Made by a program: the position numbers and the translations under genes | Notes under the pieces: generated by a model | What the model saw: the letters and a program-made list of their open reading frames with translations, nothing else | The model's database searches: none | Told to the model about the DNA's origin: nothing | NCBI GenBank assembly: GCA_020445665.1 | Contig: JAGRGD010000018.1 | Location: 1 to 40,580 of the forward strand | Length of the DNA: 40,580 nt | From: Rhodocyclaceae bacterium | GTDB lineage: Bacteria; Pseudomonadota; Gammaproteobacteria; Burkholderiales; Rhodocyclaceae | Direction of reading: 5' to 3' | Part shown: in pieces, positions 1 to 40,580 of the stretch | Position numbering within the stretch: the stretch's first letter is position 1 | Layout of the letters: the number at the start of each line of letters is the position of its first letter

Positions 1-417
1 GTCACCGCCGTCGTCGAGGATCATGTTCGAGAAGCCGCCGTCGGCCCACTCGAAGATGCGATGGGTGTAGTCCCAGTAGTCGGCCAGCGACTCGCCCTTG
101 ACGGCGAAGACCGGTACTCCGCTGGCGGCGATCGCGGCGGCGGCGTGATCATGAGTGGAGAAGATGTTGCACGAGGCCCAGCGGACCTCGGCGCCGAGCG
201 CGGTCAGCGTCTCGATCAGCACGGCGGTCTGGATCGTCATGTGCAACGAGCCGGTGATGCGGGCGCCCTTGAGGGGCTGGCTGGTGGCGTATTCCTCGCG
301 GATCGCCATCAGGCCGGGCATTTCGGTCTCGGCAATGGCGATCTCGCGGCGGCCCCAGTCGGCCAGGGCCAGGTCGGCAACGACGAAATCGGTGAAATTG
401 TCAGCCACGGTGTTCAT
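1..417 (-). CDS. ahcY: Adenosylhomocysteinase, N-terminal part (runs off the window)
   Basis: S-adenosyl-L-homocysteine hydrolase splits SAH, the product of SAM-dependent methylation, into adenosine and homocysteine in the cytoplasm, relieving inhibition of methyltransferases. About 139 N-terminal residues are visible. They match the family: an opening with [17 protein letters not shown], then [11 protein letters not shown], the substrate-site stretch [17 protein letters not shown], and [13 protein letters not shown]. The ATG at 417-415 has an AGGAG Shine-Dalgarno at 424-428, seven bases upstream. The 3' end lies beyond base 1, so the NAD-binding domain cannot be checked. The gene sits alone behind a long leader holding an SAH riboswitch, which fits induction when SAH accumulates. 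Confidence 0.97.
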
Positions 418-475
418 GTGCACTCCTAGAACGGTGTGGCCGGGAAAGGGGTGTGGCAGGGCCTGCAGCGTCGCG

Positions 476-517
476 GCTCACCTCGGCACCCCGTGCCCGG
501 CACGGGTTAAGGTGAGC
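476..517 (-). promoter_or_regulatory. Hairpin competing with the SAH riboswitch pseudoknot
   Basis: Read as RNA on the minus strand, GCTCACCT (517-510) pairs with AGGTGAGC (483-476), 8 bp. It encloses a second perfect hairpin, CCCGTGC / GCACGGG with loop CGG. The GCTCACC arm overlaps the 3' pseudoknot strand of the aptamer at 511-520, so ligand-bound and hairpin forms should exclude each other. No U-run follows, and the ribosome binding site is about 48 bases further downstream. This makes it a candidate expression platform, but not a standard intrinsic terminator. The pairing is seen in the sequence; the role is inferred. Confidence 0.6.
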
Positions 518-604
518 GCCGTTCCATCGATCCAACCGCCTTGCGCGTGTCGGGGCCCCGAGCCTGGGGGACGCAGACGCGTCAGCCTCGCAGCGCTCCT
601 CGGG
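511..604 (-). promoter_or_regulatory. SAH riboswitch (ahcY leader)
   Basis: The minus-strand RNA has the SAH-riboswitch core in order. P1 is CCCGAG (604-599) pairing with CTCGGG (562-557). The conserved GGAGCGCTGC follows P1. A P2 hairpin GACGC/GCGTC with loop GTCT comes next, then CCCAGGCTCGG. The 3' strand AACGGCGCTCACC (523-511) supplies the GCGCTC that pairs with GAGCGC as the pseudoknot. The insert between P1 and the 3' strand is about 35 bases. This class senses S-adenosylhomocysteine and usually activates ahcY when SAH is high. It lies directly upstream of ahcY, and its 5' end coincides with the predicted transcription start near 606. Confidence 0.95.
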
Positions 605-605
605 A

Positions 606-641
606 ATCTAAGAGTATATCGCAAGCGGGTGAACGAGAAAA
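606..641 (-). promoter_or_regulatory. Candidate ahcY promoter
   Basis: TATACT on the minus strand (618-613) is a good -10 box. It places the start near 606, right at the 5' edge of riboswitch helix P1. The -35 region (TTTTCT around 641-636) is a poor match and overlaps the T-run of the preceding terminator. Confidence 0.5.
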
Positions 642-662
642 CGGGCTCCGAGAAGGAGCCCG
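637..662 (-). terminator. Intrinsic terminator of the lipoprotein gene
   Basis: On the minus strand, CGGGCTCC (662-655) pairs with GGAGCCCG (649-642) around a 5-base loop and is followed by TTTTC. It begins 9 bases after the stop codon of the lipoprotein gene and insulates ahcY from it. Confidence 0.85.
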
Positions 663-671
663 CTCCAGTAC

Positions 672-1427
672 CTACAGTCTTCGCATGCCAGCGCTGTCGT
701 CCAGTGCCTCGGGGTAGCCGTCGCTTCCCGCATCGCCGCTACCGAGGTGGAGCGCACCGTTGGTGTCGATATAGGCGAGATCCCTGGTTTCGCCGGAACG
801 CGAAAAGTAGTCACCGACGAAGGTCAATCCGTTTAGCACGAGGCTACCGCCAACCGAAATGTTGGCATCGCTGCCAGTGGTCACGGTGACCGTGGTGGCT
901 GACACGATGGTCGAATTGAAGCTCGCATTCTTTTGCCCGTCGATGTGCCAACTGTTGGCGCTGTGTCCGTTTTCATAGGTGCCAATCGAGTTCCCCGTGC
1001 AGGAGATGTCGGCCGGGTCGAAAAATTCCTCCCTGCGGCTGAAGGCCAGTTGGTCGTCGGCGGTCTGGGTCAATGTCAGCGTGACGATCTGCCGGACGTT
1101 GCCGGCTGGGGCGCTCACTTCCCCGTTTTCGATGCAGTCCGAGACGTAGACGCCGGCCAGCTCGGCGGCCGTCAGGGCGCTGCCTTCGCTGTCCGGTTGG
1201 TCGCCAGTGCCCCCGGTACCGCTGCCGCCAGCCGACGTATCGGTTCCGCTATCGGCATCTGTGTTGTCGCTGGCTTCGGCCGTCGTGTCGGTGCCGCTGT
1301 CAGCATCCGCACTGTCGCTGCCCCCTCCACCTCCGCCGCACCCGCCGAGCGAGAGACCCAGCGTGAGGATGGCCATCGAGAGCAATCGGGATAGGCGCAG
1401 TTCGGATGCGCTGTTTTTCTTGGACAT
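672..1427 (-). CDS. Putative secreted lipoprotein of unknown function
   Basis: 251 residues. The N-terminus is a type II signal peptide: basic SKKN...RLSR, hydrophobic MAILTLGLSL, and a lipobox ending LGGC around residues 27-30. Next comes a run of glycines, then an Asp/Ser/Thr/Gly-rich linker of about 50 residues containing an imperfect internal repeat (DADSGTDT occurs twice). The C-terminal 165 residues begin SALTAAELAGVYVSDCIENG and look like a small beta-rich domain with two Cys (in VSDCIE and ISCTGN) that could form a disulfide. I recognise no family. AAGGAAGA lies just upstream of the ATG, and a clear terminator follows. It is likely a single-gene unit. Confidence 0.8.
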   Translation of the reverse strand: MSKKNSASELRLSRLLSMAILTLGLSLGGCGGGGGGSDSADADSGTDTTAEASDNTDADSGTDTSAGGSGTGGTGDQPDSEGSALTAAELAGVYVSDCIENGEVSAPAGNVRQIVTLTLTQTADDQLAFSRREEFFDPADISCTGNSIGTYENGHSANSWHIDGQKNASFNSTIVSATTVTVTTGSDANISVGGSLVLNGLTFVGDYFSRSGETRDLAYIDTNGALHLGSGDAGSDGYPEALDDSAGMRRL

Positions 1428-1504
1428 ATCGTCTTCCTTTTTTTGGCGTGCGAGTCGCGGGACGCCGGGTCCCGTGCGAGGGGCAGACGATAGTCATGAC
1501 AAAG

Positions 1505-1520
1505 GGCTATGACAATAGCC
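1505..1520 (-). terminator. Weak hairpin downstream of the antiporter gene
   Basis: GGCTAT/ATAGCC with a 4-base loop lies 27 bases past the antiporter stop. On the minus strand it is followed only by CTTTG, so it is a weak terminator candidate. The AT-rich surroundings (1428-1547) probably also hold the promoter of the lipoprotein gene, but I could not fix its boxes. Confidence 0.3.
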
Positions 1521-1547
1521 TGATCAAAAGATATGTAAATAGAATGG

Positions 1548-2633
1548 CTACGACTCGCGACGCGCGCGCACGGTGTGCCTCACGAAGCTGACCGTCAGCG
1601 TCAGCGCGGTGAGCGGCAGGACGAAGAGCAGCATCACGCCGGAGAACATCGGCAGCATCTCGTGGTGCTGGGCCGAGAGGATCAGGTAGGCGGTGTAGGC
1701 CGCGTAGTAGCCGAGGAACAGGGCCCCCTCCCAGCGGCGGATCTCGCGCCGGGTCAGGAAGATCGGCAGGCACGCAAAGGCGACGGCGAGCATGACCCAC
1801 AGGTCGAAGCTGCGGGCGGCCTCGGGCACCAGCAGGCCGACCGGCGAGACGATGCCGGCGGCGCCGAGGCAGGCCAGGATGTTGAACAGGTTGCTGCCGA
1901 CGACGTTGCCGACCGCGATGTCCCGCTGGCCCCGCAGGGCCGCCATCATTGAGGTGGCGATCTCGGGCATCGAGGTGCCGATGGCCACCACGGTGAGCCC
2001 GATCACCAGGTCGGAGACGCCCAGCGCACGGGCAAAGGTGATCGCCGAATCGACGAGCCAATCGGCGCCGAGGACGAGCATGCCCAGGCCGGCGAGGACC
2101 AGCCCGACCTGGACCGCCCAGTGCCGATCCCAGCGGGTGTCCTCGGGCAGGTCGGCTTCGACGTCGGCACGCATCCGGGCCGAGGCCTTGCGGGCCTGCA
2201 GCGTCAGGAAGGCCGTATAGCCCACGCTCAGCAACAGCAGGCCGGCGGCCTCGGCGCGCGAGATGTCGCCATCCAGGGCCAGGGCCACGAGCAGCAGGCT
2301 GACGCCGATCATCACCGGCACCTCCTGGCGGACGATCTGCTCGGCCACCACCAGCGGCGCGATGACCGCCGACAGGCCGAGGATCAGCAGGATGTTGGCG
2401 ATGTTGCTACCGACGACGTTGCCGATGGCGAGCGAGGGATTGCCGTCCAGCGAGGCCCCGACCGCGACTGCGATCTCGGGGGCGCTGGTACCGAAGGCGA
2501 CGACCGTCAGGCCCACGACCAGCGGCGAGATGCCGAACGACAGGGCGAGTCGGGAGGCGCCCCGAACCAGGGATTCGGCGCCCATGGCCAGGAGTCCGAG
2601 CCCGGCGGCGAAGAGGAGTAGTTCAGCGAGCAT
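1548..2633 (-). CDS. Calcium/sodium antiporter, CaCA family (YrbG-like)
   Basis: Inner-membrane cation/Ca2+ exchanger of 361 residues, the usual size for bacterial YrbG/MaX homologues. The two inverted alpha-repeats are visible: VVGLTVVAFGTSAPEIAVAV with GNVVGSNIANILLILG near residues 40-85, and VIGLTVVAIGTSMPEIATSM with GNVVGSNLFNILACLG near 200-260. The G(T)S-x-PE motifs carry the cation-binding glutamates. About ten hydrophobic helices are present, with an acidic, basic-flanked cytoplasmic loop (RKASARMRADVEADLPED) between the halves. No good Shine-Dalgarno precedes the ATG at 2633; upstream is C-rich. Exchange of Ca2+ for Na+ or H+ is known for the family, and the exact ions are not deducible here. 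Confidence 0.93.
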   Translation of the reverse strand: MLAELLLFAAGLGLLAMGAESLVRGASRLALSFGISPLVVGLTVVAFGTSAPEIAVAVGASLDGNPSLAIGNVVGSNIANILLILGLSAVIAPLVVAEQIVRQEVPVMIGVSLLLVALALDGDISRAEAAGLLLLSVGYTAFLTLQARKASARMRADVEADLPEDTRWDRHWAVQVGLVLAGLGMLVLGADWLVDSAITFARALGVSDLVIGLTVVAIGTSMPEIATSMMAALRGQRDIAVGNVVGSNLFNILACLGAAGIVSPVGLLVPEAARSFDLWVMLAVAFACLPIFLTRREIRRWEGALFLGYYAAYTAYLILSAQHHEMLPMFSGVMLLFVLPLTALTLTVSFVRHTVRARRES

Positions 2634-2705
2634 GCAGAGGAAAACGTCGGGTGGTGCGGGTTTCGCGTGATTGAGAGTGCATCCGGCGCGGCAAGTTCGA
2701 TCCGC

Positions 2706-3605
2706 TCACGAATCCTCGCTGCCCGCCGGTAGCCGGCGCCTGGCGGTCAGTAGCAGCGCGCCATCGTCCCGCGCGGAAAGACCGTCGGCACAGGCCTGGC
2801 GGAACTGGGCCAGGGCGGCATCGCCAAGGGGCGTCCGGAAACCGGCGCTAGCGGCGCAGGCCATGGCGAGCGACAGGTCCTTGGTCAGGATTCGGCACTC
2901 GGCGCGCGGTTCGAAGTCGTCTGCCAGGGCCCGGCTCATGCGATCCTGCTGGATCCATGACTGGCCGGAACTGCTGGCGGTGATTTTGAGCAGGGTGCGC
3001 GCATCGAGGCCCAGGTGTTCAGCCAGCGCGAAAGCTTCGGCTGCCGCGGCCAGATGGATGCCGGCGAGCAGGTTGTTCATCAGCTTGGCGCGGGTGCCGT
3101 CGCCGACCCGTGAGCCGACGGCGACCACGCGGCTGGCGAGCGCCGCCAGGACCGGCCGGGCCAGATCAAGTGCGGTCGCGGCGCCGCTGGCCATTAGCGT
3201 CATGCTGCCGTCGCGGGCCCGGGCCGGCCCGCCCGAAATCGGCCCGTCGATGAAGTCGATGCCGCGCTCACCGAGGCGCTCGGCCCAGCCGGCCATGTCC
3301 TCCGGCGACACCGTGCTGCAGACCATCACCACGCTGCCCGGCGCGAGGTGCGCGGCGGCGCCGTCGGTTCCGAAAAGGATCGAGCCCACCTGGTCCGCGT
3401 CGACGACGACCAGAATCAGCAGGTCGACCTCGGCGGCCATCTGCGCCGGACTCGCGAAGACCCGGGCGCCGGCATCGGCCGCGACGCGCTCGGGGGCGTC
3501 GCGGAGATCGCGCACGCCGACCGGGAGGCCGCGCTCGAGCAGGTTCAGGGCCATCGCCAGGCCCATGTTCCCGATGCCGACGATGCCGGTGCGCGGCTCT
3601 GTCAC
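2706..3605 (-). CDS. NAD(P)-dependent oxidoreductase, 3-hydroxyisobutyrate dehydrogenase family
   Basis: 299 residues. An N-terminal Rossmann fold begins GIVGIGNMGLAMALNLLERG (GxGxxG), followed by the substrate-binding motif DGPISGGPARARDGSMTLM near residue 120. The catalytic lysine motif GDGTRAKLMNNLL lies near residue 170, and the second domain is all-helical. These enzymes reduce or oxidise beta-hydroxy acids such as 3-hydroxyisobutyrate, tartronate semialdehyde, L-threonate or succinic semialdehyde. The substrate cannot be told from sequence alone. It starts one base after the stop of the M14 peptidase gene, so the two are co-transcribed, though no shared pathway is obvious. Its stop is 72 bases ahead of the antiporter start. 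Confidence 0.9.
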   Translation of the reverse strand: MTEPRTGIVGIGNMGLAMALNLLERGLPVGVRDLRDAPERVAADAGARVFASPAQMAAEVDLLILVVVDADQVGSILFGTDGAAAHLAPGSVVMVCSTVSPEDMAGWAERLGERGIDFIDGPISGGPARARDGSMTLMASGAATALDLARPVLAALASRVVAVGSRVGDGTRAKLMNNLLAGIHLAAAAEAFALAEHLGLDARTLLKITASSSGQSWIQQDRMSRALADDFEPRAECRILTKDLSLAMACAASAGFRTPLGDAALAQFRQACADGLSARDDGALLLTARRRLPAGSEDS

Positions 3606-3606
3606 G

Positions 3607-4506
3607 TCAGGAAAGGTTGCCCGGGACGAAGTTCTGGCCGATCCATTTCAGCATGTCGCGCCAGATGGCCTGCTGGTCCCGGGTCGATGGCATGCGGGTG
3701 GCGTGGGGCAATTCGATGGTGATCACCGGCACGCCCTTGAAGACGCCGCCGTAGTTGCCGAGGGATCCGGGATAGACGCCCAGGCGGTTGAGGCGGAGGC
3801 GTCCGAAGCGCTTTGGTTCCTCGGCGGGGCCGTCGAAATCGAGCACGCCGTACGGGGCGTGGATCGAGACGATCACGTCGGGCGCGAAGTCACGGATCTC
3901 CCGCTGCAGCCATTGGGTCTCGGGCTCCGATACGGGCTCGTGACCCGGAAAGCGGCGTGGGTCGCGACGGGTTCGCCCCTCCCAGTAGGCCATCGCCTTG
4001 CGGCTCCAGTCCGGCGTGTCGAAGTTGCGGTTGAGGTCCACGCCGCGGGCGTTCATGCGCTGGGAGGGCGACATCAGCAGGCCATCGGGATTGGCGAGCG
4101 GTATCACGCGCCAGTGGATGTCGGCACCTTCATGGGCCTCGAGGCGCTCGAGCCATTTGAAGACGATCGAAACCGAGGTCAGTTCGTCGCCATGAATGCC
4201 CCCGATCATCATCACCCGGGGCGCCCGGGTGCCGTTGCGGCTGGACGCGGTCTGGCGCGGGCCCGGTGCGCGATCGAGGCGCACCAGCGCACGCCCCTCC
4301 ACCGAGGGACTGTCGCCCGGTTGCAGGCCGAGACCCTTGCAGAAGCGGGCGGATACGCTGAAGAGCCGATTGCCGACATCGTCGCACCAGGCTTCCACTC
4401 GCGCCTCGCTCGGGAGGGGCGCGGCCGGCTCGGCCTGCGCCGCGCTGTGGATGAGCAGCAGTGGCAGGATCAGTCGGCGGGCGAGGGGAGCAAATCGGCC
4501 AGGCAT
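3607..4506 (-). CDS. Exported M14-family zinc carboxypeptidase (MpaA-like)
   Basis: 299 residues with a Sec signal peptide (RRLILPLLLIHSAAQAEP; cleavage likely after AQA near residue 25). Zinc ligands are visible in GGIHGDE (His105, Glu108) and in SIHAPYG (His near 213). The catalytic Glu is in VITIELPH near the C-terminus. The substrate-binding NPDGL and GVDLNRNFD motifs typical of M14 are present. MpaA releases amino acids from murein peptides in the cytoplasm; this one is exported, so it probably acts on periplasmic peptides. It precedes the HIBADH-like gene by one base and is separated from metK by a strong hairpin. Confidence 0.9.
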   Translation of the reverse strand: MPGRFAPLARRLILPLLLIHSAAQAEPAAPLPSEARVEAWCDDVGNRLFSVSARFCKGLGLQPGDSPSVEGRALVRLDRAPGPRQTASSRNGTRAPRVMMIGGIHGDELTSVSIVFKWLERLEAHEGADIHWRVIPLANPDGLLMSPSQRMNARGVDLNRNFDTPDWSRKAMAYWEGRTRRDPRRFPGHEPVSEPETQWLQREIRDFAPDVIVSIHAPYGVLDFDGPAEEPKRFGRLRLNRLGVYPGSLGNYGGVFKGVPVITIELPHATRMPSTRDQQAIWRDMLKWIGQNFVPGNLS

Positions 4507-4536
4507 TTTCGCTGATATTAGCAGGTAGCCTGCAGT

Positions 4537-4566
4537 CGGTCCGGCGCCGCATGTGGCGCCGGACCG
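4537..4566 (-). terminator. 12-bp GC-rich hairpin after metK, no U-run
   Basis: CGGTCCGGCGCC and GGCGCCGGACCG form a perfect 12-bp stem around a 6-base loop (GCATGT on the plus strand). It starts 9 bases past the metK stop. There is no T-run on either strand, so it may act as an mRNA 3'-end stabiliser or a U-less terminator. Confidence 0.55.
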
Positions 4567-4575
4567 ATCCTGAGC

Positions 4576-5742
<1,167 letters not shown>

Positions 5743-5755
5743 GGGTACTGGCTCC

Positions 5756-5801
5756 AAAAACAAAAATCCCCGGGGGCTCTGCGTGGCCGGCTCCGGGGAT
5801 T
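5756..5801 (-). terminator. Intrinsic terminator inside the metK leader (attenuator candidate)
   Basis: On the minus strand, AATCCCCGG (5801-5793) pairs perfectly with CCGGGGATT (5773-5765) and is followed by TTTTGTTTTT (to 5756). The T-run abuts the metK GGAG (5755-5752). No minus-strand gene lies upstream, because the next gene is divergent. The terminator can therefore only act on the metK leader itself or on a short leader RNA. The structure is seen in the sequence; regulation by attenuation is inferred. Confidence 0.8.
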
Positions 5802-5865
5802 CTGTCGAGCAGACGACGCTTTAGCAGTATTTGCTCCGATGTGCGGATCCGCCCTGCAAGTTGTC

Positions 5866-5894
5866 GAGTTAACTCGGCGGAAGACGCTATTATA
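5866..5894 (-). promoter_or_regulatory. metK promoter -10 and palindrome
   Basis: The minus strand has a perfect TATAAT at 5894-5889, placing transcription start near 5882 and giving a 140-base metK leader. No convincing -35 is seen, which suggests an activator or a weak core. A perfect 12-bp palindrome, CGAGTTAACTCG (5866-5877), begins a few bases after the predicted start. It could be a repressor operator or the first leader hairpin. A second palindrome, GCGGATCCGC, follows at 5842-5851. Confidence 0.55.
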
Positions 5895-5912
5895 AACGCG
5901 ATTCGCATCTGC

Positions 5913-5936
5913 CGGCTGACTTCGCCCCGTCAGCCG
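5913..5936 (+). promoter_or_regulatory. Hairpin abutting the start of the first acyltransferase
   Basis: CGGCTGAC and GTCAGCCG form an 8-bp stem with loop TTCGCCCC, ending two bases before the GTG at 5938. No Shine-Dalgarno is visible there. It may limit translation, or may instead be part of the upstream promoter region of metK on the other strand. Confidence 0.4.
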
Positions 5937-5937
5937 C

Positions 5938-6828
5938 GTGTCCTGGGTCACGTTCCTCGCCTTGATCGCTCGGCTCTTCCGACTCCTTTCCCGGCTTCCG
6001 CTCGGCGCCCTGCACCGCTTGGGCTGGCTGGCGGGCTGGGTGACCTACGCCGCATCGCCGACGTATCGACGGCGCCTGCGCGCAAATCTTGAGCAGGCGC
6101 TGGGTGCGCCCCTGCCCGCCGGGGCGCTGGCAGACGCGGTTGTCGGGGCGGGTCGCCAGGCCCTGGAGCTTCCCTGGATCTGGCTGCACGACAACGATGC
6201 CGTGGTCGCGCGGGTGGTTCGGGTCAGCGGCTGGGAGCACGTGGAGGCCGCCTGGGCCGCCAATCGCGGCATCCTGTTCCTGACGCCCCACCTGGGCTGT
6301 TTCGAGATCTCGGCCCGCTACTACGCAGCGCACCGCCCGATCACGGTCCTCTATCGGCCACCCCGCCGCGCGGAGCTGCAGCCGCTGGTCGAAGCCGGGC
6401 GTGGAGGCGACAGCGGCATCGCCCTGGCACCGGCCGATCTGGGCGGCGTGCGCAAGCTCATGAAGGCACTGCGCGACCGGCAGGCGGCCGGCATCCTGCC
6501 CGATCAGGTGCCGGCCCGCGGCGAGGGGATGTGGGCACCGTTTTTCGGTCGCGACGCCTATACCATGACCCTCGCCGCACGGCTCGCGGGGGTGGGGAAC
6601 GCCCAGTTGATCCTCGCCTGGGCCGAACGGCTCGAACCCGGGCGCGGGTACCATCTTCACCTGCGCCTCCCGCGCCGCCCGCTGTCCGGTTCGATCGAAG
6701 AGCGGGTCGTCGCCATCAACGGCGAGCTCGAGGCGATGATCCGCGAGCGGCCGGGTCAGTATCTGTGGGGCTACAACCGCTACAAGAGGCCGGCCGGTGC
6801 GCCGCCGGCGCGGAAGAACGAGGCATGA
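5938..6828 (+). CDS. LpxL/HtrB-family lysophospholipid acyltransferase (first copy)
   Basis: 296 residues from a GTG start. Family members add a secondary acyl chain to lipid A precursors at the inner membrane, using acyl-ACP. An N-terminal hydrophobic segment (residues 1-40) is followed by basic SPTYRRRLRANL. The catalytic H-x4-E motif is HLGCFE (His118, Glu123). The later blocks are LYRPPR, GILPDQVP and WAPFFGRDAYT. The start lacks a Shine-Dalgarno and is preceded by a hairpin; a TTG at 5962 is an alternative. The stop overlaps the ATG of the second acyltransferase (ATGA), so the two are translationally coupled. Which acyl position it serves cannot be read from sequence. Confidence 0.88.
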   Translation: MSWVTFLALIARLFRLLSRLPLGALHRLGWLAGWVTYAASPTYRRRLRANLEQALGAPLPAGALADAVVGAGRQALELPWIWLHDNDAVVARVVRVSGWEHVEAAWAANRGILFLTPHLGCFEISARYYAAHRPITVLYRPPRRAELQPLVEAGRGGDSGIALAPADLGGVRKLMKALRDRQAAGILPDQVPARGEGMWAPFFGRDAYTMTLAARLAGVGNAQLILAWAERLEPGRGYHLHLRLPRRPLSGSIEERVVAINGELEAMIRERPGQYLWGYNRYKRPAGAPPARKNEA

Positions 6829-7721
6829 AGAAACTTCTCTCGGATGGTGCCACCCAGCTTCTGGTGGGGGCGCTGTGGCTGCTGCACTGGCTGCCGTTGC
6901 CCGTGCTGGCCACCATCGGCCAGGGGTTCGGGCACCTGCTCTACCTGCTGGTGCCCGGGCGGCGGCGGGTGGTGCGACGCAATCTCGAGCTGTGCTTCCC
7001 CGACTGGGCGCCGGACCGGCGCGAGACCGTGGTTCGGCGTCATTTCGGAGTCCTCGGGCGCAGCCTGCTGGAGCGGGGGTTGCTGTGGTGGGGTAGCCGG
7101 GAGCGGCTGGCACGGCTGGTCGAGGTTCGCGGCGTCGACCGTCTGCAGAATCTGCTCGACGGCGGGACGCCGGTGATCCTGCTGGTGCCCCACTTTGTCG
7201 CGCTTGATGCGGCCGGCACCCGCACCGCGATGAACTTCAACTGCGTCAGCATCTACGCCCGGCAGCGCAACGCGATCATCGACCACTGGCTGCGGCACGG
7301 CCGCAGCCGCTTCGGCGACCAGCTCCTGCAGCCGCGTCACGAGAGCATCCGCGGCACGATCAAGGCCATGCGCGCCGGGAGACCGTTCTTCTACCTCCCG
7401 GACATGGATCACGGCCGCAAGGAGTCAGTCTTCGTGCCCTTCTTCGGCGTTCCGGCCGCGACCATCAGCGGTCTGCCACGCTTCGCCAAAATGGGGCGCG
7501 CGGTCGTCGTACCCGTGACGGTGCGGATGCGCCCGGGCGGCGAGGGTTACCTGGTGACCTATGGAGAGCCCTGGACGGACTACCCCGGCGACGATCTCGA
7601 ATCCGATGTGCGGCGGCAGAATGCCGTGATCGAGGCCATGGTGTCGGAGATGCCGGAGCAGTACTACTGGGTGCACCGCCGCTTCAAGACCCGCCCCGAG
7701 GGGGAGCCCGGCGTTTATTGA
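6825..7721 (+). CDS. LpxL/LpxM-family lipid A acyltransferase (second copy)
   Basis: 298 residues, starting at the ATG overlapping the previous stop (ATGA at 6825-6828). An N-terminal membrane helix (about 12-45) is followed by GRRRVVRRNLELCFP. The catalytic motif is H-x4-D in HFVALD (His123, Asp128). Further blocks are YARQRN, FFYLPDMDHG with FVPFFGVPAAT, and the C-terminal EQYYWVHRRFKTRP typical of LpxL/M/P. The tandem arrangement suggests that one copy adds the first and the other the second acyl chain of hexa-acyl lipid A. Its last 7 bases overlap the convergent small membrane protein gene. Confidence 0.92.
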   Translation: MKKLLSDGATQLLVGALWLLHWLPLPVLATIGQGFGHLLYLLVPGRRRVVRRNLELCFPDWAPDRRETVVRRHFGVLGRSLLERGLLWWGSRERLARLVEVRGVDRLQNLLDGGTPVILLVPHFVALDAAGTRTAMNFNCVSIYARQRNAIIDHWLRHGRSRFGDQLLQPRHESIRGTIKAMRAGRPFFYLPDMDHGRKESVFVPFFGVPAATISGLPRFAKMGRAVVVPVTVRMRPGGEGYLVTYGEPWTDYPGDDLESDVRRQNAVIEAMVSEMPEQYYWVHRRFKTRPEGEPGVY

Positions 7722-7984
7722 GTTGGCGGTGCGGGGTTGTCGGCCGCGGCCAGACGCTGGAAGACGATCGGGAAGAGCCCTGAGCCCACCAGCGCGACCG
7801 CCGAGACGAGCAGCACGATGGCCGTGCCATCGGCGGCCAGCAGCGGGTGCCAGGCGGAGACGAGGTCTGCGGCGACGGCACTCCCGGCGAGGCCACAAAC
7901 CCCGCCCAGCGCCAGCAGCAGGCGGGCATGCCATGGCACCGGCGGCGCGTTGCGGCGGTCAGTAGCGGGTGAGGATACGGACAT
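7715..7984 (-). CDS. Small membrane protein, unknown function
   Basis: 89 residues from the ATG at 7984-7982, with GAGG about 10 bases upstream. A polar N-terminus is followed by two hydrophobic segments (ARLLLALGGVCGLAGSAVAA and TAIVLLVSAVALVGSGLFPI) and a short polar tail. No family is recognised. It overlaps the 3' end of the PstS-like gene by 26 bases, which implies translational coupling in the porin-PstS-like operon. The 3' end overlaps the convergent acyltransferase gene by 7 bases. A longer reading frame exists upstream but would lie inside the preceding gene. Confidence 0.6.
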   Translation of the reverse strand: MSVSSPATDRRNAPPVPWHARLLLALGGVCGLAGSAVAADLVSAWHPLLAADGTAIVLLVSAVALVGSGLFPIVFQRLAAADNPAPPTQ

Positions 7985-8357
7985 TGTCGGGCGCCTCGCG
8001 CACGTAGCCGATGGCGCCCGGCGTGCGGGCCACGAAGGCCGCGACTTCGGCATCACCCCCCTGCAGCTGCGGGGCGATCAGGCCTTCGCGGAATGCCTTG
8101 CGCGTCCAGTGGGACTCGTAGCGGACTTCGTCCATGCCCAGCGCCCGATTGACGAATTCGGGCCGGAACGCCGCATTGTCCGCCGGGCGCAGCAGCACGT
8201 CGCCGGCGAACTGGCGCTCGCCGCGGTAGACCTCGGCAACCTCCTCGCGGCTGAGCTGGACGTCACGGTGGGCGATCACGAACAGATCGGCGGCCGCGGC
8301 CGGTGCGACGGCCAGGGCGAGCAGGGTCGGGAGGAGTCTGCGGGAGAGGGGTTTCAT
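7959..8357 (-). CDS. Small exported PstS-like phosphate-binding domain protein
   Basis: 132 residues with a signal peptide (RRLLPTLLALAVAPAAAAD; cleavage after AAA). The mature part, beginning FVIAHRDVQLSREEVAEVYRGERQF and ending PGAIGYVREAPDNVRIL, matches the compact single-lobe substrate-binding-protein-like domain often annotated as phosphate ABC transporter substrate-binding. It lacks the second lobe of full PstS (normally over 300 residues), so classical transport is unlikely. It follows the porin-like gene by 10 bases. Together with the downstream membrane protein it may form an envelope or signalling unit; the ligand is unknown. Confidence 0.75.
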   Translation of the reverse strand: MKPLSRRLLPTLLALAVAPAAAADLFVIAHRDVQLSREEVAEVYRGERQFAGDVLLRPADNAAFRPEFVNRALGMDEVRYESHWTRKAFREGLIAPQLQGGDAEVAAFVARTPGAIGYVREAPDNVRILTRY

Positions 8358-8367
8358 GCCGTGTCGT

Positions 8368-9606
8368 TCAGAACCGGATGGCATATTGCACGAAAGCCTC
8401 GTTGCCCCGCTCGTCGCGATCACTGTCTTCATCGACGACGAGCTGTGCCAGCTCGAGCTTGAGGGCGGCCGCCGCCGTCACGTCGACGCGCAGGCCGAAG
8501 GCCGCGCGGCGATAGGAGCGCCCGCCGCCCAGGGCCGCGAAATACGGGTCGGCGTCGTCCAGCGAGGTGCGCTCGAGGCGCACGAAGGGCGTCACGCGGC
8601 CGACGGCGTAGGCCCCCTGGAGGAACCAGGCCGTACTTTCCCGAGAGCCGGCGCCCGTGGTGTTGTCGTTGTCGAAGTGGTAGCCCTCGGCGATCAGTTC
8701 GACCGGGCCGTCCAGATAGGCGGCGAAGCCGCCCAACATGCGAATCCTGCTGTCGCTGCCGTCGGGCAGATCCGCCCGGGTCCGCAGGCCATGCAGGCCG
8801 ACTTCGAGGCCCCTCACCGCGGCGGGTTGCCAGGCCAGGGTCAGGCCCGTCGACGCGCGGAAGCCGTCGCGCCCCGCTGCGTGGACATCGAGCACACCCT
8901 CTTCGTTGACCGAGGGCGCATTGGCCATGTAGGCGTGGTAGCGCAGGCGCTCGTCGCCGGCATCGAGCCGACCGGTGGCCCACAGGCCGACGCCATGCAT
9001 GGGCAGGATGCCGCCGTGATCCTCGAAGGCCAGAAAGCGCGGTCGGGTGATGGCGGTCTGCAGCTGCGCGCCGTGATGGAAGGCGGTGTTCCAGTAGCCG
9101 AAGGGGTAGTGATAGCGCCCGGCCCAGAGGGTCAGTGCATCGCCGAAGGCGTAGCCGATCTGGGCCCGCTCGATCTCGGCGATGGATTCGCCGTCATGCT
9201 CCATTTCGAACACCAGCTCGACGAGGCTGCGCACCTTGCCGCCCAGGTCCGGCGTCAGGTAGAGATCCAGGTTGCCGACCGCGAAGCCTTCGCTGCCGTC
9301 ATGGTGGTTGCCGCTGCGATGGGCGCCGACCACATCCGCAAAGCCCCTCAGCGGCGGGGCGGCGCTGGTGCGAAGGGGGGCGGCCGGCGCGACGCGCACC
9401 GCAGGCGCGGCTGCGACGGGCTGGCGCTCCGCCTCCAGCGCCTCGACCTTGCGTTGGAGCGCCTCGATCAGGGTCAGGCTCCTTTCGAGCTTTTCCTCCA
9501 GCGCGCGGATCCTCGCGGCGTCGTCGGCGCAGGCGCTGTTCGACAACAGGGGCAGACAGATCGTCAAACCGGCGAGGAGGGCGTGCTTGATCGTGCCGCG
9601 CACCAT
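8368..9606 (-). CDS. Porin-like outer-membrane beta-barrel protein
   Basis: 412 residues from the ATG at 9606-9604, with GGAG five bases upstream; the longer upstream frame is antisense to dapF and is rejected. Order: signal peptide ([21 protein letters not shown]), a periplasmic coiled coil of about 40 residues ([20 protein letters not shown] onward), an Ala/Pro linker, then a barrel of alternating strands. The barrel contains [20 protein letters not shown] and [20 protein letters not shown] and ends in phenylalanine (YAIRF), the usual outer-membrane C-terminal signal. The coiled coil plus barrel recalls OprP-type porins. Pairing with a PstS-like protein hints at anion uptake, but that is inference. 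Confidence 0.8.
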
Positions 9607-9740
9607 AGGGGCTCCGCAGATTGGCCTTGGGGCATCGCCGGAACTATCGGCAAGCCATGACGATACTTTACCCGACCGGGGCAGGCGGCCCGGTAGACGC
9701 GGCCGGCCGGCGTCGGCGAGAATCGCCGGGTCACGATGGC

Positions 9741-9768
9741 CTGCGGCGCGAACCCGCGATGGCCGCAG
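9741..9768 (+). other. Hairpin upstream of dapF in the porin/dapF intergenic region
   Basis: CTGCGGC (9741-9747) pairs with GCCGCAG (9762-9768), with an inner GCG/CGC. It lies about 20 bases before dapF, whose ATG has no recognisable Shine-Dalgarno. The rest of 9607-9790 must hold the divergent promoters, but I find no convincing -10/-35 pair. Confidence 0.35.
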
Positions 9769-9790
9769 AACGCTCCCGGATTCCCATTTG

Positions 9791-10624
9791 ATGCCCCTGA
9801 AGTTCACCAAGATGCACGGCCTCGGCAACGACTTCGTCGTGATCGACGCGGTGCGCCAGCCCGTGTCGCTGTCGGCAGACCAGGTCCGTTTCCTGGCGGA
9901 TCGCCATTTCGGCGTCGGCTGCGACCAGCTCTTGCTGGTCGAGCCGGCATCGACCGACGGCGTCGACTTCCGATACCGCATCTTCAACAGCGATGGCGGT
10001 GAGGTGGAGCAGTGCGGCAACGGCGCGCGCTGCTTCGTGCGCTATGTGCATGACAAGGGCCTGACGGACAAGCGCGAGATCCGTGTCGAGACCTGTTCCG
10101 GGGTGATTGCCCCGCGCCTCGAGCCCGATGGCCAGGTCACCGTCGATATGGGGCGCCCGGTCTTCGACCCGCCCTTGATCCCCTTCGTGTCTGATTCCGA
10201 CGCGGTCGTCCAGGCCCTGGACGTCGCCGGCGCGACGGTTCTGATCACGGCGCTCAGCATGGGCAACCCTCACGCCGTGCAGGTGGTGGCCGACGTGGAT
10301 GCCGCTCCGGTCGAATCCCAGGGGCCGCTGATCGAACACCACGCCCGTTTTCCCGCCCGCGTCAATGCCGGCTTCATGGCGGTGGTGGACCGGGGCCACA
10401 TCCGCCTGCGTGTGTTCGAGCGGGGCGCGGGAGAGACGCTGGCCTGCGGCACCGGCGCCTGTGCCGCCGTCGTCGCGGGTATCCGGCGTGGCCTGCTGGA
10501 CTCGCCGGTGCGGGTCGAGACCCGTGGCGGACAGCTGTCGATCGCGTGGGCGGGGGGCGACGCGCCGGTGCTGATGACCGGCCCGGCCGTGAGCGTCTTC
10601 GACGCCGAAATCGAATTGCCTTGA
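9791..10624 (+). CDS. dapF: Diaminopimelate epimerase
   Basis: Converts LL-diaminopimelate to meso-DAP for lysine and peptidoglycan synthesis. 277 residues from the ATG at 9791 ([19 protein letters not shown]), the canonical start of the family. The two catalytic cysteines are visible: [17 protein letters not shown] (Cys75) and [11 protein letters not shown] (about residue 220). The substrate motif GNPHAV is also present. No Shine-Dalgarno is seen. It leads the conserved gammaproteobacterial operon dapF-DUF484-xerC, with a 10-base gap to DUF484. Confidence 0.98.
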
Positions 10625-10634
10625 AGGACCACTG

Positions 10635-11285
10635 ATGACACCGCAAGACGTTGCCGCCTACCTCCAGCAGCACCCGGATTTCTTCGACGAGAACGCCGAG
10701 CTGCTCGCTCACCTGACGGTGCCCCATCCCGACACGGGCGAGGCGATCTCCCTCACTCAGCGCCAGATGCACGCCCTGCGCGCCAAGATCGGGCAGCTTG
10801 AGCACAAGTTCGCCGAATTGATCCGTTTCGGGGAGGAGAACGACGAGATCGGCGAAAAGGTCCATCGCCTCAGCCTCGACCTGCTCACCACCGAGAGCTT
10901 CGAAGACATCCGGCAGGTCGTCATGACCCACCTGCTGGAGGACTTCGCGGTACCGCATGTCGCGATGCGGATCTGGAACAGCGTCCTGAAGAAGGACGGC
11001 GACGAATTCGCGCCGGTGTCCGAGAGCGTCAGCTTCCTCGCCGGCGACCTGCCCCGCCCCTATTGCGGCACCCCCCACAACGACGAGGTGATCGGCTGGT
11101 TCGGCGAGTCCGGGCCACGTCTGGGCTCGGTGTGCCTGGTGCCGCTGCTGCGCGACAGGACGCCCTTCGGGCTGCTCGCCCTGGGCAGCGAGGAGCCCCA
11201 GCGCTTCTATCCGGAGATGGGCACCCTGTACGTCACCCGTATCGGCGAGCTGGTGGCCGCCGCGGTGCTCGGCGAACTGGGCTGA
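10635..11285 (+). CDS. DUF484 family protein
   Basis: 216 residues. The N-terminus VAAYLQQHPDFFDENAELLAHLTVPHP is the hallmark of DUF484. A helical segment (SLTQRQMHALRAKIGQLEHK) follows, and then a GAF-like domain. The C-terminal SVCLVPLLRDRTPFGLLALGSEEPQRFYPEMGT is the conserved GAF-type part. The function is unknown in the literature I know. The gene is almost always between dapF and xerC in gammaproteobacteria, as here. Shine-Dalgarno AAGGA lies eight bases before the ATG. Confidence 0.95.
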   Translation: MTPQDVAAYLQQHPDFFDENAELLAHLTVPHPDTGEAISLTQRQMHALRAKIGQLEHKFAELIRFGEENDEIGEKVHRLSLDLLTTESFEDIRQVVMTHLLEDFAVPHVAMRIWNSVLKKDGDEFAPVSESVSFLAGDLPRPYCGTPHNDEVIGWFGESGPRLGSVCLVPLLRDRTPFGLLALGSEEPQRFYPEMGTLYVTRIGELVAAAVLGELG

Positions 11286-11299
11286 ACGGGGCGCCCGCG

Positions 11300-12193
11300 A
11301 TGACCGCCGGTGATCCGGTCGATGCCTGCGAATCGACCGCCGCCTTCCTCCGCCAGCTCACCCATGAGCGACGGGCCAGCGCCCATACGCTGAAGGCCTA
11401 CCGGCGGGATCTGGCGAGTCTGCTGCGGCTGGCGGACGGCCGCGCGCCAGAGTCTCTGGTGTCCCACGATATCCGGCGTTTCGTCGCGCGCCTGCACGGT
11501 GAGGGGCTCGGCGGGCGTTCAATCGGTCGGCAACTGTCGGCGTGGCGAGGGTATTACCGCTGGCTCGTGCTGCACCGGGGGCACGCCAGCAACCCGGTCG
11601 AGGGCATCCGCCCGCCCCGCACGCCGTCGCGCCTGCCCGGCGTGCTCAGCCCGGACCAGGCGGGGGCCCTCCTCGACCGGACGCCAGAAGACGAACTCGA
11701 AACCCGGGACCGGGCGATGTTCGAGCTGTTCTACTCCAGCGGGCTGCGTCTGGCCGAGCTGGCGAGCCTCCAGGATGCGGTCATCGGCGACGAGGTGACC
11801 GTCACCGGCAAGCGCGGCAAGACCCGCATCGTGCCGGTTGGGGAGGCGGCGCGGACGGCCTTGGCCGTCTGGCGCGAGGTGCGTGGCTCGCTGGCGGCGG
11901 CCGGGGAGACCGCGCTCTTCGTGAGCCGCCAGGGCCGTCGCCTGTCGGTGCGCGCGGTCGAGGCGCGGCTTCAGCGCTGGGCGCAGCGCTGTGGCCTGGG
12001 TGTGGCGGTGCATCCGCACATGCTGCGCCACAGCTTTGCCAGCCACCTGCTGCAGTCCAGCGGCGATCTCCGCGCTGTTCAGGATCTGCTCGGGCACGCC
12101 AGCATCCGCAGCACCCAGATCTACACCCACCTGGATTTCCAGCATCTGGCGCGTGCCTACGACGCCGCGCATCCGCGGGCACGCAAGCGCTGA
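11300..12193 (+). CDS. xerC: Tyrosine recombinase XerC
   Basis: 297 residues from the ATG at 11300. Resolves chromosome dimers at dif with XerD during FtsK-driven segregation. The N-terminal SAM-like core-binding domain (about 10-95) includes HTLKAYRRDL. The catalytic domain shows the first Arg in SGLRLAEL (about 151), Lys in VTGKRGKTRIVP, HMLRHSFASHLL (His and Arg), LLGHASIRSTQIYTH (His and nucleophilic Tyr), and the C-terminal AYDAAHPRA typical of XerC. The position after DUF484 supports XerC rather than XerD or a phage integrase. Confidence 0.96.
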   Translation: MTAGDPVDACESTAAFLRQLTHERRASAHTLKAYRRDLASLLRLADGRAPESLVSHDIRRFVARLHGEGLGGRSIGRQLSAWRGYYRWLVLHRGHASNPVEGIRPPRTPSRLPGVLSPDQAGALLDRTPEDELETRDRAMFELFYSSGLRLAELASLQDAVIGDEVTVTGKRGKTRIVPVGEAARTALAVWREVRGSLAAAGETALFVSRQGRRLSVRAVEARLQRWAQRCGLGVAVHPHMLRHSFASHLLQSSGDLRAVQDLLGHASIRSTQIYTHLDFQHLARAYDAAHPRARKR

Positions 12194-12278
12194 ACCGGCG
12201 CGGCGCTGTTCCGGTCGTGACGCTGCCCGCAAAAATGCCATATCCTTGCGACCCCTGTCTGCCTGACCGGAGTCGCCC

Positions 12279-13469
12279 ATGCCCGAACTGATCCTCAAGC
12301 CCGGCAAGGAGCGTTCGCTCCTGCGCAGGCACCCGTGGATCTTCGCCGGGTCGGTGGCGCGCACCGAAGGGCGACTGCGGCCCGGCGACACCGTGACCGT
12401 GCTCGACCACGACCACCGGCCCCTGGCCCGCGCCGCCTGGTCGCCCCACTCGCAGATCCGCGCGCGGGTCTGGAGCTTCGAGCCTGCGGCGCCGGTGGAT
12501 CATGCCTTCTTCAAGCGCAGCATCGCCGCAGCGGTCGCGCGCCGGCAGTCCCATCCGTGGCTCGCAGGCCAGGACGGGCTGCGCCTGATTCATGGTGAAT
12601 CGGATGGTCTGCCCGGGCTGATCGTCGACCGCTACGGCGACGTGGTCGTGATCCAGCTCACCAGCGCCGGCGCCGACAAATGGCGGGGCGCCATCATCGA
12701 TGCGCTGGTCCAGGCGACCGGCTGCCGGGCGATATACGAGCGCTCCGATTCGGAGGTGCGCGCCCTCGAGGGCCTGCAGGCGGTCTCCGGTCTGGTACAT
12801 GGCGAGATGCCCGCGGGACCGCTCGTCATCGACGAGCACGGCGTGCGGATGGTCGTGGACGTGGCCGTCGGCCACAAGACCGGCTTCTATCTCGACCAGC
12901 GCGAGAACCGGGCCCTGACGCGCGCCCTGGCCCGCGACCGGCGGGTGCTCAACTGCTTCTGCTACACCGGCGGCTTTTCGCTGCAGGCCCTGGCCGGGGG
13001 CGCGGCCGAGGTTCTGTCGATCGACTCCTCCGGCCCCGCCCTCGAGACCGCCCGTCAGAACCTGTCCCTCAACCCGCAGTTGCCTGCGGCACGGGCGGAG
13101 TGGCGCGCGGCAGACGTCTTCGATGCCCTGCGCGCACTGCGCGGCGAGGGGCGGCGCTTCGACATGATCATCCTCGATCCGCCCAAGTTCGCACCGTCGG
13201 CCGCCCATGCGGAGCGGGCGGCCAGGGCGTACAAGGACATCAACCTGCAGGCCTTCAAGCTGCTCGAACCCGGCGGCCTGCTGATGACCTACTCGTGCTC
13301 GGGGGGCATCGGCGTCGAGCTGTTCCAGAAGATCGTCGCCGGCGCCGCCTCGGACGTGGGCGTCGAAGCGCGCATCCTCCATCGCCTGCAGGCCGCGCCG
13401 GATCACCCGGTGGGGCTGGCCGTACCGGAGGGCGAATATCTCAAGGGCCTGGCCTGTCAGCTGGCCTGA
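12279..13469 (+). CDS. rlmI: Class I SAM-dependent rRNA methyltransferase, RlmI-like
   Basis: 396 residues, the size of RlmI, which methylates C5 of a 23S rRNA cytosine (C1962 in E. coli). Order: N-terminal PUA domain (residues 1-75; LLRRHPWIFAGSVARTEG, GDTVTVLD), an EEHEI-type middle domain (GLRLIHGESDGLPGLIVDRY), and a Rossmann methyltransferase domain. The latter shows KTGFYLDQRENR, NCFCYTGGFSLQALAGGA (motif I), MIILDPPKF (motif IV) and MTYSCSGG with the catalytic Cys (motif VI). It stands 85 bases after xerC, probably with its own promoter, and its last 13 bases overlap the convergent ceramidase-like gene. Confidence 0.93.
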   Translation: MPELILKPGKERSLLRRHPWIFAGSVARTEGRLRPGDTVTVLDHDHRPLARAAWSPHSQIRARVWSFEPAAPVDHAFFKRSIAAAVARRQSHPWLAGQDGLRLIHGESDGLPGLIVDRYGDVVVIQLTSAGADKWRGAIIDALVQATGCRAIYERSDSEVRALEGLQAVSGLVHGEMPAGPLVIDEHGVRMVVDVAVGHKTGFYLDQRENRALTRALARDRRVLNCFCYTGGFSLQALAGGAAEVLSIDSSGPALETARQNLSLNPQLPAARAEWRAADVFDALRALRGEGRRFDMIILDPPKFAPSAAHAERAARAYKDINLQAFKLLEPGGLLMTYSCSGGIGVELFQKIVAGAASDVGVEARILHRLQAAPDHPVGLAVPEGEYLKGLACQLA

Positions 13470-14107
13470 ACTCGCGCTGGCGGCAAGAGGGCCTGCAGCG
13501 CGCACCACAGGACCAGGGCGTTGCTGAGATGCCAGCCAAAGTGGGTGCCCAGGGGCCACAGTTCGCACAGGACCATGTCCAGGCTGCGCAGGGTCACCGA
13601 CAGGGCGAACACCGCCGTGGCGCGCCATAGCCAGCAGCGGGGCGCCGCCGGCCGGGTCATGGCGGCGAGGGTGCCCAGGGCCAGCCACGGGCCGAGATAG
13701 AGCTCCGAGCCATTGAGCGGCGGCCAGCGGACCGACAGGGCCAGCGCCGCGCTGAGCGCGATGACCACCGCCACGCCGACGCCGGCGCGCCGAGCACTCC
13801 AGCCATGCAGCCGCACCAGCGCCCGGTGCACGAAGATCACCACGAAGAGGGCGATGAAGGCCACGTCGAGGAGGCTGGCCCACACCGTCGCGACGGTGTG
13901 GAACACCCCGCTGCCGATGCCGATCAGCCCCAGCAGCGCGAGCAGCGCCCGCAGGTCGGCATCGAGTCGACCGCCATGGCGACGGGCGATCTGCGCGGCT
14001 GCGACCAGGAAAGCCAGGTTGGTCAGGGCGTTGAGCGGCTCCGCCAGCAGACCGCTGCCGAGGCGCTCGCAGTAGATGTCGACCGAACGGGTCCACTCCA
14101 TGGGCAT
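13457..14107 (-). CDS. Ceramidase-like (CREST superfamily) membrane hydrolase
   Basis: 216 residues, about seven membrane helices. The N-terminus WTRSVDIYCERLGSGLLAEPLNALTNLAF, the serine/histidine motif GIGSGVFHTVATVWASLLDV and the C-terminal GTHFGWHLSNAL reproduce the alkaline-ceramidase pattern. In that family, Ser, Asp and three His hold a catalytic zinc within the membrane. Bacterial members are mostly uncharacterised; amide or ester lipid hydrolysis is inferred. It starts 3 bases after the esterase gene, so translation is coupled. An alternative ATG lies at 14101. The 3' end overlaps rlmI. Confidence 0.8.
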   Translation of the reverse strand: MPMEWTRSVDIYCERLGSGLLAEPLNALTNLAFLVAAAQIARRHGGRLDADLRALLALLGLIGIGSGVFHTVATVWASLLDVAFIALFVVIFVHRALVRLHGWSARRAGVGVAVVIALSAALALSVRWPPLNGSELYLGPWLALGTLAAMTRPAAPRCWLWRATAVFALSVTLRSLDMVLCELWPLGTHFGWHLSNALVLWCALQALLPPARVQAS

Positions 14108-14110
14108 GGC

Positions 14111-15046
14111 TCAGAAGCGGGAGAAGAAGCGCCAGATCTCGACTGAACCGTCGATCTCGCGGCTCACCCGGCCAATTCGCGCCTCGGGCAGATACTGCAG
14201 GCCGGAGGGCCAGGTGTGGCCGGCGCCGACCATCTCGTAGAGGACCAGCGGCGCCTCTCGACAGCCGGTCCACTCGGTGCGGACGACCTGCGTCCCGTCG
14301 TCTTCGGCGTCCAGGGTGGTGGCGGTGTAGGCGGCGACCGGACAGTGGTGGCGCGCCTTCCAGAGTCCGAGGGTGTCGGCCAGCGACAGGACGGTGCCTC
14401 GCGGCTCGCCACCCACGCTCAGGGCGCCCCCGGCCAGCGGCACGATGGGGTCCTCGGTACCCACAAGCAGCGCGAGGGGCAGGGGTGGGCCTTTGGCACA
14501 ATCATCCGCGAGATAGTCCGGTAGCGTCATCGTGACTGCCGCGATGGCGCGAATCAGGCCGGGGCGCTTGCAGGCGAGAAAGAATGCGGCCTTGGCGCCG
14601 CGGGAGTTGCCGGTCATGAAGACCCGCGCGGGATCCACCGGGTGGGCTGCGGACACATCCCGGATGAGGGCCTCGAAGTAGGCCAGGTCGTTTCTCGGCG
14701 GGTCGAAGTGTTCTCCGGCCCCCCCATCGCCGAAGTCCCACATCCGCTCGATGGCCTTCGGATAGACCACCAGAAAGCCATCCCGCTCGGCCTGCTTGTG
14801 AAAGCCGGCTGCGGTGAGCTTGACCATGCCGTAGTGAGAACCGCCGCCGCCGTGGGCCACCAGCACCAGCGGCCGCGGTCCTGCAGGCAGCTGTTCCGGG
14901 ACGTAGGCGAGGTAGGTCCGAGGGACCCCGCCGACATCGATTGTGTTTTCCGTCAGGTCGGCCGTGGCGAGGCCGCTGAGGGCGAGCAGGCCGGTGGCCA
15001 GCCAGTGGCGAAGATGCTTTGCAGCGGCAGTGTGGGAAGTGCTCAT
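14111..15046 (-). CDS. Secreted alpha/beta-hydrolase, PHB-depolymerase/LpqC-like esterase
   Basis: 311 residues with a signal peptide (LRHWLATGLLALSGLATA). Catalytic features: oxyanion loop RPLVLVAHGGGGSH near residue 63, nucleophile elbow GNSRG in VFMTGNSRGAKAAFF near 147, acid Asp in LVGTEDPIVPLAGG, and His in GAGHTWPSG near the C-terminus. This is the family of extracellular polyhydroxybutyrate depolymerases and feruloyl esterases. No substrate-binding domain is attached, so soluble esters are as likely as polymer. It lies within the six-gene minus-strand run from ruvB. Confidence 0.87.
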   Translation of the reverse strand: MSTSHTAAAKHLRHWLATGLLALSGLATADLTENTIDVGGVPRTYLAYVPEQLPAGPRPLVLVAHGGGGSHYGMVKLTAAGFHKQAERDGFLVVYPKAIERMWDFGDGGAGEHFDPPRNDLAYFEALIRDVSAAHPVDPARVFMTGNSRGAKAAFFLACKRPGLIRAIAAVTMTLPDYLADDCAKGPPLPLALLVGTEDPIVPLAGGALSVGGEPRGTVLSLADTLGLWKARHHCPVAAYTATTLDAEDDGTQVVRTEWTGCREAPLVLYEMVGAGHTWPSGLQYLPEARIGRVSREIDGSVEIWRFFSRF

Positions 15047-15050
15047 GGCT

Positions 15051-15401
15051 TCACTCGCTCACCGGACTGCCGCGCTCGCGCCAGCCGGGGGTCGGGCCGG
15101 ACTCGCCGGACATCAGGGCGCCGAAGATCAGCGCAATCGCCAGCGCCAGCGCAGCGAAGTAGCGCAGGTGCCAGGCGTGGGGCTTGTGTTCCTGGATGCC
15201 GCCACCGAAGGTCTTCAGGGCGACCACGCCAAGTACCGCAATCAGCAGCAGGCCGGCGCCGAGCAGGCGCGCGGACCAGCCGGTCAGATGGACGCCGATC
15301 GACGGATCCCAGCGCCCGGGCATGAAGAAGCCCCGGCCCGTGACCAGGTACAGGCCCATGACCAGGCACAGGGTGATGATGAAGACCTGAATCGCGCGCA
15401 C
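15051..15401 (-). CDS. Membrane protein with three predicted helices, unknown
   Basis: 116 residues from a GTG start. Hydrophobic segments are AIQVFIITLCLVMGLYLVTG, SARLLGAGLLLIAVLGVVAL and LRYFAALALAIALIFGALMS, with a short polar C-terminus. I recognise no family. It is packed between the SGNH hydrolase (6-base gap) and the esterase (4-base gap), so it belongs to the same transcript and may work with them at the inner membrane. Confidence 0.7.
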   Translation of the reverse strand: MRAIQVFIITLCLVMGLYLVTGRGFFMPGRWDPSIGVHLTGWSARLLGAGLLLIAVLGVVALKTFGGGIQEHKPHAWHLRYFAALALAIALIFGALMSGESGPTPGWRERGSPVSE

Positions 15402-15407
15402 GCGCCC

Positions 15408-16052
15408 TCAGTCGTCGCGCAGCAGGTCGGACACGGTCTCGCACAGGGCATCGCCCAGCGTGATGTGCTGATCTGCGTCCAGGTGCACGCCGTCGGTCAG
15501 GCTGGCATGGATGACTGCGCCGGCGTCGAAGACCGGACAGCCCAGCTCGGCCGCTACTGTGCCCAGCTGATCCGCGAGGCCGACGCATTTGGTGTCGGCG
15601 CCGCCGAACTTGTCGGCCATCGTGCCGGCCGCGGTGCCCACCGGCGGGGGCGCGACGATCAGCACCGGCGGGACCGGCATGCCAGGCTCGATGGGGGCGC
15701 TGCGGATGGCGCCGACCAGCGCCGCGACACCCTGGGCGGCGTGCCAGGCGTTGTGGGGGTGCATGGACTGGAAGTCGTTGTTGCCGAGCATCAGGATCAC
15801 CAGCGCCAGGGGGCTGTTCACTTCGATCCGCTGGGCCAGCCCCTCGATGCCGGCGCGGCCGGCCTTGAACGGATCCTCCCACACGGTCCGGCGACCATTG
15901 AGGCAGTCCTCGATGATCCGCACGTCGTGCCCCGCCTCCTGCAGGCGCAACTCGAGCCGACCCGGCCAGCGGACCGCGAACGGATGCCGGCCGCGGGTGC
16001 CGGGGATGATGCCCCAGGACAGGGAATCGCCGTAGACCAGGATCTGCTTCAT
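15408..16052 (-). CDS. SGNH/GDSL-family hydrolase (arylesterase-like)
   Basis: 214 residues without a signal peptide, so cytoplasmic. Block I is ILVYGDSLSWG (nucleophile Ser10). The block II Gly is in CLNGRRTVWEDP. Block III is MLGNNDF (Asn about 91). Block V is ASLTDGVHLDADQH with the Asp-x-x-His pair. It resembles bacterial arylesterases or acetyl-ester hydrolases of the SGNH clan. GGAGGAG precedes the ATG at 16052 by six bases. The gene is 27 bases downstream of the His/Cys-rich protein gene and in the same operon as two other predicted lipid or ester hydrolases. Confidence 0.9.
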   Translation of the reverse strand: MKQILVYGDSLSWGIIPGTRGRHPFAVRWPGRLELRLQEAGHDVRIIEDCLNGRRTVWEDPFKAGRAGIEGLAQRIEVNSPLALVILMLGNNDFQSMHPHNAWHAAQGVAALVGAIRSAPIEPGMPVPPVLIVAPPPVGTAAGTMADKFGGADTKCVGLADQLGTVAAELGCPVFDAGAVIHASLTDGVHLDADQHITLGDALCETVSDLLRDD

Positions 16053-16079
16053 GGTTCTCCTCCTCGTAGGGGCGTGTCG

Positions 16080-16721
16080 TCAGTCGCCGCCGCAACCGCT
16101 GCTGCAGCCGGAATCGCCACCGCAACTGCTGCACGATGAGCAGCCGATACCGCTTGCGCAATAGCTGCCGTTGCCGGTGCCGCCCCGGGCGAGGCAGTCC
16201 AGCTCGTAGCGGAAGCCGTCGGCGAGGCCGAGTTGTCCGTCGATGGCGAACAGCAGCGGGAGTGCGGCCGGCGCGCGGGGGTCGATGCCGCCCTGCCGGC
16301 AGGCCAGCTTCCAGGTGCGCTTCAGGCCGTCGCTCGCCTGGGTCGGCGAGGCCATCGCCTCCGCCGGCACGTGATGCAGGAATCGGCCGAGGGCCTGGTG
16401 GCAGAAGGCCTGATAGTTGCGCGTGAACAGAATGAACTCGTGCCACGCGTCATCGACCGCCTGGGATGGCATCGATACCTTGCGGCGGCCTGCCAGCAGG
16501 CAGACGGCGAACCACGCGCGCAGGCCCTCGAATACACTCCGGCGCTGCCGGGCGTCCAGTTCGGGGTGGCGCCTGGCGAGGCGCTGGTCGAGCAGGCCTG
16601 CGAAGTCGAACCCCGCCAGGAAGTGTTCGCGCCGGCGTTGCCGCCCCTTCGTCCAGAGCCCCAGTGCGAGCAGCGCCGAGAGGGCTGTCAGGAAGAGCGC
16701 GACGGGCAACCACTCCCCCAT
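16080..16721 (-). CDS. Membrane-anchored protein with a glycine-rich-domain-protein-like core and Cys/Gly tail
   Basis: 213 residues. One N-terminal membrane helix (PVALFLTALSALLALGLW) is followed by basic KGRQRRREHF, then a helical domain. That domain carries VDDAWHEFILFTRNYQAFCHQ and GRFLHHVP, which resembles the conserved WH...YxxFC...HH core of plant and bacterial glycine-rich domain-containing proteins. The last 25 residues are almost only Gly, Ser and Cys, with seven Cys (GIGCSSCSSCGGDSGC onward), so metal binding or cross-linking is possible. The function is unknown. It follows ruvB by three bases. Confidence 0.75.
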   Translation of the reverse strand: MGEWLPVALFLTALSALLALGLWTKGRQRRREHFLAGFDFAGLLDQRLARRHPELDARQRRSVFEGLRAWFAVCLLAGRRKVSMPSQAVDDAWHEFILFTRNYQAFCHQALGRFLHHVPAEAMASPTQASDGLKRTWKLACRQGGIDPRAPAALPLLFAIDGQLGLADGFRYELDCLARGGTGNGSYCASGIGCSSCSSCGGDSGCSSGCGGD

Positions 16722-16724
16722 GGA

Positions 16725-17780
16725 TCAGTTGCCGAACAGCCCGCCATCCGCGCGCGGCGGCGTCAGCCCGAAGTGCTGCCAGATGGCGTGGGTCGCGATG
16801 CGCCCCCGGGGCGTGCGCTGGAGGTAGCCCTGCTGGATCAGGTAGGGCTCGAGCACATCCTCGATGGTGTCGGTGGACTCGCCGATCGCTGCGGCGAGGT
16901 TGTCCAGCCCGACCGGTCCGCCGCCGAACTTCTCGAGCACCGCGCCGAGCAGCTTGCGGTCCATCAGGTCGAGGCCGAGGGGGTCCACGTCGAGCATTGA
17001 CAGGGCCGCGTCGGCGACGCCCGTATCCACGTGTCCGGCGGCGCGCACCTCGGCATAGTCGCGGACCCGGCGCAGCAGGCGGTTGGCGATCCGTGGCGTC
17101 CCCCGGGAGCGCCGCGCGATCTCGAGGGCGCCCGCATCGTCGATGCCGACGTTGAGCAGTCCCGCCGAGCGGCCGACGATCCAGCCGAGTTCCTCCGGGG
17201 TGTAGAACTCGAGCCGCGCGACGATGCCGAAGCGGTCACGCAGCGGGTTGGTGAGCATACCGGCGCGGGTCGTCGCGCCGATCAGCGTGAAGGGCGGCAG
17301 GTCGAGCTTGACCGAGCGGGCGGCCGGTCCCTCGCCGATCATGATGTCGATCTGGTAGTCCTCGAGGGCCGGGTAGAGGATTTCCTCGACGACCGGGCTC
17401 AGGCGGTGGATCTCGTCGATGAAGAGGACGTCGTGGGGCTCGAGGTTGGTCAGCAGGGCCGCCAGGTCGCCGGCCCGCTCGAGCACCGGGCCCGAGGTCT
17501 GGCGCAGGTTGACCCCCATCTCGGCGGCGACGATATGGGCCAGGGTGGTCTTGCCCAGCCCGGGGGGTCCGAAGAGGAGCAGGTGGTCGAGGGCCTCGCC
17601 GCGGTTGCGGGCAGCGGTGATGAAGATCTCGAGCTGCTCCCGGATCTTGGCCTGGCCGACGTACTCGGCCAGCCGCTTGGGTCGCAGGGCCCGCTCGATC
17701 GCGTCCTCCTGCCGATCGCCGGATGCCGCCGAAACGAGGCGTTCGGTCGGTGGGGCTGAGAGGCGGTCGGTCTCGATCAT
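16725..17780 (-). CDS. ruvB: Holliday junction branch-migration helicase subunit RuvB
   Basis: 351 residues. The AAA+ motor that drives branch migration with RuvA. Landmarks are [21 protein letters not shown], Walker A GPPGLGKT (71-78), Walker [11 protein letters not shown], sensor 1 [13 protein letters not shown] with the arginine-finger region PLRDRFGI, and the C-terminal winged helix ending [13 protein letters not shown]. Usually ruvC-ruvA-ruvB are contiguous. Here ruvB is the first gene of its transcript, and the next gene upstream (17879) is divergent, so ruvA and ruvC must lie elsewhere. Confidence 0.98.
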
Positions 17781-17878
17781 GGCGAGAGTCTAACGGAATG
17801 CGCCCCGCTTGCGCGGGTCGCGCATCTGCCCGCACACTGTGCCTCTTCTGCCGGACGGCAGCAGGCATCGGGGGCTGG

Positions 17879-18841
17879 ATGAAGCTGGATCGGAACGCGC
17901 GTGCCATCCTCGGCGCGCTGGTGGCAGACGCGGCGTCGCTGGGCCTGCACTGGCTCTACGACGGCGAGCGGCTGGCCGACATCGCCCTGCGTGGCGAGCC
18001 GGTCTTCCTGCCGCCGGATCGCGCCAATTACGAGGATGCCAAGGGGGTTTTCGTGCACGCCGCGCGGCGCTGTGGCGACTTCTCCTTTTACGGTGAGGCC
18101 TGCGCGCTGATGCTGCGTCAGCTGGCCGAGGCCGACGGCCGCTTCCAGCGGGTGACCTACCAGAGCATGTACCGGCGCCACTTCGGCCCCGGCGGGGCCT
18201 ATATCGGCTACATCGACAAGCCGACCCGGGGCACGCTGATCCGCCTGATGCCCCACGAGGATTCGTCCACCTATCCGCAGCCCTCCGGCGTGGACGACGA
18301 TCAGCTGCCGGCGCTGGCAGCGATCCCCCCGATCGTCGTCGCGGCCTTCCGCTGCGGGCGGGAGGATGCCAGCCTGTGGGACGAGATCGAGCACGTGGTG
18401 CGCGTCACCAACAACAACGAGCGGGCGGTCGAAGCCGGTCGCGCTGCCGGACTGCTGCTGGTTGAGCTGCTGCGCGGCCGCAAGCCGGCGGATGCTGTCG
18501 AAGCCGCCGCGTCCCGCGTCGAAGAGGCGCTCGCGACACGGATGCGCGATGCGATCCAGGGCGACCGGCTCGATGCCGTCTCGGCTGCGGCCCGCTTCGG
18601 GGCCGCCTGTCACGTGGAGCAGGGCCTGCCGGTGATCTGCCACATCGTGACCCATGCCGGCAGCTACCGCGAGGCGGTGATCGCCAACATCATGGCGGGC
18701 GGTGACAGCTGCGGCCGGAGCATCATGCTGGGTGCGGCGATGGGGGCCCGCGACGCGGTACCCCTCGGGTGGATGGCGCGGATGAACCGTCTGGCCGAGG
18801 TGCTCGACCTGGTGGACCGACTCGAAGCCGCGCCCTGCTGA
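17879..18841 (+). CDS. ADP-ribosylglycohydrolase-fold protein (J1-crystallin-like)
   Basis: 320 residues from the ATG at 17879. The fold is recognised from the N-terminal AILGALVADAASLGLHWLYD, the central SGVDDDQLPALAAIPPIVVA, and the C-terminal IVTHAGSYREAVIANIMAGGDSCGRSIMLGAAMGA. Canonical hydrolases have GDxxG near the N-terminus and a GGDTDSTG motif near the end for the two Mg ions. Here these read VADAASLG and GGDSCGRS, closer to the jellyfish J1-crystallin branch, so activity on ADP-ribose is uncertain. It lies divergent from ruvB, and its stop abuts the rhlE stop. Confidence 0.85.
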   Translation: MKLDRNARAILGALVADAASLGLHWLYDGERLADIALRGEPVFLPPDRANYEDAKGVFVHAARRCGDFSFYGEACALMLRQLAEADGRFQRVTYQSMYRRHFGPGGAYIGYIDKPTRGTLIRLMPHEDSSTYPQPSGVDDDQLPALAAIPPIVVAAFRCGREDASLWDEIEHVVRVTNNNERAVEAGRAAGLLLVELLRGRKPADAVEAAASRVEEALATRMRDAIQGDRLDAVSAAARFGAACHVEQGLPVICHIVTHAGSYREAVIANIMAGGDSCGRSIMLGAAMGARDAVPLGWMARMNRLAEVLDLVDRLEAAPC

Positions 18842-20677
18842 TCAGCCGGCGTTGCCGCTGGGTTCGCCGCCCTGACGACTGCCCCCACGGCGTGAACGCT
18901 TGCGACGTCCCTCGCCGCTCGGGGCGCTGCCGCCTCGGTCCGGCTGCGCGGCATTGCCGCGGGGGCTGCCGCCGTCTTCGGCGCCCCGGTTGCGGCCGGT
19001 TGCACCCCGTCTGCGGCGCTTGCCGCCACCACCGGGGCCGCCATTACCGGGATTGCCGTTCCCATTCCCCCCACCGCCATTTCCGCCGCCGCCCGACTTG
19101 CCCGCAGGCATGGCGCGATTGCCATCCACCTCGGGGCGCTGTCGCACCCGCCGGCCGGTCGGGTCGATATCCATCCGGTTGAAATTGACCTCTTCGATCT
19201 CTTCATCGTCGAGCATCATCAGGCCGGGGGGCAGGCTGTTGCCACCCGCACCGTAGTTGGCACGTGGGTCGATCGGCTGGCCGCCCTCGGTCTGGCGTCC
19301 CTTGCTGCCTCGTTTGCGGGCATTGCGCCCTCCGCCCGCGTCGGCGCGGTTGCCATTGCCGTTGCCCTTTTCGGGACCCCGCTCACGCGGTGGCTTGCTT
19401 TCCTTCTGCGGCTTGCCTTCCCGCGGGGGCTTACTCTCGCGGGTGGCCTTGCCGTCGGCCTTTTCGCGCGGCTGGCGGGGCTGGCGCGGCGGCCGGGGTT
19501 CGCTGGCGGGGTCGGCGCCCTCGGCGCTGGGTACGAAGTCGGCAGGCATGTCACGTCGCTCGATCTGTCGGTTGATCAGGCGCTCGATGGCCGAGAGAAG
19601 CTTTTCCTCCTCCGGGTCCACCAGCGAAATGGCTTCGCCCTCGCTGCCTGCCCGCCCGGTCCGGCCGATGCGGTGCACGTAGTCTTCGGGCACATTGGGC
19701 ATATCGAAGTTGACCACGTGGGGAAGTTGGTCGATGTCCAGGCCCCGTGCCGCGATGTCGGTGGCGACCAGTACCTGGAGCTCGGAGTCCTTGAACTGGG
19801 CCAGGGCCCGGGTGCGCGCAGACTGGCTCTTGTTGCCGTGGATCGCGAGGGCCGGCACCTCGTGCTTGCACAGATACTCGGCCAGCTTGTTCGCGCCATG
19901 CTTGGTACGCGTGAAGACCAGCACCTGGAACCACTGGTTGCCGCGGATCAGGTGGGCGAGAAGTTCACGCTTCTGCTTCTGGCCGATCGGGTAAACCGCC
20001 TGGTCCACCAATTCCGAGGCGGTGTTGCGGCGCGCGACCTCGACGCATCCGGGGTCGTGCAACAGGCCATTGGCCAGGTCGCGGATCTCGTCGGAAAACG
20101 TGGCCGAGAACAGGAGGTTCTGGCGCTTCTCGGGGAGCAGCGCAAGGATCTTGCGGATGTCCCGGATGAAGCCCATGTCGAGCATCCGGTCGGCCTCGTC
20201 GAGGACGAGGATCTCGATGCCCGACAGGTCGATGGTCTTCTGCCCGACGTGGTCCAGCAGGCGGCCCGGCGTCGCCACGAGGACGTCCACCGGCTCGGCC
20301 AGGCGCTCGATCTGAGGATTGATCGAGACGCCGCCGAACATCACCATGGAAGTCAGGGGCAGATGCTTGCCGTAGGTCTGGACCGATTCCTCGACCTGGG
20401 CGGCGAGCTCCCGCGTCGGCGCCAGGATCAGGCAGCGGGGTCTCCCCGCCGCCGGTGCGTCGAGTGGCGTGGCGGCCAGGCGATGGAGCAGGGGCAGGGT
20501 GAAGCCGGCGGTCTTGCCGGTGCCGGTCTGGGCCGCGGCGAGGAGGTCGCCGCCATCGATCACCATCGGGATGGCCTGGACCTGGATGGGTGTGGGGTGC
20601 GTGTAGCCGGTATCGGCAATGGCACGCAACAGCGGTTCAGCCAGCCCGAGGCTGGCAAAGCTGATGTCGGTCTGCAA
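18842..20677 (-). CDS. rhlE: DEAD-box RNA helicase RhlE
   Basis: 611 residues. ATP-dependent RNA helicase acting in ribosome assembly and RNA decay. Start chosen at TTG (20677-20675), with GGAG eight bases upstream; no ATG lies nearby and the protein then begins [11 protein letters not shown], as expected. Motifs: Q motif TPIQVQAIP, Walker [22 protein letters not shown] in [19 protein letters not shown] and [10 protein letters not shown], ending near residue 375. The remaining 230 residues are a basic, Gly/Asn/Arg-rich disordered tail with repeated EGKP/ESKP and GGGNGNGN stretches, longer than in E. coli RhlE (454 residues). A 5' hairpin precedes the ribosome binding site. Confidence 0.95.
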
Positions 20678-20698
20678 GTTTTGGCTCCAGCGGCAGCC

Positions 20699-20823
20699 TG
20701 TCACTCGGGCCGAGTGACACCAATCGAGGCGGGCGGGATGCGGCCGGCGCGCGGCGCTCGGCAGAGGTTTAAGGTCAACGGCCGGTGCGTTGATTGGTAG
20801 AACGCACGGATCATGGGATTGTA
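20699..20823 (-). promoter_or_regulatory. rhlE leader: -10 box and 9-bp hairpin
   Basis: A minus-strand TACAAT at 20823-20818 is a plausible -10 with a weak -35 (CTTTCC, 20846-20841). It would give a leader of about 134 bases. Within it, TGTCACTCG (20699-20707) and CGAGTGACA (20711-20719) form a perfect inverted repeat ending 10 bases upstream of the GGAG. A long structured leader on a DEAD-box gene suggests cold or autogenous control, which is inference. Confidence 0.5.
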
Positions 20824-20874
20824 CAAAATCTTTCTTCGGAGGAAAGGGATTTTCGTCATCTGCGCGAGGATGCC

Positions 20875-20914
20875 GTGACAGGCGTGGCAATCGTGCTATA
20901 AAGTGCATATGCAC
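20875..20914 (+). promoter_or_regulatory. marR promoter and overlapping operator
   Basis: GTGACA (20875-20880), a 16-base spacer and TATAAA (20897-20902) form a good promoter. The expected start, seven bases later, is 20909, the A of the marR ATG, so the mRNA would be leaderless. A perfect 12-bp palindrome GTGCATATGCAC (20903-20914) covers the start site and the ATG. This is a likely autoregulatory MarR site. Confidence 0.7.
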
Positions 20915-21367
20915 ATAAATGCCGGCCCCACCCTCGATCCCTTGCCGTGCACGGGCGCGCGCCTGCGTCGGCTGACGCGGCGGACCACGGCCTTCTACGA
21001 GCACTACCTGCGGGACCTGGATCTGCGGCTGACCCAGTACTCGCTGCTGCGGCATCTGGGCAGCGCGCCCCAGGCGCTGACCGAACTGGCCGACCGCCTC
21101 GAGATGGATCGGACCACGCTGACGCGCGGGCTGCGGCCGTTGATCCGGCAGGCCTGGGTCGAGGAGAGCCGGGGCAGCGACGCGCGGATGCGCCTGTACC
21201 GGCTGACGCCGGACGGGGTCGCGATGCGGGAGCGTGCCGAGGTCCGCTGGGCCGAGGCGCAACACGCCCTGGAGCAGGCCCTCGGACGCGAGTTCACCGA
21301 TCAACTGAATCAGCGCCTGGAAGAAGCGCTGGCCCTGCTCAAGCCAGCACTACCCGAGAACAACTGA
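20909..21367 (+). CDS. MarR-family transcriptional regulator
   Basis: 152 residues from the ATG at 20909 (a GTG at 20903 is in frame but would lie in the operator). The winged helix-turn-helix is clear: [41 protein letters not shown], then the wing [17 protein letters not shown]. Helices at both ends form the dimer interface. No Shine-Dalgarno precedes it, matching a leaderless transcript. Its stop overlaps the start of the MFS gene (TGATG), so it very likely controls that transporter in response to a small ligand, repressing both by binding GTGCATATGCAC. Confidence 0.92.
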
Positions 21368-22614
21368 TGCCGACCACCGCGCCCTCTCACAACCGATTCT
21401 GGCCGCTGGTGCTGCTCGCGGCCGCGATGATGATGGTCACCATGGGCGGCCGCCAGTCCCTCGGGCTGTTCGTATCGCCAATCAATACCGACACCGGATT
21501 GGGCATCGCGACGATCAGCTTTGCGATGGCCGTGGCGCAGTTCGTCTGGGGGGCGATCCAGCCCGTGGCGGGCGCGGTGGCGGATCGTTACGGCCCGGGG
21601 CGTGTGCTCGCCGCCGGCCTGGTGGTGATGGCCGCCGGTACGGCGCTGACGCCCCTGCTGGCGTCCTCCGGATGGGGGCTGAGCTTCGCGATCGGCCTCC
21701 TGTTCGCGGCCGGTGCCGGGGCGAGCAGCTTCTCGGTCCTGATCGGCGCCGCGGCCCAGCGCCTGCCGGCCAGCCGGCGCGGCATGGCGTCCGGCATCAT
21801 CAATGCGGGCGGTTCGTTCGGGCAGTTCGTCTTCGCGCCGCTGCTGCAGAAGCTGATCGGCGCCTTCGGCTGGATGGGCGCCATGTACTCGCTCGCCCTG
21901 ATCACGCTGGCCGCGCTGCCCATCGCCGGCGCCCTGCGCGGCCGGCGGGAGCATGCCGAGGCGGCGGCCGCGCACGCGGCCAGCGAACATCCGGGGCGCG
22001 AGGACAAGGGCCTGCGCCACGCCCTGCGCGAGGCAATGGCCGACCGCAGCTATCTGCTGTTGCATGCCGGCTTCTTCACCTGTGGTTTCCACATCGCGTT
22101 CCTCGTGACGCATCTTCCGGGCGAGGTCGGTCTGTGCGGCCTGCCGGCCGACGTGGCGAGCTGGTCGCTGGCGATCATCGGGCTGTCGAATATCGCCGGA
22201 AGTCTGGCGGCCGGCTGGGCCGTGCAGAACTACCGCAGCAAGTACGTCCTTTTCTGGATGTACGCCTCGCGGGCCCTGCTCGTCGCCCTCTATCTGGCCG
22301 CGCCGAAGACCGCGCTGACCTTCTACCTGTTCGCCATCGGCCTTGGCTTCACGTGGCTCGCGACGGTGCCGCCGACGGCCGGCGTGATCGGCAAACTGTT
22401 CGGCACCCGCTACCTCGCGACCCTCTTCGGGCTGACCCTGCTGTCCCACCAGATCGGCGGCTTCCTGGGCGCCTGGCTGGGCGGGCTGGCGATCGTCGCG
22501 AGCGGCGACTACACGTGGATGTGGTACGCCGACATGGCGCTGTCCGCCGCCGCCGCGGTGTGCAACCTGCCGATCCGCGAGGCGCCGGTCCGGCACGCAC
22601 CGGCCGCGGCCTGA
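21367..22614 (+). CDS. Major facilitator superfamily transporter
   Basis: 415 residues, 12 predicted helices in two halves split by a charged loop (GRREHAEAAAAHAASEHPGREDKG, residues about 195-220). Motif A-like ADRYGPGRVLAAGL follows helix 2. The opening GGRQSLGLFVSPINTDTGLG and the second-half THLPGEVGLCGLPADVASWS resemble the YbfB / oxalate-formate-antiporter-like group (MFS_1). The substrate is unknown. ATG overlaps the marR stop, so it is co-transcribed and co-regulated with that regulator. A 7-bp hairpin follows the stop. Confidence 0.9.
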   Translation: MPTTAPSHNRFWPLVLLAAAMMMVTMGGRQSLGLFVSPINTDTGLGIATISFAMAVAQFVWGAIQPVAGAVADRYGPGRVLAAGLVVMAAGTALTPLLASSGWGLSFAIGLLFAAGAGASSFSVLIGAAAQRLPASRRGMASGIINAGGSFGQFVFAPLLQKLIGAFGWMGAMYSLALITLAALPIAGALRGRREHAEAAAAHAASEHPGREDKGLRHALREAMADRSYLLLHAGFFTCGFHIAFLVTHLPGEVGLCGLPADVASWSLAIIGLSNIAGSLAAGWAVQNYRSKYVLFWMYASRALLVALYLAAPKTALTFYLFAIGLGFTWLATVPPTAGVIGKLFGTRYLATLFGLTLLSHQIGGFLGAWLGGLAIVASGDYTWMWYADMALSAAAAVCNLPIREAPVRHAPAAA

Positions 22615-22621
22615 GGGCGTT

Positions 22622-22641
22622 GCCGTGAGGCCGGTCACGGC
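22622..22641 (+). terminator. Hairpin after the MFS gene
   Basis: GCCGTGA (22622-22628) pairs with TCACGGC (22635-22641) around GGCCGG. No U-run follows. It is a candidate 3'-end structure. Confidence 0.35.
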
Positions 22642-22709
22642 CGGCCGGCGGGCGCCGATCAAGGTGGCGGCGCGACGGACGTGAACCGGAGGGACGCGCG
22701 CCCGCAGGC

Positions 22710-24116
22710 GTGCCAGCCGGAGCCCTCCCCATTCCCCTGTCCCGCGTCCGCTTTGCTGAGCTGATCGGCTCCCTGAGCTACGCCCTCGATCTCACCGAAG
22801 GCCAGCCGCCGGGCCACTGCATGCGTTGCTGCTGGATCGGTACCCACGTGGGGATGCGTCTGGGGCTCGGGCCCGAGGCGCTCTGGGAGCTCTATTACAC
22901 GCTGCTGCTCAAGGACCTGGGCTGCAGCAGCAACGCGGCCCGGATCTGTGAGCTCTACCGGACCGACGACCGCCACTTCAAGCGCGACTTCAAGCAGGTG
23001 GACGGCAGCCCGTCCCAGGTCCTGCGCTTCGTCTTCGGCCACACCGGCGTCGGGGCGCCCCTGAAGGCCCGCCTCGGGGCCGTCCTCGGCATCCTCGCCG
23101 ACGGCGATCGCATCGCCCAGGAGCTGATCCAGACCCGTTGCCAGCGCGGCGCCGATATCGCCCGCTCGCTGCGCTTCGGCGAGCGCGTCGCCGAGGGCAT
23201 CCATGCGCTGGACGAACACTGGGACGGCGGCGGCCGGCCGGACGGTCTGAAGGGACGCGGCATTCCCCTCTATGCGCGTATCGCGCTGCTGGCCCAGGTG
23301 ATCGATGTCTTCCACACCGCCGATGGGAGGGACGCCGCGCTCTCCGAGGTCCGCCACCGCGCCGGCAGCTGGTTCGATCCGGAGCTGGTGCGCATCGTCG
23401 AGTCGCTGGCGCACGAGGAAGCCTTCTGGCGCCGCCTCTCGGCCGATGACCTCGACGACCATGTGGTGGCGCTCGAGCCTGAATCCCGTGACGTGGCGCT
23501 GGATGAGGACTACCTGGACGCGATCGCCGAGGCTTTCGGCCAGGTCGTCGATGCCAAGAGCCCGTATACGGCCGGGCACAGCACCCGTGTCGCCCACTAC
23601 ACGGAGCGCCTGGCGATGGAGCTGGGCGTATCGCCGACGCGGCGTCGCTGGCTGTGGCGGGCGGCCCTGCTGCACGACGTCGGCAAGCTCGGGGTCAGTA
23701 ATGCGATCCTCGACAAGCCGGGTCGGCTCGACCCCGACGAGTGGGAGGCGGTCAAGCGCCATGCGGCATTGTCCGAGGAAATCCTGCGCCGCATCCCGGC
23801 CCTCGAAGCGCTGGCGGCGACCGCGGCCGGCCACCACGAGCGGCTCGATGGCGGTGGCTATCCACGCGGCCTGTCGGGGGCCGATATCTCGCTCGAGACG
23901 CGGATCATCACGACCGCCGACATCTTCGACGCCATTACCGCCGAACGGCCTTATCGGGGCGCGATTCCGGTCGGCAGGACCCTCGAGATCATGGCCGAAT
24001 CGGTCGGCACGGCGATCGATGCGCGTTGCTTCGAGGCCCTGAAGGCCGCCCTCCGCGACGAAGGCACGGCTGCGGCCGGCAACCCTGCCCTTGACGCCGC
24101 TGCTGCCGCTCGGTAA
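22710..24116 (+). CDS. Tandem HD-GYP domain protein (cyclic-di-GMP phosphodiesterase-like)
   Basis: 468 residues from GTG; the only good GGAGG is 18 bases upstream, so the start is uncertain. Two HD modules are seen. The N-terminal one (about 10-215) has GHCMRCCWIGTHVG, KDLG where HD is expected, and DEHWDGGGRPDGLKG in place of the GYP loop, so it is degenerate. The C-terminal one (about 265-450) is canonical: YTAGHSTRVAHYTERLA, HDVGKLGVSN and HHERLDGGGYPRGLSG. HD-GYP proteins hydrolyse cyclic di-GMP to pGpG or GMP. No sensory or receiver domain is attached. The leuA leader promoter appears to lie in its last codons. Confidence 0.9.
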   Translation: MPAGALPIPLSRVRFAELIGSLSYALDLTEGQPPGHCMRCCWIGTHVGMRLGLGPEALWELYYTLLLKDLGCSSNAARICELYRTDDRHFKRDFKQVDGSPSQVLRFVFGHTGVGAPLKARLGAVLGILADGDRIAQELIQTRCQRGADIARSLRFGERVAEGIHALDEHWDGGGRPDGLKGRGIPLYARIALLAQVIDVFHTADGRDAALSEVRHRAGSWFDPELVRIVESLAHEEAFWRRLSADDLDDHVVALEPESRDVALDEDYLDAIAEAFGQVVDAKSPYTAGHSTRVAHYTERLAMELGVSPTRRRWLWRAALLHDVGKLGVSNAILDKPGRLDPDEWEAVKRHAALSEEILRRIPALEALAATAAGHHERLDGGGYPRGLSGADISLETRIITTADIFDAITAERPYRGAIPVGRTLEIMAESVGTAIDARCFEALKAALRDEGTAAAGNPALDAAAAAR

Positions 24117-24119
24117 GTT
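24091..24119 (+). promoter_or_regulatory. Candidate promoter of the leuA leader
   Basis: TTGACG (24091-24096), a 17-base spacer and TAAGTT (24114-24119). The -35 is strong and the -10 weak. The start seven bases later would be 24126, the A of the first leader-peptide ATG, again leaderless. The promoter overlaps the end of the HD-GYP gene. Confidence 0.5.
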
Positions 24120-24125
24120 GCGCAC

Positions 24126-24227
24126 ATGAACCCGCAAACGGCCCGCCTCGATGTGATCGCCACGTCGCCCCTCCTGTCCGCCTCCGCCGGACTGGGCCTG
24201 CTGCTGCTGCGCGGTCCGCGCAGCTAA
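24126..24227 (+). CDS. Leucine-rich leader peptide 1 of leuA
   Basis: A 33-residue open frame from ATG 24126 to TAA 24225-24227, beginning MNPQTARLDV and ending GLGLLLLRGPRS. Five of the six residues at 23-28 are Leu or an adjoining Gly-Leu pair, with four consecutive CTG codons (24198-24209). This is the signature of a leucine attenuator peptide, whose translation speed reports charged tRNA-Leu. There is no Shine-Dalgarno; the candidate promoter places the transcript start on the ATG. A hairpin (24206-24224) begins within the last two Leu codons, so a stalled ribosome would melt it. The gene lies 313 bases before leuA. Protein function outside regulation is not expected. Confidence 0.75.
   Translation: MNPQTARLDVIATSPLLSASAGLGLLLLRGPRS
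24206..24224 (+). promoter_or_regulatory. Hairpin at the end of leader peptide 1
   Basis: GCTGCGCG and CGCGCAGC, a perfect 8-bp stem with loop GTC. The following TAACTTTC is too poor in U for a standard terminator. The 5' arm can instead pair over 13 bp with 24368-24380 in leader 2. Confidence 0.6.
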
Positions 24228-24322
24228 CTTTCACCCCCCTCCTGTTGATTGCCTGATCCCGTTGCCGCGAGCGTGGCGACGCGAATCGATGCCGTATTCC
24301 GTTCACCCCGACGAGCCCTGAC

Positions 24323-24379
24323 ATGTACACGATTCTCCGACTTCTGCTGCGACTGCCGACCGGCGTCCGGACCGCGTAG
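24323..24379 (+). CDS. Leucine-rich leader peptide 2 of leuA
   Basis: An 18-residue open frame from ATG 24323 to TAG 24377-24379, reading MYTILRLLLRLPTGVRTA. Five Leu codons lie in seven positions (CTC, CTT, CTG, CTG, CTG at residues 5, 7-9, 11), preceded by Ile. This is the classic size and layout of a branched-chain amino-acid leader peptide. Its end overlaps the hairpin 24365-24397, and the leuA Shine-Dalgarno is 49 bases further on. No strong Shine-Dalgarno precedes it. A 10-residue mini-frame (24289-24321) ends one base before its ATG and could feed ribosomes to it by coupling; that is speculative. Confidence 0.7.
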   Translation: MYTILRLLLRLPTGVRTA

Positions 24380-24397
24380 CCCCGCGGCCGTCCGGAC
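24365..24397 (+). promoter_or_regulatory. Hairpin between leader 2 and leuA
   Basis: Two copies of the self-complementary GTCCGGAC (24365-24372 and 24390-24397) pair, extended by CGCG/CGCG (24373-24376 with 24383-24386) across a 3-base bulge. No U-run follows. The 5' arm is inside the leader 2 frame, so ribosome position should control folding. Confidence 0.6.
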
Positions 24398-24439
24398 GTC
24401 TCCGCCGCTCACCCGACAGCAGACAGAAAGGAGTTCCCC

Positions 24440-26146
24440 ATGTTGAAACAACCCGCCACCAAGTACCGCCCATTCACGCCCTTCGCCGGAGCGGCCCGGC
24501 TCGAGCAGCGCCGCTGGCCCGATCACCGCATCGAACAGCCGCCGGTCTGGATGAGCACCGACCTGCGCGACGGCAATCAGGCCCTGTTCGAGCCGATGGA
24601 CAGCGAGCGGAAGCTGCGCATGTTCCAGATGCTCGTCGAGATCGGCTTCAAGGAGATCGAGATCGGCTTCCCGTCCGCCTCGCAGACCGACTTCGACTTC
24701 GTCCGGACCCTCATCGAGGGCGGACACATCCCCGAGGACGTGACCATCGAGGTCCTCACCCAGGCGCGAGAGCACCTGATCGAACGGACCTTCGAGGCCG
24801 TAGAGGGCGCGCGCCGGGTGATCATCCACTTCTACAACGCCTGCGCCGAGAACTTCCGTCGCATCGTCTTCAACGAGGACGAGGCCGGCGTCCGGCGGAT
24901 CGCGATGGAGGGCGCGCGGATGATCCGCGAGCACGCCGCCCGGCATCCGGAGACCGAGTTCGTCTTCCAGTACAGCCCGGAAGTGTTCTCCGGCGCGGAA
25001 CTCGGCTTCGTGCGCGACGTCGTGGATGCGGTCACCGCGATCTGGCAGCCCACCGCCGAGCGCAAGTGCATCATCAACCTTCCGGCCACGGTCGAGATGA
25101 GCACGCCCAACATCTACGCTGATCAGATCGAATGGATGCACCGCAACCTGGCACGCCGCGAGGGCATCGTGCTGTCCGTGCATCCCCACAACGACCGGGG
25201 TACGGCCGTCGCCGCGGCCGAACTGGCCCTGATGGCGGGCGCGGACCGGATCGAGGGCTGCCTGTTCGGTCACGGCGAGCGCACCGGCAACGTGGACCTC
25301 GTGACCCTGGCCCTCAACCTCTACAGCCAGGGCGTGCATCCGGGCCTCGACTTCTCGCGCCTCAACGAGATCGCGCGCACCGTGGAGCACTGCACCCAGT
25401 TGCCGATCCATCCGCGCCACCCCTACGTGGGCGATCTCGTCTTCACGGCGTTCTCCGGTTCACACCAGGACGCGATCAAGAAGGGCTTCGCCGCGCAGGA
25501 TCCGGAGCGCAGCTGGGAGGTGCCCTATCTGCCGGTGGACCCGGCCGACCTCGGCCGCACCTACGACTCGATCATTCGCGTGAACAGCCAGTCCGGCAAG
25601 GGCGGCATCGCCTACCTGATGGAATCCGAGTACGGCGTCGCGCTGCCGCGTCGCCTGCAGGTGGAGTTCTCCGCCGCGGTCCAGGGGATGGCCGATGCCA
25701 GCGGCAAGGAAGTGCTGGCCGCCGACATCTGGCGGTGTTTCGAGACGGAGTACCTGGCCGCCGCGGAGCCCGTCGGCTTCGTCGAGCATCATCTGTTCGA
25801 GCAGGGCGCCCAGCAGGGCATTGCGCTCACGGTCGCCCTCGAGGACCAGACCTGCGTCCTGCGCGGGGTCGGCAACGGCCCGATCGATGCCGCCATTCAC
25901 GCCCTCGGCGCGCGGGTGAGCCTGCTCGATTATGAGGAGCGGGCGATCGGTCACGGCTCCGATGCGCGAGCGGCTGCCTTTGTCGAACTCGGGGTCCCCG
26001 GCGTGGCCGGCACCGTTTTCGGCGTCGGCGTCCATTCGAACATCGTCACCGCGTCGATCCTCGCCATCGTCTCCGGCGTCAACCGCATCGCGGCGCGCTG
26101 GCCGGACGCCCTGGTATTCGCCCGCACCGGCACCGGGGACCGCTGA
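24440..26146 (+). CDS. leuA: 2-isopropylmalate synthase
   Basis: First committed step of leucine synthesis: acetyl-CoA plus 2-ketoisovalerate gives 2-isopropylmalate. 568 residues, the longer LeuA type seen in Pseudomonas. The DRE-TIM barrel is recognisable by [15 protein letters not shown] (metal and substrate site, about residue 39), [38 protein letters not shown] with the HxH-type metal ligands, and [15 protein letters not shown] linker leads to the C-terminal LeuA dimer or allosteric domain (about 430-560), the site of leucine feedback inhibition. AAGGAG lies six bases before the ATG. Upstream are two leucine leader peptides; downstream is a 16-bp hairpin, so it is a single-gene transcript. 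Confidence 0.98.
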
Positions 26147-26159
26147 TCCGCGCGAGGTG

Positions 26160-26194
26160 CCGGCCGGGGTGGCGACCATCGCCACCCCGGCCGG
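26160..26194 (+). terminator. 16-bp perfect hairpin after leuA, no U-run
   Basis: CCGGCCGGGGTGGCGA (26160-26175) and its exact complement (26179-26194) enclose a 3-base loop CCA. It starts 13 bases past the leuA stop and 40 bases before rquA. No T-run occurs on either strand. Confidence 0.6.
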
Positions 26195-26234
26195 AACACG
26201 TGCATCATCCGGGCATTGTCCTGACGGTGGCCCC

Positions 26235-26945
26235 ATGCACGCCCGAGCGCTCCCCGACTACCTGCAGCAGACCTACCGCTGGGCCTATCTCGACCGCCGC
26301 TGGCTGGGCTGGCTCGACCGGCCGCTGGTCGTCTCGACCATCCTCTGGGGGAATGCCGGCCGGCTGATGGACCGGGCCATCGCGCATTTCGCGCCAGGGC
26401 AACAGGTGCTACAGGCTGCGGCGGTCTATGGCGATTTCTCCGATCGTCTGCTCAACCGACTGGGGGCGTCCGGTCATCTGGACGTGGTCGATGTAGCGCC
26501 CCTGCAGGTTGCCAATCTTCGCCGCAAGCTTCGCGGCCGGGCCAATCTGTCGGTGCGTGTCGGCGACCTCGCGATCCCGCGGGGTGCGTGCTATGACGGA
26601 GTGTGCTGCTTCTTCCTGTTGCACGAGGTGCCGCCGGCGGTCCGGCGCCAGATCGTCGATAACCTGCTCGCCATGGTCGGTGGCGGCGGAAAGGCGGTCT
26701 TTGTCGATTATCACCGGCCGCGGCGACGCCACCCGCTGGCCTGGCCCATGCGCTGGGTGTTTCGGCACTTTGAGCCGTTTGCCGAGTCCCTGACCCGCCA
26801 GGAGATCCGCAGCCTTGCAGGGGATGGCGCGCGCTTCACGTGGCGCAAGGAACTCGTTTTTGGCGGGCTGTACCAGGTCGTGACTGCGACGCGCGACGAG
26901 GGAACAGAATTTTGCGAGCCAGGACCCGGGCCTGCAAGTGCTTGA
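26235..26945 (+). CDS. rquA: Rhodoquinone biosynthesis enzyme RquA
   Basis: 236 residues. RquA replaces a ubiquinone methoxy group with an amino group, giving rhodoquinone, the low-potential quinone used with fumarate reductase under low oxygen. The family is methyltransferase-like, but the enzyme is reported to use SAM as amino donor. Diagnostic stretches: LPDYLQQTYRWAYLDRRWLGW, STILWGNAGRLMDRA, VLQAAAVYGDFSDRL in place of the usual GxGxG motif, HLDVVDVAPLQVANLRRKL, YDGVCCFFLLHEVPPAVRRQ, KAVFVDYHRPRRRHPLAWPM and a final FGGLYQVV. No clear Shine-Dalgarno is seen. It stands alone between the leuA hairpin and a divergent-looking intergenic region. Confidence 0.88.
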   Translation: MHARALPDYLQQTYRWAYLDRRWLGWLDRPLVVSTILWGNAGRLMDRAIAHFAPGQQVLQAAAVYGDFSDRLLNRLGASGHLDVVDVAPLQVANLRRKLRGRANLSVRVGDLAIPRGACYDGVCCFFLLHEVPPAVRRQIVDNLLAMVGGGGKAVFVDYHRPRRRHPLAWPMRWVFRHFEPFAESLTRQEIRSLAGDGARFTWRKELVFGGLYQVVTATRDEGTEFCEPGPGPASA

Positions 26946-26987
26946 ATGGGCGTTCGATTGGCCGAGGGGGAAATGCTGTATGTATAG

Positions 26988-26997
26988 CCACATGTGG
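26988..26997. promoter_or_regulatory. Palindrome upstream of the M48 gene
   Basis: CCACATGTGG is a perfect 10-bp palindrome in the AT-richer 118-base gap between rquA and the M48 gene. It is a possible operator, but I cannot assign promoter boxes around it. Confidence 0.3.
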
Positions 26998-27063
26998 TAT
27001 CTCTTGGCGGGTATCACTTAAGGACGATTTCTTCTTTCAGATGAAGCGGTTAGAGTAAAGGGT

Positions 27064-28197
27064 ATGAGCGATGCCAAGGCGGTGCCGGCAGCCGGGGGGC
27101 TGCGGGCTCCCACGCCCATCCGATCCCGCGAGCAGACCTGGCTCACGATTGGCCTGACCCTTCAGGCCGCCGCGGGTCTGATCGGGTTGTCCGCCGTGAT
27201 CGTGGGCAGCCTGGCGCTGGGTCTGTGGCTGGCCTTCTCCGGCGGTGCCGGCTACTTCCCGCTCAATATCGTCCTGGCCCTGGCCGTGCTGGGGACGGCG
27301 GCCTACCTCCTCACCTGGTTGTGGCAGCCCCCCAGCGAGGTCTCCGGCGTCCTCGTGGTCCGGGAAGACTCGCCGCAACTGTTCAAGGTGCTGGACCGAT
27401 TGAGCGCCGCTTACCGGGTCGGCCCGATCGATCGGGTCATGATCGGCGCCGACATGAATGCCGCCGTCGTGCAACTGCCGGAACTCGGCCTGTGGGGACG
27501 TCTGCGCACCACCCTCGTCATCGGCCTCCCGATGCTCTACAGCCTCAATCCCCAACAGGTGCGGGCCATTCTGGCCCACGAGATGTCCCACCTGGCCTTC
27601 CAGCGGCGCACGGTTGGAGCCTGGGCGGCGCAGTTGCGGGCGTGGTGGCACCGTGTGCTGGCCGCCATCGACGACGATGCCAGCCTGCTCGGGCGTGCCG
27701 TCTCGGCGGTGCTGAACACGCATGCCGACGCCCACCTCTATCGCAGCGTCGAGTTGTCGCACTTCGAGGAGTTCGAGGCCGACATGGGGGCTGCCGGGCT
27801 GGTCGGCGCCGAGATGCTGGCCGCGTCGCTGCTGGAACTCGCGATGAAGGAGCGCTACCTTCGCGAGGAATACTGGGACGCCGTGATGAGCCAGTTCGAA
27901 TTCCCCGACGACGGCGAAGGCATCCTGCCGTTCGGCACGATGGGGATCGGGGTTTCCCTTGGATTCCAGCGCTCGGAGCAGTGCGGCCGCATGGGAGAAC
28001 TCCTCGAATTGCCCCATGGCCTCGACCTGCACCCGAGCCTGCCCGAGCGGTTGATTGCACTGCGGGTCGGTATTCATTCGCCGGTGCGACAGGGCCCGTC
28101 TGCCGCCCAACTCTATCTGGGTGACGCGGCCGAGAGTCTCGCCTGCCGCCTCGATCGCGCGTGGTGCATGGCCATCGCGCCCTGCTGCAGCCGGTAG
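27064..28197 (+). CDS. Membrane-bound M48-family zinc metallopeptidase
   Basis: 377 residues. Two N-terminal membrane helices (about 27-85: AAAGLIGLSAVIVGSLALGL and NIVLALAVLGTAAYLLTWLW) are followed by the peptidase domain. Zinc motif HEMSH lies in AILAHEMSHLAFQRR near residue 175, and the third ligand is probably the Glu in SHFEEFEADMGAAGL. M48 enzymes such as HtpX degrade damaged membrane proteins. The C-terminal 100 residues are less conserved. The ATG at 27064 has only AAAGGG close by. The gene is not linked to an obvious partner. Confidence 0.88.
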   Translation: MSDAKAVPAAGGLRAPTPIRSREQTWLTIGLTLQAAAGLIGLSAVIVGSLALGLWLAFSGGAGYFPLNIVLALAVLGTAAYLLTWLWQPPSEVSGVLVVREDSPQLFKVLDRLSAAYRVGPIDRVMIGADMNAAVVQLPELGLWGRLRTTLVIGLPMLYSLNPQQVRAILAHEMSHLAFQRRTVGAWAAQLRAWWHRVLAAIDDDASLLGRAVSAVLNTHADAHLYRSVELSHFEEFEADMGAAGLVGAEMLAASLLELAMKERYLREEYWDAVMSQFEFPDDGEGILPFGTMGIGVSLGFQRSEQCGRMGELLELPHGLDLHPSLPERLIALRVGIHSPVRQGPSAAQLYLGDAAESLACRLDRAWCMAIAPCCSR

Positions 28198-28204
28198 GGC
28201 GGTT

Positions 28205-28228
28205 CGCCAGCTGGCGTGGGCGTAGAAT
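28205..28228 (+). promoter_or_regulatory. Candidate promoter of the DUF2946 gene with 12-bp palindrome
   Basis: TAGAAT (28223-28228) is a good -10 placed exactly seven bases before the ATG at 28235, implying a leaderless mRNA. The perfect palindrome CGCCAGCTGGCG (28205-28216) lies where the -35/-10 spacer would be. No convincing -35 is seen, as for activator-dependent promoters. Confidence 0.4.
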
Positions 28229-28234
28229 GCGCTC

Positions 28235-28600
28235 ATGCACCGTCTGCTTTCCCTGTTTCGCTGGACTGCCTGGCCGCTCGCTGCCGCCCTGATCCTTGCG
28301 GCCACGCTGCAAGGGGCTGTCCACAGCGCGGCGCCCGGATCGCCACTGGCGGAAATCTGCACGGCCAGTGGGCCGGTTTCGCTCGCCCTGCCCGGCGAGG
28401 AAGACGATGGTATGGGCCAGGGGCCGATGTGCCAGCTGTGCCTCTCCTCCGTTCAGGCCTGGCCCTCCGCGGGGAACGACGCAGCGCCGGGCCTCCCGCC
28501 TCCCCTGGCAACGCGGGTCGAGGCCCGGGTTCCGTCTGCGCTGATCCACTGGCAACTGGCGTGGCATGCTTCGCCCAGAGGCCCTCCCTCCGCATCCTGA
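28235..28600 (+). CDS. DUF2946-like small exported protein
   Basis: 121 residues. N-terminal hydrophobic signal (RWTAWPLAAALILAATLQGAVHSAA), then the ICTASGPVSL...GPMCQLCLSS pattern, a Cys plus CxxC arrangement, seen in DUF2946 proteins. These commonly sit beside periplasmic copper chaperones, as here with PCu(A)C 79 bases downstream. A role in copper binding or delivery to cytochrome oxidase is inferred from neighbours and cysteines only. The C-terminal part is Pro/Ala-rich and not conserved. A -10 seven bases upstream of the ATG suggests a leaderless start. Confidence 0.7.
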   Translation: MHRLLSLFRWTAWPLAAALILAATLQGAVHSAAPGSPLAEICTASGPVSLALPGEEDDGMGQGPMCQLCLSSVQAWPSAGNDAAPGLPPPLATRVEARVPSALIHWQLAWHASPRGPPSAS

Positions 28601-28628
28601 CCATCCGCCCCCTGGTGGATTGCGCTTT

Positions 28629-28647
28629 CGGCCGGCGACGCCGGCCG
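28629..28647 (+). other. GC-rich hairpin between DUF2946 and the copper chaperone
   Basis: CGGCCGGC/GCCGGCCG, an 8-bp stem with loop GAC, without U-run. It lies 33 bases before the chaperone start and may be a processing or partial-termination element within the operon. Confidence 0.35.
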
Positions 28648-28679
28648 CTCAGAACAAATCAGAATACGGAGAAGTACGC

Positions 28680-29135
28680 ATGATCCGATCTATCGTGGTC
28701 GCAAGCTGCCTGTCGATCTGTGCCATGGGCACTGCGCAGGCGGACATCACCGTCAGTGACGCCTGGGTGCGCGCCAGCCTGCCCCAGCAGCGGGCGACTG
28801 GGGCCTTCATGACGATCTCGGCCGGCGCCCATGGTGCGCGGCTGGTCGGGGCGCGATCGACCGTCGCCGCGGTGACCGAAGTGCACGAAATGAAGCTGGT
28901 TGACAACATCGCGCGGATGGGACGGGTCGAGGCTGTCGATGTGGGACCCGGCCAGGTGGTGGAACTCAAGCCGGGCAGCTACCACATCATGTTGATGGAG
29001 CTGAAGCAGCCGGTGCAGGTGGGTGATACGGTGGAGCTCGAGCTGATTTTCGAGCAGGGTGGTGCCACGCGCAGCGTGCCCGTCACGGCGGTCGCCCGGC
29101 CGTTGACCGGGGCCCCGATGAAGCGGCATCACTGA
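28680..29135 (+). CDS. Periplasmic copper chaperone PCu(A)C
   Basis: 151 residues with a signal peptide (RSIVVASCLSICAMGTAQA). The mature domain starts DITVSDAWVRASLPQQRATGAF and carries the Cu(I) ligand motif H-M-x10-M-x21-H-x-M: HEMKLVDNIARMG followed by SYHIMLM. It delivers Cu(I) to the CuA or CuB site of cytochrome oxidase, often with a SCO protein. GGAG lies eight bases before the ATG. The C-terminus is His-rich (KRHH). A SCO-like gene is convergent just downstream. Confidence 0.95.
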   Translation: MIRSIVVASCLSICAMGTAQADITVSDAWVRASLPQQRATGAFMTISAGAHGARLVGARSTVAAVTEVHEMKLVDNIARMGRVEAVDVGPGQVVELKPGSYHIMLMELKQPVQVGDTVELELIFEQGGATRSVPVTAVARPLTGAPMKRHH

Positions 29136-29139
29136 ACCT

Positions 29140-29167
29140 GTGTGCCGCCCCGGCGAGGGCGGCACAC
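29140..29167. terminator. Bidirectional GC-rich hairpin between convergent genes
   Basis: GTGTGCCGCC and GGCGGCACAC form a 10-bp perfect stem with an 8-base loop, between the ends of the chaperone gene and the SCO-like gene. No U-run exists on either strand. Confidence 0.5.
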
Positions 29168-29178
29168 GCTGGCCGGGA

Positions 29179-29721
29179 TCACCGGAAGAAGGCGTCGGTG
29201 TCCGTGTCGTAGCCTTCGATCGCGCGCTCGATACGGCCGTCCGGGCCCACCCGCAGGATGCGCAGGTCGAGCAGCAGGTCATCGTACTCGTAGCGGTAGT
29301 TGACCCCGAGGTTGGCGGCGACGAGGGCGGTGTCCGTCGCGCTGGCCCTCAGGAAGTGCCAGTTGTCGCCGCGGATGCCGCGGTCTTCGCGGTAGGCGGC
29401 CCAGGTCGCCGGCGTGTCCTTGTGGGGCTCGAGGCCGATGATGACGAACTCCACGTCCTGCGCGAGCCGTTCCGCGGCCACACCGACCGCCCGCAGGCGC
29501 CGGCCGGTGCTCGAGCAGATCGCACTGTAGGTGCTGTGGTCCATGGCCACGACGGTCCGCTTGCCGCGCCAGTCGGCCAGGCGCCGCTCGCGGCCGTGCT
29601 CGTCCACCAGCCGATAGGGCAGGGCATAGACGTCGATCTCACTGGCAGCGCGGGCAGCAGGCGCCGCCAGCAGGAGCGCCAGCAGCCAGACAGCGAGGAG
29701 GCATCGTCGAGGGGATGGCAT
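29179..29721 (-). CDS. SCO1/SenC-like thioredoxin-fold protein lacking canonical copper ligands
   Basis: 180 residues with a signal peptide (LLAVWLLALLLAAPAARA). The thioredoxin-like SCO outline is visible: YALPYRLVDEHGRERRLADWRGKRTVVA, then EFVIIGLEPHKDTPATWAAYRED, NWHFL and ILRVGPDGRI. In SCO proteins copper is held by CxxxC and a distal His. Here the CxxxC position reads YSAIC (first Cys replaced by Tyr), and the distal His region reads YEYDDLLLDL with no His. A redox or scaffold role, or a pseudo-SCO, is possible. It is convergent with PCu(A)C and 32 bases downstream of the BtuF-like gene. Confidence 0.7.
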   Translation of the reverse strand: MPSPRRCLLAVWLLALLLAAPAARAASEIDVYALPYRLVDEHGRERRLADWRGKRTVVAMDHSTYSAICSSTGRRLRAVGVAAERLAQDVEFVIIGLEPHKDTPATWAAYREDRGIRGDNWHFLRASATDTALVAANLGVNYRYEYDDLLLDLRILRVGPDGRIERAIEGYDTDTDAFFR

Positions 29722-29753
29722 GTCGCCACGCTACCCCAGTGCACCTGCCCGGA

Positions 29754-30668
29754 TCAATCCCGGCCCGGGGCCGGGCGTCGTTCGCGCGCTGTCGCCAGGT
29801 GCCGGCAGACCTGCTCGGCGCCGTCGAGAATGCGCGGCGTATGGCGCTGCAGCAAGTCGGGCGGCACGAAGAACAGGTTGCCCCGGCGGACCGCCTGCAT
29901 GCCGGACCAGCGGCGCCAGTCGTCCAGCCACTCCGGGCGGGCCTCGTCCATGCCGCTCGCGATGATCGCCTCCGGGTCGGCCGCGAGCACCGCTTCCTCG
30001 TTGATCGTCGGCGCCAGCTGCGCCAGTTCGCCGAACACGTTGTGGCCACCGCACAGGCGCAGCACATCACCGATCAGGTGGGCGTCGTTGATCGTCATCA
30101 GCGGTGTATTCCAGACCTGGTAGAAGGTCGGGACGGGGGGCTGGCCGGCGTAGCTCGCCCGCAAGCGGTCGCGGCGCGCCCGGAATGCCGAGGCCGCCTG
30201 TGTCGCGGTCGGCCCGGTGCCGGCGAGCTGGCCGATCATCTCGAGGCTGTCGGCGACCGCGCCCAGGTCGCGGGCCTCGCTGACGAAGAGGGGAATGCCC
30301 AACGCCCGGAGCCTGTCCAGGTGGCCCTCGCGGTTGCCGCTCCGCCAGGCGATGGCGAGGTCCGGCCGGAGCGCGGCGATCGCCTCGAGGTCGAGGGCGT
30401 TGTAGCTCCCGATGCGGGGCAGCCAGCGCGCTGCGGCGGGATAGTTGCTGTACTCGACCGCGCCGACAACGCGGTCACCGGCACCGGCGGCGAACAGCAG
30501 CTCGGTGATGTGGGGCGCGAGGCTGACGATGCGTCGGGCTGGCGCCGGCAGGACCACCTCGCTGCCGCTGGCATCCTGCAGCCGCAGTTCGGCACGGGTC
30601 GGCAAGGCCGCCGCCAGGGTCAGGCAGACGAGCGTCGCGAGGCGTCGCAGGGAGCTGGCGTTGGTCAT
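29754..30668 (-). CDS. Periplasmic B12-binding protein, BtuF-like
   Basis: 304 residues. Signal peptide (RRLATLVCLTLAAALPTRAE), then the class III binding-protein fold. N-lobe: RRIVSLAPHITELLFAAGAGDRVVGAVEYSNYP. Then a connecting helix, and a C-lobe with YQVWNTPLMTINDAHLIGDVL and LCGGHNVFGELAQLAPTINEEAVLAADPEAII. These stretches are typical of cobalamin (BtuF) rather than heme or siderophore binding. No BtuCD permease genes are in the window. It is divergent from cobQ with only 44 bases between, which supports a role in corrinoid uptake or salvage. Confidence 0.85.
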   Translation of the reverse strand: MTNASSLRRLATLVCLTLAAALPTRAELRLQDASGSEVVLPAPARRIVSLAPHITELLFAAGAGDRVVGAVEYSNYPAAARWLPRIGSYNALDLEAIAALRPDLAIAWRSGNREGHLDRLRALGIPLFVSEARDLGAVADSLEMIGQLAGTGPTATQAASAFRARRDRLRASYAGQPPVPTFYQVWNTPLMTINDAHLIGDVLRLCGGHNVFGELAQLAPTINEEAVLAADPEAIIASGMDEARPEWLDDWRRWSGMQAVRRGNLFFVPPDLLQRHTPRILDGAEQVCRHLATARERRPAPGRD

Positions 30669-30712
30669 GGGATAATCCGCGGCCCGGGTGTATCGCCCGC
30701 CGATTCTAGCCG

Positions 30713-32221
30713 ATGACCGAATCCCGAACCCTGATGGTCCAGGGGACCACCTCCGATGCCGGCAAGAGCATCCTCGTCGCGGGTCTGTGCCGCGTGCTCG
30801 CGCGACGCGGCGTGTCCGTCGTGCCGTTCAAGCCGCAGAACATGGCCCTCAATTCGGCCGTTACCGCCGACGGCGGGGAGATCGGCCGCGCCCAGGCGCT
30901 TCAGGCCGAGGCGGCCGGCCTGGCCCCGCACACCGACATGAACCCGGTCCTGCTCAAGCCGAGTTCGGATACCGGTGCCCAGGTCATCATCCACGGACGG
31001 GTCGCTGCCGACCTCTCGGCGGCCGACTACCACGCTTACAAGCCCCGGGCGATGGCGGCGGTGATGGCGAGCTGGCGCCGGCTTGGCGAACGTTTTGACG
31101 AGATCGTCGTCGAGGGCGCCGGCAGCCCGGCGGAGATCAACCTGCGCGATCGCGACATCGCCAACATGGGCTTCGCCGAGGCCGCCGACTGCCCGGTGGT
31201 GCTGATCGCCGACATCGACCGGGGCGGCGTCTTTGCGCATCTGGTTGGCACCCTGGCCCTGCTGTCGCCCTCGGAGCAGGCACGGGTATGCGGATTCGTG
31301 ATCAACCGCTTCCGCGGCGACATCAGCCTGCTGCAGTCGGGCCTCGACTGGCTCGAGGCCCGCACCGGCAAGCCGGTGATCGGCGTCCTGCCCTACCTGC
31401 ACGGGCTCTTCCTCGATGCGGAGGACGCGCTCGCGACCAGCGCTGTCGACAAGCAGGCCGCCCGCCTGCGGGTCGCGGCCCTGGCGCTGCCCCGCATCTC
31501 CAACCACACCGACCTCGATCCGCTGCGTCTCCACCCCGAGGTGGACTTTCGCTGGGTGGGGCCCGGCCAGCCCTTGCCGGGCGCCGACCTGGTGGTCGTG
31601 CCGGGGTCCAAGAACGTGCGGGCAGACCTGCACTGGTTGCGCGAACAGGGACACGAGGCCGCGCTGCTGCGTCATCTGCGCTATGGCGGCCGGGTGCTCG
31701 GCATTTGCGGAGGGTTCCAGATGCTCGGGCGGCACATCGGCGACCCCGACGGGCTCGAGGGCCCGGCTGGCGCCTCCCGTGGTCTCGACCTCCTTGACGT
31801 GGACACCCACCTGGCGCCGGACAAGCAGTTGCGCAATGTGGCCGGGCATGTGGCGATGGCTCCGGACGTCCTGGTGCGGGGCTACGAGATCCACTTGGGG
31901 GTCAGCGACGGCCCCGGGCTGGCGCGACCCCTGCTGCACCTGGCGGATGGCCGCGAGGACGGAGCGGTATCCGGCGACGGGCAGGTGATCGGCAGCTATG
32001 TGCACGGCCTGCTCGACACGCCGGAGGCCCTCGCCTGGGTGCTGGCGTGGGCCTCCGGTGGCGAACACTTCGCGGCGGTGGATAGCGCCGCACGGCGGCG
32101 CGCGGACATCGACCGGCTGGCGGATGCCATCGAAACCCATCTGCATCTCGAGCGATTGTTTCCTCATCTGTGTGCGACCGATGACTCGGCGCTCGCGCGG
32201 CCCGGCTTGACCGGCTGTTGA
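30713..32221 (+). CDS. cobQ: Cobyric acid synthase
   Basis: 502 residues. Amidates the b, d, e and g side chains of adenosylcobyrinate a,c-diamide using glutamine and ATP. The N-terminal dethiobiotin-synthetase-like ATPase domain has [20 protein letters not shown] (P-loop), [13 protein letters not shown] and [22 protein letters not shown]. The C-terminal glutamine amidotransferase triad domain has Cys in [13 protein letters not shown] and the C-terminal His in YVHGLLD. No other cob genes are nearby apart from the divergent BtuF-like gene, so corrin synthesis or salvage must be encoded elsewhere. The ATG lacks an obvious Shine-Dalgarno. Confidence 0.97.
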
Positions 32222-32241
32222 CCCCTCTCTAACATCGCGCC

Positions 32242-32436
32242 ATGGATCCAGAACTCTCCCTTCTCGAGCAGCAGGTCGATCAGCTGATGAGCCTCTATGA
32301 GGCCATGAAGAGCGAGAATCGCGACCTGCGCTCCCGTCTCGCGAGCGTCGAGGCCGACAACCGCCGGCTCCGCGACAAGGTCGAGATCGCTGCGGCCCGT
32401 GTCGAGGCCGTCCTCGAGCAACTTCCCCAGGCCTGA
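32242..32436 (+). CDS. TIGR02449 family coiled-coil protein (ZapB-like)
   Basis: 64 residues, almost entirely one coiled coil with heptads (LSLLEQQVDQLMSLYEAMKS, NRDLRSRLASVEADNRRLRD). This short protein typically lies directly upstream of zapA in gammaproteobacteria lacking classical zapB, and is thought to assist the division ring; that role is inferred. It is 2 bases upstream of zapA and 20 bases downstream of cobQ. Confidence 0.88.
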   Translation: MDPELSLLEQQVDQLMSLYEAMKSENRDLRSRLASVEADNRRLRDKVEIAAARVEAVLEQLPQA

Positions 32437-32438
32437 TC

Positions 32439-32735
32439 ATGGAAACCCTCGAAATCACGCTGCTGGGGCGCGAGTATCGCGTCGCCTGCCCCGCAGAGGA
32501 GCGCGAAGGCCTGTTGTCGGCCGTGCGTTTCCTCGACGAGAAACTCAACGACCTGGCCGGTAAGACCAACTCCGCGGGCGAGAAGCTGGTGATGATGACC
32601 GCCCTCAACATCACCCACGAATATCTCCAGTATCAACGGGCCGGCGGGTTTGACATGCCGGGCATGAAGCGTAGAATCGATTCCGTCAACGAACGCCTCG
32701 GAGAGATTCTCGGGCAGCAGGAAAAGCTGTTCTGA
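32439..32735 (+). CDS. zapA: Cell division protein ZapA
   Basis: 98 residues. ZapA binds and cross-links FtsZ filaments at midcell. The N-terminal beta domain ITLLGREYRVACPAEEREGLLSAVRFLDEKL is characteristic. A helix follows (EKLVMMTALNITHEYLQYQ), then a C-terminal coiled coil ending GEILGQQEKLF. The gene is immediately followed by the 6S RNA gene, the usual gammaproteobacterial arrangement. Confidence 0.95.
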   Translation: METLEITLLGREYRVACPAEEREGLLSAVRFLDEKLNDLAGKTNSAGEKLVMMTALNITHEYLQYQRAGGFDMPGMKRRIDSVNERLGEILGQQEKLF

Positions 32736-32761
32736 ATCAATGAGTTGTTCGTGCAGGTCAA

Positions 32762-32942
32762 TCCCCTGCAGTGTTCGTGCTGGCCGTAGATTCCTTGAAC
32801 CAATGTCTTCGTGACTTGGTTGCCGACCGATGATTTTGCTGGTGTGCGGTCCCCTCCGTCGGGAACGCCTGATGCAACAGGAAGGCGACCTCCCTGAACC
32901 CTCGGTTCAGGATGCCCGGCCAGGGCGGCACGCGCGGGGGGC
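32762..32942 (+). ncRNA. ssrS: 6S RNA
   Basis: About 180 bases directly after zapA, the conserved place for 6S RNA. The ends pair as the closing stem: CCCCTGCAGTG (32763-32773) with CACGCGCGGGGG (32929-32940), one bulge. Family landmarks are TGTTCGTGCTGGCC near the 5' end, a largely unpaired centre, CTCCGTCGGGAACGCC on the far arm, and CCCTGAACCCTCGGTTCAGG with GCCAGGGCGGCACG near the 3' end. 6S RNA mimics an open promoter and sequesters sigma-70 RNA polymerase in stationary phase. Exact ends are estimated to within about 10 bases. No ygfA (formyl-THF cyclo-ligase) gene follows. Confidence 0.88.
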
Positions 32943-32949
32943 CAAACAG

Positions 32950-32979
32950 AAAAGGCGTGGCGAAAGCCGCGCCTTTTTT
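32950..32979. terminator. Strong bidirectional intrinsic terminator
   Basis: AAAAGGCGTGGC (32950-32961) and GCCGCGCCTTTT (32966-32977) form a 12-bp stem with one G-U pair and a GAAA tetraloop. It is flanked by T-runs for the plus strand (to 32979) and A-runs that serve the minus strand. It ends both the zapA/6S unit and the convergent DUF1850 gene. Confidence 0.93.
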
Positions 32980-32997
32980 CTTGCTTGCGGGGCGCCG

Positions 32998-33375
32998 TCA
33001 GTCGCCGTCGCAGGGCCGCATCGTGATGCGTCCGTCGGCCGGTGCGCCGCCGAGCCAGGCGGTGATGGCCTGGCAGCGCCCATCCGCACAGAGGGTGTAT
33101 TCGGGCTGTCCGCCGCCGCTCGACAACAGGATTTCCGGCAGTCGTCGCGGTGCCCGGTAGTGCCATACCCCATCCCGGAGCACTGAGCCCTCCGGCGGAT
33201 CCATGCCGGCGCCGCTGCCCCGGATGCGCGCCTCGACCAGCACCAGCGCCGAGCCGTCGATGCGCCAGTCCTCCTGCCACAGGATGTGCTCGACGGAGTG
33301 CGCCCACTGCAGGGTGAACAGGGCGCCGGCCAGCGTCGAGGTGAGGCCGCCGCCAGCCAGACACAGCAGGCTCAC
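32998..33375 (-). CDS. DUF1850 family protein
   Basis: 125 residues from GTG at 33375-33373; AGGGA is close upstream, while a longer frame would be antisense to EVE. N-terminal hydrophobic signal (LLCLAGGGLTSTLAGALF). Then the family pattern: LQWAHSVEHILWQEDWRID, LVLVEARIRGSGAGMDPPEG, WHYRAP and YTLCADGRCQAITAWLGG, ending in Cys (RPCDGD). DUF1850 genes usually accompany TAXI-type TRAP transporters; none is in this window, so its partner is missing or remote. The function is unknown. Confidence 0.82.
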   Translation of the reverse strand: MSLLCLAGGGLTSTLAGALFTLQWAHSVEHILWQEDWRIDGSALVLVEARIRGSGAGMDPPEGSVLRDGVWHYRAPRRLPEILLSSGGGQPEYTLCADGRCQAITAWLGGAPADGRITMRPCDGD

Positions 33376-33474
33376 CCTGTGGTCCCTGCTGCGATCGCTA
33401 CACGGATTCGCCACGAGTGGGCGAAAATGGCGTGCAAGCCCCTCTTCCTCCTGTTGTCCCGACGGTACCGAAGT

Positions 33475-33957
33475 ATGCGCTACTGGCTGATGAAGTCCGA
33501 ACCCGACGAGTGCTCGATCGACGACCTGGCCGCCGCGCCGGACCAGACCGTGCCCTGGACCGGCGTGCGCAACTATCAGGCGCGAAATTTCATGATGAAG
33601 GAGATGGGCATCGGCGACGGCGTCCTGTTCTACCATTCGAGCTGCCCGGCGCCGGGGATCGCCGGGCTTGCAAGGGTGGCGAGCGAAGCCTACCCGGACG
33701 AGACCCAGTTCGACCCGGACAGTCCCTACTACGATCCGAAGGCCAGCCGCGACAAGCCGCGCTGGTACCACGTGGATGTCCGGTTCGTGAAGAAGACGCC
33801 GCTTGCGGGTCTGCCCGCATTGCGCGCCCGCGAGGAACTCGCCAACATGCGCGTCCTGGCGCGCGGCAACCGTCTCTCTATCACGCCGGTCGAGCCGGAC
33901 GAGTGGCGATTCCTGCTGCGCGAACTACTGGATACTGAAGTCGATGACGTTCAATGA
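33475..33957 (+). CDS. EVE domain protein
   Basis: 160 residues beginning MRYWLMKSEPDECSIDDL, the canonical start. An in-frame ATG at 33427 would add 16 residues. The PUA-like EVE fold is shown by WTGVRNYQARNFMMKEMGIGDGVLFYHSSC, PGIAGLARVASEAYPDETQFD and RWYHVDVRFVKK. EVE domains bind modified bases in DNA or RNA and often occur with restriction systems, though this free-standing form (human THYN1-like) is widespread in proteobacteria and has no defence genes around it here. It overlaps the next gene by 14 bases. Confidence 0.93.
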   Translation: MRYWLMKSEPDECSIDDLAAAPDQTVPWTGVRNYQARNFMMKEMGIGDGVLFYHSSCPAPGIAGLARVASEAYPDETQFDPDSPYYDPKASRDKPRWYHVDVRFVKKTPLAGLPALRAREELANMRVLARGNRLSITPVEPDEWRFLLRELLDTEVDDVQ

Positions 33958-34750
33958 ATGGTGGTTGGCCTACCTGCCGCTGGGGGCCTTCGTGGGATTC
34001 TTCGCCGGACTGCTGGGCGTGGGCGGCGGGGGCATCATGGTGCCGATGCTGACGACCCTGTTCGTTGCCCAGGGTTTCCCGGACGACAAGATCGTGCATG
34101 TCGCACTCGGCACCTCGATGGCGGCGATCGTCATCACGTCCATCTCCAGCCTGCGCGCCCACCACCGCCATGGTGCAGTGCGCTGGGACATCGTCCGCGG
34201 CGTCACGCCGGGCATCCTGCTCGGCACCTTCGGCGCGACCTTCATCGCCTCCCACGTGGACTCCAAGCCGCTGGCGATCTTCTTCGCCTGCTTCACGGCC
34301 TACGTGGCGGTCCAGATGCTGCTCAACATCAAGCCCAAGCCCTCGCGCGAGTTGCCTGGGAGTGCTGGCCTGACCGGCGTGGGGCTGGGCATCGGCGGCA
34401 TCTCGGCGCTGGTGGCGATCGGTGGTGGTTCCCTGTCGGTTCCATTCATGACCTGGTGCAACGTCAAGATGCAGAATGCCATCGGCACCTCGGCGGCGAT
34501 CGGCCTGCCGATTGCCGTATCGGGCACCGTGGGCTATCTCGTGAACGGCTGGGCCGAACCCGGCCTGGGAGCGCTCGACCTGGGCTACATCCACCTGCCG
34601 GCCCTGGTGCTCGTCGCCACCTCCAGCACGTTGACCGTGCCTGTCGGAGCGCGACTGAGCCACCGTCTGCCCGTGGCGACGCTGAAGAAGATCTTCGCCG
34701 GCGTGCTGGTGCTGCTGTGCCTGAAGATGCTGCACAGCGTGTTCGGCTGA
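33944..34750 (+). CDS. TauE/SafE family sulfite/anion exporter (TSUP)
   Basis: 268 residues with about eight helices. The duplicated TSUP motif is present: GFFAGLLGVGGGGIMVPML near residue 20 and GIGGISALVAIGGGSLSVPF near 155. Substrates of the family include sulfite, sulfoacetate and other small anions, and none can be assigned. The ATG at 33944 overlaps the end of the EVE gene, so they are translationally coupled. The gene ends one base before the convergent MscS gene. Confidence 0.92.
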   Translation: MTFNEWWLAYLPLGAFVGFFAGLLGVGGGGIMVPMLTTLFVAQGFPDDKIVHVALGTSMAAIVITSISSLRAHHRHGAVRWDIVRGVTPGILLGTFGATFIASHVDSKPLAIFFACFTAYVAVQMLLNIKPKPSRELPGSAGLTGVGLGIGGISALVAIGGGSLSVPFMTWCNVKMQNAIGTSAAIGLPIAVSGTVGYLVNGWAEPGLGALDLGYIHLPALVLVATSSTLTVPVGARLSHRLPVATLKKIFAGVLVLLCLKMLHSVFG

Positions 34751-34751
34751 A

Positions 34752-35840
34752 TCAGGCCGGCGCCGCCTCGACCGCGGCGGCGCGGGCCGGCAGGCTCGCG
34801 ACGTGCACCGTCCGGGTCGGGAAGGCGAACTGGACGTCGCGCTCGGCGAACTGGCGTACCAGCGCCAGGTTGATGGCCTGCTGGATGTCCATGTAGCGGG
34901 CGTAGTCGGCCGTCGTCACGTAGTACACCACCTCGAAGTCCAGCGACGACGCGCCGAAGGCGTGGAAATGGGCGCGGTCGAAGCGGGTCTCGTCGACCCC
35001 CTCGACGATGGACTTCACGAGCCCCGGGATTGCCTCCAGCACGTCCGGCGGCGTGTCGTATTCGACCCCGAAGGCGAACGCGATGCGCCGTTCCTGCAGA
35101 CGCTTGAAGTTGCGGATGCGGCTCGACAGGATGTCGCCGTTGGACATCACCACCTGCTCCCCCGACAGGTTGCGGATGCGGGTGGTCTTCAGGCCGACAT
35201 GCTCGACGGTGCCCGAGATGTCACCGACCACGATGAAATCGCCGATCACGAACGGCTTGTCGAGGGCGATCGAGAGGGAAGCGAAGAGATCGCCGAGGAT
35301 GTTCTGGACGGCCAGCGCCACCGCGACGCCGCCGACGCCGAGGGAAGCGATCAGGGTCGTCACGTCGAAGCCGAACTGGTCCAGCACCAGTACCAGCACG
35401 ATCGACCACAGGGCGAGCCGGATCGTGAAGCCGGCCACGGCCAGCGCCGTCGCGCTGGCCCCGTCATCGCTGGCCTCGCGCGCGGCGATGCGCCGCTGCA
35501 GCCAGAAGCGGACACCCTGGCTGGCCCACAGCCCGGCCTGCAACAGGATCAGCGCCATCACCGCCTGGGTCAGGCGCGCCGACAGGGCATCGGGCAGGTC
35601 AAGGTAGTTGAGGGCCAGCAGCAGCGACAGGCCGGCGAGCATCCAGTTGCGGGTGCCGGCCAGCACGTCGACCACCAGGTCGTCCCAGGCCAGTGAGGTG
35701 GCCGAGGCGAGCCGGCCCAGGCGGGTGCGGACCAGGCGGCGCAGCAGCGTCAGGGCGATAAAGCTGGCGATGGCCATCGTCGCGGCCAGCAGCCAGGCTT
35801 CGGTGTCATTGTGTTCGAGCAGGTAGGTGAGGGATTTCAT
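34752..35840 (-). CDS. MscS-family mechanosensitive ion channel
   Basis: 362 residues. Four hydrophobic segments precede the conserved pore helix and beta domain: DVTTLIASLGVGGVAVALAVQNILGDLFASLSIALDKPFVIGDFI (residues about 160-205), then GTVEHVGLKTTRIRNLSGEQVVMSNGDILSSRIRNF. The C-terminal alpha/beta cage follows, ending in an Ala-rich tail. It releases solutes on hypo-osmotic shock. It is longer than E. coli MscS (286 residues), with extra N-terminal helices like the YnaI/YbdG type. The upstream crotonase gene ends 79 bases before its start. Confidence 0.93.
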   Translation of the reverse strand: MKSLTYLLEHNDTEAWLLAATMAIASFIALTLLRRLVRTRLGRLASATSLAWDDLVVDVLAGTRNWMLAGLSLLLALNYLDLPDALSARLTQAVMALILLQAGLWASQGVRFWLQRRIAAREASDDGASATALAVAGFTIRLALWSIVLVLVLDQFGFDVTTLIASLGVGGVAVALAVQNILGDLFASLSIALDKPFVIGDFIVVGDISGTVEHVGLKTTRIRNLSGEQVVMSNGDILSSRIRNFKRLQERRIAFAFGVEYDTPPDVLEAIPGLVKSIVEGVDETRFDRAHFHAFGASSLDFEVVYYVTTADYARYMDIQQAINLALVRQFAERDVQFAFPTRTVHVASLPARAAAVEAAPA

Positions 35841-35919
35841 CGGTCCGTTGCGGGTGAAGGGTTCCTGGGTCCGAGCCGGGGAGGGGACTCAAGTTCCATT
35901 CGGCATCGGGGCACAGGGC

Positions 35920-36702
35920 TCAGCGACCGTGGAAGCGGGGCTTTCGCTTGGCGAAGAAGGCGTCGAGGCCCTCGCGGTAGTCGTCGGTGGCGAGAAAGTC
36001 GAAGGCCGCGCGTTTTTCGGCCTCGTCGAGGGGGCGCCCGTCCATCAGGCGGTGCACCCACTGCTTGTGCCAGCGGGCCACCAGCGGCGCGCCGGCGCAG
36101 ATCCTCGCTGCCGAGGCTTCGGCCTCGACCACCGCCTGGCCGTCGTCCACGAGGCGGGTGAGCAGGCCCTTGGCGAGGGCTTCGGCGGCGTCGAGGATGC
36201 GCCCCTCGAGGAGGATCTCGAGCAGCACGGCGGGGCCGACCAGGTCGAGCAGGCCGGCCATCTCGCCCGGGTACATGGAGAAGCCGAGGCGGTTGATCGG
36301 CGCACCGAAGCGGGACGAGCGGCCAGCGATGCGCAGGTCGCAGCAGCCGGCGATCTCCAGGCCGCCACCGACACAGGGGCCCTCGATGGCGGCGATGGTC
36401 GGCACGGGGCAGTGGCGGATCGCGTCGAGGGCCGCGGCGACCCACTGGTCGTGATACGTGAGCGCTTGCTCGACGGTGGCCCGCACCCGCGGGAATTCCT
36501 CCAGGTCGCCGCCCGCGGCGAAGGCCTTCTCGCCGGCGCCGCGCACGATCACGCAGCGCAGGTCGGGGTCGGCGTTGAGTTCGGCCATGTGGCCTCGCAG
36601 CGACTGCCACATCGCCGAGTCGATGGCGTTGAGCTTGTCCGCGTTGTCGAGGACGAGGGTGGCGATCGTGTCGACACGCTGCAGGACGACCTGGCCGGGC
36701 AT
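35920..36702 (-). CDS. Enoyl-CoA hydratase/isomerase family protein
   Basis: 260 residues from the ATG at 36702, with GGAG five bases upstream. The crotonase fold shows LVLDNADKLNAIDSAMWQSL, the oxyanion-hole region GEKAFAAGGDLEEF, and IEGPCVGGGLEIAGCCDLRIAG. In hydratases two Glu act on the substrate. Here the usual PEI near the active site reads APINRLGFSMYPGEMAG, so one is replaced and the reaction may be other than hydration. The gene is next to a PlpD-type lipase (divergent) and 3 kb from methylmalonyl-CoA mutase, consistent with acyl-CoA metabolism. Confidence 0.88.
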   Translation of the reverse strand: MPGQVVLQRVDTIATLVLDNADKLNAIDSAMWQSLRGHMAELNADPDLRCVIVRGAGEKAFAAGGDLEEFPRVRATVEQALTYHDQWVAAALDAIRHCPVPTIAAIEGPCVGGGLEIAGCCDLRIAGRSSRFGAPINRLGFSMYPGEMAGLLDLVGPAVLLEILLEGRILDAAEALAKGLLTRLVDDGQAVVEAEASAARICAGAPLVARWHKQWVHRLMDGRPLDEAEKRAAFDFLATDDYREGLDAFFAKRKPRFHGR

Positions 36703-36814
36703 GATGGCTCCATCGGGTAAGGGTCTCCCGATGGTATCGAATTCGGCCCTCATGGCACGGTCGGGTGGGGCAAGTGGCACTAAACTGCCGGCTGGCAAGT
36801 GACGCGGGGCGACC

Positions 36815-39013
36815 ATGGCGAAGGGGCGATGGCTGGCGCGGTGCCTGGCCGGGCTGGCGCTGTTGCCGGCGACGGTGGCGGCGGGCGATGGGGTGGCGCT
36901 GGTGCTCTCCGGCGGTGGCGCGCGCGGCGTCGCACACCTCGGGGTGCTGAAGGTGCTCGAGGAACTGCGCGTGCCGGTGGACTGCGTGGTCGGCACCAGC
37001 ATGGGGGCCATCGTCGGCGCCAGCTACGCCTCGGGCGTGACCCTCGAAGCGCTCGAGCGAAGGGTCCGCGAGGCGGACTGGCCTGCCCTGTTCTCGAACA
37101 CGACACCCCGCGACGAGCAACCCTTCCGCGAGAAGCAGGATGCCGCCTCCGGCCACAGCGCGATCACGATGGGCTTCGGCGACGGGCGCGTCCTGATGCC
37201 CCACAGCGCCATCGCCGGCCAGCAGCTCGACCGTTTCCTGCAGGAACTGGTCGGCGCGTCCGAGGCGCTGTCCACCTTCGATACGCTGGCCCTGCCCTTC
37301 CGCGCCATGGCCACCGACCTGGTCACGGGCGAGCCGGTGGAGCTGGCGAGCGGCCCGCTGTGGCGAGCGATGCGCACCAGCATGGCGGTGCCCGGCGCAT
37401 TCCTGCCGATCGCCCATGGCGACCGACTGCTGGTCGATGGCGGCCTCGCGATGAACCTGCCGGTCTCGGTTGGGCGCCGTCTGTGCGGGCCCCACGTGAT
37501 CGCGGTGGATGTCGGCACGCCGCCGCTGCCCCGCGAGCGGCTGCGCTCGGCTGCCGACATCGTGCTGCAGGCGATCCACCTGGCGCTGGGGCACAACGTG
37601 GCCGCCGAGCGGGCCCAGCTGGGCGCCGGGGACGTGCTGGTGGAGGTGGACATCGGCGACATGGTGTCGAGCGACTTCGACCGGGTGCTCGAGACCATCC
37701 CGGCCGGCGAGACGTCGGCTCGGGCGATGGCCGCCGAGCTGAAGCGTTTCAGCGTCGACGAGCGCACCTACGCGTTGTGGAAGCGCCAGCGCGAGGCCCG
37801 CTGGCATCTCCCGGAGCCCGTCATCCGCGCCGTTCGGCTGCCGCCCCTGCGCTTCGTCTCACCCGAGGCGATGCGCGCCAGGCTGGGCGATCTGGCCGGC
37901 CGTCAGCTCGACGTCGACGAACTCGAGCAACGGCTCTCGAGGCTCTACAGCGATGGCGACTACGAGCGCCTGCGCTACAGCGTGGTGCGGGACGGCGCAG
38001 ACGCGGATCTCGCGATCGAGGCCATCGAGAAATCGTGGGGGCCCACCTATCTGCGCTTCGGCGGCGGCCTCGCATCGGATTTCGACGGCGGTGGGGTCGT
38101 CAGCCTCTACGCGGGCCTCTCGCGTCACTGGCTCAATCGCTGGGGGGCGCGCGCCGACGTGGATCTGGTGCTCGGCACCAACAACAGCCTGCGGGCCGAG
38201 TTCTATCAGCCGCTGGGGCTGAAATCCAACTGGTTCGTGGCGCCGCAGCTGCGCATCTCGACCCAGGCCGTCCCGGTCTATGTGGATGACATCCGGCTGG
38301 CGGAATACAAGGTGCGCCAACGCTCGGCGGGGCTCGAGCTGGGCTACGAGCTCGGCGCCTGGGGCGAGCTGCGGGCCGGTGTCCATCGAGGCAGCCTGCA
38401 CGCGGATCTGCTCACCGGCCTGCCGCTCTACCCGGCAGTGAATATCGACGATGGCTGGGTCGGCGCCACGGCGATCCTCGACCGCCTCGACAGCCCCTTC
38501 TTCCCGCGGCGCGGCTACGGCGCCCGCATCGAACTGCAGCACCATCACCCCGACTACGGCAGTGATCTGTCGTTTGCGTTCTCGGTGATCGAAGGCGACA
38601 TGGCGTTCTCCTACGGTGAGCACAGCCTGCGGATCGGCCTGCTGGCGGCGGGCAGTCCGGACCAGGACCTGCCGGCGGCGGCGCGCTCGCTGATTGGCGG
38701 GCCGTTCGCGCTCTCCGGTTACCGCTACGGCGAGCTTGCGGCGGATCAGATCGTGCTGTTGCGCAATGCCTACTATCGCCGCGTGAGCCGCCTGCCGGAC
38801 AGCATCGGGCGGGGCGTGTACCTCGGCGCGACCTACGAGTGGGCCGATCTGTCCAACTACGCGTCGGGTGCGGAAGATGAGGTGGGGCAGGCGACGTCGG
38901 TGTCGCTGTTCGCGGGCGCCGACACGGTCATCGGGCCGCTATACCTGGGCGCGGGCTATGCGCCCGAGGTGGGGGAAGTGCGCTTCTACCTGTTGCTCGG
39001 CGAAGCCTTCTGA
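36815..39013 (+). CDS. PlpD-type patatin phospholipase with POTRA and beta-barrel (type Vd autotransporter)
   Basis: 732 residues. Signal peptide (RCLAGLALLPATVAAGD), then a patatin domain (about 25-310). The oxyanion motif is GGGARGVAHLG, the nucleophile elbow GTSMG (Ser near 61), and the catalytic Asp lies in VDGG of DRLLVDGGLAMNLP. One POTRA-like domain (about 340-405, LRFVSPEAMRARLGDLAGRQ onward) and a 16-strand-type Bac_surface_Ag barrel follow, ending in GEAF. In PlpD of Pseudomonas the lipase is carried to the surface by its own barrel. The start ATG is at 36815; a direct repeat GGCAAGTG occurs twice just upstream. Confidence 0.93.
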   Translation: MAKGRWLARCLAGLALLPATVAAGDGVALVLSGGGARGVAHLGVLKVLEELRVPVDCVVGTSMGAIVGASYASGVTLEALERRVREADWPALFSNTTPRDEQPFREKQDAASGHSAITMGFGDGRVLMPHSAIAGQQLDRFLQELVGASEALSTFDTLALPFRAMATDLVTGEPVELASGPLWRAMRTSMAVPGAFLPIAHGDRLLVDGGLAMNLPVSVGRRLCGPHVIAVDVGTPPLPRERLRSAADIVLQAIHLALGHNVAAERAQLGAGDVLVEVDIGDMVSSDFDRVLETIPAGETSARAMAAELKRFSVDERTYALWKRQREARWHLPEPVIRAVRLPPLRFVSPEAMRARLGDLAGRQLDVDELEQRLSRLYSDGDYERLRYSVVRDGADADLAIEAIEKSWGPTYLRFGGGLASDFDGGGVVSLYAGLSRHWLNRWGARADVDLVLGTNNSLRAEFYQPLGLKSNWFVAPQLRISTQAVPVYVDDIRLAEYKVRQRSAGLELGYELGAWGELRAGVHRGSLHADLLTGLPLYPAVNIDDGWVGATAILDRLDSPFFPRRGYGARIELQHHHPDYGSDLSFAFSVIEGDMAFSYGEHSLRIGLLAAGSPDQDLPAAARSLIGGPFALSGYRYGELAADQIVLLRNAYYRRVSRLPDSIGRGVYLGATYEWADLSNYASGAEDEVGQATSVSLFAGADTVIGPLYLGAGYAPEVGEVRFYLLLGEAF

Positions 39014-39035
39014 GCGGTCGCGGCGCTGCGTGGCT

Positions 39036-39716
39036 TCAGGCCGCCTGCTCCCGCGCGGCGGCGATCCGGGCCAGGGCGCTGCGACCACCGGCGATGTGTT
39101 CGCGCATGCGCTGCTCGGCGGCCTGCGGATCGCGGGCGAGGAAGGCGTCGAGGATCAGACGGTGCTCGCCGAGCGACTGCTCGAGGCGGCCTTCGCTGAA
39201 CAGGGAGTGGTGGCGCGACAGCTTGACGACCTTGCGCAGGTCCTCGATGCAGTGCTGCAGCCAGCGGTTGCCGGTGATCTCCTGCAGGCGGGCGTGAAAG
39301 GCCTGGTTGCCCTCGAAGAACTGGTCGATGTTGCCGTCGCGGGCTGCCGCCTCGAGGGTCTTGTGCATGGCAACAAGCGATGCGATTTCGTCGTCCGACG
39401 CGTCGCGGGCAGAGGTGGCCGCGCACTGCCCTTCGAGGAGCGCCAGCACCGTGAAGATTTCGTCCAGATCGGTCTCGGAGATCTCGGTGACGTAGCAACC
39501 GCGGCGGGGCTTGAGGGTGACCAGCCCTTCGGACGCAAGGACCTTGAGGGCTTCGCGCAGGGGCGTGCGGGAGATGCCGTACTGGTCGGCCACGGCCTGC
39601 TCGTCGATCCAGGTGCCCGGAGGCAGCTCGTGCGAGAAGATGCGCTCGCGCAGGCGCTCGGCCACTTCCTGGTAGAGCGCCAGGGGGGCAATGCGGTTTG
39701 CGTTCATGCGGATCAT
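39036..39716 (-). CDS. GntR-family regulator, FCD subfamily
   Basis: 226 residues from ATG 39716 (an in-frame ATG at 39707 is possible, and TACAAT at 39720-39715 would suit a leaderless start there). N-terminal winged helix: LYQEVAERLRERIFSHELPPGTWIDEQAVADQYGISRTPLREALKVL. The C-terminal all-helical FCD domain has metal-ligand residues in DLDEIFTVLALLEG, FEGNQAFHARLQEITGN and LGEHRLILDAF. FadR-like members sense organic acids or acyl-CoAs. It is divergent from methylmalonyl-CoA mutase, so it likely controls propionyl-CoA/methylmalonyl-CoA metabolism. Confidence 0.92.
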   Translation of the reverse strand: MIRMNANRIAPLALYQEVAERLRERIFSHELPPGTWIDEQAVADQYGISRTPLREALKVLASEGLVTLKPRRGCYVTEISETDLDEIFTVLALLEGQCAATSARDASDDEIASLVAMHKTLEAAARDGNIDQFFEGNQAFHARLQEITGNRWLQHCIEDLRKVVKLSRHHSLFSEGRLEQSLGEHRLILDAFLARDPQAAEQRMREHIAGGRSALARIAAAREQAA

Positions 39717-39736
39717 TGTAAGCCCAAAAACAGCTC

Positions 39737-39766
39737 TTGCATTCATAATTATGGATAAAGTATCAT
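39737..39766 (+). promoter_or_regulatory. Mutase promoter with palindrome in the spacer
   Basis: TTGCAT (39737-39742), an 18-base spacer and TATCAT (39761-39766). The perfect palindrome CATAATTATG (39744-39753) sits inside the spacer and near the gntR start. It is a candidate GntR operator controlling both directions. Confidence 0.55.
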
Positions 39767-39844
39767 TTTTTGCGCTGCAGGAAAGGTCGAGCGACGGCAG
39801 GTAAGAGGGAGGCGTCTGTTCCCGGTCCCGGCAGTGAAGGTCGC

Positions 39845-39922
39845 AGCAGCCGGGCGAGCGATTCGCCCGGCTGCTACGCTGTAGGTTTAACCCCATATCA
39901 TTCGAGGCGGCGCCAAGCCGCC
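39845..39922 (+). promoter_or_regulatory. Structured leader of the mutase gene
   Basis: If transcription starts near 39773 the leader is about 170 bases. It contains AGCAGCCGGGCGA / TCGCCCGGCTGCT (39845-39857 with 39863-39875), a perfect 13-bp stem with loop GCGAT. A second hairpin, GGCGGC/GCCGCC (39906-39911 with 39917-39922), lies just before the GAGGTG ribosome binding site. No U-run follows either. Confidence 0.5.
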
Positions 39923-39945
39923 CGACCGTACGCCGAGGTGAAAGT

Positions 39946-40580
39946 ATGTCGAGCAACAAGGCACCGGAATTTCCCGAGGTCGGCCTGGACGCATGGACGG
40001 CCGCCGCCGAGAAGTCCACCAAGGGCCGCGGCCTCGATTCGCTGACCTGGACCACGCCCGAGGGCATCCAGGTCAAACCGCTCTACACGGCCGCTGACAC
40101 AGCCGATCTGCCCTACAAGGACACCCTGCCGGGCTTCGAGCCCTACGTGCGCGGCCCCCAGGCCACCATGTATTCGGGCCGCCCCTGGACGATTCGCCAG
40201 TACGCTGGCTTCTCGACCGCCGAGGCGTCCAACGCCTTCTACCGCAAGGCCCTCGCCGCCGGCGGTCAGGGCGTGTCGGTGGCCTTCGATCTGGCCACCC
40301 ACCGCGGCTACGACTCGGACAATCCCCGCGTCGTGGGCGACGTCGGCAAGGCCGGCGTGGCGATCGACTCGGTCGAGGACATGAAGATCCTCTTCGACGG
40401 CATCCCCCTCGACAAGATCTCCGTCTCGATGACCATGAACGGCGCCGTGCTGCCGATCCTGGCCGGCTACATCGTGGCGGCGGAGGAGCAGGGCGTCGAG
40501 CAGGCGCAGCTTTCCGGGACCATCCAGAACGACATCCTCAAGGAGTTCATGGTCCGCAACACCTACATCTATCCGCCGAC
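39946..40580 (+). CDS. scpA: Methylmalonyl-CoA mutase, large subunit (3' end beyond window)
   Basis: The first 211 residues are visible, in frame to the window edge. The B12-dependent enzyme interconverts methylmalonyl-CoA and succinyl-CoA. Substrate-channel signatures are [46 protein letters not shown], then [21 protein letters not shown] and [20 protein letters not shown]. The last visible part ([21 protein letters not shown]) is also conserved. GAGGTG lies five bases before the ATG. The cobalamin-binding C-terminus is outside the window. It is divergent from a GntR regulator. The BtuF-like and CobQ proteins encoded earlier would supply its cofactor. Confidence 0.97.

Follow-up and report, generated by a model that had tools for sequence, protein, structure and literature searches.

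Tandem leucine leaders upstream of leuA: a probable leucine sensor with a LEU-like pseudoknot in a Rhodocyclaceae bacterium and its relatives

Background

Attenuation is classically illustrated by leucine leaders. The locus described here raises the question of how a leuA gene might be controlled when two leucine-rich frames precede it and no intrinsic terminator accompanies them. The window, by which we mean the whole 40,580-nucleotide stretch analysed (contig JAGRGD010000018.1 of assembly GCA_020445665.1, a Rhodocyclaceae bacterium), carries a leuA of the PRK03739 or yeast-like type (NF002991, E 5.8e-261; TIGR00970, E 1.8e-231), preceded by short Leu-rich frames at 24126-24227 and 24323-24379. 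A first-pass annotation, made from the sequence alone, had read both as leader peptides on one leuA mRNA and had joined them by a 13-bp RNA helix into a single switch. As set out below, the tandem is right and the 13-bp helix is wrong as a general mechanism. Because the pair is found again in bacteria both close and distant, the tandem probably represents a real leucine sensor, one that appears to be undescribed: among the mainly open-access titles and abstract openings surveyed, none describes a proteobacterial leader of this kind.

Results

The leuA locus

The features discussed are as follows.

24091..24119, + strand: predicted sigma70-like promoter, position conserved before the leader-1 ATG (-35 TTGACG 24091-24096; 17-nt spacer; -10 TAAGTT 24114-24119)
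24126..24227, + strand: leader 1 (ORF1), MNPQTARLDVIATSPLLSASAGLGLLLLRGPRS, predicted leaderless
24206..24224, + strand: leader-1 hairpin, GCUGCGC 24206-24212 with GCGCAGC 24218-24224
24234..24244, + strand: pyrimidine-rich tract after leader 1, CCCCCCUCCUG, a sequence reading
24323..24379, + strand: leader 2 (ORF2), MYTILRLLLRLPTGVRTA, core Leu-Arg-Leu, stop codon in the P1 loop
24335..24433, + strand: P0 base stem, from the minimum free energy (MFE) fold, CUCC 24335-24338 with GGAG 24430-24433 (the leuA Shine-Dalgarno sequence, SD); second part, UCUGCUG 24343-24349 with CAGCAGA 24417-24423
24362..24400, + strand: P1 hairpin, 24362-24372 with 24390-24400, 11 bp
24384..24408, + strand: P2 pseudoknot helix, loop GCGGC 24384-24388 with GCCGC 24404-24408
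24440..26146, + strand: leuA, 2-isopropylmalate synthase, 568 aa

Upstream lies a gene for an HD-domain protein (22710-24116), the end of which coincides with the predicted -10 element. Both leader frames were found as first annotated: leader 1 has 33 codons with four consecutive CTG, and leader 2 has 18 codons with the run L-R-L-L-L-R-L. Both frames are also kept in congeners, and two genuine Leu leaders on one leuA mRNA remain the predicted arrangement. The absence of an intrinsic terminator likewise holds, a terminator scan of 23950-24500 having returned no terminator-like site. Strict and relaxed Rfam searches gave no match within 24050-24500 up to E 10; for 15 relatives, six matches up to E 1 were obtained, all below the gathering scores and none, by position, at the leaders.

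Loci compared

Comparisons drew on 198 leuA loci, chosen by similarity to the window leuA and not at random (26 from one search, all 80 from a second, then 25, 40 regions and 27 from further searches), or 191 after removal of seven duplicates. Left out were 26 of the 102 leuA matches of one search, 40 matches of another, L028-L031, L199 (its start lies 40 bases from the contig edge) and L209 (the same as L181). From 42 loci we constructed a covariance model of the leader-2 element, R1, which at E up to 0.1 matched 47 of 100 and 26 of 99 leuA loci; these 73 matches were reduced to 69 by dropping the duplicates L161 and L206, L133 and the weak L195, while three weak loci were kept (L015, L095 and L188; E 0.0016-0.018). 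The 69 include the 42 loci that had served to build the model. Leader-2 starts and leader-1 stops for the tests of leader-1 tails were hand-chosen from listings, as were the 24 tandem loci compared for the 13-bp helix.

Leader 1 appears to be leaderless

As judged from promoter position, the predicted transcript starts at or adjoining A24126, the first base of leader 1, and in most of the loci compared the promoter falls in the same place. When leader 1 was picked promoter-blind, by frame and Leu content only, and the best sigma70-like promoter was then taken within a 190-nt stretch, that promoter lay 12-15 nt 5' of the leader-1 ATG in 32 of 37 loci (16 at 12 nt, 10 at 13 nt). Five loci depart from this rule: in L003 and L201 an earlier in-frame ATG would restore the fit, and L052, L077 and L162 are misfits. 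A strict joint scan, which combined promoter score, spacing and at least four Leu in eight residues, found leaderless Leu ORFs in 70/191 loci, compared with 0/191 reverse complements and 0-1/191 in each of five dinucleotide shuffles. Counting against the prediction, the window promoter agrees with the consensus at 8 of 12 bases by our own count, and a scan that demanded nine found no promoter in the window. Leader 1 is predicted to be leaderless. Since a conserved promoter adjoins leader 1, a leuA mRNA beginning 3' of 24230, which the first-pass annotation had named as refuting its model, is unlikely.

Leader 1 ends in a small hairpin, which begins at its final Leu codon and closes shortly ahead of the stop. 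The pattern GCGC, 3 to 5 nt, GCGC is present in 46 of 74 Leu-rich leader tails, a mixed list of rows picked by C-terminal motif in which tails of the single-leader type are included, and it is kept in loci of 37-47% G+C (L086, L089, L053 and L064). Elsewhere, by eye, GCCC/GGGC or GCGG/CCGC takes its place. Pyrimidine-rich tracts similar to that at 24234-24244 also recur, by eye, after leader 1 in relatives.

Leader 2 borders an H-type pseudoknot

Leader 2 is predicted to form the 5' edge of an H-type pseudoknot composed of P1 and P2. P1 shows two-sided changes at 9 of its 11 pairs, with 96.8% of cells paired over 42 sequences. The end of the P1 loop typically reads GYGGC, and a script searching the 24 nt after P1 found an exact complement of a locus's own loop 5-mer in 41/68 loci; loci carrying a different loop type gave an expectation of 8.2. 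The script was used because P2 lies at a variable distance, which makes MAFFT columns unusable for this helix. In 39 of these 41 exact cases the partner lies 2-9 nt after P1. The mean best P2 helix score over 69 loci was 14.2, compared with 12.7 for species swaps and 11.6 for shuffles. Both sides of P2 are changed in L150 and L156, which have GCGGC/GCCGC in place of the GUGGC/GCCAC of the similar L054, L059 and L071, and in L197 (CUGGC/GCCAG). An exact complement is absent in 27/68 loci, some of which pair through G-U or at other offsets.

A competing, upstream pairing of the same loop, between a Leu codon (CURC) and GYGG, had first seemed to covary, with 92.2% of cells paired. It was demoted for two reasons: in L150 and L156 the loop becomes GCGG and the Leu codon stays CUAC, the downstream partner being the one that changes with the loop; and the mean helix score barely exceeds that of species swaps (11.28 against 10.95).

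An SD-like sequence precedes leader 2 in 27 of 40 tandem loci; no clear one is seen in the window or in L003-L005, L006 has only GAAG, and L007 has GGAG. Leader 2 of L005 and L006 is reduced to two Leu codons. Both the lack of a clear SD and this reduction count against the reading preferred below. In some loci, such as L007, L008, L010, L046, L053, L058 and L075, the leader-2 frame crosses the pseudoknot and stops within the first leuA codons (end at +7), as if translationally coupled; the window leader 2, unlike these, stops in the P1 loop.

A potential base stem between the leader-2 Leu region and the leuA ribosome-binding site

In the MFE fold of a 125-nt stretch of the window (z -3.17; 1 of 200 shuffles as stable), the leuA SD is paired by P0, and when the leader-2 Leu region is removed the SD is unpaired in the centroid. 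Across loci, a 45-nt segment ending at P1 and containing the Leu codons showed excess pairing with the leuA ribosome-binding site in 18/68 cases by shuffle and 14/68 by swap. An upstream control gave 1/68 and 4/68, respectively, and four coding controls gave 3-6/60 and 3-5/60. A 40-nt version of the test gave 21/69 by shuffle and 18/69 by swap, and the pairing was rarer in loci with over 75 nt between the end of P1 and leuA (6/25 against 15/44). That significance is confined to a minority of loci, 18/68, counts against the reading we prefer.

Masking the leader-2 Leu region in silico raised the exposure of the leuA site by at least 0.15 in 12/68 loci, compared with 1/68 for a control mask. The effect is small on average (mean exposure 0.44 to 0.48 over 68 loci) and in the window, where SD exposure went from 0.41 to no more than 0.54; pseudoknots are beyond the scoring of the fold program. 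As the first-pass annotation had suggested, leuA translation is a likely output.

Equivalent tests upstream gave no signal. The leader-1 tail paired with the leader-2 ribosome-binding site in 4/40 loci by shuffle and 5/40 by swap, and the tract after leader 1 did so in 2/39 and 1/39. The test is noisy, a control of leader-1 tails against leuA coding sequence having given 6/39 by shuffle and 8/39 by swap. For 25 hand-chosen loci without the second element, pairing of the leader-1 tail with the leuA site was weak (4/25).

The two leaders come apart in evolution

Both frames are present in all five congeners found (L003-L007). Of the 69 element-bearing loci, 36 have a separate upstream leader by the strict scan and 33 do not, although L004-L006, counted among the 33, have a leader 1 with three Leu, below the threshold. 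Among all 191 loci, a further 33 have an upstream leader without the element and 89 have neither. Each leader thus occurs without the other, which indicates that the two come apart in evolution. The first-pass annotation had held that homologues with one frame missing would speak against it, and in part they do: both frames stand in every congener found, and many leuA genes elsewhere have a single leader by the strict scan.

At E up to 1e-4, R1 matched at least 21 of 300 genomes of the order, a lower bound because only 15 first-look candidates per genome were scored. Each of the 22 matches in these 300 genomes has a leuA of this type no more than about 200 nt downstream, as determined by coordinate comparison for 20 and by direct check for two (L120 and L133). 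The latter two (in G253 and G271) sit beside leuA copies missing from the leuA match list: that of L120 aligns as pieces in different frames, and that of L133 is a partial match to residues 1-329. G271 has two leuA copies, with the element before each. Two cyanobacterial records, L052 and L053, also have a Leu-rich upstream frame and a leader-2 element before a leuA of this type, which suggests possible horizontal transfer.

Discussion

Relation to known leaders

The closest counterpart is the LEU element of Actinobacteria, in which Seliverstov et al. (2005, PMC1262725) describe a Leu leader together with a pseudoknot, and a base stem between the Leu-codon run and the leuA Shine-Dalgarno box. 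We examined 30 actinobacterial loci belonging to a single order (30 of 41 genomes); in all 30 a leader is followed by a P1 whose loop holds the stop codon and by a P2 of 6-9 bp. Shared with the present element are the Leu-codon-run leader ORF directly before leuA and a pseudoknot between leader and leuA, supported here by P1 covariation and P2 complements. The base stem is a candidate third common feature, present here in the window MFE fold and enriched across loci, although significant in 18/68 only. The differences are that the present element is found in Proteobacteria and a few cyanobacteria and differs in sequence, that the P2 partner lies 14-18 nt after P1 in actinobacteria as opposed to 2-9 nt here (39/41), and that here a second, apparently leaderless leader precedes in 36/69 loci. 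R1 found none of the 30 actinobacterial loci convincingly (best E 0.32). This search gave no sign of common descent, and we therefore refer to the window element as LEU-like and not as a member of LEU. Seliverstov et al. cite mutational work in Streptomyces that does not fit classical attenuation through Leu codons, and in their account the mechanism of LEU is left open with a binding protein favoured (PMC1262725). By analogy, the Streptomyces evidence, as reported there, weighs against a leader-driven mechanism in the present case too.

Other systems share single features. The leu attenuators of E. coli, Salmonella and Shewanella are described as a single leader with terminator and antiterminator (PMC6123439, PMC2659441); the Leu-codon leader peptide before leuA is common to both, and the terminator, present there, has no counterpart in the interval scanned here. 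The Sinorhizobium trpL transcript is reported to begin at the leader-ORF ATG (PMC7298713), and thus resembles leader 1 in having a leader ORF at the mRNA 5' end, here predicted from promoter position, but it concerns Trp, has one leader and acts by transcription attenuation. Two leader peptides, ermBL and ermBL2, are described for the ermB translational attenuator (PMC8274638); stalling there is drug-induced and does not sense an amino acid.

A proposed mechanism

We regard a LEU-like translational attenuator, made up of leader 2 and the pseudoknot and preceded by an independent leaderless Leu leader, as the best explanation, at roughly even odds of being correct. The leuA message would begin at or adjoining the leader-1 AUG, so that ribosomes load at its 5' end and translate leader 1 as a leaderless ORF, the last Leu codon of which lies in the 5' arm of the terminal hairpin. 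About 100 nt downstream, the leader-2 module would place its Leu codons just before the H-type pseudoknot, in a coding region able to pair with the leuA site through P0. With leucyl-tRNA plentiful, ribosomes would clear leader 2, P0 and the pseudoknot would fold, and leuA translation would be low. With leucyl-tRNA scarce, a ribosome would stall on the leader-2 CUG codons, cover the 5' strand of P0, hinder P1 and free the leuA site. Sequence comparison supports the two leaders and the place of the promoter, the helices P1 and P2 and, for some of the species, the enrichment of P0; that ribosomes stall, which way regulation runs and that the output is translational are inferred. Leader 1 has probably evolved separately, since it is also found alone before leuA elsewhere, and it probably adds a Leu response of its own that is not coupled to leader 2 through the 13-bp helix.

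More tentatively, and with the balance of our judgement somewhat against it, the two leaders may constitute a two-stage leucine sensor in series, in which a leaderless 5' leader would act ahead of a LEU-like pseudoknot leader about 100 nt downstream, the latter gating leuA translation, with different thresholds or on different steps. If true, such a sensor would be a widespread tandem-leader amino-acid attenuator and would correspond, in Proteobacteria, to the LEU element of Actinobacteria. The reading preferred here, if right, would extend the question of LEU to culturable genera such as Zoogloea and Methylobacillus, would suggest that amino-acid leaders are stackable, and would add many predicted leaderless leader ORFs.

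Alternative explanations

In an unlikely but plausible alternative, control would be Rho-dependent: the C-rich stretch after leader 1 would serve as a rut site that ribosomes translating leader 1 expose or hide, and leader 2 would play a secondary part. The terminator-free interval 23950-24500 and the recurrence, by eye, of the pyrimidine-rich tract past the leader-1 stop are what such a mechanism would lead one to expect; the pseudoknot and the pairing of the leuA site, however, would be superfluous to it. It is rather less probable that leader 2 alone is functional in the window, leader 1 being an inherited relic or mere mRNA 5' end. Single-leader versions do exist, as the 33 of 69 element loci without a separate leader 1 illustrate (by the strict scan, with the three-Leu frames of L004-L006 among them), but a relic would be expected to decay, and across distant genera leader 1 has retained its reading frame, the Leu run at its end, the hairpin and the adjoining promoter.

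Classical transcription attenuation, through a weak terminator hairpin between the leaders or after leader 2, is improbable for the window. It is the mechanism described for enterobacterial and Shewanella leuA (PMC6123439, PMC2659441), and two of the loci compared, L179 and L180, have the look of a classical attenuator, with a Leu leader beside a promoter and then a strong hairpin and T-run before leuA. Against it stand the empty terminator scan and the finding, by eye, that most of 29 loci lack a T-run directly after their hairpins, although L009 and L046 among these have T-rich stretches a few bases further on.

The 13-bp helix

The single switch of the first-pass annotation, in which a 13-bp helix joins the Leu codons of leader 1 to the final part of leader 2 and so integrates two ribosome positions, is the least probable reading, and we give it very little credence. 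Its structural premises are correct: 24206-24218 and 24368-24380 form 13 uninterrupted pairs with one G-U, and this helix would clash with both local hairpins. A helix of at least 13 bp with no more than one G-U arose in none of 300 dinucleotide shuffles of 24120-24460 (in seven of 300 with any number of G-U pairs), so that it is unusual for the base composition. Both segments look to lie in sequence constrained for other reasons, namely the leader-1 hairpin and P1 with its loop.

The conservation expected of a switch was not found in relatives. At homologous positions in the 24 hand-chosen tandem loci, 13/13 pairs occur only in the window; the congeners L003-L007 have 10, 10, 11, 11 and 9, respectively, and the 18 others have 4-8. 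When shifts of up to 6 nt were allowed, these 18 loci outside the genus reached a best of 6-11 pairs, and L032 and L135, like L005 and L006 at the homologous position, attained 11/13 with a shifted partner. Leader-1 tails beat shuffles against the second element in 9/40 loci (coding control 6/39), but only 1/40 was species-matched by swap; in these comparisons the complementarity is generic and not species-matched. Masking leader 1 in silico did not raise the exposure of the leuA site (SD 0.41 to 0.40). The helix as a conserved switch was rejected on conservation, with 4-8 of 13 pairs in 18 loci and the swap result of 1/40.

Other observations in the same genome

The genome of the window has a second, distant leuA of 29% identity (L228; G000:C278:1394-2911), in the upstream stretch of which no Leu-rich leader is evident by eye. 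Elsewhere in the window, Rfam identified a 6S RNA at 32760-32944 on the + strand and an SAH riboswitch at 507-607 on the - strand.
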